NCBI RefSeq assembly: GCF_026712245.1
Contig: NZ_JAPPUY010000002.1
Span: 959,196 to 1,023,195 of the forward strand
Length of the DNA stretch: 64,000 nt
Origin: Roseateles hydrophilus
GTDB taxonomy: Bacteria > Pseudomonadota > Gammaproteobacteria > Burkholderiales > Burkholderiaceae_C
Reading direction: 5' to 3'
A program made the position numbers and the translations under genes. A model generated the notes under the pieces. That model made no database searches. It was not told the DNA's origin and saw only the letters and a list, made by a program, of their open reading frames with translations. Shown here piece by piece: positions 1-64,000 of this stretch (the first letter of the stretch is position 1; the number at the start of each line of letters is the position of its first letter).

Positions 1-212
1 ATCTGGCGGTCCATCATGACGCCGATGGCGCGCGTGACGGCCTCGATGTCGGCGTTGACGAAGTTCAGCGTCACCGGCGAGCTGGCCTTGACGGCCGGGC
101 CCTTGGTGCGGGCGCGCTGCACGCTGGCGTTGTCGGGCTGGGCGTGCGCGCTGCCGGCGGCCAGCAGCAGGGCGGCGAGGGCGGTGGCGGTGCGGTGGAG
201 ATTCATGATCAT
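1..212 (-). CDS. gspD: GspD, type II secretion secretin (N-terminal part, cut by window edge)
   Basis: Reading the minus strand from 212 gives a signal peptide (M-I-M-N-L-H-R-T then an Ala/Leu-rich core ending SAHAQ) followed by the start of a secretin N0 domain (VTLNFVNADIEAVTRAIG). GspD forms the outer-membrane channel of the type II secretion system. The gene overlaps the gspN stop as ATGA, so it is translationally coupled; a second ATG lies two codons in, at 206. Only about 70 codons are inside the window. Identification rests on the N0-like sequence plus its place as the last gene of the gsp cluster. Confidence 0.85.
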   Translation of the reverse strand, partial: MIMNLHRTATALAALLLAAGSAHAQPDNASVQRARTKGPAVKASSPVTLNFVNADIEAVTRAIGVMMDRQ

Positions 213-1078
213 CCGATCGTCAGGACAGAGCGCGCGCCTTGGCGGCGCCCGATGATGTTCAGCAGGTTGTTCAGCGCTTCCTCGCGGCCCGGCGCGGCGG
301 CGGCCTCGCCGGTGAAGCGGCTCTTGCCGCCCGGGTTGAGCGTGCCCACGCCGTTGAGCTGCAGCGCGCCCTCCAGCGTGGACAGCTGCAGCGTGCTGGA
401 GCCCGGGGTGGCGGTGTCAGCGTTCAGGTCCAGCCGGTAGCTGCCCAGCGGCGCGACCGTGGAGATGCGCGAGGACAGGTTGCTCAGCTCCAGCTGCAGG
501 CTGCCGGATTGGCGCCAGCGCCCCTGTGCCGACTCCAGCACGAACTCGCGCGCCGTGAGCCGCAGCGTACCGCCCAGTTGCAGCGTGTTCCACGGCGTGC
601 CCAGCCCAGCCAGCACGCCGGCCGGCAGGCGGGCCAGCCAGTCGGCGCGGTTCTCGAGCGCGATGCGGGTGCGGCCCAGCCCGGGCTGGATGAGGAAGCG
701 CAGCTCGCCGTTGATGCAGCAGTCCTGTCGCGCGGCGAGCTGCAGGCCCAGGCCCTGCAGGCTCATACGCCAGTGCAGGCGGCCGGGCAGCGAGGCCGCA
801 TCGCGGCTGCCGTCACCGCCGGTCAGCACCAGCACGCCCGAGCCGTTCCAGATGCTGCCGCGGGTGTCGACCACCAGCACATGGCCGGCGCTCGCCGAAG
901 CCAGCCAGCCGGCCAGCCAACTGGCGGGTGCGAACACGATGACGGCGGCCAGCAGTCCCGCCACCAGGCCGGCGATGCTCCAGCGCCGCGCCGGGTCCAT
1001 GCGTGCGGGCCGGGCAGTTGGCAGCGCGTTCGCCGTCAGGCCGGCGTCACCGCTGTGCTTGCGTTGCAACCAGGCCAT
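209..1078 (-). CDS. gspN: GspN, type II secretion system protein N
   Basis: About 289 residues. One N-terminal membrane segment around residues 25-50 is followed by a periplasmic beta-rich region with repeated L-x-L strand patterns, as in GspN. It is an accessory inner-membrane protein found in some type II systems. The ATG at 1078 overlaps the gspM TGA stop; a GTG one codon upstream (1081) is an alternative start. Its place between gspM and gspD is the main reason for the name, since GspN sequences are poorly conserved. Confidence 0.8.
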   Translation of the reverse strand: MAWLQRKHSGDAGLTANALPTARPARMDPARRWSIAGLVAGLLAAVIVFAPASWLAGWLASASAGHVLVVDTRGSIWNGSGVLVLTGGDGSRDAASLPGRLHWRMSLQGLGLQLAARQDCCINGELRFLIQPGLGRTRIALENRADWLARLPAGVLAGLGTPWNTLQLGGTLRLTAREFVLESAQGRWRQSGSLQLELSNLSSRISTVAPLGSYRLDLNADTATPGSSTLQLSTLEGALQLNGVGTLNPGGKSRFTGEAAAAPGREEALNNLLNIIGRRQGARSVLTIG

Positions 1079-1608
1079 CACGCACCCCCTCCGAGGCTGA
1101 GCACCAGCGTGCCCGAATAGCCCTTGGGGCCACGCGCCAGCTGCGCTTCGACCGGGCGTGCGCGCGCCGCGGCACGGGCTTCACCCAGCCAGGCCTGCAA
1201 GGCCGGCGGTGCGATGCCGTTGAAGGTGACGACGGCGCGGTCGCCCGTGAGGCTGAGCTTGGCCACCGGGCCCAGGTGCTCGACGGACGCGGTGAGCGCC
1301 GCCTGCGCCTGGGCGGGCGGCACGGCCGGTGCGGCCTGAAGCACGCGGGCCTCCTGGGCTTGGGCCTGCATGCGCTGCAGCTGCAGTTCCAGCTGGTCGA
1401 GCTCGGCGGGCGCCGTCTTCAGCGTGCGCAAGGCCGGTGCCAGCAGCAGCGCCCAGCCCAGCAGCAGGGCCAGCAGCACACCGGCGGTGGTCAGCGCGAA
1501 GCGCTCACGCTCGCCGAGCGCCTGCCATTGCGTCAGCGCCTGCGTGCGCAGCTGGCGCCACTGGGCCGTGAGGCTGTCGCCGCCGGCGGAGGAAGAGGGG
1601 CGTGCCAT
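1078..1608 (-). CDS. gspM: GspM, type II secretion system protein M
   Basis: 176 residues: a short cytoplasmic N-terminus (Ser/Gln-rich, ending GERERFALTT), one membrane helix around residues 41-60 (VLLALLLGWALLLAPAL), then a periplasmic ferredoxin-like region with a predicted helical start. GspM pairs with GspL in the inner-membrane platform. The start overlaps the gspL stop by ATGA, indicating coupled translation. Confidence 0.88.
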   Translation of the reverse strand: MARPSSSAGGDSLTAQWRQLRTQALTQWQALGERERFALTTAGVLLALLLGWALLLAPALRTLKTAPAELDQLELQLQRMQAQAQEARVLQAAPAVPPAQAQAALTASVEHLGPVAKLSLTGDRAVVTFNGIAPPALQAWLGEARAAARARPVEAQLARGPKGYSGTLVLSLGGGA

Positions 1609-2858
1609 CAGCGTCGTCCTTGCGCGGCGGCGCGGCTGAGGGTCAGCTTGCCGTCGCTCGCGTCCAGTTGCCAGCCGTCGCTTTGCAGCTGGCTGCGGAA
1701 GTTGTCGATCTGCGGCGGGGTCCAGCCCGGCGCCGCGAGGGTGAGCCGCCCGGGCTCGAAGGCCAGCGCGTCGGCGGGCGGGCGGTCGGCCGGCCAGGCT
1801 GTGGCGGCGGCGCCCAGCAGGGCTTCCAGGTCCGCGTCGCCGACGGCACCGGCGCCGGTGCGCAGTAGGTCCAGCTGCTTCTGCATCTGCACCGGCGCGT
1901 CCAGCACGGCGCGCACCTGCGGGAAGGCCGCGGTCAGCGTGCTGCGCTGGCTGTCACGGCGCGCACTGATCTCGCGCTGCAGATGCCAGGCGCGGTAGTT
2001 CAGGCCCAGCACTTCCACCGCGATGAGCAGCAGCAGGCCGATGCGCACCGGCTTCCACGGGTTGTGCATCAGCGTGCGCGCAAACAGACGCAGCGCCCGC
2101 ACACCGCGGGCGCGCGGCGCGAGTTCGAACTGGCGCAGGTCCCAGCCGTTGTCGATGACGGCGAGCGCGCGCTGGGCCGGGGTCTGCACGCTGACGGCAT
2201 GGCCCAGCCAGCGCTCGGCAGCCGTGGCGGCGGACGGGGTGGCCGTCCACTGCGGAGCCGGCGTGCCTTCAGTGGCGATGAGCTGGCGCGTCAGACTGCC
2301 CTGCAGCGGCAGCGTCGCCACGCCGCCGGCATGGCTCCAGCGCAGTGCCAGTTCATCGCTGCCGTGGGGCTCGAAGACATGGCCGCGCGGCACCTCGTCG
2401 GGCCAGGACAGCGGCGCGATGCGGTCGACGAAGACCTGGGCGGCGTCCAGCTCGGCCAGGTGGCTCATCAGCCAGGGCCGCGACGCGATGGCCACCCAGG
2501 CGGTGTCACCGCCGCCGCTGTCGGGCGCCAGCGCGAAGTGCAGGCTGTCGGGCTCGTCCAGCAGCGACTCCTCCAGCCGGCCTGCCAGCGCGGCGCGCAT
2601 CTGGCGGCCGGCGTGTGGAAGTGCCAGCTGGCGCCAGCTGACGTCGGACTCGGCGACCACGGCGATGACCGTGCCGGCCGCCGGCAGCGCGGTGGCCGCC
2701 GAGCGGCCCTCGCGGTCGATCTGGCGGCCGTCGGCCGTCAGTGCCCAGTCGTACTCGCGGGCCGTGCCGGCGCGGGCCATGTCGGACGCGGCAGGCGTGG
2801 CCCGTTCCGCCGCGCGCAGGCGGTTTCTGGGGGGCAGGAATAGCAGCAGGGTGCTCAT
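1608..2858 (-). CDS. gspL: GspL, type II secretion inner-membrane platform protein
   Basis: 416 residues. The first roughly 250 form the cytoplasmic actin-like domain that in this family recruits the ATPase GspE; a transmembrane helix follows (IGLLLLIAVEVLGLNYRAW), then a short coiled region (LQREISARRDSQ) and a periplasmic domain that dimerises with GspM. Length and layout fit the family. A 68-base gap, larger than elsewhere in this cluster, separates it from gspK, and no gene is visible in that gap. Confidence 0.88.
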   Translation of the reverse strand: MSTLLLFLPPRNRLRAAERATPAASDMARAGTAREYDWALTADGRQIDREGRSAATALPAAGTVIAVVAESDVSWRQLALPHAGRQMRAALAGRLEESLLDEPDSLHFALAPDSGGGDTAWVAIASRPWLMSHLAELDAAQVFVDRIAPLSWPDEVPRGHVFEPHGSDELALRWSHAGGVATLPLQGSLTRQLIATEGTPAPQWTATPSAATAAERWLGHAVSVQTPAQRALAVIDNGWDLRQFELAPRARGVRALRLFARTLMHNPWKPVRIGLLLLIAVEVLGLNYRAWHLQREISARRDSQRSTLTAAFPQVRAVLDAPVQMQKQLDLLRTGAGAVGDADLEALLGAAATAWPADRPPADALAFEPGRLTLAAPGWTPPQIDNFRSQLQSDGWQLDASDGKLTLSRAAAQGRR

Positions 2859-2926
2859 GGGGGCAGGCAGGCGCGGCGCATTCTAGGAGGGGGCTGTGAC
2901 GGGTCTGGCCAGGGCGGTGCGAGCAC

Positions 2927-3895
2927 TCAGCGGTCCAGCAGTTGGCTGACCCGTTCGCGGGCCAGCACGGTGGTGGTCTTGCCCTGGCGCTCGACGAGCG
3001 AGCGCTGTTCGAGCTGGCGCTCGTCCAGCCGCAGCCGGCCCGTCACGATGAAGTAGGACGAATTGACCGACGCGCGGTCGGCGGCGATCTGCACATTGCC
3101 CGACAGCAGGGCGGCGGCATCGGTGATTGCCTTGAAGGCCTGGCCCTTGCGGGCCTGCACCAGGCGCTCGGCGGAGGCCAGGTCGATGTTGAGCAGCGCG
3201 GCGATGACCTCACGCGGCGCGGTATTCAGGTTGACCGGCGTGGCCTTGGGCAGCAGCACCACGTAGGGCTGCAGGCGCCGCACGGTGTCGGTGTCCAGCC
3301 CCAGCCAGGTGAGCTGGTCCAGGCCGGCAGGCTGCAGCGGGCCGCTGCTGGCGATGCTGGTGGGCGCGCTCGCGCCGCTGGCCGGCGCAGGGTAGGCGGC
3401 GCGCAGGCCGTCGATGATGAGCGCCGCCGTGCCTGGCGGTGCGCCCACCTGGCTGCACAGCTGGTTGAGCACCAGGGCCTCGGCCGCCGGCACCTGCGGC
3501 CCTGGCAGCAGCGCGCGCAGGTTGTAGCGGCTTTGTGCGTCTTCGATGTAGCCGGACAGGAAGGCCTCGGGGCCGTCGTCGCTGGCGGTGGACTTGTCGG
3601 CCGCGAGGAAGGTGGACAGGCGGGACTCGGCCAGCGGCGTGGCCCAGAAGTCGTTGAGCTCGTCGACGCTGGGCGAGTCGCTCTTGAGGATGAGCCTCGC
3701 CCAGTCCAGCGCGCCCTGCAGCACCCACACGCTCTGCGCCCGGGCGCGGTCGGCGGCCTCCACCTGCACCGCGCGGTACTGCTGCCACACCATGCCGGCG
3801 GCCAGGCTGGCGATCAGCGTGACGATGATCATGGCCGTCAGCAGCGCGGTGCCGGCCTGCGCCCGGCGCGGTGACAGCCGTGCGGTGGCCTTCAT
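2927..3895 (-). CDS. gspK: GspK, pseudopilus tip minor pseudopilin
   Basis: 322 residues, much longer than the other pseudopilins, as expected for GspK. The prepilin-type leader is MKATARLSPRRAQAG followed by a hydrophobic helix starting TALLTAMIIV. Position +5 after the cleavage glycine is Thr, not Glu; lack of Glu5 is normal for GspK, which caps the pseudopilus tip with GspI and GspJ. The large globular domain includes a helix-hairpin-helix-like segment (VNLNTAPREVIAALL). The start overlaps the gspJ stop by four bases. Confidence 0.92.
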   Translation of the reverse strand: MKATARLSPRRAQAGTALLTAMIIVTLIASLAAGMVWQQYRAVQVEAADRARAQSVWVLQGALDWARLILKSDSPSVDELNDFWATPLAESRLSTFLAADKSTASDDGPEAFLSGYIEDAQSRYNLRALLPGPQVPAAEALVLNQLCSQVGAPPGTAALIIDGLRAAYPAPASGASAPTSIASSGPLQPAGLDQLTWLGLDTDTVRRLQPYVVLLPKATPVNLNTAPREVIAALLNIDLASAERLVQARKGQAFKAITDAAALLSGNVQIAADRASVNSSYFIVTGRLRLDERQLEQRSLVERQGKTTTVLARERVSQLLDR

Positions 3896-4527
3896 CGGAC
3901 GGTCACCTCCAGCTCGCGCGTGAGCGTGCCGTTGAGGCCGCTGCCTTCGGCGAACTGCATCGCGATGCGCAGGCCCGACGGCGGTTGCGTGGTCGCGTTC
4001 GGATTGGCGGGGCCCACGCTGGCCGTGTTGCCGGTGGACTGGCAGTTGGCCCAGGCGTTAGTCCAGAAACAGGCGAACTGCCAGCCGGCCACGCCGTCGA
4101 AGGCGCGCAGCGCCGGGTTGCGCTGGGCCAGTTGCTGGATGCCGCTGTCGCGCTGGGCCTGGAGGTCCTGCACCGTGCGCACGGCGGGGCTCTCCCAGCG
4201 CCAAAGGCTGCCCTCGCGCAGGCTCCACACCACGACCTGCAGGCCGCCGGGGGACTGGCGCGTCAGCACGAGGTTGCCGCCGTCGAAGGCCAGTGGCGGG
4301 ATGCTGCTATGGCTGTCCTGAACGGCGCGCAGATCCACGTCCCACTGCGCCATGACAGTCTGCAGCCGCGCGGTCTGCGACAGGCGGGCCTGGGCGATCT
4401 CGCGGCTCTTGACGAGGGCGTCGATGCCGCGCCAGGCCATGGCCGCCATCGTGGCCATGACCACCAGCGCCACCAGCACTTCCACCAGCGTGAAGCCGCC
4501 CGCGCGGCGTGAGCGCGCCGCGTGCAT
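3892..4527 (-). CDS. gspJ: GspJ, minor pseudopilin
   Basis: 211 residues from the ATG at 4527, which overlaps the gspI stop as ATGA. An open frame continues upstream to 4746, but that part is inside gspI and lacks pilin features. The leader MHAARSRRAGG precedes the pilin helix FTLVEVLVALVVMATMAAMA, with Glu at +5. The rest is the globular domain of a tip-complex pseudopilin that works with GspI and GspK. Confidence 0.93.
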   Translation of the reverse strand: MHAARSRRAGGFTLVEVLVALVVMATMAAMAWRGIDALVKSREIAQARLSQTARLQTVMAQWDVDLRAVQDSHSSIPPLAFDGGNLVLTRQSPGGLQVVVWSLREGSLWRWESPAVRTVQDLQAQRDSGIQQLAQRNPALRAFDGVAGWQFACFWTNAWANCQSTGNTASVGPANPNATTQPPSGLRIAMQFAEGSGLNGTLTRELEVTVR

Positions 4528-4892
4528 CAGATGCGCCCCACGATGGTGGTCAGCGTCAGCATGGGCAGGCCTTCGTCGTTCTGGACGGCTGCGTCCACGC
4601 GTCGGAAGTCCGGGTTGGGCGTGGTGCTGACCCTGAGCTTGCCGGTGTAGCTGCGGCCCAGCTGCTCGCAGCTGAATGGCGCTTCGCCGACGCTGGGGAA
4701 CTGCTGGTTCAGCCGCAAGTCCGTCAACGCGTTCTCGGCACACCATTGCGCGGCGCTGACCTGGGCCAGCCGGTCCGCGTTGTTGGCCAGCGCGCCGGCC
4801 GCCTTGATGCCTGCGCCGAGCGCAATGGCCACGATGACCAGTGCCACCAGCACCTCGATGAGTGTGAAACCGCGTTGCGCCGTGGTGCTCAT
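4527..4892 (-). CDS. gspI: GspI, minor pseudopilin
   Basis: 121 residues, typical length. Leader MSTTAQRG then FTLIEVLVALVIVAIALGAG with Glu5, a substrate for the prepilin peptidase. The C-terminal part is the small beta-rich GspI domain. It overlaps both neighbours by four bases, so gspH-I-J are translationally coupled. It forms the tip complex with GspJ and GspK. Confidence 0.93.
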   Translation of the reverse strand: MSTTAQRGFTLIEVLVALVIVAIALGAGIKAAGALANNADRLAQVSAAQWCAENALTDLRLNQQFPSVGEAPFSCEQLGRSYTGKLRVSTTPNPDFRRVDAAVQNDEGLPMLTLTTIVGRI

Positions 4893-5407
4893 GGGGTCAC
4901 GACGTCAAACGCCGACAGGCCGTCGGTGCCCAGCGTGAGCTGTTGGCTGCCCAGTTGCAGGCGCAGGCGCTGGGCCGGGATGATGGGCTCCGGCCCCAGC
5001 ACCAGCGCCGGGTTGGCGGCATTGGCGTTGGCGATGGTCACGGCGACCGGCTCGCCCAGCCAACGCGAGGGCAGCTGGATGGTGCGGGGCAGGCCCTCGA
5101 ACTGGAAGTGCTCACCCGTCTTGCGTGACTGGGGCAGCCAGCGCACGGCCAGCCCCGAGGCGCGGCTCTCGGCACGCGCCGTCTCCAGCAGGGCCGCCAG
5201 GCGTTGGGCTTCGCGTTGCAGCTGCAGCTCGGTCGGGTCGCGCAAGGCCAGCGAGATCGTGGCAGCCGCAATCGCCACCAGCGCGACGACGACCAGCAGC
5301 TCGATCAGCGTGAAGCCTGCTGCCCGGCCCGCGTCACTGCCAGGAGCCGATGTCTGCGTCACGGCCCTCGCCGCCAGCGCGACCGTCGGCGCCGAAGCTG
5401 TAGACAT
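4889..5407 (-). CDS. gspH: GspH, minor pseudopilin (start uncertain)
   Basis: Contains a pilin helix AGFTLIELLVVVALVAIAA preceded by an unusually long leader, then a GspH/FimT-like globular domain. The ATG at 5407 gives a leader of roughly 30 residues and overlaps gspG by 74 bases. A GTG at 5362 (V-T-Q-T-S-A-P-G) would give a more usual leader and only a 29-base overlap, and may be the true start. GspH links the pseudopilus body to its tip complex. Confidence 0.85.
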   Translation of the reverse strand: MSTASAPTVALAARAVTQTSAPGSDAGRAAGFTLIELLVVVALVAIAAATISLALRDPTELQLQREAQRLAALLETARAESRASGLAVRWLPQSRKTGEHFQFEGLPRTIQLPSRWLGEPVAVTIANANAANPALVLGPEPIIPAQRLRLQLGSQQLTLGTDGLSAFDVVTP

Positions 5408-5762
5408 CGACCTCACCCTTCACGCCGGGGTTGGCGTACTGGTAGGGCTGGCCCCAGGGGTCGTTGGGCAGCTTCTCGAGGTAGTTCTTCCAGTTGGGCG
5501 GCGGCGTGCCGGCCGTGGGCTTGCGCACCAGGGCGTCCAGGCCTTGCTCGGCGCTGGGGTAGCGCTGGTTGTCGAGCTTGTAGAGCTTGAGCGCCTGCAT
5601 CAGGTTGTTGACGTCGGTGCGGGCGGCGGTGATGCGCGCGTCTTCGGCGCGGTCCAGCACGTTGGGCACGACCAGCGCGGCCAGCACGCCGATGATGACG
5701 AGCACCACCAGCAGTTCGATCAGCGTAAAGCCGCGGGCGATGGAGGAACGCAGGGCAGGCAT
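5334..5762 (-). CDS. gspG: GspG, major pseudopilin
   Basis: 142 residues from the ATG at 5762 (MPALRSSIARG, then FTLIELLVVLVIIGVLAALV with Glu5). Upstream in-frame codons to 5831 run into the divergent gspC and are not needed. The C-terminal half has GspG hallmarks: NNLMQALKLYKLDNQRYP, a proline-rich loop and NDPWGQPYQY, followed by an aspartate-rich calcium-site-like end (FGADGRAGGEGRDADIGSW). It forms the pseudopilus shaft. It is first in the minus-strand gsp operon and diverges from gspC across about 50 bases. Confidence 0.96.
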   Translation of the reverse strand: MPALRSSIARGFTLIELLVVLVIIGVLAALVVPNVLDRAEDARITAARTDVNNLMQALKLYKLDNQRYPSAEQGLDALVRKPTAGTPPPNWKNYLEKLPNDPWGQPYQYANPGVKGEVDVYSFGADGRAGGEGRDADIGSWQ

Positions 5763-5814
5763 GGACAAGGTCTGGGGCAATGAAACGGCAGGAATCAGAC
5801 CATCATAATGGGCC

Positions 5815-6408
5815 ATGGTTGCTCGATTCATGGCGTTTCTGGTGTGGCTGGTGCTCGGCCTGTCGGTGGGTTACTGGCTGTTGCAAGCGGCGGCCCGGCC
5901 GCTGCCGATGCCGGCCTCCGTGCTGCCCGCGGGTGAGTCCCGCGCGGCGCAGGCTGACCTGAGCCGGCTGCTCGGCACCGTGGCGCCCGAGGCCGTGCAG
6001 GAGCCCGAGCAGGTCCAGTCCTCCCGCCTGCGGTTGTTGGGCGTCGTCGCCCCCCGCAACGCGCGCGCCGCGGAGGCGGGCGAGGGTGTGGCCCTGATCG
6101 AGGTGGATGGCGTCGCCCGCACGGTGCGCGTCGGCGCGGTGGTGGACGGCGAGTTGCGCCTGCTGCGCGTGGGCGCCCGCAGCGCGAGTCTCGGCCGGCT
6201 GGGCCAGTCACCTCAACAGGTGCTGGAGATCAGCCCGCCCGCAGCGCCTGCCACGGGCTCGCTGATGGCGGCCACGCCGTCGCCAGTGGTGCTAGGAGGC
6301 AATCCGCCGGGAGCCATGCCGCAGCAAATGCCGCCGCCGGCAGGTGCACAACCGCAGTATGGGCTGCCGCTGGCCGCATCCGTGCCGGGCGGTCAGCCGC
6401 TGCGCTGA
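5815..6408 (+). CDS. gspC: GspC, type II secretion inner-membrane protein
   Basis: 197 residues. One N-terminal membrane helix (residues about 5-25) is followed by a homology region with the typical pattern SRLRLLGVVAPRNARA...ALIEVDGVARTVRVGA, which contacts the secretin in characterised systems. The tail is Pro/Ala/Gln-rich and no PDZ or coiled-coil end is evident. Transcribed away from gspG, it probably shares a bidirectional promoter in 5763-5814. Confidence 0.88.
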   Translation: MVARFMAFLVWLVLGLSVGYWLLQAAARPLPMPASVLPAGESRAAQADLSRLLGTVAPEAVQEPEQVQSSRLRLLGVVAPRNARAAEAGEGVALIEVDGVARTVRVGAVVDGELRLLRVGARSASLGRLGQSPQQVLEISPPAAPATGSLMAATPSPVVLGGNPPGAMPQQMPPPAGAQPQYGLPLAASVPGGQPLR

Positions 6409-6412
6409 GCCC

Positions 6413-7486
6413 TCAGGCGCCCAGCGTGGGCACCTGGGCGCCCGCTTCGGGGCGCATGGACAACCGGGCCTCAGCCACCTCGTGCAGGTCGGTCAGCAGG
6501 GCTGCCGCAGAGCGGATCATGGGCCAGGCGAGTGCCGCGCCGGTGCCGTCGGCACTGTCCATGCCGAGCTCCAGCAGCGCCGACGCGTGGAACAGCGCCA
6601 GCGCTTCATCCAGCCCGCGGTGCACGTGGCTGCGGCAGAACACGGCGTAGTCGGTCACCGGCGCGCAGATCAGCGAGGCCAGCTTGAGCGCGGCGCAGGC
6701 AGCGATGCCGTCGACGATGATGAGGCTGCGCTTGCTGGCAGCCACCAGCATGGCGCCGACCATCACCGCCAGCTCATGCCCCCCGAAGGCGGCCAGCAGG
6801 TCCATTGGATCCTTGGCATCGCGGTGGCGGGCCTGGGCGCCGTGCAGCACGTCCAGCAGGTGAACGAGGTCGTCCTGGCGCATGGTGGGGCCGGACACGA
6901 CGAAGTCCCGCACCGGTAGATCGGCCAGCCGCGACAGCACCAGCGCCGCGCATTCCGCCGAGCCCTGGCCCATGGATGCGCAGGCCAGCACGTTGCCGGG
7001 CAGGTTGTCGGCGATCTCCATACCCACGCGCACGCCGGCATGGGCCTGCTCCAGGCTCATGGCTGGCGCCGTGCGCGCATTGCGCGTGCCGTGCGCGACC
7101 TTGCGGGCCAGCAGGCGGGCATGCGGCGGCAGGTTGTCGGCGACGCCGCAGTCCACCACGGTCAGGTGCAGGCCCTGCAGCCGCGCGAACACGGAGACGG
7201 GCAGTTGGGCGTGCAGCGCCATCTGCACCTGGTCTTTGGTGGCGCGGCCCCATTGGGCACCCACGCCATCGACGACGATGCCGTGATCCGCGGCGAACAG
7301 CGCCAGCACGGGATCGCGGAAGCGCGGCGTCAGGCTGTTCTGCACAAGGCCCAGGCGCACGGCCAGGGGTTCCAGTTCGCCGAGGCCGCCGGCAATGGCC
7401 GACCGCCGGTCGACGCGGTCGCGCAGGGCTTTCTCCAGTTCAGGATTGGCGGTAGGTGAAATCAGCGACTGTTGGGCGACGGTCAT
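6413..7486 (-). CDS. CobT-like phosphoribosyltransferase with altered catalytic motifs
   Basis: 357 residues from the ATG at 7486 (MTVAQQSLIS), 34 bases after ilvA on the same strand. The fold signature of nicotinate-nucleotide:dimethylbenzimidazole phosphoribosyltransferase is clear: FAADHGIVVDGVGAQ, LTVVDCGVADNL, FGGHELAVMVGAML, IIVDGIAACAA and LLELGMDSADGTGAAL. However, the family motif G-E-M-G-I-G-N-T is here A-S-M-G-Q-G-S-A (residues 170-177), and G-E-G-T-G is A-D-G-T-G (312-316). In Salmonella CobT these two glutamates (E174, E317) are catalytically important. No other cobalamin gene is nearby. It may use another base, be regulatory, or be inactive; a standard CobT call should be treated with caution. 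Confidence 0.75.
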   Translation of the reverse strand: MTVAQQSLISPTANPELEKALRDRVDRRSAIAGGLGELEPLAVRLGLVQNSLTPRFRDPVLALFAADHGIVVDGVGAQWGRATKDQVQMALHAQLPVSVFARLQGLHLTVVDCGVADNLPPHARLLARKVAHGTRNARTAPAMSLEQAHAGVRVGMEIADNLPGNVLACASMGQGSAECAALVLSRLADLPVRDFVVSGPTMRQDDLVHLLDVLHGAQARHRDAKDPMDLLAAFGGHELAVMVGAMLVAASKRSLIIVDGIAACAALKLASLICAPVTDYAVFCRSHVHRGLDEALALFHASALLELGMDSADGTGAALAWPMIRSAAALLTDLHEVAEARLSMRPEAGAQVPTLGA

Positions 7487-7520
7487 GGCACAAGTGGCAC
7501 GCAAGTGCCTGGATTTCAAC

Positions 7521-9086
7521 TCAACCCAGGAACAAGCGATAGACCGGGTTGGCCGTCTCGTCCTCAAACGGGTAGTTCAATCCTGCCAGGAACTCGCGCA
7601 ACGCGGCGGCGTTGCCCTTGGGGACCTGGATGCCGACCAGGATGCGGCCGTGGTCTGCGCCCTGGTTGCGGTAGTGGAACAGGCTGATGTTCCAGTCCGG
7701 GTGCATGCTGGAGAGGAACTTCATCAGCGCGCCCGGCCGCTCGGGGAACACGAAGCGGTACAGCCGCTCGTTGCGCGCCAGCTCGCTGTGGCCGCCCACC
7801 ATGTGCCGCACATGCTGCTTGGCGAGTTCGTCGTTGGTCAGGTCCAGCGTCTCGAAGCCCGCCTTTGTGAAGGTGCGCGCCAGCTTGGCAGCCTCGTCGG
7901 GCTTGGAAATGCCGATGCCGACGAAGATGTGCGCAACCTGCGCGTCGGCGATACGGTAGTTGAACTCGGTGACGCTGCGCGGGCCCAGCAGTTCGCAGAA
8001 GCGCTTGAAGCTGCCGCGCGCCTCGGGAATGGTGACGGCAAAGAGGGCCTCACGCTGCTCGCCCACCTCGGCCCGCTCGGCGACGAAGCGCAGGCGGTCG
8101 AAGTTCATGTTGGCGCCACAGGTGATGGCAATCAGGTTCTGGCCCTTGGCGCCAGTTCTCGCTGCGTACTGCTTGACAGCGGCGACGCTCATCGCGCCCG
8201 ACGGCTCCAGGATGGAGCGCGTGTCCTCAAAGACGTCCTTGATCGCCGCGCAGACGGCGTCGGTGTCGACGACGATGTAGTCGTCCACCAGTTCGCGGGC
8301 GATGCGGAAGGTCTCCTCGCCCACCAGCTTGACGGCCGTGCCGTCGGCGAACAGGCCCACGTCGTTCAGCGTGACGCGCTTGCCGGCCTTGACCGAGCGC
8401 AGCATGGCGTCGGAGTCGGTGGTCTGCACGCCGATGATCTTGATCTCGGGGCGCAGCGCCTTCACGTAGGCCGCGACGCCGGAGATCAGCCCGCCGCCGC
8501 CGATGGCGACGAAGATGGCGTCAATGGGGCCGGGGTGCTGGCGCAGGATCTCCATCGCGATGGTCCCCTGGCCGGCGATGACGTCGGGGTCATCAAACGG
8601 ATGGACGAAGGTCAGTCCCTGTGCGGCCTCCAGTTCCTTGGCGTGGCCGTAGGCGTCCGTGAAGCTCTCGCCGGACAGGACCACTTCCCCACCCAGCGCC
8701 TTGACGGCATCGACCTTCACCTGCGGCGTCGTGAGTGGCATCACGATGACAGCGCGGCAGCCCAGCTTCTTCGCCGACAGGGCCACGCCTTGCGCGTGAT
8801 TGCCGGCAGATGCACAGATGACACCGGCGGCGCGCTGCTCGGTCGTCAGGTGCGCCATCTTGTTGTACGCGCCGCGCAGCTTGAAGCTGAACACGTCCTG
8901 CTCGTCCTCGCGCTTGAACCAGACCTTGTTGGCCAGCCGTTTGGACAATTTGGCTGCGTGCGTCAGGTCAGTTTCCTTCGCCACTTCATAGACCCGGGCA
9001 TTCAGGATGCGCTGCAGGTAGCTGCTGCCGGGCGGCAGCATCGCGGGCGCCTGGGATGCGGGCGGGCGGCGGCGCGAGGCGCTCAT
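7521..9086 (-). CDS. ilvA: Threonine ammonia-lyase, biosynthetic
   Basis: 521 residues, matching the long biosynthetic form. It deaminates threonine to 2-oxobutanoate, the first step of isoleucine synthesis. The PLP lysine lies in FSFKLRGAYNK (K69), with substrate loop ASAGNHAQG and phosphate-binding loop AIGGGGLISG. Two C-terminal ACT-like regulatory domains follow (EQREALFAVTIPEARGSFKR; LYRFVFPERPGALMKFLSS), the usual site of isoleucine inhibition. The ATG at 9086 is chosen because the open frame continues upstream through a non-coding leader that contains a terminator. Confidence 0.96.
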   Translation of the reverse strand: MSASRRRPPASQAPAMLPPGSSYLQRILNARVYEVAKETDLTHAAKLSKRLANKVWFKREDEQDVFSFKLRGAYNKMAHLTTEQRAAGVICASAGNHAQGVALSAKKLGCRAVIVMPLTTPQVKVDAVKALGGEVVLSGESFTDAYGHAKELEAAQGLTFVHPFDDPDVIAGQGTIAMEILRQHPGPIDAIFVAIGGGGLISGVAAYVKALRPEIKIIGVQTTDSDAMLRSVKAGKRVTLNDVGLFADGTAVKLVGEETFRIARELVDDYIVVDTDAVCAAIKDVFEDTRSILEPSGAMSVAAVKQYAARTGAKGQNLIAITCGANMNFDRLRFVAERAEVGEQREALFAVTIPEARGSFKRFCELLGPRSVTEFNYRIADAQVAHIFVGIGISKPDEAAKLARTFTKAGFETLDLTNDELAKQHVRHMVGGHSELARNERLYRFVFPERPGALMKFLSSMHPDWNISLFHYRNQGADHGRILVGIQVPKGNAAALREFLAGLNYPFEDETANPVYRLFLG

Positions 9087-9164
9087 CGAGTCTCCATGCG
9101 GTTTTGTTGCGGCGCCGCATGATAGGGGAGGCCCTTCGTGCAGCGCCGCCCGCTGGCTTCGGCG

Positions 9165-9196
9165 AAAAAAAACCCGAGCTCTTTCAAGCTCGGGTT
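9165..9196 (-). terminator. Intrinsic terminator upstream of ilvA
   Basis: On the minus strand, AACCCGAGCT pairs perfectly with AGCTCGGGTT around a 6-base loop, followed by a run of eight T. No minus-strand gene lies upstream, so it ends a short leader or small RNA rather than an mRNA. Confidence 0.85.
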
Positions 9197-9250
9197 GAAT
9201 CCACCATGGAGGCGGTGGAGGAGACAATCGGTGCGAAAGCTTTTTCGCGT
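9165..9250 (-). ncRNA. Candidate small RNA or ilvA leader/attenuator RNA
   Basis: The stretch between ilvA and the divergent OsmC gene holds a complete minus-strand transcription unit with no credible protein: a sigma-70-like promoter (9257-9286), about 85 transcribed bases and a strong intrinsic terminator (9165-9196). The predicted RNA has a first hairpin GCGAAA-AAGC-TTTCGC, a second CCACC-GCCTCCAT-GGTGG, with C/T-rich single strands (CTCCTCC) able to pair with Shine-Dalgarno sequences, then the terminator. It could be an independent small RNA or an attenuator ending transcription 79 bases before ilvA. I did not find an isoleucine-rich leader peptide. Confidence 0.5.
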
Positions 9251-9256
9251 GCCGCC

Positions 9257-9286
9257 AGTGTAGCGTCGAGTTATGCTGCGGTGCAA
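9257..9286 (-). promoter_or_regulatory. Candidate sigma-70 promoter for the ilvA leader RNA
   Basis: On the minus strand: TTGCAC (9286-9281), an 18-base spacer, then TACACT (9262-9257), close to the -35 and -10 consensus. The predicted start is near 9250, just ahead of the first hairpin of the candidate RNA. Confidence 0.5.
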
Positions 9287-9320
9287 TATTTTTTGTGAAA
9301 AATTGGAGCTTTGCCTCTAG

Positions 9321-9758
9321 ATGAGCATGGACTGCACAGTGAGTTGGCTGGGCCCCGAGGGTCCGAGTGGGATGAGCTTCGTTGCCGAGACCGGCAGCGG
9401 CCACGTGCTGTCGATGGACGGTGCGCCCGATGGTGGCGGCCGCAACCTGGCGCCGCGGCCGATGGAGATGGTGCTGGCGGGTACCGGTGGCTGCACGGCC
9501 TATGACGTCGTTCTCATCCTCAAACGCGGTCGCCACGATGTGCGCGGCTGCAAGGTCGTGCTGAAGGCTGAGCGGGCCACCAGTGATCCCAAGGTCTTCA
9601 CGGCCATCAATTTCCACTTTGTGGTCAGCGGCAAGGGCTTGAAGCCTGAGATCGTCGAGCGCGCGATCGGGCTGTCGCATGAGAAGTACTGCTCGGCCAC
9701 CGCCATTCTGGCCAAGACGGCAGCCATCAGCACCTCGTACGAGGTCGTCGAGGTCTGA
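9321..9758 (+). CDS. OsmC family protein
   Basis: 145 residues with OsmC/Ohr-type features: MEMVLAGTGGCTAYDVV (a conserved cysteine in the first helix), then SHEKYCSATAILAKTA with the second conserved cysteine. Family members are thiol-dependent peroxidases acting on organic hydroperoxides, though the YhfA-like subgroup this resembles has no firmly established substrate. Divergent from ilvA and exactly abutting the convergent coq7 stop. A second ATG at 9327 is possible. Confidence 0.88.
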   Translation: MSMDCTVSWLGPEGPSGMSFVAETGSGHVLSMDGAPDGGGRNLAPRPMEMVLAGTGGCTAYDVVLILKRGRHDVRGCKVVLKAERATSDPKVFTAINFHFVVSGKGLKPEIVERAIGLSHEKYCSATAILAKTAAISTSYEVVEV

Positions 9759-10442
9759 TCAGACGCGGTGGGCCACGGTCGTCATGACCTTGGCCGCCAG
9801 GCGCATCAGCCCTTTCACCGGCGCGGGCAGCGGCGCGGCGCCGGCAGCGAGCGCGGCTTCGGCATGCGCGGCTTCCTCGTGCTTCATCTGCTCCACGATG
9901 GCCCGGGACGCAGCGTCGCCAGCCGGCAGTCGGTCGAGATGGGAGGCCAGGTGCGCTTCCACTTGGCGTTCGGTCTCGACCACGAACCCCAGGCTCCATC
10001 GATCACCGGCAGCGCCTGCCAAGCTGCCCCACGCAAATGCGCCAATCCACCAGACGGGTGCGAGGTGGCTGGTGTGGGCGCCCAGTTGGGCGAGGCGCTC
10101 CTCAGTCCAGGCGAGATGATCCAGCTCCTCCTGCGCTGACTGCTTGAAATGCTGCTGCAAGTCGGCAGTGCGGCCGAACAGTGCTTGCGATTGGTACAGC
10201 GCCTGGGCGCAGATCTCACCGACATGATTGACGCGCATCAGCGCGCCGGCTTCCGCGGCGTCGTGTGCGGTCATGGCATCGGACTGAATCCCCGCGGCGG
10301 GCGAGGGGCGCGACGCGCGCGTCTTGGTGAAAACTGTCCTCAGGCCGGACTCGAGCGCTGCGAGCGCACGATCGCTCGCGCTCAGACTTGGGAATCGGGA
10401 TGTGTTGCTATTGGGTTGCATTCGGTTGCTGCCAGACTGCAT
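9759..10442 (-). CDS. coq7: Demethoxyubiquinone hydroxylase (Coq7)
   Basis: About 227 residues. This is a di-iron carboxylate protein hydroxylating demethoxyubiquinone in ubiquinone synthesis, at the inner membrane. The iron-ligand pattern is visible: GALMRVNHVGEICAQALY, QEELDHLAWTEERL, VETERQVEAHL and KHEEAAHAEAAL. A non-conserved N-terminal extension (first ~55 residues) makes the start uncertain; ATG at 10442 or 10421 are both possible. It meets the OsmC gene with no gap. Confidence 0.92.
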   Translation of the reverse strand: MQSGSNRMQPNSNTSRFPSLSASDRALAALESGLRTVFTKTRASRPSPAAGIQSDAMTAHDAAEAGALMRVNHVGEICAQALYQSQALFGRTADLQQHFKQSAQEELDHLAWTEERLAQLGAHTSHLAPVWWIGAFAWGSLAGAAGDRWSLGFVVETERQVEAHLASHLDRLPAGDAASRAIVEQMKHEEAAHAEAALAAGAAPLPAPVKGLMRLAAKVMTTVAHRV

Positions 10443-10462
10443 GAACAAATCATGACATTGAC

Positions 10463-10484
10463 GTTGCCGTTGTGGATCGGCAAC
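10463..10484. repeat. Inverted repeat between coq7 and the first porin
   Basis: GTTGCCG and CGGCAAC are separated by 8 bases, in the intergenic region between coq7 and the porin at 10617. It has no T run, so it is more likely an operator-like dyad or mRNA leader hairpin than a terminator. No regulator can be named. Confidence 0.4.
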
Positions 10485-10616
10485 GGGATTGCATCAATTC
10501 ATATCCGTGAATTCCCCGAGGGGCCAAACCTGTAGTGGAATATGCGCACTCTCTCTCGGGGAGTGCGTCGCTGCGCCGTATCGGCTGGCGGCTGAATGAA
10601 TTTCTAGGAGTATCGA

Positions 10617-11630
10617 ATGAAGAAAGCTCTGATTGCCCTGGCCGTGCTCGGTCTGACCGGTGGTGCTGCCGTCGCGCAATCGTCGGTCACCATGTTCGGC
10701 GTGCTGGACATGAGCCTGCGCTACACGAAGGCCAACGGCCAAACGCTGAAGCAGCTGGCCAACGATGGCTTGAACAGCAGCCGTCTGGGCGTGCGTGGCG
10801 TGGAAGACCTGGGTGGCGGCCTGAAGGCCGGCTTCTGGCTCGAAGGCCGCATCAACGGCGACAACGGCTCGGTCGACACCTCGCGCTTCTGGGGCCGTCG
10901 CACCAGCGTGAGCCTGATGGGCGACTTCGGTGAAGTGCGTCTGGGCCGCGGCAAAACCTCGACCCGCCTGCACATCGATGACTTCGATCCGTACTCGACC
11001 ACCGGTCTGGGCGACGTCGAGAAGGTCTACTCGGTGCTGGGCAGCGCGTCCGACACCCTGAACCGCTCCGACAACATGGTTCAGTACTTCCTGCCGAGCA
11101 ACCTGGGTGGCGTTTACGGTTCCGTGGACGTTGCTGCTGGTGAAGGCACTGCAGGCAAGAAGATGTACGGTGGTCGCCTGGGCTACAAGCAAGGCCCGAT
11201 CAACGTCGCTGCCGCCCTGCAGGAGACGACCGGTACCGGCAACGTCAAGTTCAAGCAGATGAGCATTGGCGGTTCGTACGATTTCGGCATCGCCAAGCCG
11301 TCGCTGAACTACAGCCAGAACGAGTTCGGCGCTCGCGAGCAGAAGCTGCTGACCTTCGGCCTGACCGTGCCGCTGGGCCAAGGCCAGATCCTGGCTTCGT
11401 ACACCGACGCCAAGGCCAACGGCGCTGCCGAGTCGCTGAGTGGCGTGGGCGATGCCAAGCTGATGGCTGCCAGCTACGTCTACAACCTGTCCAAGCGCAC
11501 CGCGCTGTACACGACCGTGGCTCAGATCAAGAACAGCGGCCTGGGCCGTTTCGCACTGGCCAATTCGCCGGTCGTCACGAATGGCGCGAAGTCCAGCGGC
11601 TTCGACGTCGGCGTTCGCCACAGCTTCTGA
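10617..11630 (+). CDS. Gram-negative general porin (betaproteobacterial type)
   Basis: 337 residues. Signal peptide MKKALIALAVLGLTGGAAVA with cleavage before QSSVTMFGVLD, the usual mature start of Burkholderiales trimeric porins. The body alternates strands and short turns, contains the conserved SSRLGVRGVEDLGGGLKAGF segment, and ends in a terminal Phe (VRHSF) as needed for BAM-assisted outer-membrane insertion. It forms a diffusion channel for small hydrophilic solutes. Followed by its own terminator, so transcribed separately from the next porin. Confidence 0.93.
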   Translation: MKKALIALAVLGLTGGAAVAQSSVTMFGVLDMSLRYTKANGQTLKQLANDGLNSSRLGVRGVEDLGGGLKAGFWLEGRINGDNGSVDTSRFWGRRTSVSLMGDFGEVRLGRGKTSTRLHIDDFDPYSTTGLGDVEKVYSVLGSASDTLNRSDNMVQYFLPSNLGGVYGSVDVAAGEGTAGKKMYGGRLGYKQGPINVAAALQETTGTGNVKFKQMSIGGSYDFGIAKPSLNYSQNEFGAREQKLLTFGLTVPLGQGQILASYTDAKANGAAESLSGVGDAKLMAASYVYNLSKRTALYTTVAQIKNSGLGRFALANSPVVTNGAKSSGFDVGVRHSF

Positions 11631-11662
11631 TTCAGTGCGGCTGCGGCCGCCTTGTTCAGCCA

Positions 11663-11686
11663 AAGCCGCCTTCGGGCGGCTTTTTC
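11663..11686 (+). terminator. Intrinsic terminator after first porin
   Basis: AAGCCGCC / TTCG / GGCGGCTT stem with a TTCG tetraloop, followed by T-rich TTTCTTTG, about 33 bases after the porin stop. Confidence 0.9.
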
Positions 11687-11803
11687 TTTGTCTCGCTGGA
11701 GACAGGGGAATCGCTGTGGACTGGGAACAACAGACGGCTCGGTGCTCGACGGTGCTTCGCTGAGAATAAGTTTGTTCACATTCCTACTCAGGAGACATCC
11801 CTC

Positions 11804-12973
11804 ATGAAAAAAGCCACCTTGGCCCTCGCCGTCCTGGCCGCCAGCACCTCGGCCGCTTGGGCTCAGTCCAGCGTCACGTTGTACGGCATCGTCGATGTGG
11901 GCGTTCGTTACACGTCGAACGCCAACGCTGGCACGTCGACCAAGACCGTGGTTCCTGGTGGCATGTCGCAAAGCCGCCTGGGTGTGAACATCACCGAGGA
12001 CATGGGTGGCGGCCTGAAGGCGCTGGCCAATCTGGAGCACCGCCTGCAGTCCGACACCGGCGCGGTGTCTGGCAACCCTGATTTCTGGCGCCAGGCCTGG
12101 GTGGGTCTGCAATCCAGCGAGTTCGGCCAGATCCGTCTGGGCCGTCAGTACAACATCCTGTTTGACCTCTACACGTCGACCTTCGCCTCGTTCCGCTACT
12201 CGCCGTACATCGAGGCTTACAAGCCCGAAATCGGCCTGGCAATGACGGCGCGCCAGGACAACATGGTCAAGTACCTGGTCCAGCTGGGCAACATCTACGG
12301 TGAAGTGCAGATCAGCGCCGGTGAGGGTGCCTCGGGCGCTGCGGCTGCCCAGCCCGCCAAGACGTTCGGCGGCCTGCTGCGTTACAGCGACGGCAAGTGG
12401 GGCGCTGGTGGCGCCTACTTGGAGGCCACGGAACAGACCGGCAAGAAGATCAAGGCCACGGTGCTGGGCGCGTCCTACACCGACGGACCGCTGTACGTGC
12501 ATGCCTCTTGGGGTGAGAACAAGTTCGACGGCATCTCGAACCTGATCACCGGTGCCACGTCGGTGAGCGACGCAACCAGCCCGTTCCGTGTCGGCCTGAC
12601 CACTCGCGGCGCGTACACCAGCGGCCTGCTGGGTGCCAGCGTGTTCAACACGAACTCTGCTGACATCAAGACCCGCACGATGTACATGTTCGGTGCGACC
12701 TACCAGCTGACGCCGCAACTCAACATCGGCGCGAACGCTTGGCTGACCAAGCAGACGCACTACGGTCTGGCGCTGGCGCCGCTGGGTCTGTCCACGAGCG
12801 CGAACCGCTCCTCGAAGGCTGACTTCTACGCGGTCGTGCTGGACTACGCGTTCTCCAAGCGCACCGACGCGTACCTGGAAGTCGACTACACGAAGACGAG
12901 CGGCTCGGTCGCCTTCGCCAACGGCGCGATGAAGCGCGGCGGCTCGATGGTGGGCTTGCGTCACCGCTTCTGA
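11804..12973 (+). CDS. Gram-negative general porin, second copy
   Basis: 389 residues with signal peptide MKKATLALAVLAASTSAAWA before QSSVTLYGIVDVG. It shares the porin core (SQSRLGVNITEDMGGGLKAL) and terminal VGLRHRF with the upstream porin but is about 50 residues longer and clearly diverged, with extra loop sequence. A good ribosome site (AGGAG at 11791) precedes the ATG. Tandem porins with separate terminators suggest independent regulation, perhaps by osmolarity or nutrients. Confidence 0.93.
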   Translation: MKKATLALAVLAASTSAAWAQSSVTLYGIVDVGVRYTSNANAGTSTKTVVPGGMSQSRLGVNITEDMGGGLKALANLEHRLQSDTGAVSGNPDFWRQAWVGLQSSEFGQIRLGRQYNILFDLYTSTFASFRYSPYIEAYKPEIGLAMTARQDNMVKYLVQLGNIYGEVQISAGEGASGAAAAQPAKTFGGLLRYSDGKWGAGGAYLEATEQTGKKIKATVLGASYTDGPLYVHASWGENKFDGISNLITGATSVSDATSPFRVGLTTRGAYTSGLLGASVFNTNSADIKTRTMYMFGATYQLTPQLNIGANAWLTKQTHYGLALAPLGLSTSANRSSKADFYAVVLDYAFSKRTDAYLEVDYTKTSGSVAFANGAMKRGGSMVGLRHRF

Positions 12974-13008
12974 TCCTGCGGCGGCGTGCAGCCGCCTCGT
13001 GGGTGTGA

Positions 13009-13032
13009 CGGGCCGCATCAGCGGCCCGTTTT
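13009..13032 (+). terminator. Intrinsic terminator after second porin
   Basis: CGGGCCGC / ATCA / GCGGCCCG stem followed by TTTTCTTT, 36 bases after the porin stop. Confidence 0.9.
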
Positions 13033-13149
13033 CTTTGTGGGCACTGCTCTTGCTGAGCTAGGGCTTTCCCGGGCGCTGGAGCGTCGTGGCCTTCGCCATG
13101 ATCGCGCCTTCGCTCAGCGCCACAAGCGCAACAGGCTCTACCGAACCTC

Positions 13150-14127
13150 ATGCTGGTTTTCATCCTCCGCCGTCTGGCCCAAGCCGTCGTCGTCATGCTG
13201 TCGGTGGCCTTCATCGCCTTCATGCTGTTCCAGTACGTTGGCGATCCCGTCACCAACCTGCTGGGCCAGGACGCCACAGAGGAGCAGCGCATTGCGCTGC
13301 GCAAGGACCTGGGGCTGGACCAACCCTTTCCGGTGCAGTTCGCCCGCTTTGCAGGCAACGCTGTCCAGGGCGAGTTCGGCATCAGCCTGCGCCAAGGGCG
13401 CAAGGTGTCGGCGCTCATCGTTGAGCGCTTCCCGGCCACGCTGGAGCTGGCGCTGGTCGCTGGCCTGATTGCCTTGTCGGTCGGCATCCCGCTGGGCGTC
13501 TATGCCGCGTTGCGTCGTGGCAAGGCCAGTGCCCAGGTGCTGATGACGGGCACCTTGTTCGGCGTGAGCCTGCCCAACTTCGTCATCGGCATCGTGCTGA
13601 TCTGGGTGTTTGCTGTGGAGCTGAAATGGCTGCCCAGCTTCGGCCGGGGTGAGGTGGTGACGTTGGGCGCTTGGACGACCGGATTGCTGACGCGCGACGG
13701 CCTGCTGCACCTGATCCTGCCGGCCGTCACGCTGTCGGCCTTCCAGATGACGCTGATCATGCGACTGGTGCGTGCCGAGATGTTGGAGGTGCTGCGCACG
13801 GATTACATCCGCTTTGCCCGCGCCCGCGGCCTGACGAACCGCAGCGTCTACTTCGGCCACGCATTGAAGAACACGCTGGTGCCCGTCATCACCATCACCG
13901 GCCTGCAGTTGGGTTCTCTGATCGCCTTCGCGATCATCACCGAGCAGGTCTTCCAGTGGCCCGGCATGGGGCTGCTGTTCATCCAGGCCGTGCAGTTCGC
14001 CGACATCCCCGTGATGGCGGCCTACCTGTGCCTGATCTCGCTGATCTTCGTCGTCATCAACCTGGGCGTGGATCTGCTTTATTTCGCCGTCGACCCGCGC
14101 TTGCGCGTCGAGGGCAAGGCTCACTGA
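13150..14127 (+). CDS. ABC transporter permease, oligopeptide/dipeptide (DppB/OppB) family
   Basis: 325 residues, about six membrane helices beginning MLVFILRRLAQAVVVMLSVAF, the usual DppB/OppB N-terminus with a large periplasmic loop after helix 1. The EAA loop that contacts the ATPases is DYIRFARARGLTNRSVYFGH. First of four coupled genes forming an inner-membrane importer for peptides or related small molecules (nickel and glutathione systems use the same family). No substrate-binding protein gene precedes it, so the substrate cannot be assigned. Confidence 0.93.
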   Translation: MLVFILRRLAQAVVVMLSVAFIAFMLFQYVGDPVTNLLGQDATEEQRIALRKDLGLDQPFPVQFARFAGNAVQGEFGISLRQGRKVSALIVERFPATLELALVAGLIALSVGIPLGVYAALRRGKASAQVLMTGTLFGVSLPNFVIGIVLIWVFAVELKWLPSFGRGEVVTLGAWTTGLLTRDGLLHLILPAVTLSAFQMTLIMRLVRAEMLEVLRTDYIRFARARGLTNRSVYFGHALKNTLVPVITITGLQLGSLIAFAIITEQVFQWPGMGLLFIQAVQFADIPVMAAYLCLISLIFVVINLGVDLLYFAVDPRLRVEGKAH

Positions 14128-14130
14128 CGC

Positions 14131-15075
14131 ATGGCTTCCGACGCCACTCCTTCTGCCGCGCCGCCGGCTTCGGCGCTGCGCCGCTTTTTCGACGGCGACA
14201 TCTGGCACTCGTTCCGCTCATCGCCGGTCGCGATGCTGGCGGCGCTGATCGCGACCGTCTGCATGGTCTGCGCGTTGTTCGCGGGCTGGATCGCGCCGCA
14301 CAACCCGTTTGATCTGGCCACGCTGGAGTTGATGGACTCGCTGAAACCGCCTGCTTGGGTGGAGGGCGGGGACGCGCGCTTCCTGCTGGGCACAGACGGC
14401 CAGGGGCGCGACATCCTGTCGGCGCTGATGTACGGCGCGCGCATCTCTCTGCTGGTGGGCATTGCGTCAGTGCTGCTGTCCATCGTGATCGGTGTCAGCC
14501 TGGGTCTGCTGGCCGGCTTCCTGGGTGGCCGCACGGACGCCTTCATCATGCGCCTGTGCGACGTGATGCTGTCCTTCCCGTCCATCCTCGTCGCACTGAT
14601 GATCAGCGGCATCGCCCGCAGCCTGTTCCCGCAGGCGCCGGATGCGCTGGCGTTCGTGGTGCTCGTGCTGGCGATCGCATTGACCGGCTGGGTGCAATAC
14701 GCCCGCACGGTGCGTGGCTCCACGCTGGTGGAGCGCAACAAGGAGTATGTGCAGGCCGCCCGCGTCATCGGTGTCGGCTCGCTGCGCATCATGCGTCGGC
14801 ACGTGCTGCCCAATGTGCTGGGGCCGGTGCTGGTGCTGGCCACCATCCAGGTTGCATCGGCCATCATCACGGAAGCGACGCTGTCCTTCCTGGGCGTCGG
14901 CGTGCCGGTCACCAGCCCCTCGCTGGGCACGCTGATCCGCAATGGCAACGACACCCTGTTCTCCGGTGAGTGGTGGATCACCGCCTGGCCCAGCCTGACG
15001 CTGGTGCTCATCACCCTGAGCGTCAACCTGCTGGGCGACTGGCTGCGTGATGCGCTCAACCCCCGTCTGCGATGA
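14131..15075 (+). CDS. ABC transporter permease, DppC/OppC family
   Basis: 314 residues; N-terminal OppC_N-type segment with one helix (AALIATVCMVCALFAGWIAP), then the five-helix permease core with GTDGQGRDILSALMYGARIS and the ATPase-contact loop EYVQAARVIGVGSLRIMRRH. Starts 3 bases after the first permease and overlaps the next gene by 4, indicating an operon. It heterodimerises with the DppB-like protein. Confidence 0.93.
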   Translation: MASDATPSAAPPASALRRFFDGDIWHSFRSSPVAMLAALIATVCMVCALFAGWIAPHNPFDLATLELMDSLKPPAWVEGGDARFLLGTDGQGRDILSALMYGARISLLVGIASVLLSIVIGVSLGLLAGFLGGRTDAFIMRLCDVMLSFPSILVALMISGIARSLFPQAPDALAFVVLVLAIALTGWVQYARTVRGSTLVERNKEYVQAARVIGVGSLRIMRRHVLPNVLGPVLVLATIQVASAIITEATLSFLGVGVPVTSPSLGTLIRNGNDTLFSGEWWITAWPSLTLVLITLSVNLLGDWLRDALNPRLR

Positions 15076-16052
15076 CTACTCCCCTGCTTGAAGTCGACCA
15101 CCTGCGGGTGGAGTTCCCGACCCGGCGCGGCACGCTGCTGGCGCTGGACGACATCTCCTTCGCCATCGCGCCGGGCGAGATCCTCGGTGTTGTCGGCGAG
15201 TCCGGTGCCGGTAAATCTCTGACGGGCGCGGCCATCATCGGCCTGCTGGATCCGCCGGGGCGCATCGCTGCCGGCGAGATCCGCCTGGCCGGCCGACGCA
15301 TCGACAATCTGCCCTACGACGAGATGCGCCGCGTGCGCGGCCGCGAGATTGGCGCCGTGTTCCAGGACCCGTTGACCTCGCTGAACCCGCTCTACACGGT
15401 GGGCCGCCAGCTCACCGAGACCATCACGACCCACCTGGATCTGACGGCCTCGCAGGCCCGGGCCCGGGCCATCGAGCTGCTGGCATCCACGGGCATCCCG
15501 GCGCCCGAAGCGCGTGTGGACCACTACCCGCACCAGTTCTCCGGCGGCATGCGCCAGCGCGTGGTCATTGCACTGGCGCTGGCGGCCAACCCCAAGCTCA
15601 TCGTGGCCGACGAGCCGACGACGGCACTGGACGTGTCCATCCAGGCGCAGATCATTGCGCTGCTGAAGAAGGTCTGCAAAGAGCAGGGTGCGGCCGTCAT
15701 GCTAGTCACTCACGACATGGGTGTCATCGCGGAGACCTGCGACCGTGTCGCCGTGATGTATGCCGGGCGCATCGCCGAGATCGGCCCCGTGGCGGACGTT
15801 ATCCACCGGCCTGCGCATCCCTACACGGTGGGCCTCATGGGCTCCATCCCGGCCATGGACGAGGACCGTGAGCGGCTGCTGCAGATCGACGGCGCGATGC
15901 CGCGCCTGAATGCCATTCCGTCGGGCTGTGCCTTCAATCCGCGTTGCTCGCGTGTGGCGGATCGCTGCCGCATCGATCGACCCGAACTGGCTGCGGCCGG
16001 TGCGACCCAGGCGGCCTGCTGGCTGCCGGTGACGGCGGAGGTGGCGCGATGA
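15072..16052 (+). CDS. ABC transporter ATP-binding protein, DppD/OppD family
   Basis: 326 residues. Walker [10 protein letters not shown]-loop [11 protein letters not shown], signature [15 protein letters not shown], Walker [14 protein letters not shown]-loop VTHDMG. The C-terminal oligopeptide/dipeptide domain has a cysteine-containing stretch ([15 protein letters not shown]) like the Fe-S-binding ends of some peptide transporter ATPases. Energises the preceding permeases with the DppF-like partner. Overlaps both neighbours by 4 bases. Confidence 0.94.
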
Positions 16053-17044
16053 GCAAGCCGCTCGTGGAGGTGCGTGACCTCGCCAAGCAGTTCGACGTTT
16101 CGCCGCCGTGGCTGAACCGCGTCATCGAACGCAAGCCCAAGGCCTTCGTGCATGCGGTGGACGGTGTGTCCTTCAGCATCGCGCGTGGCAAGACGCTGGC
16201 ATTGGTGGGCGAGAGCGGTTGCGGCAAGAGCACCGTGGCGCGGCTGCTGGTGGGCCTGTATGGCGCGACGCAAGGCAGTGTCAGCTTCGATGGCGAGGAC
16301 ATTGCGAAGACGTTGTCGGGTCCTGGGGCTGCTAAGCTGCGCCGGCGCATGCAGATGATCTTCCAGGATCCCTATGCGTCGCTGAACCCGCGTTGGAAGG
16401 TGCTGGACATCGTTGCCGAGCCGCTGCGCGAGCACGGCCTCATCAAGACCGACGCCGAAGCGCGCCAGCGCGTCGGCGAACTGCTCAGCGCGGTGGGCCT
16501 GAACCCGGCCGATGCGCTGAAGTTCCCGCACCAGTTCTCGGGCGGCCAACGCCAGCGCATCTCCATCGCGCGGGCGCTGGCCACGCAGCCGGAGTTCCTG
16601 GTCTGCGACGAGCCCACGTCGGCGCTCGATGTGTCGGTGCAGGCGCAGGTCCTCAACATCATGAAGGACCTGCAGCGCGAGCAGGGCCTGACCTATCTCT
16701 TCATCTCGCACAACCTGGCCGTCGTGCGCCACGTGGCGGACGAGGTGGGGGTGATGTATCTGGGCCGTTTGGTGGAGGTGGCCGACAAGGCGACGCTGTT
16801 CTCGGCGCCCCGGCATCCGTACACGCGCATGCTGCTGGACGCGATCCCGGACATCCACATGACCGGCCGCGCCCGCACGCCCGTGCACGGCGAGGTGCCC
16901 AACCCGCTGAACCCGCCGAGCGGCTGCAGCTTCCACCCGCGCTGCCCGCTGGCGAACGCGCGCTGCAAGGCCGAGCGGCCGGCGCTGCTGGAGATTCGTG
17001 GCGTGCGCGTGGCCTGCCACGCGGTCGAGGAGGAGCGCGCCTAA
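16049..17044 (+). CDS. ABC transporter ATP-binding protein, DppF/OppF family
   Basis: 331 residues from ATG at 16049, overlapping the previous stop as ATGA; the open frame continues upstream but into the neighbour. Walker [11 protein letters not shown]-loop [12 protein letters not shown], signature [16 protein letters not shown], Walker [13 protein letters not shown]-loop ISHNLA; C-terminal domain with [16 protein letters not shown]. Second ATPase of the importer. Its stop codon overlaps that of the convergent lptM. Confidence 0.94.
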
Positions 17045-17187
17045 CGCGCCGCCGACTTGGGCGCGGAGGCCGCGTCGGTGGGCTTGGGTAACGTCAGCGG
17101 CCCTTTCTGTCCACAACCCGCAAGCGCGGCAAGGGTGATGGCCAGGGCGATCAGGCGCCCACCTACACTGACGGCAGTTCTCTTCAT
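17041..17187 (-). CDS. lptM: LptM (YifL-like) small lipoprotein
   Basis: 48 residues. Signal sequence [20 protein letters not shown] followed by lipobox LAGC (C25) and then GQKGPLTLP, the invariant start of mature LptM/YifL proteins. LptM assists maturation of the LptD/E lipopolysaccharide translocon. It starts 12 bases from the divergent cyaY, a common proteobacterial arrangement, but lysA, which usually follows, is absent; the convergent ABC transporter operon occupies that place and the stop codons overlap. Confidence 0.88.
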
Positions 17188-17198
17188 TGCCGCAGTTT

Positions 17199-17531
17199 AT
17201 GTCCCTGTCCGACGCTGATTACCACGCCAAGTCCCACGCACTGCTGGCCCGCATCGAGGCGCAGGTCGATGCCTGGCTGGACGACGATGTAGTCGACATC
17301 GACAGCCACCGCACCGGCGGCCTGCTGGAGCTCAGCCTGCCCGGTGGCAGCAAGATCGTCATCAACACGCAGCCGCCGCTGCAGGAGATCTGGCTGGCGG
17401 CGCGCTCGGGCGGCTACCACTTCCGGTGGGACGGCGCGCAATGGGTGGACCGCGAGGGCCACGAGTTCCTGGCCCGGCTGTCCCGCAGCGCGAGCGAACA
17501 GGCCGGTCAGGCGCTGACGTTCAGCGCCTGA
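17199..17531 (+). CDS. cyaY: CyaY, bacterial frataxin
   Basis: 110 residues from the ATG at 17199 (MSLSDADYHAKSHALLARIE); an in-frame TTG at 17187 would overlap lptM and is less likely. An acidic first helix and strand (DAWLDDDVVDIDS) form the iron-binding ridge, and LPGGSKIVINTQPPLQEIWLAA is the frataxin signature. It modulates iron-sulfur cluster assembly. It ends 6 bases from the convergent mrcA stop. Confidence 0.94.
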   Translation: MSLSDADYHAKSHALLARIEAQVDAWLDDDVVDIDSHRTGGLLELSLPGGSKIVINTQPPLQEIWLAARSGGYHFRWDGAQWVDREGHEFLARLSRSASEQAGQALTFSA

Positions 17532-17537
17532 CGCGGC

Positions 17538-19928
17538 TCAACGCTTGAAGAGGTCCAGGATGGACTTCTTCTCGTCGTCGGTCGCTGCCGGCGGCGCGTT
17601 GGGTTCGGCTGCGAGTTCCTTCACGCCGCTGCCGGACGTGAACTCCTCGTAGAACCACTCGCCCTTGAGGTTGACCACACCCTCGGGCGGCGTGACCTCG
17701 TCGACCGGCTTGTTCTTCAGCGCAAAGCCCATGTACTCGATCCACACCGGCAGGCTCAGGCCCCCGCCGGTCTCCCGGTCTCCAAGCTTGCGCGGCTGGT
17801 CGTAGCCAATCCAGACGACGGCGACCAGGTCCTTCTGGTAGCCGGCGAACCAGGCATCCATCGAGTCGTTGGTGGTGCCGGTCTTGCCGTAGACGTCCGG
17901 GCGCTTCAGCGTCGCCTGAGCGCGCGCCGCCGTGCCGCTGCGCGTGACCTCCTGCAGCAGGCTGCTCATCAGGAAGGCGTTGCGCGGCTCGATGGCGCGG
18001 GCCTCCTCAGCGAGCGCGATGGTCTGGGCTTCGTAGAGCAGGCGACCATTGCTGTCGGTGACGCGGGCGATCAGCTGGGGGCTGATGCGGTAGCCGCCAT
18101 TGGCAAAGGCGGCATAGCCCTGGGCCATCTGCATCGGCGTCACCGAGCCGGCCCCGAGCGCCATGGTCAGGTAGGCCGGGTGCTTCTCCGCTTCGAAGCC
18201 GAAGCGGGTGATCCACTCCTGCGCCTCCTTCACGCCCACCGAGTGCAGCACGCGGATGGACACCATGTTCTTGGACTTGGCCAGCGCCGTGCGCAGCGGC
18301 ATCGGACCTTCGAACTTGCCGTCGTAGTTCTTGGGCTCCCACGGCTGGCTGCCGGTCGTGCCGGCGTCGAAGAACAGCGGCGCGTCGTTGACGATGGTGG
18401 CCGGTGTGAAGCCCTTCTCCAGCGCGGCGGAGTAGATGAAGGGCTTGAAGCTGGAACCCGGCTGGCGCCAGGCCTGGGTCACGTGGTTGAACTTGTTCTT
18501 GGCGTAGTCGAAGCCGCCCACCAGCGCGCGCACCTGGCCGGTTCGCGGGTCCAGTGACACGAAGGCGCCTTCCACCTCGGGCAGTTGCGTGATGGTCCAC
18601 TCGCCGCCGTCCTTCTGCTTGGGGCCTTTGACCACGCGGATGACGGCGCCGCGGCGGATGCGCGTCTTGGGGTTGCCCTTGTCGGACAGGCCGGATGTGG
18701 CCGGGCGCAGGCCGTCGCCGGTGATGGTGATGGCATCGCCGCTCTGCAGCACGGCGGTCACCTTCTTGGGGTCGGCGCTGAGGACGACGGCCGCGAGCAG
18801 TTCGTCGTTGGCCGGGTGATCGGCCAGCAGCAGCGCAACGCGGGCGTCCAGTTCCTTGGCGTCGCCCGGCAGATCTGCGTAGGCCTCGGGGCCACGGTAG
18901 ACCTGGCGCTTCTCATAGTCCAGGATGCCGCGCCGCAGCGCGCGGTAGGCCACGTTCTGCTCGGCGCTGTCCAGCGTCAGGTAGACGTTCAGGCCGCGCG
19001 AGTAGGCCTCCTCGCCGTACTGGCTGAAGATCAGCTGGCGGGCGGCTTCGGCCACGAACTCGGCGTGCGAGACCGACGCCTGCACCGGCCGGATGCGCAG
19101 CTTCTCGGCCTTGGCCTCATCCCGCTGTTCCTCGGTGATGTAGCCCGTCTCGTACATGCGCTCGATGATGTACTGCTGCCGGATCGTCGCCCGCTTGGGG
19201 TTGTTGATCGGGTTGTAGGAAGAGGGCGCCTTGGGCAGGCCGGCCAGCATGGCGGCCTCGGCCACGCTGAGCTTGTCCAGCGTCTTGCCGAAGTAGATCT
19301 CGCTGGCTGCCGCGAAGCCGTGTGCGCGGTGACCCAGGAAGATCTGGTTCATGTAGATCTCGAGGATCTTCTCCTTGGGCAGGGCGGCCTCGATCTTCAG
19401 CGCCAGCAGGATCTCGTAGATCTTGCGCGTGAAGGTCTTCTCGGTGGACAGGTAGAAGTTACGCGCCACCTGCATCGTGATGGTGGACGCCCCCTGGCTG
19501 CGCGACTCCGTGACATTGGCCAGACCGGCGCGGATGACGCCCAGGTAGTCCACGCCACCATGCTGAAAGAAGCGCGCGTCCTCGATGGCCAGCACGGCCT
19601 CCTGCATCAGCTTGGGGATCTGCTGGATGGGCAGATAGTTGCGGCGCTCCTCGCCGAACTCGCCCAGCAGCACGCCGTCGCTGGACAGCACGCGCATGGG
19701 CAGCTTGGGGCGATAGTCGGTCAGGCCGCCGATGTCGGGCAGCTTGGGGTAGGCCAGTGCCAGGCCCAGTGCCAGGAGCAGGGCCACGGCTAGCGCTCCG
19801 CCAGCCAGCAGGCCGATGCTCCACAGCGTCAGCCGGCCAAGGCGGGCAGCGAGCGTGTGGGAGGAGCCTGGATGCGGGGCGGGGCTGGCAGCTGCGTCGG
19901 GCGCAGCGGATCGAGACTTGTCTTTCAT
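17538..19928 (-). CDS. mrcA: Penicillin-binding protein 1A
   Basis: About 796 residues (ATG at 19928; an upstream ATG at 19943 is possible). A cytoplasmic tail and one membrane helix precede a glycosyltransferase domain with the catalytic-Glu motif AIEDARFFQHGGVD and QGASTITMQVARNFYL. An OB-like insert follows, then the transpeptidase domain with active serine in QPGSSFKPF, SKNMV, and YGKTGTTNDSMDAW. It polymerises and cross-links peptidoglycan at the inner membrane. Divergent from pilM, as in many proteobacteria. Confidence 0.95.
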   Translation of the reverse strand: MKDKSRSAAPDAAASPAPHPGSSHTLAARLGRLTLWSIGLLAGGALAVALLLALGLALAYPKLPDIGGLTDYRPKLPMRVLSSDGVLLGEFGEERRNYLPIQQIPKLMQEAVLAIEDARFFQHGGVDYLGVIRAGLANVTESRSQGASTITMQVARNFYLSTEKTFTRKIYEILLALKIEAALPKEKILEIYMNQIFLGHRAHGFAAASEIYFGKTLDKLSVAEAAMLAGLPKAPSSYNPINNPKRATIRQQYIIERMYETGYITEEQRDEAKAEKLRIRPVQASVSHAEFVAEAARQLIFSQYGEEAYSRGLNVYLTLDSAEQNVAYRALRRGILDYEKRQVYRGPEAYADLPGDAKELDARVALLLADHPANDELLAAVVLSADPKKVTAVLQSGDAITITGDGLRPATSGLSDKGNPKTRIRRGAVIRVVKGPKQKDGGEWTITQLPEVEGAFVSLDPRTGQVRALVGGFDYAKNKFNHVTQAWRQPGSSFKPFIYSAALEKGFTPATIVNDAPLFFDAGTTGSQPWEPKNYDGKFEGPMPLRTALAKSKNMVSIRVLHSVGVKEAQEWITRFGFEAEKHPAYLTMALGAGSVTPMQMAQGYAAFANGGYRISPQLIARVTDSNGRLLYEAQTIALAEEARAIEPRNAFLMSSLLQEVTRSGTAARAQATLKRPDVYGKTGTTNDSMDAWFAGYQKDLVAVVWIGYDQPRKLGDRETGGGLSLPVWIEYMGFALKNKPVDEVTPPEGVVNLKGEWFYEEFTSGSGVKELAAEPNAPPAATDDEKKSILDLFKR

Positions 19929-20212
19929 GTGCCAGCTGTGCATGCCCGCAGGCGCGTGGGAGAGAGGCGGCGGATTATAGGAAGCGCTGCTGGGGCGATC
20001 GGTTGGCCCGCGCGCTGCGGAAAAACTGTGTCAAATCAACGCCAGCCCTGTGTTTGCCACGAGCTTGTTTCATTGTCGAATCGTGTATGTTCAGCAACGT
20101 GGCGTTACCAGCTCGGGCCGGATTTTCGTTCGGTGTCAACGGCTTTGCTGCTAGCATTCAAGTAACTTATTAATAGTCCGATACGGTACTCCGCGCATCG
20201 GCAACAAGGGGC
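19929..20212. other. mrcA-pilM divergent intergenic region
   Basis: About 280 bases, less GC-rich toward pilM. It must contain promoters for both genes. A candidate pilM promoter is at 20145-20173. No RNA gene or further open frame with family resemblance was seen. Confidence 0.6.
20145..20173 (+). promoter_or_regulatory. Candidate sigma-70 promoter of the pilM operon
   Basis: TTGCTG (20145-20150), a 17-base spacer, then TATTAA (20168-20173), located 40 bases before the pilM ATG in an A/T-richer patch. Pattern-based only. Confidence 0.45.
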
Positions 20213-21292
20213 ATGGGAATACTTGACGCGCTTTTGGGTCGCAAGCACCCAGCCTTGATCGGCTTGGATATCAGTTCTTCCAGCGTCAAGCTGGTGGAGT
20301 TGAGCCAGACCAAGAGCGGCGAGTTCGTGCTGGAGCGCTTTGCCAGCGAGCCCTTCGAGAAGGGCTGGATCGTCGACGGCCAGATCGAAAAGTTCGACGA
20401 GGTGGCTGACGCCGTGCGCCGCGTCGTCGCGCGCAGTGGCACCAAGACGCGTGATGCGGCCCTGGCCATGCCGCAGTCGGCCGTCATCACCAAGAAGATC
20501 ATGCTGCCCGCCGGGCTGCGCGAGGAAGAGCTGGAGCTGCAGGTAGAGGCCGAGGCCAACCAGTACATCCCGTTCTCGCTGGATGAGGTGAGCCTGGATT
20601 TCTGCGTCATCGGCCCCAGCCCGACGTCGGTGGGGGATGTCGAGGTGTTGATTGCCGCCTCGCGCAAGGATCGCGTGCAAGACCGTCAAGGCTTGGCTGA
20701 GGCCGCCGGCCTGCGGCCTGTGGTGCTCGACATCGAGTCCCATGCATCGCGCATGGCCATGGGGCGCTTGGTGCAGGCGCTTCCGAATGAAGGCAAGGAC
20801 GCGCTGGTGGCGCTGTTCGAGATCGGTGCCGACACCACCAGCCTCAAGGTGCTGCGCGATGACGAGTTGCTGTACGACCGTGACCAGTCGTTCGGCGGCT
20901 CGCAGTTGACGCAGCTCATCTCGCGCCAGTACGGCTTCTCCTTCGAAGAGGCCGAGCAGAAGAAGCTGGCCAACGACCTGCCGGAAGACTACGAGACCAG
21001 CGTGCTCAACCCCTTCGTTGACAGCCTGTCCCAGGAGATCGGGCGGGCGTTGCAGTACTTCTTCACCAGCACGCCGCACCACAAGGTGCATTACGTGATG
21101 CTGGCGGGTGGCACGGCCACCTTGCCGGGCTTGAAGGAGCGTGTGACCGACCTGACCGGCTTCGCCTGCATGGTGGTCAACCCGTTTGAGAACATGGGCA
21201 TGGGCTCCGCGGTGCGTGAGCCCAAGCTGCGCCGTGAGGCGCCGTCCTATCTGACCGCCTGCGGCCTCGCCATGCGGAGGTTCTTCCAGTGA
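20213..21292 (+). CDS. pilM: PilM, type IV pilus assembly protein
   Basis: 359 residues, actin-like (FtsA-related) cytoplasmic protein. Phosphate-type motifs are visible: IGLDISSSSVKLVELSQ near the N-terminus, FEIGADTTSLKV, and MLAGGTATLPGLKERV. It binds the short cytoplasmic N-terminus of PilN and links the inner-membrane alignment complex to the motor. First of a tightly coupled pilMNOPQ operon. Confidence 0.96.
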   Translation: MGILDALLGRKHPALIGLDISSSSVKLVELSQTKSGEFVLERFASEPFEKGWIVDGQIEKFDEVADAVRRVVARSGTKTRDAALAMPQSAVITKKIMLPAGLREEELELQVEAEANQYIPFSLDEVSLDFCVIGPSPTSVGDVEVLIAASRKDRVQDRQGLAEAAGLRPVVLDIESHASRMAMGRLVQALPNEGKDALVALFEIGADTTSLKVLRDDELLYDRDQSFGGSQLTQLISRQYGFSFEEAEQKKLANDLPEDYETSVLNPFVDSLSQEIGRALQYFFTSTPHHKVHYVMLAGGTATLPGLKERVTDLTGFACMVVNPFENMGMGSAVREPKLRREAPSYLTACGLAMRRFFQ

Positions 21293-21891
21293 TCTTGATC
21301 AACCTGCTGCCTTACCGAGAGGAAAGGCGCAAGCGGCGTAAGGCTGCGTTCTTCGCGGGGCTGGGCCTGGCTGGGCTGGTCGGGGCTGGCGTGGTTGTGG
21401 CTGCCTATCTGCTGCTGCAGTTCCTGACGCAGGAGCAGCGCTCGCACAACCAGTACATCCAGAACGAGATCTCGCGCCTGGAGGCGCAGATCAAGGACAT
21501 CGCCAATCTGAAGGCGGAGATCGAGTCCCTGAAGTCACGCCAGCGCGCGGTGGAAGACCTGCAGACCGATCGCAACACGCCGGTGCACCTGCTCAACGAC
21601 CTGGCCCGCCTGGCGCCCGAGGGCATCTACCTGACGGCCATCCGCCAAGCCGACAAGGCCGTGACCGTCAGTGGTACCGCGCAGACCAACGAGCGGGTCT
21701 CCGAGTTCCTGCGCAACATCTCGCGGGGCTCGGAGTGGCTGGAGAAGCCGGACCTCATCGAGGTGAAGCTCGCCAACGTCAGCACCAGCACGCGCGACGC
21801 GCGGCGGCTGCTGGACTTCTCCATGACGGTCACGATCAAGGTACCGCCGCGTGAACCCGCTGCGGGCGCCTCCGCGCCGAACAAGGGCTGA
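21289..21891 (+). CDS. pilN: PilN, type IV pilus alignment subcomplex protein
   Basis: 200 residues with a GTG start overlapping the pilM stop (GTGA). The N-terminus ILINLLPYREERRKRRK carries the INLLPYR motif bound by PilM; one membrane helix (about residues 22-45), then a coiled coil (SRLEAQIKDIANLKAEIESL) and a periplasmic ferredoxin-like domain. Pairs with PilO. Confidence 0.95.
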   Translation: MILINLLPYREERRKRRKAAFFAGLGLAGLVGAGVVVAAYLLLQFLTQEQRSHNQYIQNEISRLEAQIKDIANLKAEIESLKSRQRAVEDLQTDRNTPVHLLNDLARLAPEGIYLTAIRQADKAVTVSGTAQTNERVSEFLRNISRGSEWLEKPDLIEVKLANVSTSTRDARRLLDFSMTVTIKVPPREPAAGASAPNKG

Positions 21892-21896
21892 CCAAC

Positions 21897-22574
21897 ATGG
21901 CCATTGCACTGTCCAAGATCGACGTGAACGCCTGGTTCAACGACCTGAGCGCGCAATTCCAGGGGCTCAATCCCAACGAGCCGGGCCAATGGCCGTTGGC
22001 CCCCAAGCTGGCCTCGGCGTTGGGGGTGATGGTGGCCGTGATCGCGGCCGGCTACTTCTTCCTGCTGGCTGACGAACAGGCCGGGTTGGATGCCGAGCGG
22101 GCTCGGGAACCACAACTGCGCCAGGACTTCCAGGCCAAGTTGGCCCAGGCCGTCAACCTGCCCGAACTGCGCAAGCAGAAGAGTCAGGTTGAAGAGTACG
22201 TGACGCAACTGGAGAAGCAGTTGCCGGGCAAGGCCGAGATTGACTCGCTGCTGTCCGACATCAGTGGTGCTGGTGTGGGCCGCGGCCTGCAGTTCGAGCT
22301 GTTCCGTCCGGGTCAGGTGCTGATCAAGGACTATTACGCTGAGCTGCCGTTTGCGCTGCGCGTGTCAGGGCGCTATCACGACATCGGCGCATTCGCGGCC
22401 GACGTTGCCAACCTGTCGCGTATCGTGACGCTGCACAACCTTGTCGTGACCTCGCCGCCGGCACCCAACAGCCCGCTGAGCATGGAGGCGACGGCCCGCA
22501 CCTACCGCTACCTCGATGCGGCGGAAGTGGCGGACCAGAAGAAGGCTGCCGCCAAGGCCGGAGGCAAGAAATGA
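21897..22574 (+). CDS. pilO: PilO, type IV pilus alignment subcomplex protein
   Basis: 225 residues: cytoplasmic segment, one membrane helix (GVMVAVIAAGYFFLLADEQ), coiled coil (LRKQKSQVEEYVTQLEKQLP) and a periplasmic domain (VLIKDYYAELPFALRVSGRYHDIGAF region). Heterodimerises with PilN and binds PilP. Starts 5 bases after pilN and overlaps pilP by 4. Confidence 0.95.
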   Translation: MAIALSKIDVNAWFNDLSAQFQGLNPNEPGQWPLAPKLASALGVMVAVIAAGYFFLLADEQAGLDAERAREPQLRQDFQAKLAQAVNLPELRKQKSQVEEYVTQLEKQLPGKAEIDSLLSDISGAGVGRGLQFELFRPGQVLIKDYYAELPFALRVSGRYHDIGAFAADVANLSRIVTLHNLVVTSPPAPNSPLSMEATARTYRYLDAAEVADQKKAAAKAGGKK

Positions 22575-23095
22575 AGCGGCTGCTGATGTGCGTGGCCGCC
22601 GCGGTCGGCCTGGTGGGTTGCGGTAGTGACGCGGAGGAACTGCGCCAGTGGATGGAGCAACAGCGCAAGGAGGCCAAGCCGTCCGTCACGCCGCTGCTGC
22701 CGCCCAAGAAGTTCCTGCCTCAGCCCTATGAGTCTGTGGCTGGGGTGGACCCGTTCAGCACGCAGAAGCTCAGCGTCGCCATCAAGCAGGAAGCGGCCCA
22801 GCCCAATTCGCTGCTGACGGCCGAGATCAACCGGCGCAAGGAGCCGCTGGAGGCCTACCCGCTGGACAGCATGTCCATGGTGGGCAGCCTGACGCGCGAC
22901 AACCGGCGCTACGCGCTGCTGCGCGTCGATAACCTGCTTTATCAGGTCAAGGCCGGGGACTACCTCGGCCAGAACTTCGGTCGCGTCACCAAGATCAGCG
23001 AAACCGAAATCACGTTGCGAGAAGTCGTCCAGGACGCTGCGGGCGAGTGGATCGAGCGCACCAGTACCCTCCAGCTACAGGAGAAGGGACGATGA
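22571..23095 (+). CDS. pilP: PilP, type IV pilus lipoprotein
   Basis: 174 residues with a lipoprotein signal (LMCVAAAVGLVGC, lipobox LVGC), a disordered proline-rich linker, then a compact beta domain (LDSMSMVGSLTRDNRRYALL; VKAGDYLGQNFGRVTKI). PilP connects the PilN/PilO complex to the secretin PilQ. Overlaps both pilO and pilQ by 4 bases. Confidence 0.95.
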   Translation: MKRLLMCVAAAVGLVGCGSDAEELRQWMEQQRKEAKPSVTPLLPPKKFLPQPYESVAGVDPFSTQKLSVAIKQEAAQPNSLLTAEINRRKEPLEAYPLDSMSMVGSLTRDNRRYALLRVDNLLYQVKAGDYLGQNFGRVTKISETEITLREVVQDAAGEWIERTSTLQLQEKGR

Positions 23096-25296
23096 AGACA
23101 CTGCAGGAGAACAAGGCCATGGGGCGTAGCGGGTTGCTGGGGGTTGCCTTTGCGCTGCTGTGCGCGCCAGCGGCATGGGCGCAGACGCAGATCCGGGCGA
23201 TCAACTCCAGCCAGCAGGCCGGGGTGGACGTCGTGCGCATCGAGCTCAGCGAACCGTTGCCGGCCGTGCCCACGGGCTTCACCGTGCAGACGCCACCGCG
23301 CATTGCCATCGACCTTCCCGGCGTCGTCAACGGCATCGGCCGCAACCTCGTGGACATCAACCAGGGCAACCTGCGTTCGGCCAACGTCGCCCAGGCGGGT
23401 GATCGCTCGCGCGTGGTGCTCAACCTGCGCCAGGCGTCCAACTACAGCGCCAAGCTGGAAGGCAACGCGCTGGTGCTGGTGCTCAATGCCACGGCTGCGG
23501 CAGCGCAGGCGCCCGGTGAGCCGGTGCACTTCGCGCAGAGCCTGAACACCGCACCGCAGGCGCTGCGCGACATCGATTTCCGTCGCGGTGCCGACGGCGC
23601 GGGCCGCGTCATCGTCAACCTGCCGAGCAATCAGGTGGGGGTCGACATCCAGCAGCAGGGCCAGAGCCTGGTGGTGGAGTTCCTGCGCTCCAGCCTGCCC
23701 GAGAACCTGCGCCGCAAGGTGGATGTGACCGACTTCGGCACGCCGGTGCAGATGATCACCAGCTCGCAGGCGGGGGACCGCGTGCGCATGGTCGTCGAGC
23801 CCAAGGGCAACTGGGAGCACAGTGCTTACCAGAGCGACAACCAGTTCGTGCTCGAGGTGCGGCCGCAGAAGGTCGACCCCAACAAGCTCACGCAGGGCCC
23901 GGGCTACGCCGGTGACAAGCTGTCGCTGAACTTCCAGAACATCGAAGTGCGCGCGCTGCTGCAGGTCATCGCCGACTTCACGAACTTCAACGTCGTCACC
24001 AGTGACACCGTGACCGGCAGCGTCACGCTGCGCCTGAAGGACGTGCCCTGGGACCAGGCGCTGGACATCATCATGCAGGCCAAGGGCCTGGGTCTGAAGA
24101 AGTCCGGCAACGTGCTGTGGATCGCGCCCAAGGACGAACTGGCCACCAAGGAAAAGCTGGATCTGGAAGCCAAGGCGGCCATCGCCCAGCTCGAGCCGGT
24201 GCGCACCCAGTCCTTCCAGCTCAACTACGTGAAAGCCGAGGAAATCGCCAAGGGCCTGACGGGTCAGAGCATCGGCAGCGGCAGCAACAGCGCCGGCGGC
24301 GGCAGCAACTCGGGCGGCAGCAGCAGCGGCGGCTCTGGTTCCGGCACGCGCATCCTGTCGCCCCGCGGCAGCGTCATCTCCGAGGCGCGCACCAACCAGC
24401 TGTTCGTGTCCGACATCCCGAGCAAGCTCGAAGAGATCCAGGCCATGATCGCCAAGATCGACATCCCGGTGCGCCAGGTGTTGATCGAGGCGCGCATCGT
24501 TGAGGCCAATGATCGTTTCGGCCGCGCACTGGGTGTGAAGCTGGGTGGCTACGACGCCCGCGGCCGCTCTGGCGGCATCCCGGGCTACAACGTGGGTGGC
24601 GACAGCTACCTGACGGTGGGCAGCAACTACAACCTGGTTGGCTGGCAGACGCGCCAGACCGCCACCGACCCGGGCTACAACAACACCAATTTCGTCAACC
24701 TGCCGGCCAACACCTCGTCGGACAGCTTTGCTGGCGCCGTGGCCCAGACCGTCGCCGTGTCGCTGTTCAGCGCCACTGCCAACCGCTTCCTGAACCTGGA
24801 GCTGTCGGCGCTGGAGTCCGACGGCAAGGGCAAGGTTGTGTCCAGCCCGCGCGTCATCACGGCCGACCAGGTCAAGGCGCTGATCGAACAGGGCGAGGAA
24901 CTGCCCTACCAGGTCGCCACCGCAAGCGGCGCCACGTCCATCGCTTTCCGCAAGGCCAACCTCAAGCTCGAGGTCACGCCGCAGATCACGCCGGAAGGCA
25001 GCGTCATCCTGAACGTGGACGTTAACAAGGACAGCCGCGGCACGCTGACGCCTCAGGGCTACGCCATCAACACCAAGCATGTGCAGACGCAGGTGCTGGT
25101 GGAGAACGGCGGCACGGTGGTCATCGGCGGCATCTACACCCAGGACGAGGGCGAGACCATCAACAAGGTGCCGCTGCTGGGCGATGTGCCCTTCGTCGGC
25201 AACCTGTTCAAGAACAAGACGCGCACGACGTCCAAGACCGAGCTGCTCATCTTCCTGACGCCCAAGGTCGTCAGCGAGCGGGCTGCAGTTCGCTGA
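23092..25296 (+). CDS. pilQ: PilQ, type IV pilus secretin
   Basis: 734 residues from ATG at 23092 (the frame is open further upstream but overlaps pilP). Signal peptide ending AAWAQ, two N-terminal AMIN-type regions (about 25-120 and 155-245), N0/STN domain (LSLNFQNIEVRALLQVIADF), N1 domain, then the secretin core ending in GGTVVIGGIYTQDEGE and FLTPKVV. A Ser/Gly-only linker of about 28 residues (393-420) interrupts the N1 region. Forms the outer-membrane pore for the pilus. Confidence 0.96.
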   Translation: MKTLQENKAMGRSGLLGVAFALLCAPAAWAQTQIRAINSSQQAGVDVVRIELSEPLPAVPTGFTVQTPPRIAIDLPGVVNGIGRNLVDINQGNLRSANVAQAGDRSRVVLNLRQASNYSAKLEGNALVLVLNATAAAAQAPGEPVHFAQSLNTAPQALRDIDFRRGADGAGRVIVNLPSNQVGVDIQQQGQSLVVEFLRSSLPENLRRKVDVTDFGTPVQMITSSQAGDRVRMVVEPKGNWEHSAYQSDNQFVLEVRPQKVDPNKLTQGPGYAGDKLSLNFQNIEVRALLQVIADFTNFNVVTSDTVTGSVTLRLKDVPWDQALDIIMQAKGLGLKKSGNVLWIAPKDELATKEKLDLEAKAAIAQLEPVRTQSFQLNYVKAEEIAKGLTGQSIGSGSNSAGGGSNSGGSSSGGSGSGTRILSPRGSVISEARTNQLFVSDIPSKLEEIQAMIAKIDIPVRQVLIEARIVEANDRFGRALGVKLGGYDARGRSGGIPGYNVGGDSYLTVGSNYNLVGWQTRQTATDPGYNNTNFVNLPANTSSDSFAGAVAQTVAVSLFSATANRFLNLELSALESDGKGKVVSSPRVITADQVKALIEQGEELPYQVATASGATSIAFRKANLKLEVTPQITPEGSVILNVDVNKDSRGTLTPQGYAINTKHVQTQVLVENGGTVVIGGIYTQDEGETINKVPLLGDVPFVGNLFKNKTRTTSKTELLIFLTPKVVSERAAVR

Positions 25297-25333
25297 GCCG
25301 TCACGACATTCAGAGATATCCAGGAGTTCGAGC

Positions 25334-28300
25334 ATGTTGCAAACCATCGTCACGCGGGGCTGGCGACGCCTGACCCAGGCTGCGCTGGGTCTGGGGATGG
25401 CCGCCTTCCTGTCCGCCTGTGGCGGCGGCGGCGGCAGCGCCGGTGATCCGACCTTCCCCGGCACGGGTGGTGGCACCACCAGCCCCACGGCTGCGGATCT
25501 GGTCGTCACGCTGAGCGGTGGGACCCTGCCGAACGATGGCAGTGGCTCGGCGCTCGTCAGCGTCTACGCGGTTGATGCCAAGCGCAACACGGTGGCGGAT
25601 GTGCCGGTGTCCTTGTCGGTCAATGCCAATGCCGTGCTGACGCCCAGCGGCACCAAGACCGATGCGGCCGGTTTGGTCACGGGCGCGGTGCGTATCGGTT
25701 CCGACACCGCCTTGCGCACCATCACGGTCACGGCTGTCAGCGGCTCCATCACGAAGACGGCGCAGATCACCGTCGTCACGCCCACGCCGGGCGGCACGAC
25801 GTCCGGTCCGTCGCTGACGGTCGGCCTGTCCAACCAGTTGATCACCCCGGCTGTGGGCGCCACCGTGACGGTGACGCTGAAGTCCGCGACCGGGACGGCC
25901 TTGTCTGACGTGGTGGTGAACCTGTCGACCAGCCGCGGCAATCTGGGCACGCTGTCCGTCACCACGGTGCGGACGGATGCGAACGGTCAGGGCACCGCGC
26001 TGCTGAAGGCCAGTACGTCGGGCATCACCGGCGCAGACTATGTGACGGCGGTTGCTACGCTGGGCGCCTCGACGGTCAGCGCCGAGCAGGCGTTCACGGT
26101 CAGCAACGCGCTGCCGACCCTCACCTTGAACCCCACCAGCACGACGCTGCGCCTGTCGCAGGCTGCGCCTCAGGTGACGGCGACGCTGCGCGACGCTGCC
26201 GGCCAACCGGTGGCCAACCAGATCGTCAGCTTCGCGGCCACGTCAGGCGTCAACTTCACCCCCAACCCGGCCACCGTGCCCACCGATGCGGCGGGCGTTG
26301 CGCGCACGACGCTGAACCTCACCGCGGCCGGCGGCTCGGTGTCGTCATCCGAGATCCTGCAGGCGACGACCAGCTACGCGGACCAGTCCCTCGCTGGCAG
26401 CGTGGTCGTCCAGATCGTTGGCGAGACGCCGACGGCGACGATGACGCTGAGCAACTCCACGATCAATTCGCTGCAGTCCTCGTCCAACGTCAACGTGCTG
26501 GTCCGGGATGTCGGCGGCAATCCGGTGTCGGGCCAGGTGGTCCGGTTCAGCTCCGAGTTCGGTCTCGTCAAGTTCGACGCGGCGACGGCCGTGACGAATG
26601 CGAGCGGCGTGGCCAGTGCCGTCGCGACGCAGGCGGTGTCGTCCTCCAACGGCGCGGACGTGATCCGCGCCACGGCTACCCTGAACAACATCACGGCCAG
26701 CGACAGCAAGCCGGTGCAGGTGGTCAGCGCCACGTCGCCGGGGTCGCCGGTGCTGCAACTGGGGCTGTCGACCACCTCGGTCAGCGCCGCCGTGCCCGCC
26801 ACGGTCACCGCCACCTTGACGGATTCGCGCGGCCAGCCGGTCGCCGGTCAGGTCGTGGCCTTCACCGTCGTTCGTGGCCTGGGTCGTACCAACGTCGGCA
26901 CGGCGCTGACGGACACCAACGGTCGCGCGGTGGCGCTGCTGTCGCCGTCCACCGCCGCCTCGGCCGGTGCAGACGAAGTCACGGCGTCGGTGCAGTACTC
27001 GGCCACCACGCTGTCGGCCACGCAAGGCTTCCAGGTGCAGGCAACCAATGCCACCATCGCCAGCTTCACCGGCCCGGCCTCCATCTCGCCTTATGGCCAG
27101 GACTCGCTGACGCTGACCTTGACGGGCGCCGCGGTCGAGTCGCCGGTCAAGCTGAGCGTGTCCTCGTCCTGTGCGGCGGCCGGCAAGGCCACGGTGTCGC
27201 CGGCCACGATCTCGGCCACCAGCAACACCGTCACGCTGCAGTACCGCGACAACGGTTGCGGTGCGGTGCAGCCGTCTGACCTGCTGCAGGTCGTCATTGA
27301 CGGCACATCCACAGCGCGCCAACTGACGCTGCCCATCGGCGCGCCTGCGGCTGTCAGTCTGGCCTTTATCTCGTCGCTGCCGGAGCAGATCTTCCTGAAG
27401 GGCTCGGGCTTCACTGAATCCTCCATCGTGACCTTCGAGGTGCGCGACGCCGCAGGCAACCCGCTGCCCAACAAGCTGGTGGAGCTGCGCCTGCAGACCG
27501 GCGCCGGTGGCACGACGATGGAGAGCCGTGGGGTCGAGTCTGTGGACCCGTTGTCGGCCAGCCCGTTCACGCAGACCTCCAACGCGCTGGGTCGTGTGCA
27601 GGTGCGCGTGAACTCCGGCACGCAGCCCACGCCGGTGCGTGTGCATGCCAAGCTGAGCGGCGAAGCGATCGCGACCGTGTCCAGCAACCTGAGCGTGGGC
27701 ATTGGCCTGCCATCGCAGCTGAACTTCTCGATGTCGCAGCGCACCTTCAACATCGAAGGCTACGACCGGGACAACACGCCCAATACGTACACCATCATTG
27801 CCGCTGACCGCAGCGGCAACCCGGTGCCGGTGGGCACGGTGGTCAACTTCATTGCCGAAGGCGGCCAGATCGAGTCCAGCAAGCAGATCACGCAGACCAA
27901 CGGCATTTCGCAGGCAACGGTGAACTTCGCGTCCGCCCAGCCCAAGCCGGTGGACGGCCGCGTGAGCATCGTGGCCTATGCGCTGGGTGAAGAGTCCTTC
28001 ATCGACAAGAACGGCAACAACGTCTACGACCTGAGCCAGAACGAAGAGTTCCAGGACCTCGGCAACATCTTCAAGGATCGCAACTACGACGGCAGCTACG
28101 ACAGCGCCTTTGACGAGTACATCGGCCTTACGCTGGCCAGCAACACCAACAGCAGCTGCCGCACCTGGACGGGTACGGCGGGCATCCTGTTGCGGCTGGA
28201 CTCGTACACGCCGTCTGTGCCTGCCACCTGCGATGACAAGTGGAGTGGTTCGGGCCAGGTGTATGTGCGCCGTGCAATGGAGACCGTGCTGTCGACCTCG

Positions 28301-28744
28301 ACCGCGCGCCCGCTGTGGCCGTTCGGCAGCTCGTCGACCGGCAAGGCCAGCAGCCTGATGCGCCTGCAGGTTGGTCGCAACGTGACGGACACGGCGGACT
28401 TCTACCCGCTGAGCTCGGGCGACCGCGTCTGCAATGCCGGCACCACCGGCAGCGTCTACCTGATTGCAGCCGACAACAATCCGGGCCTGATCAGCAGCGG
28501 CGTGTACCCGCGCCTGAACCCGATGGCGGCCGGCACGGTCATCACGGCGACGACGCCGACCATCGGCTTCGCCGCCTCGGTGTCGGGCGGCTCGCCGGTG
28601 CCCAGCACCTACGATGCAACGGCCTTCGCAGTTGGCTACACCTTTGACACCGCCACCGCCGGTGCCGTGTTCGTCACGCTGACTTCTCCCAGTGGCGTGG
28701 GCACCAGCTTCGGCTTCACGGTGTACCGCGGCGCCTGCCCCTGA
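25334..28744 (+). CDS. Large Ig-like repeat lipoprotein with EF-hand-like loops, between pilQ and aroK
   Basis: 1136 residues. Signal peptide with lipobox LSAC (C29), then a poly-Gly stretch typical of surface lipoproteins. From about residue 50 to 665 it has at least six repeats of roughly 100 residues resembling bacterial Ig-like group 1 (invasin/intimin) domains: motifs such as TVTLKSATGTALSDVVV, VTATLRDAAGQPVANQIVSF and LTDTNGRAV recur. A distinct C-terminal part carries two EF-hand/dockerin-like calcium loops (residues 891-902 DKNGNNVYD; 915-928 DRNYDGSYD) and several cysteines. Location within the pilMNOPQ-aroKB run suggests an envelope or pilus-linked adhesive role, which is inference. 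Starts 37 bases after pilQ. Confidence 0.8.
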   Translation: MLQTIVTRGWRRLTQAALGLGMAAFLSACGGGGGSAGDPTFPGTGGGTTSPTAADLVVTLSGGTLPNDGSGSALVSVYAVDAKRNTVADVPVSLSVNANAVLTPSGTKTDAAGLVTGAVRIGSDTALRTITVTAVSGSITKTAQITVVTPTPGGTTSGPSLTVGLSNQLITPAVGATVTVTLKSATGTALSDVVVNLSTSRGNLGTLSVTTVRTDANGQGTALLKASTSGITGADYVTAVATLGASTVSAEQAFTVSNALPTLTLNPTSTTLRLSQAAPQVTATLRDAAGQPVANQIVSFAATSGVNFTPNPATVPTDAAGVARTTLNLTAAGGSVSSSEILQATTSYADQSLAGSVVVQIVGETPTATMTLSNSTINSLQSSSNVNVLVRDVGGNPVSGQVVRFSSEFGLVKFDAATAVTNASGVASAVATQAVSSSNGADVIRATATLNNITASDSKPVQVVSATSPGSPVLQLGLSTTSVSAAVPATVTATLTDSRGQPVAGQVVAFTVVRGLGRTNVGTALTDTNGRAVALLSPSTAASAGADEVTASVQYSATTLSATQGFQVQATNATIASFTGPASISPYGQDSLTLTLTGAAVESPVKLSVSSSCAAAGKATVSPATISATSNTVTLQYRDNGCGAVQPSDLLQVVIDGTSTARQLTLPIGAPAAVSLAFISSLPEQIFLKGSGFTESSIVTFEVRDAAGNPLPNKLVELRLQTGAGGTTMESRGVESVDPLSASPFTQTSNALGRVQVRVNSGTQPTPVRVHAKLSGEAIATVSSNLSVGIGLPSQLNFSMSQRTFNIEGYDRDNTPNTYTIIAADRSGNPVPVGTVVNFIAEGGQIESSKQITQTNGISQATVNFASAQPKPVDGRVSIVAYALGEESFIDKNGNNVYDLSQNEEFQDLGNIFKDRNYDGSYDSAFDEYIGLTLASNTNSSCRTWTGTAGILLRLDSYTPSVPATCDDKWSGSGQVYVRRAMETVLSTSTARPLWPFGSSSTGKASSLMRLQVGRNVTDTADFYPLSSGDRVCNAGTTGSVYLIAADNNPGLISSGVYPRLNPMAAGTVITATTPTIGFAASVSGGSPVPSTYDATAFAVGYTFDTATAGAVFVTLTSPSGVGTSFGFTVYRGACP

Positions 28745-29311
28745 GTGACGCTGAAACTCTCGCTCGTCGGCATGCCCGGCGGTGGCAAGTCCACCGTCGG
28801 CAAACAACTGGCACGCCAAATTGGCGTGCCTTTTGTCGATTCGGATCATGAGATCGAGCACCGCATCGGCGGCAGCATCAAGGACTTCTTCGCCCGCCAC
28901 GGGGAAGAGGCGTTTCGTGACTTGGAGACCGAGGTCATTGCTGACCTGGTCGTCCGCCCGGGTGATTGCGTGCTGGCCACCGGTGGTGGCGCGGTGCTGC
29001 GCGAGCGCAACCGCGAGTTGCTGCACCTGAACACGACGGTGCTGTACCTGCGTTCGACGCCCGAGGATCTGTTCCGCCGCCTTCGTCATGACACGACCCG
29101 GCCGCTGCTGCAGGTGAAGGATCCGCTGGCGCGGCTGCGCGAGCTGCACCAGCAGCGTGACCCGCTGTACCGGCGTTGCGCCCACTACGTGCTGGAGAGC
29201 AGCCGGCCTGCTGTGCAGGCGCTGGTCAACATGGCGCTGATGCAGTTGGAGCTGGCCGGTTTGCTGGACCCTGCGCGTGTGTCTGCGACCGTGGGTGCAG
29301 AGCCTCAGTGA
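28745..29311 (+). CDS. aroK: Shikimate kinase
   Basis: 188 residues with a GTG start directly following the stop of the upstream gene. Walker [16 protein letters not shown], shikimate-binding [27 protein letters not shown] and the lid region [10 protein letters not shown]. Phosphorylates shikimate in the chorismate pathway. Coupled to aroB. A perfect inverted repeat with four T (28810-28834) lies inside codons 22-30. Confidence 0.95.
28810..28834 (+). terminator. Terminator-like hairpin inside the aroK coding sequence
   Basis: GGCACGCCAA and TTGGCGTGCC form a perfect 10-base inverted repeat with a one-base centre, followed at once by TTTT. In RNA the central bases would open to a small loop. 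It has the form of an intrinsic terminator, though with a short T tract, and sits about 65 bases into aroK. Confidence 0.4.
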
Positions 29312-29349
29312 GCCAGGGCATGCGTGGGTCGGCTCTTACACTTGGCCGC

Positions 29350-30444
29350 ATGCCAGCCTCAGACACCGTCCGCATCCCGCTTCCTGACGACCGAGCCTAC
29401 GACATTCGCATCGGCGCTGGGCTCTTGGATGAGCCCGCCAGCTGGCAGGGGCTGCCCAAGGCTGCGGCGGCCGTCATCGTCAGCAATGATTTGGTGGCGC
29501 CGATGTATGCCCAGCGCTTGCGCGAACGCCTGCTGGCGGTGTACTCGCGCGTGGATGTCGTGGAACTGCCCGATGGCGAGCAGTACAAGGACTGGGCCAG
29601 TCTGAACCGCGTGTTCGACCACCTGCTGGCCCAGGCGCTGGATCGCAAGACGGTTCTTTTCGCGCTGGGCGGTGGCGTCGTTGGCGACATGACGGGGTTT
29701 GCTGCCGCGACCTACATGCGCGGTGTGCCGTTTGTGCAGGTGCCCACCACGTTGCTGGCACAGGTGGATTCGTCCGTGGGCGGCAAGACCGCCATCAACC
29801 ACCCGCTGGGCAAGAACATGCTGGGCGCGTTCTATCAGCCCGAGCGTGTCATTGCCGACCTGGACACGCTGGATACGCTGCCTGACCGCGAACTGCGGGC
29901 CGGGCTGGCAGAGGTCATCAAGTACGGCCCCATCGCAGACGCCGACTTCCTGGGCTGGATCGAAGTCAACCTCGACGCGCTGCTGGCCCGTGACAAGACG
30001 GCGCTGGCCCATGCGGTGCGCCGCAGCTGCGAGATCAAGGCCGATGTGGTCGGGCAGGACGAGAAGGAGCAGGGCCTGCGTGCCATCCTCAACTTCGGCC
30101 ACACCATTGGCCACGCGATCGAGTCCGGCCTGGGCTACGGCGAGTGGCTGCACGGCGAGGCCGTCGCCTGCGGCATGGTGCTGGCGGCGGACCTGTCGCA
30201 GCGCATGGGCCTGATGCCGGCGGGCTTCACCGCGCGGCTGCGCACGCTGATCGAGCGCGCCGGCCTGCCGGTGGTGCCGCCCAAGCTGGGGGCTGCGCGC
30301 TATCTCCAGCTGATGCGCGTAGACAAGAAGGCTGAGGCCGGTGCCATCCGTTTCGTGCTCATCGAGGCGTTGGGGCGGGCTGGCTTGCATGCGGTGCCTG
30401 ACGCGCTCATCGCCGAGACGTTGACGGCGCACGGAGCCGCGTGA
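29350..30444 (+). CDS. aroB: 3-dehydroquinate synthase
   Basis: 364 residues from ATG at 29350 ([14 protein letters not shown]). NAD-binding and active-site motifs: [56 protein letters not shown], and zinc ligands in [11 protein letters not shown] and HGEAVACGM. Converts DAHP to dehydroquinate in the shikimate pathway. The reading frame is open upstream of 29350 but that part overlaps aroK. The stop overlaps the dgt start (TGATG). Confidence 0.95.
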
Positions 30445-31583
30445 TGACGCCGGCGGCCCGCCTGGCTTGTGCTGCCGACCCGGCGCGCAGCCGTGGCCGC
30501 CGTCTCCCCGAGCCGGCCGCGCCCACGCGCAGCGAGTTCCAGCGCGATCGCGACCGCATCATCCACAGCACGGCCTTCCGCCGGCTGGTCTACAAGACGC
30601 AGGTCTTCCTCAATCACGAGGGCGATTTGTTCCGCACGCGGCTGACGCATTCGCTGGAGGTGGCGCAGCTGGGGCGCTCCATTGCCCGCAGCCTGGGCCT
30701 GGACGAAGACCTGGTGGAGGCGGTGGCGTTGGCCCACGACCTGGGCCACACGCCGTTCGGGCACGCTGGGCAGGACGTGCTGGATGCCTGCATGCAGGGC
30801 CACGGCGGCTTCGAGCACAACCTGCAGTCACTGCGCGTGGTCGATCACCTGGAACAGCGCTATGCGCGGTTTGACGGCTTGAACCTGTGCTTCGAGACGC
30901 GCGAGGGCATCCTGAAGCACTGCTCAAGGCGGAACGCCGAGTTGATCGAGGCGGTCGAGCCCGGCGGCATCGCGACGCGCTTTCTGCACGGCGGTCAGCC
31001 CAGCCTGGAAGCGCAGCTGTGCAACCTCGCTGACGAGGTGGCCTACAACGCGCACGATGTCGACGACGGCGTGCGGTCTGGCCTCATCGAGCTGGATCAA
31101 TTGCTGGCTGTGGACCTGGTGCATGAGCACTGGCGCGCAGCGCTGGACGAGTACCCGCAGCTGACAGGCAAGCGTCTGCTGGCAGAGACGATACGCCGCA
31201 TGCTGTCGGCCCAGGTCTACGACATCATCGACGCCACGCGCGCCGCACTCGCGGACGCTGCGCCGCCGGATGCGGGCGCCGTGCGCCGTGCCGAGAAGCC
31301 GCTGCTGCGCTTCAGTCCCGACATGCGGGCGCGAAGCACGGCGTTGAAGCGTTTCCTGTTCGCCAACCTGTATCGGCACCCGCAGGTGCAGGTCACACGG
31401 GGGCGTGCCGAGGAGGTGCTGCGCGAGCTGTTTGGCATCTACGCGAACGATCCGGCCCAACTGCCTGCCGACTTCGCCGAGCGCCCCGACCGCGAGCGCG
31501 CCTGCGCCGATTACATCGCCGGCATGACAGACCGCTTTGCCATCCGCGAGCACCAGAGGTTGACTGGCAAGCAGTTGTTTTGA
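30444..31583 (+). CDS. dgt: Deoxyguanosinetriphosphate triphosphohydrolase-like HD protein
   Basis: 379 residues. N-terminal FQRDRDRIIHSTAFRRL and KTQVF, then metal-binding HD motifs in RTRLTHSLEVAQLGRSIA and ALAHDLGHTPFGHAG, then EGILKHCSRR and LADEVAYNAHDVDDG. This is the shorter dGTPase-like class, which hydrolyses dNTPs to deoxynucleosides and triphosphate. An in-frame GTG three bases upstream is an alternative start. Completes the aroK-aroB-dgt run, a frequent order in proteobacteria. Confidence 0.9.
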   Translation: MTPAARLACAADPARSRGRRLPEPAAPTRSEFQRDRDRIIHSTAFRRLVYKTQVFLNHEGDLFRTRLTHSLEVAQLGRSIARSLGLDEDLVEAVALAHDLGHTPFGHAGQDVLDACMQGHGGFEHNLQSLRVVDHLEQRYARFDGLNLCFETREGILKHCSRRNAELIEAVEPGGIATRFLHGGQPSLEAQLCNLADEVAYNAHDVDDGVRSGLIELDQLLAVDLVHEHWRAALDEYPQLTGKRLLAETIRRMLSAQVYDIIDATRAALADAAPPDAGAVRRAEKPLLRFSPDMRARSTALKRFLFANLYRHPQVQVTRGRAEEVLRELFGIYANDPAQLPADFAERPDRERACADYIAGMTDRFAIREHQRLTGKQLF

Positions 31584-31587
31584 AAAT

Positions 31588-31599
31588 GGGGTCGGAGTC
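31588..31599. repeat. GGGGTCRGAGTC motif, left of the RAYT gene
   Basis: GGGGTCGGAGTC, 5 bases after the dgt stop and 45 bases before the transposase start. It is the inverted counterpart (one mismatch) of the GACTCTGACCCC copies right of the gene, so the transposase is bracketed by inverted copies of a single motif. Confidence 0.7.
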
Positions 31600-31643
31600 G
31601 AATATGCTGACTTTGGTGCGCCGTCGGCGCGACAAGGACATGC

Positions 31644-32351
31644 ATGGCTCGCCTTCCCCGATTGATCCTGCCGGAGCTCCCGCATCACGTCATCCTGCGC
31701 GGTAACAACCGCCAGGCGATCTTCTTCAGCGATCTTGATCGCCAGCAGCTGCTGGCGACCCTGGCGGAGTCGGCGGCGCTGTACCGGGTGGCCATCCACG
31801 CCTACGTGCTGATGGACAACCACCTGCACCTGCTGCTAACGCCGCCGTCGGCCGATGCGCTGAGTCGCATGATGCAGTCGGTGGGGCGTCGTTACGTGGG
31901 GTGGTTCAACGCACGCCACCAGCGCAGCGGCACCCTGTGGGAGGGGCGCTTCCGAGCCGGGCTGATCGAGGGCGATCGGCATCTGCTGGCCTGCATGCGC
32001 TACATCGAGCTCAACCCCGTGCGTGCGGGCATCTGCACTGCAGCGGCGGACTGGCCTTGGTCCAGTGCCGCGCATCACCTGGGCCTGGCGCGCAATGTGC
32101 TGATCAGCGAACACGAGATGTACTGGCAGCTCGGCAACACCCCGTTTGAGCGCGAGCATGCCTACCGGGAGTTCCTGGAGCAGGGCGTCCCGAGCAACGA
32201 AAGGGCGCAGTTCACCGAAGCGGTGCTTCGCGGCCGGCCGGTGGGCAGCGAGGGGTTCTTGCGGTCGCTGGCGGTGGACCACGCGGCGGTCGTGGTGGCG
32301 CGGCCTCGGGGGCGGCCGCGGAAGCCAAAGTCTGTCGCTGACGCCTCTTGA
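31644..32351 (+). CDS. REP-associated tyrosine transposase (IS200-like Y1 family)
   Basis: 235 residues. Starts MARLPRLILPELPHHVILRG, followed by RGNNRQAIFF, the HUH motif in MDNHLHLLLTP, the tyrosine region RYVGWFNARHQRSGTLWEGR, and YIELNPVRAGI. These are diagnostic of RAYT-type transposases, which are domesticated single-copy relatives of IS200 that act on REP-like hairpins. The C-terminus is a basic tail (RPRGRPRKPKS, AT-hook-like). Flanked by inverted copies of a 12-base motif. Intact and without partner genes, so likely a resident RAYT rather than a recent IS insertion. Confidence 0.9.
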   Translation: MARLPRLILPELPHHVILRGNNRQAIFFSDLDRQQLLATLAESAALYRVAIHAYVLMDNHLHLLLTPPSADALSRMMQSVGRRYVGWFNARHQRSGTLWEGRFRAGLIEGDRHLLACMRYIELNPVRAGICTAAADWPWSSAAHHLGLARNVLISEHEMYWQLGNTPFEREHAYREFLEQGVPSNERAQFTEAVLRGRPVGSEGFLRSLAVDHAAVVVARPRGRPRKPKSVADAS

Positions 32352-32361
32352 CTCTGGCCCC
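32350..32361. repeat. GACTCTGGCCCC motif, right of the RAYT gene (copy 1)
   Basis: Inverted relative of the left-hand motif with one change (GGCCCC for GACCCC); it overlaps the last bases of the transposase stop codon. Followed by an A/T-rich stretch. Confidence 0.7.
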
Positions 32362-32399
32362 ATTTATATTGACGACGACTCCTTTGGGGTTATTAAACT

Positions 32400-32411
32400 G
32401 ACTCTGACCCC
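32400..32411. repeat. GACTCTGACCCC motif, right of the RAYT gene (copy 2)
   Basis: Second right-hand copy, 50 bases from the first start, again followed by an A/T-rich CATATTAATC. The three copies around one RAYT gene resemble the REP-type substrates known for this family. Confidence 0.7.
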
Positions 32412-32423
32412 ATATTAATCGTG

Positions 32424-32452
32424 TTGCTGCATTTGCTGCACTGCATTACGCT
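32424..32452 (+). promoter_or_regulatory. Weak candidate promoter of gltBD
   Basis: TTGCTG (32424-32429), 17-base spacer, TACGCT (32447-32452), 30 bases before the gltB ATG. The -10 match is poor. Confidence 0.25.
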
Positions 32453-32481
32453 TCCGGGCTGTTGTGATCCAGGAGGCCGCC

Positions 32482-37242
<4,761 letters not shown>

Positions 37243-37253
37243 GGAGTCACGTC

Positions 37254-38729
37254 ATGGGGAAAGTCACTGGCTTCATGGAGTACGAGCGTCTGGAAGAGGG
37301 CTACGAGCCCGTCACCGCTCGCGTCAAGAACTACAAGGAATTCGTCATTGCGCTGAACGTTGACCAGGCCAAGCAGCAGGGCGCCCGCTGCATGGACTGC
37401 GGCACGCCGTTCTGCAACAACGGCTGCCCGGTCAACAACGTCATCCCGGACTTCAACGACCTGGTCTACAAGGGCCGGCCGGAAGACTGGAAGCACGCCA
37501 TCACCGTGCTCCACAGCACCAACAACTTCCCCGAGTTCACCGGCCGCATCTGCCCCGCACCTTGCGAGGCGGCTTGCACGCTGAACGTCAATGACGACGC
37601 GGTGGGCATCAAGTCCATCGAGCACGCCATCATCGACCGCGCCTGGGCCGAGGGTTGGGTGCAGCCGCAGCCGCCCAAGGTCAAGACCGGCAAGACCGTC
37701 GCCATCGTCGGCGCCGGCCCTGCCGGCCTGGCCGCTGCGCAGCAACTGGCCCGCGTGGGCCACAGCGTCACGGTGTTCGAGAAGAACGACCGCGTGGGCG
37801 GCCTGCTGCGCTACGGCATCCCGGACTTCAAGATGGAGAAGTCCCACATCGACCGCCGCGTCGAGCAGATGAAGGCCGAGGGCGTCGAGTTCCGCACCGG
37901 CGTCATGGTCGCCGCGCTGCCCGAAGGCTCCAAGGTCACCAACTGGGCCAAGGAAACCATCAGCGCTGACGAGCTCAAGAGCCAGTTCGACGCCGTGCTG
38001 CTGACCGGCGGTGCCGAGCAGTCGCGTGACCTGCCCGTGCCGGGCCGCGATCTGGCCGGCGTGCACTTCGCGATGGAGTTCCTGCCGCAGCAGAACAAGG
38101 TCAACGCCGGCGACAAGCTGAAGAACCAGATCCGCGCCGACGGCAAGCACGTCATCGTCATTGGTGGTGGCGACACCGGTTCCGACTGCGTCGGCACCAG
38201 CAACCGCCACGGCGCCAAGAGCGTGACGCAGTTCGAGCTGCTGCCTCAGCCGCCCGAGGTGGAAGACCGCCCGCTGACCTGGCCGTACTGGCCGATCAAG
38301 CTGCGCACCTCGTCCAGCCACGAAGAGGGTTGCGAGCGCGAGTTCGCCATCGCCACCAAGGAGTTCATCGGCGAGAAAGGCAAGCTGACCGGCGTCAAGA
38401 CCGTTCGCCTGAAGTGGGAAGGCGGCAAGATGACCGAGGTCGAGGGCAGCGAGCAGATCCTGAAGGCGGACCTGGCCTTCCTGGCGATGGGCTTCGTGTC
38501 GCCGGTCGCGACCATCCTCGATGCCTTCGGTGTCGACAAGGACGCTCGTGGCAACGGCAAGGCCAGCACGGAAGGTGCGGCGGCCTACAAGACCAATGTC
38601 GACAAGGTGTTCGCCGCTGGCGACATGCGCCGCGGCCAGAGCCTGGTCGTCTGGGCCATCCGCGAAGGCCGCCAGGCCGCCAAGGCGGTGGATGAGTACC
38701 TGATGGGCGTGAGCCGGCTGCCGCGGTAA
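37254..38729 (+). CDS. gltD: Glutamate synthase (NADPH), small subunit
   Basis: 491 residues, 11 bases after gltB. N-terminal ferredoxin-like domain with two cysteine groups ([29 protein letters not shown]) for 4Fe-4S clusters, FAD-binding [23 protein letters not shown]-binding [17 protein letters not shown], and [19 protein letters not shown]. It passes electrons from NADPH to GltB. Confidence 0.97.
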
Positions 38730-38738
38730 TCGGCCCGC

Positions 38739-39380
38739 TTACTGCAGGACGCGGGCCACAGGCTCGCGGCCCTGCAAGCAGTGCTCGCGGCTGTGGGCGA
38801 TGCCCGGCAGCCAGGCGAGTTCGGGCTCGGCGACGTCCGGCATGAACCGCACACGCAGGCAGTAGGCGAGCCCCGTCTGGGCCAGGGCTTCCTGGGGCAG
38901 TTGCAGCAGCCCGCGGCGCAGCGCCAGCTCGGTCGTCTTGATGAAGCCAGGCGGGGTCTGCGGCGGCGCGGCAAAGTCCGTGGCCGCGGCAAGCCCCTGC
39001 GCATCCAGCTGCAGCAGCACGCGCAGCACCACGCCTTCGTTCGGCAGCGCTGCATCCGGCATCGCGATGTGAGCGACGTCGGGTGCGAGCGTGGGTGCGT
39101 AGCGGTCAGGCGCAGGCGTGGCGCCGGCGCCGTCCTCGGCAGTCGCTGCGTGCGCGAGCGTGGGCGGCGCAGCGCCGTCTTGCCGGTGGCTGTCGTCGGG
39201 CGCTGCGGTGGTCGGCAGTGCCGGCGCAGCCGTGGTTGCCGCGACGTCCACCATGCGGGTCGACAGTGCGGCATGCCGCACCGCGCCGCCCGGTGTGGGC
39301 GGCGCTTGCACGAGCCCCAGCATCAGCGCCCCGTGGGCGGCCAAGGCCAGGGCGGCGCTGGCCGCCAGGCGCGGTCTCAC
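38739..39380 (-). CDS. Unknown membrane-anchored protein with TonB-C-like domain, last gene of the pilY1 operon
   Basis: 213 residues from a GTG at 39380 that overlaps the pilY1 stop (GTGA). One N-terminal hydrophobic helix ([20 protein letters not shown]), an Ala/Pro/Thr-rich linker of about 90 residues, then a C-terminal module ([20 protein letters not shown]... [13 protein letters not shown]) resembling the TonB C-terminal fold, where a conserved pattern is x-V-x-L-x-V-D-x-x-G. The overlap with pilY1 links it to pilus assembly. It is not a recognised pilus gene and the TonB resemblance is weak. Confidence 0.6.
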
Positions 39381-42300
39381 TGCTGCAGCAGATCGCGCCA
39401 GGAGACGCGGCGGGTGCCAGCAGTCGCGCTCTTGATCAGCGGGTCTTCCTGCCGCACGCAGCCGGTGGTGCACACCACGGTGCCGACGATGTCGCCGTTG
39501 ACCAGGCTGCTGACCGTCATGGAGGTGGACATGGAGTCCAGGAACACGCTGGTCAGCTTGGCGTCGACCGGGCCGCCGCTGCGGTAGTCGAAGTAGTTGG
39601 CCCAGCTGCTGCCGCCGGCCGTGCAGATATTGCCGGCGTCCACGACGTTGGACATGACGATCAGCGTGCCCAGCACCAGCTGCGGGTCGGTGTTCACGCG
39701 CTCACGGGCCTGGGGCAGGTCCACGAACCAGCCGCCGTTGACGGACAGGTCGACCGGCTTGGGGGCGTTGTTGGTGCGGATGACTTGACCTGCTTTGCAT
39801 CCCGTCATGCCAGTGGGGCAGGTGCCGGCCGTCAGCGTCTGTTCGACGAAGGCATTGCCCGCGTTGCGCGGGTCGCCGATGTCGGTGGTGTCCAGCTTGT
39901 CCTTGATGCCATAGACGGTCTGGCCACCCGAATCGGTCAGGTCGCTCTGGCCCAGGTAGCGGCCCGTGCCCACGTAGACCATGGTGTGTTCATCCACCAG
40001 GCCCAGTTCGGGCCGGGAGGTGATGGGCTGCGCCAGGCCGGTCTTGGAGCGCAGCGTGGCCAGGCGCTGGGCGTCATAGCCGGCCACACCCAAGGTGTTG
40101 TTGATGTCAAAGCGCCAGAGGTTGCCCAGGTTGTCACCGGCGTAGACGCGTTGCTTGGTGTTGTCGACTTTGCTGTCGTCCACCCAGGCCGTGATGTGGG
40201 CCAAACCCGCCGGTGTCGTGGAATTGCCCGCGCCGGTGGAGATGGTGCGTATCAGCGCGCCGGTGATCGCGTTGACGATGTAGAGCCGTCCCACGCCGTC
40301 GCCGGGCGACACGTTGTTGTAGCCGGAGCCGAACATCACGACCCAGGTGCCATCCTTGAGCTTGCCGATCTCAGGCTTGCCGAAGGTCAGGCCCAGGTTG
40401 GTGTCGGTGAACTCCCACAGCGCCTTGGGCGCCTCGGGGTCGGTGACGTCCAGCGCGTAGTAGCTGCGGCCGCCTGCGCCTTGGCCGCCGACCAGCAGCG
40501 TGCGCCAGCGCCCGTCGACGTACACGTCGCGCGAGATCGGCGAGCCGTCCACGAAGTACTCGTGCTGCGTGGCGTACTGCTTGTCCGCCAGCTTGTAGAG
40601 CTTGGGCAGCACGGCGGTCGGCACAAAGGCCCAGGCCTCCACGCCGGTGTCGGCGTTGAAGGCGTGCAGCATGCCGTCGTTGGCGGCCACGTAGACCATG
40701 TTGGTGCGGCCGGCAGCATCGCTCTTGAAGCTGTCGTAGCCGGCATCCACGTAGGCCAGGCGCGGCTTGGTCACGTAGGCCGCTTCCGAGCTGATGATGT
40801 CGCCCAGCACGTAGTTGCGCTGGCGGAAGTACTTGGCGGGCGCAGAGATGTCGCCTTCGTGGGTGCGGTCACCACGGAGGAAGTTCACCAGCGGCTCGCC
40901 AGCCGCACTGGATTGGTCGCCCGACGACAGGCAATAGGGGCCGAAGCTGCAGAACTGCGTCAGCGCGCGGCCGCTGGCGGTGATGTGCGAGAGCGTGAAA
41001 TTGGCCCGCTCAGTGCTGGTCATGCTGGACCAGGTGAAGGGCTTGAGCTTGTTGGGCTCGGCACCCGCGAACATCAGGATGTTGCGCGACGCGTTGCTGT
41101 TGAGCAGGTTGCGGGCCGACCAGTTGGGTGAATCCAGATCGATGGCGCCAGTCTCGATGTTCATCTGCAGGCTGCGCAGCTCGCCCGACCATTCCGCCGA
41201 CACGAAGTTGGAGACGAACACCTTGTTGTCGCCAGCCGAGACGTTGGGGTTGCTCACCGAGGCCGCCGCTGCGGCGCCTGTCTGGCCGTCCAGTGCCTTG
41301 ATCGCGCTCGACAGGCCGGTGTAGAGCGATGTGGGGTTGGACGCGCTGAAGTAGGTGCCGCCGCCGTTCACCGCAGCGTGCCAGAGGTCATCGATGGTGG
41401 TGAGCGTGTTGTTGACGGGCTGGGGCCAGTTGCAGTTGCCAGAGGTCTGCCACGAGCACACGCCGGCAGCGGGGTTGGGCGCCACGCCCTCGCGCACCGA
41501 GTAGAAGTCGCCGGTCACATCGGTCAGGTAGGTCGGCGAGAACTGCATGTAGCCCGAGGCGCCGAGGCCGAGCGTGAAGGTCTTCATGCTCTGTACCTCG
41601 TCGGGCTTGACGGTGGTGTTGGTGCTGTTGCCGCACACATCCGCTGCCGTGCCGCTGCCGCTGCGGCAGTCGGCGCTGCCGGTGGCGCCGGTGCGCAGGT
41701 CCGTGCTGGCGTAGTAGGCGGCGACGTCGGCCAGCGTGTTGCTGGTGGCTGTGCCGTCGTAGGCCGGACGGGGCAGCGTGCTGTCCTGCTCGCCGATCTC
41801 GCTACCGTCCGGCTTGGTGGGGTTGGACCCCTCGTTCCAGAAGCCGTCGGTGGACAGGATGGTGAAGTTGCGCTGGCAGGAGTACTGCACAGGGTCAACC
41901 ACGGTCGAGCCGTTGAAAGTCGTGCCGTTGAGCTTGCCGGCGAACAGCTTGCCGGCCGTGGAGAGGGCAGTGCGCAGCGGTGTGGACCTGAACGGCCGCG
42001 CGGCCACGAGCTTGGCGAACCACTTGGACTTCTGCGTGTAGGCCATCGAGGCCACATCCTCGAAGGTGTCCAGGTTGAGGTAATCGGTGCCCGTGCTGTT
42101 GTTGATGCTCATGTAGCCCACGCGCCGGTTGTTGCCGATGCCGGCGAAGGCGAGGCTGGCCGAGGACTTCATGGACTGCATGCGTGTGTGGTAGTAGGTC
42201 CACCAGTTCGCGAAGTTCGTCATTTCCTCGTCGTAGCTGCAGCTGGTGGCGGCGGTGGTGCAGTCCACGCGGCCGCTGGCCTTGGGGTAGGTCGTGCGGG

Positions 42301-43651
42301 TGGGCACGATGTCCACGCGCTCGAAACGGCCGGTGTAGCTGCCGGGCACGTCAGGCGTGCCGGCGGAGTAGCCGCTGAAGGCAGGCGCAGCCCGGTCCAG
42401 CGGCAGCGTGCAGCCGCCAGCGCTGACGGTGTAGGTGAAGTAGACCGTGGCCGTGGTGTCCACGCCATGCGGGGCGTAGATCGTCACGGTGCGGTTGCCG
42501 GTGGCGGTGTAGCCGGTCGAGGTCTTGGCGCTGATCTGCTCCGCGATCTTGGCGCCCAGTGTGTCGCGGCTGTTGGTGGCCCCGGTGTTGGCATTGAGCA
42601 GGTTCACGCCGCCCACCGTGATGGCGGTCATGTTGATGTAGCAATTCAGGCGGCCGATGACGAAGGTCACGCTGGCACGCGTGGGCGTGTCGCCCTTCAC
42701 GCCGGCCGAGAAGAACTTGGTGGGAAAGCGCGCATGGGCGAAGGTGCCGTTGCGTGTGGCCTGGCATGCGGCCACGCCAGGCGTGGACGCACGGGCGTCA
42801 GCGTCGGTCTTGCACCAGCGCAGCGGCGCCGGGATGGTGTAGACGCCGCCAGCGGTGCCCCGGCAGTCGCGCAGGCTCACGTCGTTGCAGTACTCGGCGG
42901 CAATGATGCGGTAGTAGTGAGGGCCGAAGCTGCGTTCTGCCGTGGTGGCGTTGTCAGGCGCGCCGGTGGCAACCATGCCAGTGCCCGAGGCCACGGTGGG
43001 GTTGTATTTCACGTAGGCCTTGCCGCCCACATTGCCGGGCAGCACGTAGTTGTCGTTGCGCAGGCAGTCCGTGAAGGTGTCATCCACACACCAGGCGGTG
43101 TCCGGGAACTGGGTGGTCAGGTCGATGCTGTTGGTGTTCTGGATGTTGTACGCATCGTTCTTCACCACGGTCCAGTTGGTCGTGTTCGCGCGCGACTGGC
43201 TGGGCCAGGGGGTACCGTTGGCACGAACCGGGGGCTTGTAGTAGACGGCCGGGTCGTAGGCCAGGCCGTTGAAGCCTGCCGTCAGGAAGGGCGGCTGGCC
43301 GCGCAGATTGCCGAAGGGGGCAGCCCCCGTCCAGCAGGCGGCAGAGTTGTTGCCGCCGATGCAGCAGGTGTTGTTGAAGTCGCCGCTGTTGACGGGCGTG
43401 GCGCCCGTGCTGCGGCACAGCCTGGGGTCCGGGTCACCATCGCCGTTGATGTGATCAGGCAGGAAGTCAAAGCCCATCGAGCCCGAGTCGTCCAGGATGA
43501 ACATCAGGTTGGTCTTGACCGCATCCGGGTTGGCCACCACCAACGGCGACTGCGCGATGTCGGTGACCGCTGCCAGCGCCGGGCGGCTCAGGACGAGCGC
43601 CCCCAGGCTGCAGACCAGGGCAAAAATCAGGCGGGATGAACTGAACTTCAT
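39377..43651 (-). CDS. pilY1: PilY1, type IV pilus tip adhesin/assembly factor
   Basis: 1424 residues from ATG at 43651 (MKFSSSRLIFALVC), with GAGGTC upstream; 43672 is an alternative. Signal peptide ends PALAAV. A von Willebrand A-like N-terminal region has MIDAS residues D54-x-S56-x-S58 (LDDSGSMG) and an acidic Asp-rich loop (DHINGDGDPDPR). A large variable middle follows, then the C-terminal PilY1 beta-propeller with NMVYVAANDGMLHAFN, GSGYNNVSPGD and the calcium-site-like AGDNLGNLWRFDI. Located at the tip of pili, it primes assembly with the minor pilins and mediates adhesion in characterised species. Confidence 0.93.
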   Translation of the reverse strand: MKFSSSRLIFALVCSLGALVLSRPALAAVTDIAQSPLVVANPDAVKTNLMFILDDSGSMGFDFLPDHINGDGDPDPRLCRSTGATPVNSGDFNNTCCIGGNNSAACWTGAAPFGNLRGQPPFLTAGFNGLAYDPAVYYKPPVRANGTPWPSQSRANTTNWTVVKNDAYNIQNTNSIDLTTQFPDTAWCVDDTFTDCLRNDNYVLPGNVGGKAYVKYNPTVASGTGMVATGAPDNATTAERSFGPHYYRIIAAEYCNDVSLRDCRGTAGGVYTIPAPLRWCKTDADARASTPGVAACQATRNGTFAHARFPTKFFSAGVKGDTPTRASVTFVIGRLNCYINMTAITVGGVNLLNANTGATNSRDTLGAKIAEQISAKTSTGYTATGNRTVTIYAPHGVDTTATVYFTYTVSAGGCTLPLDRAAPAFSGYSAGTPDVPGSYTGRFERVDIVPTRTTYPKASGRVDCTTAATSCSYDEEMTNFANWWTYYHTRMQSMKSSASLAFAGIGNNRRVGYMSINNSTGTDYLNLDTFEDVASMAYTQKSKWFAKLVAARPFRSTPLRTALSTAGKLFAGKLNGTTFNGSTVVDPVQYSCQRNFTILSTDGFWNEGSNPTKPDGSEIGEQDSTLPRPAYDGTATSNTLADVAAYYASTDLRTGATGSADCRSGSGTAADVCGNSTNTTVKPDEVQSMKTFTLGLGASGYMQFSPTYLTDVTGDFYSVREGVAPNPAAGVCSWQTSGNCNWPQPVNNTLTTIDDLWHAAVNGGGTYFSASNPTSLYTGLSSAIKALDGQTGAAAAASVSNPNVSAGDNKVFVSNFVSAEWSGELRSLQMNIETGAIDLDSPNWSARNLLNSNASRNILMFAGAEPNKLKPFTWSSMTSTERANFTLSHITASGRALTQFCSFGPYCLSSGDQSSAAGEPLVNFLRGDRTHEGDISAPAKYFRQRNYVLGDIISSEAAYVTKPRLAYVDAGYDSFKSDAAGRTNMVYVAANDGMLHAFNADTGVEAWAFVPTAVLPKLYKLADKQYATQHEYFVDGSPISRDVYVDGRWRTLLVGGQGAGGRSYYALDVTDPEAPKALWEFTDTNLGLTFGKPEIGKLKDGTWVVMFGSGYNNVSPGDGVGRLYIVNAITGALIRTISTGAGNSTTPAGLAHITAWVDDSKVDNTKQRVYAGDNLGNLWRFDINNTLGVAGYDAQRLATLRSKTGLAQPITSRPELGLVDEHTMVYVGTGRYLGQSDLTDSGGQTVYGIKDKLDTTDIGDPRNAGNAFVEQTLTAGTCPTGMTGCKAGQVIRTNNAPKPVDLSVNGGWFVDLPQARERVNTDPQLVLGTLIVMSNVVDAGNICTAGGSSWANYFDYRSGGPVDAKLTSVFLDSMSTSMTVSSLVNGDIVGTVVCTTGCVRQEDPLIKSATAGTRRVSWRDLLQQ

Positions 43652-43677
43652 GATGACCTCGGCGTGGTGCATGCCGC

Positions 43678-44319
43678 TCAGATGGCGGCCACGACCTGGA
43701 TGAAACTGGTGGCGTTGCGCGGCCCTTGCACGCGCACGGTGATGCGGTAATAGACCTGGCCCAGGCCATTGACCTGCTCATTGCCGCCGCGGCTGTTGTT
43801 CTGCGACGTGGCCAGCGCTGGAGAGGTCTCGCACACCGAATCCTTGGGCGGGCCGGCATTGGCGCACAGCCGGTGGATGACGAAGGACACGCGATTGCCG
43901 GCAGCGTCTGCCGCGAGATCGTTCACCTGGCTGGCCGCCGCGAGCGTCTGCCAGAAACCTTCCCATGTCTGGGTGACGCCAGGGTCGGCCCGCGTGGCGA
44001 CGTAATTGAAGCGCGAGCCGTCGGCTTTCGACAGGTTGCCGTAGAGGCGATTGGCATCGACCGGGGGCGCACCCGGTGTGGCACCGGCCAGCTTCTCGGT
44101 TGACAACTGTTCCAGCCACGCCAGTGCCGTCTCCACGCCGCCGTCGGCGGCTTGGACGGCCGCTTGCTGGTAGGCCAGGTTGCCGGCCACCCGGTTGCTG
44201 CCGAGCACGCCGCGCATCAGGCCCACGGCGGCGAGCGACAAGGCCGCGAGCACCACCAGTGCCAGCACCAGCACCAGGCCTTGTTGACGACCGAGGGAGG
44301 AGCGCATGGTCAAGGGCAT
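43678..44319 (-). CDS. pilX: PilX, minor pilin
   Basis: 213 residues from ATG at 44319 (44307 also possible). Leader RSSLGRQQG, then hydrophobic helix LVLVLALVVLAALSLAAVGLM without Glu5, as usual for PilX. Mature part has RVAGNLAYQQAAVQAADGG..ALAWL, the conserved PilX N-terminal motif. Works with PilV, PilW, FimT and PilY1 to initiate pili. Overlaps the pilW stop. Confidence 0.88.
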   Translation of the reverse strand: MPLTMRSSLGRQQGLVLVLALVVLAALSLAAVGLMRGVLGSNRVAGNLAYQQAAVQAADGGVETALAWLEQLSTEKLAGATPGAPPVDANRLYGNLSKADGSRFNYVATRADPGVTQTWEGFWQTLAAASQVNDLAADAAGNRVSFVIHRLCANAGPPKDSVCETSPALATSQNNSRGGNEQVNGLGQVYYRITVRVQGPRNATSFIQVVAAI

Positions 44320-45353
44320 CCCGTGAAGGTGAGCGGCATGTTGCGCAGCGGCACCGTGGTTTCGAAGGTCTTGTAGCGAAAGCGTTGCCAGCCTTCCGCG
44401 AGTTGGATGGGCGCCTCCGCCGAGGCCCATGTCGGCGCGGGGACGTCCAGGTCTTGTGCTTCGGCCTGGCGGTTGCGCGCCACCAGCGCAAGGCGCACGC
44501 CATAGATGCGTGACCAGGCGCAGACACCGCCTGGGAACTGGGCATTCGGCGGCATCTGCGCAAAGCTGTCGACCACGAGGTCGCGCGTTGGCGCCGTGGT
44601 GTCGATGGCGTATTCCGCCCGCAGGCTGACGATGTTGTCGGCGACTTCTGTCCAGTTCTCGGGGGCGGCACTGGCGCAGTTGTGGGTCAGAAAATCACAG
44701 GCCGTCAGCCGCCCCTGACGCACTGCGTAGGCCATGAAGCGCGGGGTGCGACCCAGGTTGAACAGCATGCCGCCAGCCACGCCATTGGCGCCCAGCGCCA
44801 CGCTGATCGTGTTGCCCACCGGGGCTGCGCTGAGGCTGGTGAGGTCCAGTGCACAAGGCGCCGCCCGGGTGGCGGGGGTGGCGATCAGCCGGTCGCCCAG
44901 CTGGTGGGCCTGTGGAGCGCCGACTGTGTACTGGGCGGCGCTGGGTTGCGTGACGATCAGCGCCCCCTCGGGCCCGCCCCAGCCTGAGCCGTAGCTGACC
45001 AGCAGCACATCCGTGTCGTCATCACCGGCCGGGATGCCGGCCGGGTTGATCTGCAGCGGCAGCAATTGGGCCACGCTGCGGCCATTGCCAAGATTGAGCT
45101 GGCAGGCCATGAGCTGCGGATTGGCGATGCCCTGGCCAGCCTGGCGCAGGTCACGCTGCAGCAGGCTCAGCGCGATCGCGCCGGTGGTGGACGCGTCGTC
45201 GCCACCCGTGGTGGTGCGGCGCTGCCCCTCGGAGACCTTGAAGACCTGCATCACCACGATGACGGCGGCCATGGCCACGACGATGCCCACCATCAGCTCC
45301 ACGAGGCTGAAGCCGGCGAACCGATGCGGCGTGTGCGAGGAAGTGGAGGGCAT
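44310..45353 (-). CDS. pilW: PilW, minor pilin
   Basis: 347 residues, the longest minor pilin here as expected for PilW. Leader ends RFAG, followed by FSLVELMVGIVVAMAAVIVV with Glu5; then IALSLLQRDLRQAGQGI, a PilW signature, and a cysteine-containing globular domain (MACQLN; LTACDFLTHNCAS). Overlaps the pilV stop as ATGA. Confidence 0.93.
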   Translation of the reverse strand: MPSTSSHTPHRFAGFSLVELMVGIVVAMAAVIVVMQVFKVSEGQRRTTTGGDDASTTGAIALSLLQRDLRQAGQGIANPQLMACQLNLGNGRSVAQLLPLQINPAGIPAGDDDTDVLLVSYGSGWGGPEGALIVTQPSAAQYTVGAPQAHQLGDRLIATPATRAAPCALDLTSLSAAPVGNTISVALGANGVAGGMLFNLGRTPRFMAYAVRQGRLTACDFLTHNCASAAPENWTEVADNIVSLRAEYAIDTTAPTRDLVVDSFAQMPPNAQFPGGVCAWSRIYGVRLALVARNRQAEAQDLDVPAPTWASAEAPIQLAEGWQRFRYKTFETTVPLRNMPLTFTGCP

Positions 45354-45844
45354 CAGTTGATCTCGTTGACCAGCACGAGGCTGTGGTGGGGGTCACCGGT
45401 GGGTTCGCCCGGCGCCTTCCAGCGCATGGTGATCGTGACGCGCGTGCCGGGCGGCAGCGTGCTGGGGGTCTCGACGCCGGCCACCAGCGTCGGCAGCCGC
45501 GGAATGGCCTGCAGGGCCACCGTGGGGGGCTGCGAGTCTGCGCCGGGCAACGCCGCGGCCACGCGCGCCTTCCACGCGTTGTACTGGGCGCCACCGGTGC
45601 CGGCACTGCTGAATCCGGCTTGCAAGATGGCGAAGGTGCGGCCGCTGAGCCACATCTGCCCGATCAGTTCGTTGGCCAGCAGCGTGGCATCAGCCCGGTA
45701 CTTGGCTTGGCCGGACTGCTTGATCGCGTTCGCCTGAAGGCCCACCAGGCCCAGCACGCCGAGCGCGAAGATCAGCAGCGCGATCAGCACCTCCAGCAGC
45801 ATGACGCCGGATTGCGCATGACGGGGGCGGGAGCGATTCAGCAT
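45353..45844 (-). CDS. pilV: PilV, minor pilin
   Basis: 163 residues from ATG at 45844. Leader MLNRSRPRHAQSG, then VMLLEVLIALLIFALGVLG with Glu5, and LVGLQANAIKQSGQAKYRADA, a standard PilV stretch. Overlaps the fimT stop by 7 bases and pilW by 3, so the operon is tightly coupled. Confidence 0.93.
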   Translation of the reverse strand: MLNRSRPRHAQSGVMLLEVLIALLIFALGVLGLVGLQANAIKQSGQAKYRADATLLANELIGQMWLSGRTFAILQAGFSSAGTGGAQYNAWKARVAAALPGADSQPPTVALQAIPRLPTLVAGVETPSTLPPGTRVTITMRWKAPGEPTGDPHHSLVLVNEIN

Positions 45845-46458
45845 GCTTGGGGGTCGCCAGAGGCGGCGGCGGGGTTGCACATGCGCACCTGGCCGGCGGG
45901 CGACACGACGATGCGCAGACAGGTCACCTTGCCACCTGCCGCCACGCAGCTGCCGTTGGCGGCCGTCGGGGTGAAGTCGTAGGTGACGGTGTTGACGTTG
46001 GCGCCTGCAGCGGTTGGGGCCTGGCGGCCGAGACCGTTGAAAACCACCTGGTCGGCATCGGCACGCACGGCAACGCCGCCGCCCGTCTCGCTTGCCGCAC
46101 GCAGTTGCAGGATGCCGGGCGCGGCGGTGTCGCTTGCGGGCTCATTGCAGCGGCCCTCGACGGAGTCGTCGGCCGGGTCCACCAGGTCGACCACCCAGTT
46201 GCCGCTGGCCGTGCTGCGCTGGCAGTTCGCGTCCAGCGAGGTGGTCAGCTGGAAGCGGATCTGCATGTTGCGTGTCGTGGCCTCGCTCTTGGCGTATTGC
46301 AGGCCGGCCAGCAGGCCCTCGGCCGTGGCGCGGATGCGCGTGCCGGTGATCCAGGCCGAGAAGCTCGGCAGCGCCATCGCCAGCATGACGCCACCGATGA
46401 CCAGGGCCACCATCGCCTCGACGAGGCTGATGCCCTGCTGCCGCCTTGCGGTCAGCAC
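45838..46458 (-). CDS. fimT: FimT/GspH-like minor pilin
   Basis: 206 residues with a GTG start at 46458 that overlaps the pilE stop. Leader VLTARRQQG then ISLVEAMVALVIGGVMLAMA with Glu5; following SAWITGTRIRATAEGLLAGLQYAKSEA matches the FimT/GspH family. The globular part ends in a cysteine-containing loop. Minor pilin of the PilVWX/FimT initiation complex; FimT of some species also binds DNA during uptake. Confidence 0.9.
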   Translation of the reverse strand: MLTARRQQGISLVEAMVALVIGGVMLAMALPSFSAWITGTRIRATAEGLLAGLQYAKSEATTRNMQIRFQLTTSLDANCQRSTASGNWVVDLVDPADDSVEGRCNEPASDTAAPGILQLRAASETGGGVAVRADADQVVFNGLGRQAPTAAGANVNTVTYDFTPTAANGSCVAAGGKVTCLRIVVSPAGQVRMCNPAAASGDPQAC

Positions 46459-46910
46459 GATCCGTCCTTCTTGATGACCCAGCACGTGGTGCTGCCGGTC
46501 CAGCCCGTGGGCACCGTCGATGTCTTGCTGCCGGCCTGGTTGATCGTGTAGGTGAAGCCGGCCATCGAGTTCTTGCCGACTGCCTGGATGACAAAGCCTG
46601 TCGCGCTGGCCGCGGAGCAGCTGAAGTCGAAGTGTTTGCCCGATGTGTCGCTGGCGCACCCCGGGTTGTTGGCATTCGTCGTGTTGGCGTAGGTGCGGAA
46701 GTCCTGGAAGTACTGCTCGGCCTGCACGGCCCGGGTGGCCAGCGCGTTGGTCGCATCGGGGATGCGGCCGCGGGTCACGTACGCGGTGTACTGCGGCACC
46801 GCCACTGCCGCCAGGATGGACACAATGGCCACCGCGATCATCAACTCGATGAGCGTGAAGCCGCTGAGGCTGGCGTAGGGGCGTTGGCGATGCATGGCGA
46901 GCTTCTTCAT
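46452..46910 (-). CDS. pilE: Type IV pilin PilE
   Basis: 152 residues. Leader MKKLAMHRQRPYASLSG then FTLIELMIAVAIVSILAAVA with Glu5, followed by VPQYTAYVTRGRIPDATNAL. Four cysteines in the mature part (two around residues 84-98, two at the C-terminal end) can form disulfides; the last pair bounds a small D-region-like loop (CWVIKKDGSC). First gene of the minor pilin operon, so probably PilE-type minor pilin rather than the major PilA; either is possible. Confidence 0.9.
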   Translation of the reverse strand: MKKLAMHRQRPYASLSGFTLIELMIAVAIVSILAAVAVPQYTAYVTRGRIPDATNALATRAVQAEQYFQDFRTYANTTNANNPGCASDTSGKHFDFSCSAASATGFVIQAVGKNSMAGFTYTINQAGSKTSTVPTGWTGSTTCWVIKKDGSC

Positions 46911-47131
46911 GGCAGTGCAACTATTTTGGTGGCGGGGTGGCGTTCTAGCCTACCGCTCGTCGCAGGGCGATGAACGCTGGTCGCGCAGCGATCGCCGAGC
47001 GTGAACTGGCACACGCTCAGGCCCGGTTGGATCTGCATTCGGCAGCGCAAGCCTTGCGCGGGGCGCGCTAGCCAGGCTGCTTTACCGGCTCTTTGCAAGC
47101 CGGTCCGTAGCATCTCGGTGTTTCCCCTATC
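46911..47131. other. pilE-mlaF divergent intergenic region
   Basis: About 220 bases that must hold promoters for both operons. I saw no convincing terminator, RNA gene or family-matching open frame. Confidence 0.6.
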
Positions 47132-47983
47132 ATGGCGCCCTTTCATCCCGCTCGGCTCCGGCCCGTCCGCGTGACTTCCTTGGCATCCGTACCTCTGATC
47201 GAACTGCGCAACGTCAGCTGTGGCTATGGCGATCGCGTGATCCTCGACGGCGTCAACCTGAAGCTGGAGCGCGGCAAGATCCTGGCGCTGATCGGCACCT
47301 CGGGCGGCGGCAAGACCACCGTGCTGCGGCTGTTGGGGCGGCAACTGCGGCCGCTGTCGGGCCAGGTGCTGTTCGACGGGCAGGATCTCGCGCCGCTGGA
47401 CTTGGCCGGCCTGTACGCCGTGCGTCGACGCATGGGCATGCTGTTTCAGTTCGGCGCGCTGTTCACCGATCTCAGTGTGTTCGAGAACGTGGCCTTCCCG
47501 CTGCGCGAGCACACCGACCTGCCCGAGGCCATGATCCGCGACCTCGTGCTGATGAAGCTCAACGCCGTGGGCCTGCGCGGCGCGCGCGACCTGCTGCCCA
47601 GCGAGATCTCCGGCGGCATGGCGCGCCGCGTCGCACTGGCCCGCGCCATCGCGCTGGACCCCGACCTCGTGCTGTACGACGAGCCCTTCGCCGGCCTGGA
47701 CCCGATTTCCCTGGGCATTGCCGCCCGCCTGATCCGTGACCTGAACGATGCGCTGGGCCTGACGAGCGTCATCGTCTCGCACGACCTGCACGAAACCTTC
47801 CAGATCGCCGACCACGTTGCCATGGTGGCCAATGGCCGCATCGTGGCGCAGGGCTCGCCGGACGAGCTGCGCCACAGTGACGACCCGCTGGTGCGCCAGT
47901 TCGTTGGCGCCGAGGCCGATGGCCCGGTGCGCTTCCACCAGCCGGCCAGGCCGGTGGCCGAAGACTTCGGGGTGTCGGCATGA
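47132..47983 (+). CDS. mlaF: MlaF, phospholipid transport ATPase
   Basis: 283 residues from ATG at 47132 (a GTG at 47171 just before the conserved region is an alternative). Walker A GTSGGGKTT, signature ISGGMARRVALARAIA, Walker B LVLYDEPFAGLDP, H-loop VSHDLHE; FQFGALFTDLSVFENVAFP is characteristic of MlaF. Energises the MlaFEDB inner-membrane complex that moves phospholipids and keeps the outer membrane asymmetric. Confidence 0.94.
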   Translation: MAPFHPARLRPVRVTSLASVPLIELRNVSCGYGDRVILDGVNLKLERGKILALIGTSGGGKTTVLRLLGRQLRPLSGQVLFDGQDLAPLDLAGLYAVRRRMGMLFQFGALFTDLSVFENVAFPLREHTDLPEAMIRDLVLMKLNAVGLRGARDLLPSEISGGMARRVALARAIALDPDLVLYDEPFAGLDPISLGIAARLIRDLNDALGLTSVIVSHDLHETFQIADHVAMVANGRIVAQGSPDELRHSDDPLVRQFVGAEADGPVRFHQPARPVAEDFGVSA

Positions 47984-48759
47984 TCGGCTTCGCGACACGT
48001 CTGGGCGCCGGTGTGCGCCACAAGCTCGTCGACATCGGCGCGGCGGCTCGCTTGTTCCTCAGCCTGCTGGCGCGCTCGCCGAAGGCGCTGGCGCGCTTCG
48101 TTCTCGTGCGCGAGCAGGTCTTCCACCTGGGCAACAAGTCGCTGTCCATCATCGGCGTGTCGGGTCTGTTCGTGGGCTTCGTGCTGGCACTGCAGGGCTA
48201 CTACACACTGCAGCGCTACGGCTCCGCCGAGGCGGTGGGCCTGCTGGTGGCGCTGAGCTTGGTGCGTGAGCTCGGCCCGGTCGTCACGGCGTTGCTGTTT
48301 GCCGGGCGCGCGGGCACCTCGCTGACGGCCGAGATCGGCCTGATGAAGGCTGGTGAGCAGCTCACGGCCATGGAGATGATGGCTGTCGACCCCGTGCAGC
48401 GTGTGCTCGCGCCGCGTTTCTGGGGCGGCTTCATTGCCATGCCGTTACTTGCGGCTGTGTTTTCGGCCGTCGGCATCATCGGCGGCTGGCTGGTGGCGGT
48501 GCCGTTGATCGGCATTGATGCCGGCGCGTTCTGGTCGCAGATGCAGGGCGGTGTGGATGTGTTCGCGGACGTCGGCAATGGCGTCGTCAAGAGTCTGGTG
48601 TTCGGCGTGACGGTGACCTTCGTGGCGCTGCTGCAGGGCTACACCTGCCGGCCGACGCCGGAAGGTGTGTCGGCCGCCACCACGCGCACGGTGGTGCTGT
48701 CGTCCCTCGCCGTGCTGGCGGCGGACTTCATGCTGACCGCGATGATGTTTTCTATTTGA
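47980..48759 (+). CDS. mlaE: MlaE, phospholipid transport permease
   Basis: 259 residues, permease of the MlaE family with about five membrane helices. Conserved features: GYYTLQRYGSAEAVGLLVALSL region, RELGPVVTALLFAGRAG, SLTAEIGLMKAGEQL and AMEMMAVDPVQRV. Overlaps mlaF by 4 bases. Confidence 0.95.
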   Translation: MIGFATRLGAGVRHKLVDIGAAARLFLSLLARSPKALARFVLVREQVFHLGNKSLSIIGVSGLFVGFVLALQGYYTLQRYGSAEAVGLLVALSLVRELGPVVTALLFAGRAGTSLTAEIGLMKAGEQLTAMEMMAVDPVQRVLAPRFWGGFIAMPLLAAVFSAVGIIGGWLVAVPLIGIDAGAFWSQMQGGVDVFADVGNGVVKSLVFGVTVTFVALLQGYTCRPTPEGVSAATTRTVVLSSLAVLAADFMLTAMMFSI

Positions 48760-48778
48760 ATGGAGTCAGGGAGTACAC

Positions 48779-49270
48779 ATGCAAGCCTCTCGACATGACG
48801 CCTGGGTGGGGTTCTTCGTGCTGCTGGGTGGCGCGGCGCTGCTCTTCCTGGCATTGAAGGCCGGCAATCTGCTCAGCCTCAATTTCGATGCCACCTACCA
48901 GGTGTCGGCGCGCTTCGACAACATCGGCGGCCTGAAGCCCAATGCGGCGGTCAAGAGTGCCGGCGTGGTCGTGGGGCGCGTGGAGTCCATCAGCTTCGAC
49001 GACAAGACCTTCCAGGCCAAGGTCGTCATCAACCTGAACAAGAACACCGCCTTCCCCAAGGACAGCTCGGCCAAGATCCTGACGTCGGGCCTGCTTGGTG
49101 AGCAGTACATCGGCCTGGAGCCGGGCGCCGACGAGAAGAACCTGGCCAGCGGCGACCTCATCAAGCAGACGCAAAGCGCTGTCGTGCTGGAGAACCTGAT
49201 CGGCCAGTTCATCAACAGCAAGGCGTCCGACATGGGCAGCGCTGCGCCGGCCGGCGGGAGCAAGCCGTGA
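48779..49270 (+). CDS. mlaD: MlaD, MCE-domain lipid transport protein
   Basis: 163 residues: one N-terminal helix (WVGFFVLLGGAALLFLALKA), then a single MCE domain (ARFDNIGGLKPNAAVKSAGV; GRVESISFDD; SAKILTSGLLGEQYIGLEPG). It forms a hexameric ring in the periplasm attached to MlaE. Nineteen bases after mlaE. Confidence 0.95.
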   Translation: MQASRHDAWVGFFVLLGGAALLFLALKAGNLLSLNFDATYQVSARFDNIGGLKPNAAVKSAGVVVGRVESISFDDKTFQAKVVINLNKNTAFPKDSSAKILTSGLLGEQYIGLEPGADEKNLASGDLIKQTQSAVVLENLIGQFINSKASDMGSAAPAGGSKP

Positions 49271-50100
49271 TGCGCCGCCTGGTGCGAGGGCTCGCCGTGC
49301 TGGCGCTGGCCGTTGGCCTGGCGGGCTGCCAGACCGTGCAGGGTGTGGGCACGCGCATCGAGCGCGCGGTCGACAAGGTCATGGGGTCCAAGGGCCAGCG
49401 GCTGGACCCATGGGAGAACTGGAACCGCAAGGTCTTCGCCTTCAACGAGAAGCTGGACGCCCACGTGCTCAAGCCCGTGGCGACCGCTTACTCCGAGGTC
49501 GTGCCGGCGCCCATCCGCACCGGCATCGACAACTTCTTCGGCAACATCGGCGACGCCTGGTCGGCGGTCAACCTGGTGCTGCAGGGGCGTTTCAAGCCCG
49601 GCATCGAGCAGGGCATGCGCTTCGCCGTGAACTCCACCCTCGGCCTGGCCGGTGTGCTGGACATCGCCACCGAGGCAGGTCTGGAGAAGAACAGCCAGGA
49701 CTTCGGCAAGACCTTGGGCCACTGGGGCATGGGCACGGGCGCCTATGTCGTGTGGCCGCTGTTCGGCCCGTCGTCCGTGCGGGATTCGCTGGCCCTGCCG
49801 GTGGACTGGCAGGTGTCGCCCGCCAACCTGTTTGACGACGGCAGCAAGCGGGTGCTGATCACCTCGCTGAACATCGTCAACACACGGGCCAACTTCCTGC
49901 GCGCTGGTGAAATGCTGGAAGGCATTGCGCTGGACAAGTACACCTTCTACCGCGACGCCTACCTGCAGCGCCGCGGCAGTTTCGATGACGACGATGAGGT
50001 TGAGGTGCTGGTGCCGGGTGACGCCGCGTCGGCGCCCGCCACGGAGCCGGCGCCCACCGTCAAGAAGCCCGCCGATCCGGCCCCCGCCACGGCGCGGTGA
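49270..50100 (+). CDS. mlaA: MlaA (VacJ), outer-membrane lipoprotein of lipid asymmetry
   Basis: 276 residues; ATG at 49270 overlaps the mlaD stop (a GTG three bases upstream is possible). Lipobox LAGC after a short signal peptide, then DPWENWNRKVFAFNEKLD, the VacJ signature, PIRTGIDNFFGNIGD, WGMGTGAYVVWPLFGPSSVR. Removes mislocalised phospholipid from the outer leaflet and hands it to MlaC. The tail is Pro/Ala-rich and acidic. In enterobacteria this gene is separate; here it is inside the operon. Confidence 0.94.
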   Translation: MRRLVRGLAVLALAVGLAGCQTVQGVGTRIERAVDKVMGSKGQRLDPWENWNRKVFAFNEKLDAHVLKPVATAYSEVVPAPIRTGIDNFFGNIGDAWSAVNLVLQGRFKPGIEQGMRFAVNSTLGLAGVLDIATEAGLEKNSQDFGKTLGHWGMGTGAYVVWPLFGPSSVRDSLALPVDWQVSPANLFDDGSKRVLITSLNIVNTRANFLRAGEMLEGIALDKYTFYRDAYLQRRGSFDDDDEVEVLVPGDAASAPATEPAPTVKKPADPAPATAR

Positions 50101-50155
50101 ACCAAAACCCGGGCTGGCGCGTTGAGTGCCCGTCCCGTTTCGAGAAAGCGACACC

Positions 50156-50794
50156 ATGACTCTGATGTCCTCCCTGCGCCGCCACCTGCTCGTGGCCGCT
50201 GCCATCGCCTCGCTGGGCCTGACCCAGACGGCCCAGGCTGCCGACGGCAGCGCCCCTGACCAACTCATCCGCGGCCTGTCCATCGAGGTGCTGGAAGCGG
50301 TCAAGTCCGACAAAGAGATCCAGGCCGGCAACGTCGGCAAGATCGTCGCCTTGGTTGATGCCAAGGTGATGCCGCACGTGAACTTCCAGCGCATGACGGC
50401 GTCGGCCGTTGGCCGTTTCTGGCGCCAGGCGACGCCTGACCAGCAGACCAAGCTGCAGGCCGAGTTCAAGACGCTGTTGGTGCGTACCTACGCTGGCGCG
50501 CTGACGCAGGTGAAGGACCAGCAGATCGGCCTGAAGCCGCTGCGCGCGCAGCCGACGGACACCGAGGTCGTCGTGCGCACCGAGATCCGTGGCAAGGGCG
50601 ATCCCATCCAGCTGGACTACCGCCTGGAGAAGACGGGTGCGGTCTGGAAGATCTATGACGTCAACGTGCTGGGCATCTGGCTGGCGGATCAGTACCGCAA
50701 CAGCTTTGCCCAGGAAATCGGCGCCAACGGCATCGATGGGCTGATCAAGAGCCTGGCCGACAAGAACGCCAAGGCTGGCGCAGCCAAGGCCTGA
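50156..50794 (+). CDS. mlaC: MlaC, periplasmic phospholipid carrier
   Basis: 212 residues from ATG at 50156. Signal peptide ends QAADG; mature part has ALVDAKVMPHVNFQRMTASA, GRFWRQATPDQQTKLQAEF, LVRTYAGAL and KIYDVNVLGIWLADQYRNSF, all typical of MlaC. Shuttles phospholipids between MlaA and the MlaFEDB complex. Confidence 0.95.
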   Translation: MTLMSSLRRHLLVAAAIASLGLTQTAQAADGSAPDQLIRGLSIEVLEAVKSDKEIQAGNVGKIVALVDAKVMPHVNFQRMTASAVGRFWRQATPDQQTKLQAEFKTLLVRTYAGALTQVKDQQIGLKPLRAQPTDTEVVVRTEIRGKGDPIQLDYRLEKTGAVWKIYDVNVLGIWLADQYRNSFAQEIGANGIDGLIKSLADKNAKAGAAKA

Positions 50795-50796
50795 CC

Positions 50797-51108
50797 TTGA
50801 GCGGCTTGAAGCTCCCCGCGCGGTTGCGCATGGACGGCGCCCGCGCCGCCTGGGCGCAGATGTCGCCCGCGCTGCGCGCCGAGGCTGCGCAGGTGTTGGC
50901 GGCGGCGGGTCGTGAGGTGCGGCTGTCGGCGGCCGAGTTGAAGGACTTCGATTCGTCGGCGCTGAGCCTGCTGCTGTCGGCGGCCCGCCAGTGCGGCGAG
51001 CAGGGCGCCACGCTCAAGCTGGACGGCGCGCCTGACAAGCTGCGCGAGCTGGCACGCGTCTATGGCGTGGCCGAGTTGCTCTGGCCGGTGAGCGTCCAAG
51101 GCGCCTGA
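50797..51108 (+). CDS. mlaB: MlaB, STAS-domain protein
   Basis: 103 residues with a TTG start 2 bases after mlaC. The STAS core is visible as KDFDSSALSLLLSAARQCGE with the conserved Ser pair and LKLDGAPDKLRELARVYGVAELL. In the family it stabilises MlaF. Last gene of the mla operon. Confidence 0.88.
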   Translation: MSGLKLPARLRMDGARAAWAQMSPALRAEAAQVLAAAGREVRLSAAELKDFDSSALSLLLSAARQCGEQGATLKLDGAPDKLRELARVYGVAELLWPVSVQGA

Positions 51109-51253
51109 CGCTGGGCCGAGCGCCGGGCTGCCCCAAGCCGGCCCGTTTGGCGATGTGCGCGCCGCTCGATGCGGCGAGCATCGCCGTCCCCTCGGGGGAC
51201 CGGTTGGTCGCGCCCGCGTTCAGCGAGGCGAGACCGGACGAGGGGCCGCCCAG
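51109..51253. other. Convergent intergenic region mlaB-hexR with dyad elements
   Basis: 145 very GC-rich bases with several inverted motifs, including GTCCCCTCGGGGGAC at 51186-51200 and GCCGCTCGATGCGGC near 51160. There is no T run, so no standard terminator. Sequences of this style are often dispersed intergenic repeats in Burkholderiales, but only one copy is in the window. Confidence 0.4.
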
Positions 51254-52120
51254 TCAGCCGGCGTAGCGCTTGGCACGCAGGTTCTTCTTGATCTCCTGCA
51301 GCACCGGTCGCAGGTGCTGGCCCAGCTTCAGCGCCACACCGGTCGTCAGGATGTCCACGGCGATCAGGTGCAGCAGCCGCGACACCATGGGGCTGTAGCG
51401 GTCGAAGTCCTCGGGGTGATCCACCGCCAGCAGGATCTGGCCCGGGCCCAGCGCCAGCTGCGCCAGCGGCGACGCGCTGGCCGTGATGATGATGATGGTC
51501 GCGCCCTTCTTGCGCGCGATCTCGGCGGCGTCCAGCAGGTCGCGGCTGCGGCCGGAGTTGCTGATGATGACGGCGCAGTCGCCGGGCTGCAGCATGGTCG
51601 CGCTCATCAACTGCACGTGGCCGTCGCTGGTGGCGACGGTGTTCACGCCCAGGCGGAAGAACTTGTGCTGCGCGTCCTGGGCGACGATGCCGGAGTTGCC
51701 GACGCCGTAGAACTCGATGCGCTTGTTGTGGCGGGCCGAGTCTGCCAGCGCGTCAATCGCGCGCTCGAAGGCATGGCTGGCGGCGTCGTTGCGGTAGTGC
51801 AGCAAGGCGGCTACAGCGTTGTCAACGACCTTGACGATGACGTCGCCGGGCTTGTCGTCCTCGTCCACCGCGCGGTGCACGAAGGGCACGCCTTCGTTGA
51901 CGCTGCCGGCGAGCTTGAGCTTGAAGTCGGCCAGGCCGTCATAGCCCACACTGCGGCAGAAGCGCACCACCGTCGGCTTGCTCACGTGCGAGCGGTCGGC
52001 CAGCTCGCTGACCGGCAGGTTGGCAAAGCTGCGGGCATCGGCCAGCAGCAGCTTGGCGACGCGCTGTTCGGCCGGGGGCAGCGCCGGCAGGGCGGCCTTC
52101 ACGCGCTCCAGGATGCTCAT
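51254..52120 (-). CDS. hexR: HexR, RpiR-family transcriptional regulator
   Basis: 288 residues from ATG at 52120 (MSILERVKAALPALPPAEQR); upstream in-frame codons overlap zwf. N-terminal RpiR helix-turn-helix (PVSELADRSHVSKPTVVRFC), then a SIS sugar-phosphate-binding domain (RIEFYGVGNSGIVAQDAQHK; CAVIISNSGRSRDLLDAAE). HexR represses central carbon genes and is released by KDPG. Directly downstream of zwf and facing tal-pgi, its likely targets. Confidence 0.9.
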   Translation of the reverse strand: MSILERVKAALPALPPAEQRVAKLLLADARSFANLPVSELADRSHVSKPTVVRFCRSVGYDGLADFKLKLAGSVNEGVPFVHRAVDEDDKPGDVIVKVVDNAVAALLHYRNDAASHAFERAIDALADSARHNKRIEFYGVGNSGIVAQDAQHKFFRLGVNTVATSDGHVQLMSATMLQPGDCAVIISNSGRSRDLLDAAEIARKKGATIIIITASASPLAQLALGPGQILLAVDHPEDFDRYSPMVSRLLHLIAVDILTTGVALKLGQHLRPVLQEIKKNLRAKRYAG

Positions 52121-52166
52121 GTCCGCTCTCCGCTCATGGCTCGTGTGGTTCGCCCCTTGGCGGCCC

Positions 52167-53612
52167 TCATTGCTCTTCTGCCCACGAGAAGCCATCGCGC
52201 GCCACCAGGGCGCTGGCCGCGGCAGGCCCCCAGGAGCCTGCGGCGTAAGGGCGCGGGCCGTTGCCGTCTGCCGCCCAGGCATCCAGGATGGGCTCGACCC
52301 AGCGCCAGGCCTGCTCCTGCTCGTCGCTGCGCACGAACAGATTCAGCCGGCCGGCGATCGCGTCCAGCAGCAGGCGCTCGTAGGCGCCGACGCGATGGGT
52401 GGCAAAGGCTTTGTCGAAGTCCAGGTCCAGCGACACCGGCGTCAGCTGCTCGCCGGCCCCGGCACCCTTCTGGGCCAGCAGCTGGAGTTCCAGCCCGTCT
52501 TCCGGCTGCAGCTTGATGACCAGCCGGTTGGGCAAGCTTGCACCCGGGAAGATCTGGTGCGGGACGGGGCGGAAGTTGACGACGATCTGCGCATCCCGCG
52601 CGGCCAGGCGCTTGCCGGTGCGAAGGTAGAACGGCACGCCGGCCCAGCGCCAGTTCTCGACCTCGGTGCGCAGAGCCACGAAGGTCTCGCAGGCACTGTC
52701 GGCCGGCACCTTGACCTCTTCCAAGTAGCCGGGCGCGGGTTGACCACCGCACATGCCGGCGCGGTACTGGCCGCGCACCACGTCGCGGCTGACCGACTCC
52801 CGCGTGAAGGGCTTGAGCGCGCGCAGCACCTTGAGCTTCTCGTCGCGGATGGCGTCGGCGTCGTTGCTGGCCGGCGGCTCCATGGCGATCATGGTCAGCA
52901 GCTGCAGCGCATGGTTCTGGATCATGTCGCGCAGCGCGCCGGTGCCGTCGTAGAACGCGCCGCGCGTGCCCACGCCCAGCTGTTCGGCCAGCGTGATCTG
53001 GATGTTGGCGATGCTTTCGCGGCGCCACAGCGGTTCGAACAGCGCATTGCCGAAGCGCAGCGCCATCAGGTTCTGCACCGAGGGCTTGCCGAGGTAGTGG
53101 TCGATGCGGAAGGCCTGGCGCTCGGCGAACACCGAGCGCACGGTGCGGTTGATTTCCTGCGCGCTGGCCAGGTCGTGGCCCAGCGGCTTTTCCAGCACCA
53201 CGCGCACCTTGTCGTGGTTCAGGCCCACGGCGCCGAGTTGCTGGCAGATGCCGGTGAACAGGTGCGGGCTGGTGGCGAGATACAGCACGACGGTGTCGGC
53301 ATTGCGCGCGTCCAGCCAGTCCTTCAGGCCCTGGTAGTGCTCGGGCTGGGACAGGTCCATGCGCTTGTAGTGCACCAGCGCGGCGAAGCGCTCGAACTCC
53401 TCGTCGCTCGGGCGCTTGCCAGCCTCGACCTCGCGGAAGCGCTCCTTCAGCCACTCGCGGTAGCGCTCGTCGGTCTGATCGTCACGGGCGACGGCGAGAA
53501 TGCGGCCGCCCTCGGGCAGCTTGCCGTGCCGGAAGGCCTGGAACAGCGCGGGCATCAGCTTGCGCCACGTCAGGTCGCCGGTACCACCAAAGAACACGAG
53601 ATCGAAGGACAT
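52167..53612 (-). CDS. zwf: Glucose-6-phosphate 1-dehydrogenase
   Basis: 481 residues. NADP-binding FGGTGDLTWRKLMPALF near the N-terminus, catalytic RIDHYLGKPSVQNL, and CFG-like substrate loops (VGTRGAFYDGTGALRDMIQNH; RTGKRLAARDAQIVV). First step of the oxidative pentose phosphate and Entner-Doudoroff routes. Forms a likely zwf-hexR operon with hexR 46 bases downstream. Confidence 0.96.
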   Translation of the reverse strand: MSFDLVFFGGTGDLTWRKLMPALFQAFRHGKLPEGGRILAVARDDQTDERYREWLKERFREVEAGKRPSDEEFERFAALVHYKRMDLSQPEHYQGLKDWLDARNADTVVLYLATSPHLFTGICQQLGAVGLNHDKVRVVLEKPLGHDLASAQEINRTVRSVFAERQAFRIDHYLGKPSVQNLMALRFGNALFEPLWRRESIANIQITLAEQLGVGTRGAFYDGTGALRDMIQNHALQLLTMIAMEPPASNDADAIRDEKLKVLRALKPFTRESVSRDVVRGQYRAGMCGGQPAPGYLEEVKVPADSACETFVALRTEVENWRWAGVPFYLRTGKRLAARDAQIVVNFRPVPHQIFPGASLPNRLVIKLQPEDGLELQLLAQKGAGAGEQLTPVSLDLDFDKAFATHRVGAYERLLLDAIAGRLNLFVRSDEQEQAWRWVEPILDAWAADGNGPRPYAAGSWGPAAASALVARDGFSWAEEQ

Positions 53613-53658
53613 CGGGAGCGTCTCCAGGCCAGGCCCACGCAGGGGGCGCTAACCGTTG

Positions 53659-53673
53659 TGTAACTAAGTTTCG
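53659..53673. promoter_or_regulatory. Candidate HexR operator between zwf and tal
   Basis: TGTAACTAAGTTTCG matches 11 of 15 positions of the HexR palindrome TGTAATTWAATTACA known from gamma- and some betaproteobacteria. It lies in the 111-base divergent region between zwf and tal, A/T-rich against a GC-rich background. Pattern-based assignment only. Confidence 0.35.
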
Positions 53674-53723
53674 TGAAATACTATGCAGCAGTTTCTTCGC
53701 CGGGTCAATCCGGAGCTCAAGCC

Positions 53724-54665
53724 ATGAACCAGCTCGACCAACTCAAGTCCTTCACCACCGTGGTTGCAGACACCGGCAACTTCCTGCAGCTGGCGCAGTT
53801 CGCGCCGCGCGACGCGACGACCAACCCTTCGCTGATCCTGAAGGCCGTGCAGTCGCCTGATTACGCGCCGCTGCTGAAGGAGACGGTTGACGCCCACCGC
53901 GGCAAGCCGCTGGACGAGATCGTCGACCACGTGCTGGTGCGCTTCGGCCTGGAGATCCTGAAGGTCGTGCCGGGCCGCGTGTCGACCGAGGTCGATGCAC
54001 GCCTGTCGTTCGACAAGGCCGCCAGCCTGTTCCGCGCGCGCCGCATCATCGGCCTGTACGAAGCCGCCGGTATCTCGCGCGAGCGCGTGCTGATTAAGCT
54101 GGCGTCCACGTGGGAAGGCATCCAGGCCGCCGCCGAGCTGGAGCGCGAAGGCATCCGCTGCAACCTGACGCTGCTGTTCGCGTTCGCGCAGGCCGTGGCC
54201 TGCGGCGAGGCCAAGGTGCAGCTGATCTCGCCCTTCGTCGGCCGCATCTACGACTGGTACAAGAAGCAGGCCGGCGCCAGCTGGGACGAGGCCGCGATGG
54301 CGGGCGTCAACGACCCGGGCGTGAAGTCGGTGTCGCAGATCTACGCCTACTTCAAGCAGCACGGCATCAAGACCGAGGTGATGGGCGCAAGCTTCCGCAA
54401 CATCGGCCAGATCCAGGCACTGGCGGGCTGCGACCTGCTGACCATCAGCCCCGATCTGCTGGCGCAGCTGCAGGCCGCAGACGCCAAGCTGGAGCGCGTG
54501 CTGGACCCGGCCAAGGCCGCAGCCATGCCCGCCATCCACCTGGATGAGGCCGCCTTCCGCTTCGCGCTGAACGAGGACGCGATGGCCACCGAGAAGCTGG
54601 CCGAAGGCATCCGCCTGTTCGCCGTCGACGCCGGCAAGCTCGACAAGCTCATCGAGGCGGCCTGA
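53724..54665 (+). CDS. tal: Transaldolase
   Basis: 313 residues from ATG at 53724 ([20 protein letters not shown]). Contains [12 protein letters not shown] and the Schiff-base lysine (about K125) in [12 protein letters not shown], followed by [12 protein letters not shown] and [10 protein letters not shown]. Class I transaldolase of the non-oxidative pentose phosphate pathway. Starts an apparent tal-pgi-HAD operon divergent from zwf. Confidence 0.96.
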
Positions 54666-54666
54666 C

Positions 54667-56289
54667 ATGACGATGCGCTGCGACCTCTCCCCCGTTTGGG
54701 CCGAACTGCAAGCCCACTACGCCGCGAGTGGTCGCGGCTTCGACATCCGCGAGGCCTTCCGGGCTGATGCGGGCCGTTTCGGCGCGCTGTCGTTCGAAGC
54801 GCCCGAGGTCTTTGCCGACCTGTCCAAGAACCGCATCGACGCGCCCACGCTGGCGCTGCTGCTGAAGCTGGCCGCCGACTGCGGCCTGGCCGCGCGCCGC
54901 GACGCGCTGCTGCGCGGTGAGCCGGTCAACCACACCGAAGGCCGCGCGGTGCTGCACACGGCGCTGCGCGCGCCGGCCGGCAGCGACGCGCCGTTCAATG
55001 CCGACGTGCAGGCCTCGCTGGACGCGATGCTGGCCTTTGCCGAGAGCGTGCGGCGCGGCGAGCGCGGTGACATCACCGATGTGGTCCACATCGGCATCGG
55101 CGGCAGCGACCTGGGCCCGGCGATGGTTGTGCAGGCGTTGCAGGCGTTCACCCGCCGCGACCTGAAGCTGCATTTCGTCTCCAACGTCGACGGCCACGAC
55201 CTGGCGCCGGTGCTGGCAGGCCTGGACGCGAAGCGCACGCTGTTCGTCATCGCGTCCAAGACCTTCACGACGCAGGAAACGCTGGCCAACGCGCAGGCCG
55301 CCAAGGCCTGGTTCCTGAGCCAGGGCGGCACGGACGTGGCGCGCCACTTCGTCGCCACCAGCAGCAACACCGCTGCGGCGGCCGCGTTCGGCATCGACAC
55401 CGCCTTCGGCTTCTGGGACTGGGTGGGCGGCCGCTACTCCCTGTGGTCGGTGATCGGCCTGCCCATCGCCATTGCCGTCGGCGCCGACAACTTCCGCCAA
55501 CTGCTGGCCGGCGCGCATGCGATGGACCACCACTTCGCCACCGCACCGCTGGCGCAGAACCTGCCGGTGCTGCTGGGCCTGGTCGACATCTGGTATCGCA
55601 ACTTCCACGGCTTCACGAGCCGCAGCGTGGCGCCCTACCACCAGGGGCTGCGCCGTCTGCCTGCCTATCTGCAGCAACTGGAGATGGAGAGCAACGGCAA
55701 GGGCGTGGACCTGGACGGCAACGCACTGGCCGTGGCCACGTCGCCGGTCGTCTGGGGCGAAGCCGGCACCAACGGCCAGCATGCCTACTTCCAGATGCTG
55801 CACCAGGGCACGGACGTCATCCCCGTCGAGTTCATCGCCGTGAAGCGCCCCAACCATGGCGTGACCGGCGAGCTGGCCGAGAAGCTGGCCGACCAGCACC
55901 GCAAGCTGCTGGCCAACTGCCTGGCGCAGAGCCAGGCGCTGATGCAGGGCAAGACCGCCGCCGAGGCGCTGACCGAGAAGGCGCCGACGGCCTCGGCCAC
56001 GCTGGACCGAGATGTGCTGTCCCGCCACCGCAGCTTCCCTGGCAATCGTCCGAGCACGACGCTGGTGCTGGACGCGCTGACGCCGCGCTCGCTGGGTGCG
56101 CTGATTGCGCTGTACGAGCACCGCGTCTTTGTGACTGGCGCGCTGTGGGGCATCAACAGCTTCGACCAGTGGGGCGTGGAGCTCGGCAAGGCGCTGTGCA
56201 ACCAGTTGCTGCCGCGGCTGGATTCCGGCGACACGGCGGGCCTGGACGGCTCCACGGCCGGCCTGCTGGCTCGCCTGACCTCGGCATGA
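54667..56289 (+). CDS. pgi: Glucose-6-phosphate isomerase
   Basis: 540 residues, typical length. Motifs: VHIGIGGSDLGP, the phosphate-binding SKTFTTQETLANA, catalytic base region WGEAGTNGQHAYFQMLHQG, and the C-terminal LWGINSFDQWGVELGK signature. One base after tal. Interconverts glucose-6-phosphate and fructose-6-phosphate. Confidence 0.96.
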   Translation: MTMRCDLSPVWAELQAHYAASGRGFDIREAFRADAGRFGALSFEAPEVFADLSKNRIDAPTLALLLKLAADCGLAARRDALLRGEPVNHTEGRAVLHTALRAPAGSDAPFNADVQASLDAMLAFAESVRRGERGDITDVVHIGIGGSDLGPAMVVQALQAFTRRDLKLHFVSNVDGHDLAPVLAGLDAKRTLFVIASKTFTTQETLANAQAAKAWFLSQGGTDVARHFVATSSNTAAAAAFGIDTAFGFWDWVGGRYSLWSVIGLPIAIAVGADNFRQLLAGAHAMDHHFATAPLAQNLPVLLGLVDIWYRNFHGFTSRSVAPYHQGLRRLPAYLQQLEMESNGKGVDLDGNALAVATSPVVWGEAGTNGQHAYFQMLHQGTDVIPVEFIAVKRPNHGVTGELAEKLADQHRKLLANCLAQSQALMQGKTAAEALTEKAPTASATLDRDVLSRHRSFPGNRPSTTLVLDALTPRSLGALIALYEHRVFVTGALWGINSFDQWGVELGKALCNQLLPRLDSGDTAGLDGSTAGLLARLTSA

Positions 56290-56906
56290 AGATCGTCTTC
56301 GACTTCGGCGGCGTCGTCTTCCGCTGGCACCCGGCCAGCTTCCTGGCGCGCGTCTGGCCGCACCGCATCGAGACGCTGGAGCAGGGCGCCCAGGTCGCGG
56401 CGGTGTTCTTCCAGAACTACGGCGGCGACTGGGGCCTGTTCGACCAGGGCTTGATCGGTGCCGACGAAGTGGTGCGCCGCATCTCGGCGCGCACCGGCTG
56501 GCCGCGTGGCGAGGTCGAGGCCGTCGTGCGCGCTGTGCCTGACGAGTTGATGGCCATTCCGGCCAGTGTCGTGCTGATCCGCGATCTCCTGGCCGCCGGG
56601 CACACCTTGCATTTCCTGTCCAACATGCCCGAGCCTTATGCCGACCACCTCAGCCGGACGTACCCGCTGAACGAGTGGTTCACATCGGGCATCTTCTCGG
56701 GCCGCGTCAAGCAGAGCAAGCCGGGGGCGGAGATCTACGCCATGGCCGAACGCCAGTTCGGCGCCACGCCATCTGAGTTGCTGTTCATCGACGACCATCC
56801 GGTCAACATCGATGCCGCACTGGCGCGCGACTGGCAGGCCTTCCTGTTCACGGATGCGGCCAGCGCCCGGCGTGAGTTGGTGTCTCGCCGCCTGCTGAAC
56901 GCCTGA
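56286..56906 (+). CDS. HAD-family phosphatase (YihX-like)
   Basis: 206 residues from ATG at 56286, overlapping pgi by 4 bases. HAD motifs: IVFDFGGVVF (nucleophile Asp, with the D-x-G variant seen in YihX), HFLSNMPE (motif II), KQSKPGAEIY (motif III Lys) and LFIDDHPVNIDAA (motif IV). YihX of E. coli removes phosphate from glucose-1-phosphate; the operon with pgi fits a sugar phosphate substrate, but specificity cannot be read from sequence. Confidence 0.85.
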   Translation: MKIVFDFGGVVFRWHPASFLARVWPHRIETLEQGAQVAAVFFQNYGGDWGLFDQGLIGADEVVRRISARTGWPRGEVEAVVRAVPDELMAIPASVVLIRDLLAAGHTLHFLSNMPEPYADHLSRTYPLNEWFTSGIFSGRVKQSKPGAEIYAMAERQFGATPSELLFIDDHPVNIDAALARDWQAFLFTDAASARRELVSRRLLNA

Positions 56907-56933
56907 GGCGTGGCCTGCCGGCAGGGCCGGCGC

Positions 56934-57146
56934 CTAGTGCAGGTGCTGGCCGTCGGGGCCGAGTTCGTCGGGGTCTTGCGGCGGTGCGGCCGGCACGCGG
57001 AAGCTTTCGCTGGCCCACGCGCCCAGGTCGATCTGTCGGCAGCGTTCGCTGCAGAACGGCCGCCACTTGTTGCTGGGCGCGAAGACGCTGTCGCCGCTGC
57101 ACTGCGGGCAACGCACCAGGCGCTCCCCTTGGGCGTTCTTCTTCAT
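56934..57146 (-). CDS. yacG: YacG, zinc-ribbon DNA gyrase inhibitor
   Basis: 70 residues from ATG at 57146 overlapping the zapD stop (ATGA). Zinc ligands C-x2-C in RCPQCSG and C-x3-C in [15 protein letters not shown], which together are diagnostic of YacG. Binds GyrB and inhibits gyrase in E. coli. The C-terminal tail is acidic. Confidence 0.93.
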
Positions 57147-57898
57147 TGGCACAGCGTCAGTTCGAAACCGGTGTCCTCGGGGGCCAGCTTCAGCCGGCCT
57201 TCCTCGTCCTGCCGCATCAGCCGGATGGACACCATCAGCCGGTGGCCGGTGATCTCGGGGATGAGGCCCAGGCTGGGATCGATGCGCATGCGCAGCAGCT
57301 GGTAGACGCGGCCGGCTGGCAGGCTCTGCTGGAACTGGCCCGCATTGGCGGCGACCTTGTGTGGCGTGCCTGAATCGCGCAGCAGGCCCAGCAGCAGTTG
57401 CAGCGCCTCGGCCAGCGGCATCAGCGACTGCGCCCAGGCCATCAGGTCCTTGCGGCGGCGGACGGGCAGCAGTTGCTGCCAGTGATAGTAGGCCGGCAGG
57501 TCGAACTCGCAGGTCCCGCCCGGGATGCTGATGCGGCTGCGGATGCTCATCAGCCACTCATTGCTGCTCAGCGCGGCGCCGGTCTTGCCGCTTTGTGCGT
57601 TCAGCCGCTGGAAGGCGCCGTCGAGGCGGGCGATGACTTCGTCCAGACGCGCCTCGTCCACACCAGGGCTGCCGCGGTAGGCGCTGAACTGGGCCTTGTG
57701 CTTTTCCAGTTCCTTCAGCAGGTCGCTCTTCAGGTCGGCACGCGAGGCGACGTCGAGGATCTCGAACAGGGAGACCAGCGCGAAGTGGTGGTCCAGCGCG
57801 GGGTCGCGGGCCATCAGCGCACCGAAGCGGTCAAACAGGTGTTCGAGGCGAAGCATCGTGCGGATGCTTTCGTTGAACGGGTACTCGTACAGGACCAC
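57143..57898 (-). CDS. zapD: ZapD, cell division protein (FtsZ bundling)
   Basis: 251 residues. Starts [22 protein letters not shown], the hallmark of ZapD/YacF, followed by [20 protein letters not shown], and C-terminal [11 protein letters not shown]. It cross-links FtsZ filaments in the Z ring. Between coaE and yacG as in E. coli. Confidence 0.94.
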
Positions 57899-57912
57899 GG
57901 CGCAGGCTTCAG

Positions 57913-58518
57913 TCAGGGCGTTGTCATTGTTTCACAGCCCCAGCGTGCGGCCAGGCTCATGACCTCGCTTCTGAGCGTGGCCAGCGGCAGGCCATCGTTC
58001 AGGATGATGGCGTCAGCGGCAGCGCGGCGGGCTTCGCGTGATGTCTGTGCGGCCAGTGCGCCGTCGACGCGCTCTGGCGTCCAGCCCGGGCGTTGCAGCA
58101 CGCGGGCCCGCTGCGTGTCCACCGTGCAGTCGATGATCAGCACGCGGGAGACCCGCGACCGCCAGCGGCCGGACTCCACCAGCAGGGGCACGTCGTACAC
58201 CACCAGCGGTGCGTGGGCCGCTTCGGCCTGGGCCAGGGCCTCGGCTGTGATCAACGGATGCAGGATGGCTTCCAGGCGGCGTTTGGCAGAGCCGTCCGAG
58301 AAGGCGAGGGCGCGCATGCGATCGCGGTCCAGCGCGCCATCTGCCGTCACGAACTCTGCGCCGAATTGCTGGGCGATTGCGGGCATGCCGGCACCGCCCG
58401 GTGCGGTCAGCGCGCGCGAGATGGCGTCGGTGTCGACGATGGTGGCCCCAGCCTCGCGTAGAAATCCGGCGACCGTGCTCTTGCCGGAGCCGATGCCGCC
58501 CGTCAGCCCGATGCGCAT
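57913..58518 (-). CDS. coaE: Dephospho-CoA kinase
   Basis: 201 residues from ATG at 58518. P-loop GLTGGIGSGKSTVAG at the N-terminus, then DTDAISRALT, HPLI and VYDVPLLVESGRW. Last step of coenzyme A synthesis. Eleven bases after pilD on the same strand. Confidence 0.95.
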   Translation of the reverse strand: MRIGLTGGIGSGKSTVAGFLREAGATIVDTDAISRALTAPGGAGMPAIAQQFGAEFVTADGALDRDRMRALAFSDGSAKRRLEAILHPLITAEALAQAEAAHAPLVVYDVPLLVESGRWRSRVSRVLIIDCTVDTQRARVLQRPGWTPERVDGALAAQTSREARRAAADAIILNDGLPLATLRSEVMSLAARWGCETMTTP

Positions 58519-58529
58519 GGTCAAGCGGC

Positions 58530-59474
58530 TCAACCCAGGTAGAGGCCAAGTATGCCCAGCAGCGTGGACTGCCCGACGAACAGGGCCACAAGGCCGCCGC
58601 CCACCAGGTAGGGGCCGAATGGGATTGGCACCTCACGCCCATGGCCTCGGAACAGGATCAGGCAGATGCCGACCACAGCCCCCACGGCGGACGACAGCAG
58701 GATGATGGGCAGCAGCATGGGCCAGCCCAGCCAGGCGCCCATGGCGGCGAGCAGCTTGAAGTCGCCATAGCCCATGCCTTCCCGGTTGCGCACCAGCTTG
58801 TAGAGCCAGTAGATGGACCACAGCGACAGGTAGCCTGCCGCCGCGCCGATGACGGCTTTGTCCAGCGGCACCGTCCAGCCCAGGGCTGAGGCGCCCAGCC
58901 CGCCCCAGAGCAGCGGCAGCGTGATGTCGTCAGGCAGGTATTGCGTGTCCAGATCGATCATCGCCAGTGCGATCAGCGCTGCGACGAAGCCGCACCACAG
59001 CAGCGTTGCCGGCTGCGCACCGAAGCGCCAGGACAGGGCAGCGAACGCGAGACCGGTGATCAGCTCGATGAGGGGGTAGCGCTTGGAAATGGGCGCTTTG
59101 CACGACGCGCACTTGCCGCCAAGCCGCAGCCAGCCGACGAGCGGCAGGTTCTCATGCCAGCGCAGTTGGTGGCCGCAATGCGGGCAGCGCGAGCGCGGGG
59201 TGGCGATGCCGAAGTGGGGCAGCGATTCGATGCGGGTGCCGAAGTCATCAACCGCCTTGGCCAGCTTGGCGGTCTCGGCTTGCGGCAACTGGGCCGTGCG
59301 TGCCATCGCGGCGGCATCGGTCAGCTGGGCGGCCGACTCATGAACCCACTGTCGCTCCAGCATCAGCGGCAGCCGGTGGATGACGACGTTCAGGAAGCTG
59401 CCGATGCACAGCCCGAAGATGCCCAGCACCCAGGGGGAGAGCCAGAGGGACCAGTCGATGGTGGCGAGGGACAT
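58530..59474 (-). CDS. pilD: PilD, prepilin peptidase / N-methyltransferase
   Basis: 314 residues from ATG at 59474 ([11 protein letters not shown]). N-terminal membrane segment with [12 protein letters not shown], then a cytoplasmic loop with four zinc cysteines ([12 protein letters not shown] and [12 protein letters not shown]), and multiple helices carrying catalytic aspartates in [12 protein letters not shown] and the GxGD motif [12 protein letters not shown]. It cleaves and N-methylates pilins; it is the only such enzyme in the window and so probably serves GspG-K too. The stretch between residues about 55 and 100 is longer than in some homologues. Confidence 0.95.
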
Positions 59475-59544
59475 GATGCGCGGCGGGGTCAGGTGGAACG
59501 CGGGTTGCAATCTACCCGCATTCCGAGCCGGCGCCGCGCTCGGA

Positions 59545-60762
59545 TCACACGACCGCGCCGATCTTGAAGATGGGCAGGTACATGGACACGACGATGCCAC
59601 CGATCAGGCCGCCCAGGATGACGATGATGAAGGGTTCCATCAGGCTGGACAGCGCCTTCACAGCCTCGTCCACCTCGTCCTCATAGAACTCGGCCGCCTT
59701 GGCCAGCATGTGGTCCAGCGAGCCGGATTCTTCGCCGATGGAGGCCATCTGCAGCACCATGGTCGGGAAGATGCCGGTCGTCTGCATGGACGTCGTCAGT
59801 GCCGAACCGGTAGAGACGTCGCGCTGGATCTGCTCGGTGGCTTCCTGGAACACCGCGTTGCCCGAGGCGCCGCCCACAGAGTCGAGTGCTTCCACCAGCG
59901 GCACACCGGCCGCGAACATCGTCGACAGCGTGCGCGTCCAGCGCGCAACGGCGGACTTGAACATCAGGTCACCGAAGACCGGGATCTTCAGCAGGATCCG
60001 GTCCATGCGCTTTTGCATCTTCACGGAGCGCTTCCAGCTCTGGATGAAGAAGTACAGGCCGCCGCCGATGCTGCCGAAGATCAGGTACCAGTAGCTGACG
60101 AAGAACTCCGACATCGCCATGACGATCAGCGTGGGCGCTGGCAGGTCAGCGCCGAAGGACGCGAACACATCCTTGAACGCCGGGATCACGAAGATCATGA
60201 TGATCGCGACGACGATGAAGGCCACGGTCAGCACGGCGATGGGGTAGGTCAGCGCCGACTTGATCTTGTTCTTCAGCGCGACCGTCTTCTCCTGGTAGAT
60301 CGCCAAGCGGTCCAGCAGTGCTTCCAAAATGCCGCCAGCCTCACCGGCCTCGACGAGGTTGCAGTACAGCGCGTCGAAGTACATCGGATGCTTGCGGAAC
60401 GCAGCGGACAGGCTGGTGCCGGTTTCAACGTCCTGGCGGATGTCATTCAGCAGCCGGGTCAGGCGCGGGTTGGTGGCGCCGCGGGCGACGATGTCAAAGG
60501 CCTGCAACAGCGGCACGCCTGCGCGCATCATCGTGGCGAGTTGCCGTGTGAAAACGGCAATGTCCTTTTGCTTGATGGATGTGCCGCCGCTGGCACGCCG
60601 CTTCTTGACCTTGTTGACCAGGATGCCCTGACGCCGCAGCGTCGCGCTGACCATGGCCTCACCGCCGGCACGTAACTCGCCCTTGACGATCTTGCCGTTG
60701 CGGTCCTTGCCCTCCCATTCGAAGACAAAGTCCTTGACGCCTTTTGCTGCGGCGGTGGCCAT
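59545..60762 (-). CDS. pilC: PilC, type IV pilus inner-membrane platform protein
   Basis: 405 residues, GspF/PilC family with two repeats of a four-helix cytoplasmic domain plus three membrane helices. Features: [20 protein letters not shown] and its repeat [20 protein letters not shown], and [20 protein letters not shown]. Binds the ATPases PilB/PilT. Twenty bases after pilB on the minus strand. Confidence 0.95.
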
Positions 60763-60782
60763 GCACTCTCCTCGCGACTGTT

Positions 60783-62504
60783 TTATTCGTTGGTGGCGGA
60801 CAGGACTTCTTCCAGCGTCGTGACGCCGGCACGAACCTTGACCAAGCCCGACTGCCGCAGATCACGCACGCCTTCCTTCTTGGCCTGCGCGGCGATGTCC
60901 ATCGCCGTTCCCTCGGCGAGGATGATGCGCTGGATGTCCTCCGTGATGGGCATCACTTGGTAAAGGCCTACGCGGCCGCGGTAACCGTTTGTGCAGTTGC
61001 TGCAGCCCACGGCGCGGTAGGGCTTCCAGCTGCCGTCGAAGTCTTCCTCGACGAAGCCGGCCTTCAGCATGGCATCGCGCGGGTACTCGGCCGGGGCCTT
61101 GCAGTTCTCGCACAGCCGGCGCACCAGGCGCTGCGCGGTGATCAGCAGCACGCTGGACGCGATGTTGAACGGTGCAACGCCCATGTTCAGCAGGCGTGTC
61201 AGCGTCTTGGGCGCATCGTTGGTGTGCAGCGTGGACATGACCATGTGGCCCGTCTGTGCCGCCTTGATCGCAATGTCGGCGGTCTCCAGGTCGCGGATTT
61301 CGCCGACCATGATGATGTCCGGATCCTGACGCAGGAAGGACTTCAACGCGGCCGAGAAGTTCAGGCCCGCCTTGTCGTTCACGTTGACCTGGTTGATGCC
61401 CGGCAGGTTGATTTCCGCCGGATCCTCGACGGTCGAGATGTTGACGCCAGGCTGATTCAGGATGTTCAGGCAGGTGTAGAGCGACACCGTCTTGCCCGAG
61501 CCGGTCGGGCCGGTCACCAGCACCATGCCGTACGGGCGGTAGATGGCGGCCAGCAACCGTTCCTTCTCGATCTTCTCGTAGCCGAGCGCGTCGATGCCGA
61601 GCTTGGCGGAGGAGGAGTCCAGGATACGGATCACGATCTTTTCGCCAAAGAGCGTGGGCAGCGTGCTGACGCGGAAGTCGATGGACTTGCTGCCGAACTT
61701 GAGCTTCATGCGCCCGTCTTGCGGCACGCGGCGCTCGGCGATGTCCAGCCGTGAGATGACCTTGATGCGCGAGGACAGCTTGTCCTTGATGGCGATGGGT
61801 GGCTGCGTGATCTCCCGCAGTTCCCCGTCGACGCGGAAGCGCACGCGGTAATGGAACTCGTAGGGCTCGAAGTGCAGGTCGGAGGCGCGCAGGTTGATGG
61901 CGTCCACCAACATCTTCTGTAGGAAGCGCACGACGGGCGCGTCTTCCACGTCGGCGAGCTCGGCCGCTTCCTGTTGCGGTGTGGCGTCGTCCTCGGCGAT
62001 GTCGAAATCGAACTCGCCGCCGGCGATCGATTCGAGCGTTTCCGTCGCACTGACCCCGGTGGTGCTGAGCAGCTTGGTCAGCTTGTCATGTTCGACGATG
62101 ACCCACTCGGGCTGGAGTTGCGTTGCGAACTTGATGCGCTCGATGACTTCCAGGTCGGTGGGGTCGGCGCCACCGACGAACAGCCGGTTGCCGCGTCGTG
62201 ACAGCGCCACGACCTGGTACTGCTGTGCGAGCTTGCCGTCGATGACGTTCTGCGGCAGCTTCTGCGGGTCCATCGCCGACAGATCCAGCAGCGGCAGCGC
62301 CAATGCGCTGGACAGCGTGTGAGCCAGATCAGCGGCGGAAACCTGTCCGCTGGCGATCACCGCGTTGACGAAGCTGGTCTTCTTCTCGCGTGCCTGCCGC
62401 ACGAGCTCTTCAGCGGCCTTGACGGGCAATTTGCCCGCGTGCACGAGCATGCGCGCAACTCCTGAGAGGGCGGACTGATGCGGCTCGGCGAGCGTGGTTT
62501 CCAC
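60783..62504 (-). CDS. pilB: PilB, type IV pilus extension ATPase
   Basis: 573 residues with a GTG start at 62504 and no strong ribosome site, so the start may be slightly different. MshEN-like N-terminal domain, then Walker A TGPTGSGKTVSLYTCLN, Asp box, Walker B IIMVGEIRDLETADIAI and His box MSTLHTNDAPKTLTRL. A zinc-binding pair of CxxC motifs (CENCKAP; GCSNCTNGYRGR) is typical of PilB. Hexameric motor driving pilin addition. First gene of pilB-pilC-pilD-coaE-zapD-yacG. Confidence 0.96.
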   Translation of the reverse strand: METTLAEPHQSALSGVARMLVHAGKLPVKAAEELVRQAREKKTSFVNAVIASGQVSAADLAHTLSSALALPLLDLSAMDPQKLPQNVIDGKLAQQYQVVALSRRGNRLFVGGADPTDLEVIERIKFATQLQPEWVIVEHDKLTKLLSTTGVSATETLESIAGGEFDFDIAEDDATPQQEAAELADVEDAPVVRFLQKMLVDAINLRASDLHFEPYEFHYRVRFRVDGELREITQPPIAIKDKLSSRIKVISRLDIAERRVPQDGRMKLKFGSKSIDFRVSTLPTLFGEKIVIRILDSSSAKLGIDALGYEKIEKERLLAAIYRPYGMVLVTGPTGSGKTVSLYTCLNILNQPGVNISTVEDPAEINLPGINQVNVNDKAGLNFSAALKSFLRQDPDIIMVGEIRDLETADIAIKAAQTGHMVMSTLHTNDAPKTLTRLLNMGVAPFNIASSVLLITAQRLVRRLCENCKAPAEYPRDAMLKAGFVEEDFDGSWKPYRAVGCSNCTNGYRGRVGLYQVMPITEDIQRIILAEGTAMDIAAQAKKEGVRDLRQSGLVKVRAGVTTLEEVLSATNE

Positions 62505-62623
62505 TGCGTTGGCGTCCGTGACGCGAGGAACTGAAGTCCGCTGATTGTGCCAGCGGGCGGCGGCTCGGCAGCCGGTGGTGCCGAGCGCGTGGCGGCGTAT
62601 CCTTGCCAGGGGGATTCCTGGCC

Positions 62624-62821
62624 ATGAATGACGCTTTGTTGCCGCAAGTTCTGCTCAGGCCTGAGGTGCCGGCGCAGCAGGACCTTGAACTCGCCACCGA
62701 CGGTGTGTTGCGCTATGTGTGGCGCAGCGCCTTTGGGGATATGTTGATCGAGGTGATCAATGGCGCGCCATACGTCAACGGTCAGCGCGTCGAGGCGGCG
62801 CCGATGTTGCGTCGGCGCTGA
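62624..62821 (+). CDS. Small protein of unknown function
   Basis: 65 residues from ATG at 62624, preceded by a purine-rich AGGGGG about 13 bases upstream. Begins MNDALLPQVLLRPEVP and contains VLRYVWRSAFGDMLIEVIN then GAPYVNGQRVE, suggestive of a small beta-rich fold. No signal or membrane segment. It abuts the convergent HD-domain gene exactly. I do not recognise a family; coding potential is plausible from codon usage and the ribosome site. Confidence 0.5.
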   Translation: MNDALLPQVLLRPEVPAQQDLELATDGVLRYVWRSAFGDMLIEVINGAPYVNGQRVEAAPMLRRR

Positions 62822-63457
62822 TCACTGTGGCTGAAGTCGACGCAGTTCGCACAGGAAGCGGTCGGCGGCGACGTCCGATGGCCAGGGCTCCCAGGCTTGG
62901 CCGCCGTAGATGGCCTGCAGCGGGTCTTCTGTCAGTACGCGCTCCTCAATGCCCAGCACCTCGCGCACTTCTTGCTGCGACCATCCCGTGCAGTGCACGG
63001 CCTCGGAGGCGGCGGCGATGCGGTCCGCCAGTTTGTGCACGCGATGAGAGGCTTCCGTCCATGCTGGCAGCTCGTAGCGATGCGCAATGGCGCTCATCAG
63101 CCGGCTAGCTACTTGCTGAAATGGCGCGCCAAGGACGCGCTTGAGTGGCGAGATGCAGTCGAAACCGAGAAAGCCTTCCTCGGCGTCATGCAGCAGCTCG
63201 GCACGCGCCTCGGCGTTGCTCAAGGCGTGTGGCGCGCTGTTGCGGCGCAATGCCAGCACCAGCAGGGAGTGCTGCGCGACGGACAGTGGCCACGGCCAAA
63301 CGGACTCGCCGCCCCACCGGTAGGTTCGTGCCAAGCGTGCTGCGAGGTCGAGGTCTGTCCAGGCGTCGGACCGTGGGTTGATGAGATCCAGTGCTGCTCC
63401 CGAGGGAAGCCGTATCCACGCGCGCGGCCGGTCGGATGTGTCCATGCTGCGCAGCAT
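62822..63457 (-). CDS. HD-domain phosphohydrolase
   Basis: 211 residues (a second ATG at 63445 would give 207). HD-superfamily metal residues are visible as the His in WPLSVAQHSLLVLAL and the HD pair in AELLHDAEEGFLGFD, with a later Asp in HKLADRIAAAS. Resembles the YfbR-like 5'-nucleotidase group that hydrolyses deoxynucleoside monophosphates, but without clear family-specific residues. It is the last ordinary chromosomal gene before the tRNA-Pro junction. Confidence 0.75.
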   Translation of the reverse strand: MLRSMDTSDRPRAWIRLPSGAALDLINPRSDAWTDLDLAARLARTYRWGGESVWPWPLSVAQHSLLVLALRRNSAPHALSNAEARAELLHDAEEGFLGFDCISPLKRVLGAPFQQVASRLMSAIAHRYELPAWTEASHRVHKLADRIAAASEAVHCTGWSQQEVREVLGIEERVLTEDPLQAIYGGQAWEPWPSDVAADRFLCELRRLQPQ

Positions 63458-63536
63458 AGAGGCGCCGGGTGAGGTCCGCGGTTCGTGTTCAAGCGGTTTT
63501 TGCCCGTTCGGGCCTGAGCGGCGCGAGGCGCAGAAA

Positions 63537-63567
63537 GCAAAACAGCCGCATCGCTGCGGCTGTTTTG
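63537..63567 (-). terminator. Intrinsic terminator downstream of the tRNA-Pro 3' end
   Basis: AAAACAGCCGCA / TCGC / TGCGGCTGTTTT, a strong symmetrical stem with A and T tracts on both sides. On the minus strand it lies about 25 bases beyond the tRNA CCA end and would have ended the original tRNA transcript; it could also serve the HD gene region. Confidence 0.85.
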
Positions 63568-63591
63568 AGTCCTCGGCTTACAAGGAAATCC

Positions 63592-63638
63592 TGGTCGGGG
63601 TGAGAGGATTCGAACCTCCGGCCTCTACGTCCCGAACG
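63592..63638 (-). tRNA. 3' fragment of tRNA-Pro(CGG), probable attachment-site half
   Basis: Minus strand reads from inside the anticodon arm (CGTTCGGGACGTAG, anticodon CGG) through the variable region and T arm (GGAGGTTCGAATCCTCT) to the acceptor 3' strand CACCCCGA and CCA. The 5' half (acceptor, D arm and the upstream anticodon stem) is absent: right of 63638 the sequence becomes unrelated. It is therefore a partial gene, with the break at the anticodon stem-loop, a common integrase crossover point. The restored full tRNA would be expected at the far end of an inserted element outside the window. Confidence 0.8.
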
Positions 63639-63689
63639 CTTAGCCCTTGTGCCGTTTTTACTGGTGGTTTAACGTGGTTCCTGATTATT

Positions 63690-63717
63690 TGGGCCATTCT
63701 TGGGCCATTGGGCCATC
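63690..63717. repeat. Three direct TGGGCCAT repeats beside the tRNA junction
   Basis: TGGGCCATT at 63690 and 63701 and TGGGCCATC at 63709, with 11- and 8-base periods, between the tRNA fragment and the integrase-like start. Their place fits arm-type integrase or excisionase binding sites of an attachment region. Confidence 0.6.
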
Positions 63718-63727
63718 AGGGAGACGT

Positions 63728-63850
63728 ATGGGGCAGATCACAAAGCGCGGCGAGTACCAGTGGCGGGCCAAGGTCATCCGAAGCCAATCAGGGCAGCGAC
63801 CTCTCCGCACAAGTCTTGAGCCCAAAGGTCCGGTCGGCGCCAGTTACTGA
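63728..63850 (+). pseudogene. Truncated N-terminus of a phage-type tyrosine integrase
   Basis: Ribosome site AGGGAGA precedes ATG at 63728. The 40-residue product begins MGQITKRGEYQWRAKVIRSQ, the arm-binding N-terminal domain pattern common in tRNA-targeting tyrosine integrases, then departs from the family after about residue 30 and stops at 63850. No catalytic domain follows in any frame before the window end. It looks like an integrase gene broken by deletion or rearrangement, 90 bases from the tRNA-Pro fragment. Confidence 0.6.
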
Positions 63851-64000
63851 ACAGCCGAGGACAGCCCCGAGCGCCTCTGCCAGTTTCCCCGGCATCCGTG
63901 CGACAGCCCTGGCAGGCGTCTTCAGCAAGCACTCCTACGACGGAACGCCCAAGACCTACTTCCCCCGCGTGGCAGTCACGGTCACGGACTGGTCCCGCAG
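63816..64000 (+). CDS. Partial open frame of unknown function at window end
   Basis: A frame open to the window end, possible TTG start at 63816, overlapping the integrase remnant in another frame. The readable end has a composed, protein-like stretch (TALAGVFSKHSYDGTPKTYF, then PRVAVTVTDWSR). I do not recognise it. It belongs to the integrated element if that interpretation is right. Confidence 0.35.
   Translation, partial: MSPKVRSAPVTEQPRTAPSASASFPGIRATALAGVFSKHSYDGTPKTYFPRVAVTVTDWSR

Follow-up and report, generated by a model that had tools for sequence, protein, structure and literature searches.

A displaced tRNA-Pro(CGG) fragment in Roseateles hydrophilus and the decayed tRNA-integrated island, likely carrying nitrate respiration genes, that it bounds

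The tRNA-Pro(CGG) fragment and its chromosomal site

The window, that is, the whole 64,000-nucleotide stretch of DNA analysed here, covers positions 959196-1023195 of contig C6 in the genome of Roseateles hydrophilus (G000), and its base 64000 is the last base of that contig. The chromosomal left flank consists of pilB (60783-62504, minus strand), with pilC (59545-60762) and then a pilD-like open reading frame (58530-59600) beyond it; these pil names are presumptive and given from sequence, not from a family scan. Near the right edge, positions 63592-63638 of the minus strand hold a displaced 3' fragment of a tRNA-Pro(CGG) gene. The fragment is identical to nucleotides 31-77 of the intact 77-nt tRNA-Pro(cgg) gene at C1:41846-41922, thus to its final 47 bases, and it comprises the two innermost bases of the anticodon stem on the 5' side, the CGG loop, and everything onward to CCA. 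A first-pass annotation, made from the sequence of the window, had described only the 3' part of a tRNA-Pro gene, from the anticodon loop to CCA, and this holds. ARAGORN calls no tRNA in the window and Rfam has no match in its last 2 kb, which is to be expected of an incomplete tRNA gene.

The fragment lies within a 53-bp segment (63586-63638, minus strand) that we read as the left attachment-site core and that is repeated exactly, in direct orientation, at C1:41840-41892. The longest exact match between the neighbouring part of the window (54001-63585) and the plus strand of C1:1-60000 is 18 bp, and the 53-bp repeat is therefore not a product of chance. Both a second copy of the 47-base segment and an intact tRNA-Pro(CGG) had been predicted by the first-pass annotation, and both are present on C1, where genes that we take, from sequence and gene order, to be ispB and then rplU lie on the 5' side of the tRNA. 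When window positions 63001-63638 are joined in silico to C1:41893-42500, one complete tRNA-Pro(cgg) results, identical to the C1 copy; positions 63001-64000 alone yield no intact tRNA-Pro in the same test. An occupied tRNA site is expected to have this structure, and the extent of the repeat suggests an integration site of the anticodon type.

Relatives without the insert are informative here. In 8 of the 20 genomes of the genus (G002, G004, G008, G009, G010, G013, G016, and G019), ispB, tRNA-Pro, and pilB are directly adjacent. No pilB was seen within the examined stretch (1.5 kb or less) past the 3' end of the tRNA in 11 others, including G000 itself, and in G011 the contig breaks, with a fragment just past pilB. 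The orientation and side of the intact tRNA and the displaced fragment of R. hydrophilus fit each other through the conserved order ispB-tRNA-pilB, but the two copies are found on two contigs. The C1 copy and the empty sites of relatives support the earlier proposal that an element inserted inside the tRNA gene and left the intact copy at its other end.

Between the upstream region of pilB and the left attachment site lies about 1 kb of extra DNA (62554-63585), which is not found in the empty sites of relatives. Its two open reading frames, of 72 and 211 amino acids, have no Pfam match; the longer one (62822-63457) was considered by eye as an HD-domain protein, a candidate that was dropped since Pfam gives it no family. 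Beside the fragment, a terminator-like stretch is similar (59 bp, 85%) to DNA on the element side of the G012 tRNA. This extra DNA may be the remnant of an earlier insertion.

Arm repeats, the integrase remnant and a complete relative

Past the fragment, the motif TGGGCCAT occurs three times on the plus strand, at 63690, 63701, and 63709 (63690-63716). These are the short direct repeats noticed at first pass, and they are predicted to be arm-binding repeats of an integrase; the same repeat stands beside three intact integrase relatives, and TGGGCCATTCTTGGGCCAT is also present at C1:41733, about 100 bp inside the opposite element end. An open reading frame of the plus strand (63728-63850) follows. 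Its first 16 codons (63728-63775) match intact tyrosine integrases, the remainder is unrelated to them, and a stop lies at 63848-63850. The first-pass annotation had spoken of an integrase-like start: the ATG at 63728 is genuine, yet the gene breaks off after codon 16. For the 40-amino-acid integrase start, neither the plasmids searched nor Pfam gave a match, and it is matched in 4 of 299 genomes of the family, our own included. The other three genomes (G195, G204, and G186) all carry a full-length integrase beside a tRNA-Pro fragment, and in each an intact gene for 365 or 368 amino acids begins right after the 3' fragment and the TGGGCCATTCTTGGGCCAT repeat.

One of these, G195, holds a complete element of 21.6 kb with both ends on one contig (core at 21684, intact tRNA-Pro at 43300) and with type I restriction genes among its cargo. 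Its integrase of 365 amino acids is intact and belongs to the Pfam family Phage_integrase; in phage records it has distant relatives only, all under 60% identity, and plasmid records likewise hold distant ones only (2 of 2505 at 60-80%). Over 190 bp at its left end, the G195 element is 96.8% identical to the window, and over 128 bp at its right end it is 90.6% identical to C1:41708-41835. The G195 hsdM also matches a remnant of the C-terminal part of hsdM at C1:2572-3042 (81% over 266 bp). From the end matches it follows that the C6 and C1 ends correspond to the two ends of one element.

It could be objected that the 47 bases are merely a tRNA fragment orphaned long ago, to which no element belongs. 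A 3' tRNA-Pro fragment of this kind does exist in G010 (C37:13276-13327), on another contig than the empty tRNA-Pro site of that genome, and no integrase was seen near it; we read it as a decayed or rearranged remnant. The first-pass annotation had held that relatives with the same fragment and no element would speak against its proposal, and the G010 fragment is such a find in part, although it does not change the case for R. hydrophilus. Here, the fragment sits at the expected chromosomal junction, its arm repeats and integrase start are nearly those of an intact element end (184 of 190 bases), and the intact tRNA on C1 has element-like DNA on its 3' side, so that an orphan origin is scarcely credible.

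The similarity to G195 stops abruptly. From 63586 up to codon 16 the 184 matching bases are found, and of the next 85 bases only 21 match. What follows (63776-64000, plus strand) is a probable deletion junction and then an incomplete gene, cut off by the end of the contig, that we take, by eye, to be lipoprotein-like; positions 63888-63999 are 97% identical to C8:636298-636409 and 90% identical to a gene of the intact G195 element, a gene whose G195 version has no Pfam match. Relative to G195, the window lacks the remainder of the integrase, a small regulator, and the beginning of the lipoprotein-like gene, a pattern consistent with a single internal deletion. Might the broken integrase instead be an assembly error at the contig end, the real gene being intact? 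Only 225 bases lie past the break, and the last 112 of them are a repeat common to C8 at 97%. On the other side, the sequences that meet at the break both belong to the element and follow each other as they do in G195 (integrase first, lipoprotein-like gene second), which is what a deletion would leave behind, and none of the 10 Phage_integrase matches of the whole genome resembles the G195 integrase at an E value of 1e-3 or better. We therefore regard such an error as unlikely, if worth bearing in mind. As assembled, with part of the element missing from the assembly, no intact integrase gene is present inside it.

On these grounds, the element is filed as a decayed relative of tRNA-targeted integrative islands of the tyrosine integrase type. 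Since its integrase is truncated, this copy is probably stuck: the island is predicted to be unable to move by itself, and we infer that it can no longer excise unless it is helped by another integrase.

The end of C6 and the start of C1 are unjoined in the assembly, with a gap between them. C6 ends in the repeat common to C8, and C1 starts with a 130-bp repeat (C1:1-130) that is also found at another contig end (C2:5761-5890, 99% identical) and in two weaker copies on C7. The assembly stops inside the element at this C1/C2 repeat. C2 was considered as a piece bridging C6 and C1 and was rejected, as the end of C2 and the start of C1 enter the same 130-bp repeat in the same direction. C6 and C1 would be joined through the element itself.

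Predicted nitrate respiration genes on the contig with the intact tRNA

The DNA of C1 beside the right end is a likely island of 41.8 kb. Our own script predicted 44 genes in C1:1-41845, of which 39 were scanned against protein families. From the left, the order is an Abi-like protein, the hsdM remnant, MobB, a NarX/NarQ-like sensor, a NarL-like regulator, and NarK-type transporters; then NarG, NarH, NarJ, NarI, a PpiC-like isomerase, and a carbonic-anhydrase-like protein. These are followed by UbiU, UbiV, UbiT, a DUF1513 protein, an indolepyruvate/phenylpyruvate decarboxylase, NrdD, NrdG2, MoaA, and NnrS, and finally by a Crp/FtrB-like regulator, SirB, a hemerythrin domain, and an IS3 transposase adjoining the tRNA. 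NarG (2150 bits against a cut-off of 1084), NarH, NarJ, NarI, UbiU, UbiV, UbiT, NrdD, NrdG2, MoaA, and MobB score over their NCBIfam cut-offs, and the sensor and NarK proteins score below theirs. Among the 39 scanned genes, none was named as a nitrite reductase, a chlorite dismutase, or a relaxase, type IV secretion, or other conjugation gene. Judged from family membership, the cargo is predicted to allow anaerobic growth by nitrate respiration. The first-pass annotation, which had placed accessory cargo beyond the right edge and named defence, catabolism, and conjugation as candidates, was right about accessory genes, which do lie on the contig beside the intact tRNA, but the predicted function is a different one.

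NarG, UbiU, and NrdD each exceed the family cut-off at one place in the genome only, namely in this C1 stretch. The stretch thus indicates a likely way in which a bacterium could acquire nitrate respiration together with its supporting biosynthesis in a single transfer.

The genome G014, from another species, shares nearly all of C1:16863-40095, the right 23 kb from narJ toward the tRNA, at 95.8-99.2% over three contigs: 97.9% over C1:16863-26303 (9.4 kb, carrying ubiUVT), 95.8% over C1:26468-38714, and 99.2% over C1:38469-40095. The chromosome of G014 is 84-85% identical to that of G000 on both sides of the site. Measured per kb, identity ranges from 88.0 to 100% in the island and from 76.8 to 91.2% in the chromosome, the lowest island patches overlapping the highest chromosomal ones. 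At the tRNA, identity changes within a single G014 contig, C121, and the IS3 copy of G000 is absent there. It should be mentioned that G014 is a draft of 240 contigs whose island contigs begin inside narJ, so that the comparison covers C1:16863-40095 and not the stretch from narX to narH; the draft has no narG over the cut-off, and its left island end was not found. A metagenome chimera was considered as the source of the shift in identity; the span of C121 and the patchiness argue against a plain contaminant resembling G000, and a chimera may still account for the shift. Spread between species is found for C1:16863-40095, and these 23 kb appear to have been transferred recently. Along the G014 contigs C152 and C204, the match to G000 varies in patches between 88 and 100% per kb, a picture that recombination of some parts could produce.

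Cargo of this type is not confined to the element. Of the 20 genus genomes, 7 have UbiU and NrdD, 8 have a full-length narG, and another has a partial one; a similar nar cluster stands elsewhere in the chromosomes of congeners, as in G002, where it lies at 803 kb of C1 and the tRNA at 1,520 kb. From these related clusters, the cargo probably came from within the genus. The same clusters can be read in another way: the left end would be an element boundary, but the nitrate genes of C1 would be ordinary chromosome of the genus that a rearrangement moved beside the tRNA. Eight other genus genomes (G016 only in part) indeed have a narG at other places whose DNA is 89-91% identical, which is near the 84-88% of ispB in the seven genomes where narG is full-length, and in G003 and G006 the gene order runs on through ubiUVT and nrdDG as on C1. 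However, on C1 the cargo runs without a break into the right element end, where the arm repeat and then the tRNA follow; the near-identity to G014 (96-99% over C1:16863-40095) stands against 84-85% for the chromosome; and beyond the cargo lies the hsdM remnant that matches a gene of the compact G195 element. A rearrangement of this kind is thus improbable.

The best explanation, which we hold with considerable confidence, is that an element integrated in tRNA-Pro(CGG) has its left attachment site at window positions 63586-63638, likely finishes at the tRNA at C1:41846-41922, and likely includes the adjoining 41.8 kb with its predicted nitrate respiration genes. As far as the anatomy reveals the mechanism, a tyrosine integrase of the kind that relatives keep intact would have acted on a circle bearing the final ~50 bp of the tRNA and would have recombined it with the chromosomal gene at the anticodon stem-loop. 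The working tRNA would have been rebuilt at the ispB end, and the old 3' part would have been left at the pilB end. The island would have arrived by means of this integrase.

The tRNA-Pro site in other genomes and related islands

Fragments with only the 3' part of tRNA-Pro are present in at least 13 of 100 genomes, our own included. Among the matches listed, 8 genomes have both copies on a single contig, and in all 8 the fragment follows the tRNA at its 3' end, in the same orientation. Elements at this site carry different arm repeats, TGGGCCATTCT, GGCACAGAATT, ACCACCGATTT, and TGGGACATCTT, each read as two copies 11 bp apart; the window has a third copy of its own repeat 8 bp on.

In 35 of the 100 genomes narG exceeds the cut-off, and in many of these narG and the tRNA lie on different contigs. 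Among the matches listed, G000 and G068 are the only genomes in which both are on one contig with narG within 60 kb on the 3' side. G068, which belongs to another family, has a separate nar operon with pilB on one side and tRNA-Pro/ispB on the other (C2:867680-909385); its NarG is 65% identical to ours, and no second tRNA fragment was found. From distance alone, ~0.5 further such cases are expected by chance, and G068 is therefore suggestive only.

The closest known system is the perchlorate reduction genomic island (PRI) of Azospira, in which an insertion at a proline tRNA beside ispB, like the one found here, is described (PMC4623255). In the part of that account consulted, ispB and pilSR are among the flanking genes, a 48-bp repeat marks the other end, the site is empty in A. 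oryzae 6a3, and a different island occupies the same tRNA in other Rhodocyclaceae; the PRI has a xerD-like recombinase inside and respiratory cargo (PMC4623255). The likeness is one of site description. In contrast to the PRI, the element of R. hydrophilus has, among the genes scanned, NarG as its terminal reductase in place of perchlorate reductase, its host is not Azospira, its integrase is broken, and it carries O2-independent ubiquinone and anaerobic ribonucleotide reductase genes in addition.

In the portion of the Islander work consulted, tRNA islands are delimited by a regenerated tRNA and a displaced 3' fragment, as here (PMC4383910). Our element differs in that its ends are on two contigs and its integrase is truncated, and for these reasons the Islander integrase filter could reject it. 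Mobile nitrate respiration is shared with the nitrate conjugative element of Thermus, which is plasmid-borne and for which the portion consulted describes no tRNA integration; narG in Thermales is there inferred to be vertically inherited (PMC10989939). In Sphingopyxis granuli TFA, an alphaproteobacterium that grows anaerobically on nitrate, strain-exclusive nar genes are described as acquired, and the consulted part of that paper describes no matching tRNA-Pro boundary (PMC4741004). Among the titles and abstracts listed from the open-access literature, we found no report of a nar island at tRNA-Pro/ispB.

The element belongs to a known class, the tRNA-integrated islands, and its respiratory cargo is unusually complete. 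What is new is an O2-independent ubiquinone pathway on a mobile-type element together with its own respiratory enzyme. In the consulted part of a recent survey, ubiTUV is described as generally vertical, with one captured transfer (PMC11707229), whereas ubiUVT lies here on DNA that is 97.9% identical over 9.4 kb between species whose chromosomes differ by ~15%.

More tentatively, and with more doubt than belief, it can be speculated that tRNA-Pro(CGG) between ispB and pilB is a recurrent dock that moves whole packages for anaerobic respiration between betaproteobacteria in one step. Such a package would unite a terminal reductase with genes for the molybdenum cofactor, for O2-independent synthesis of ubiquinone, and for anaerobic synthesis of DNA precursors, and the three cases would be perchlorate in Azospira, nitrate in R. 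hydrophilus, and the separate nar operon of G068. If this were true, the supposedly vertical ubiTUV pathway would have been made mobile. The likeness of the site to that of the Azospira perchlorate island makes the idea testable.

Two further stretches were observed. In C8:601065-636976, a second island-like stretch of the same genome, an integrase stands beside a presumably YchF-like gene, and there are also a run of very large genes and a lipoprotein-like gene related to that of the element in the window; the stretch ends near what appears, by eye, to be an rRNA operon. In G007, of the same genus, a 47-kb stretch without nar genes (C14:8014-55262) runs from a tRNA-Pro fragment to the intact tRNA-Pro and has different arm repeats.
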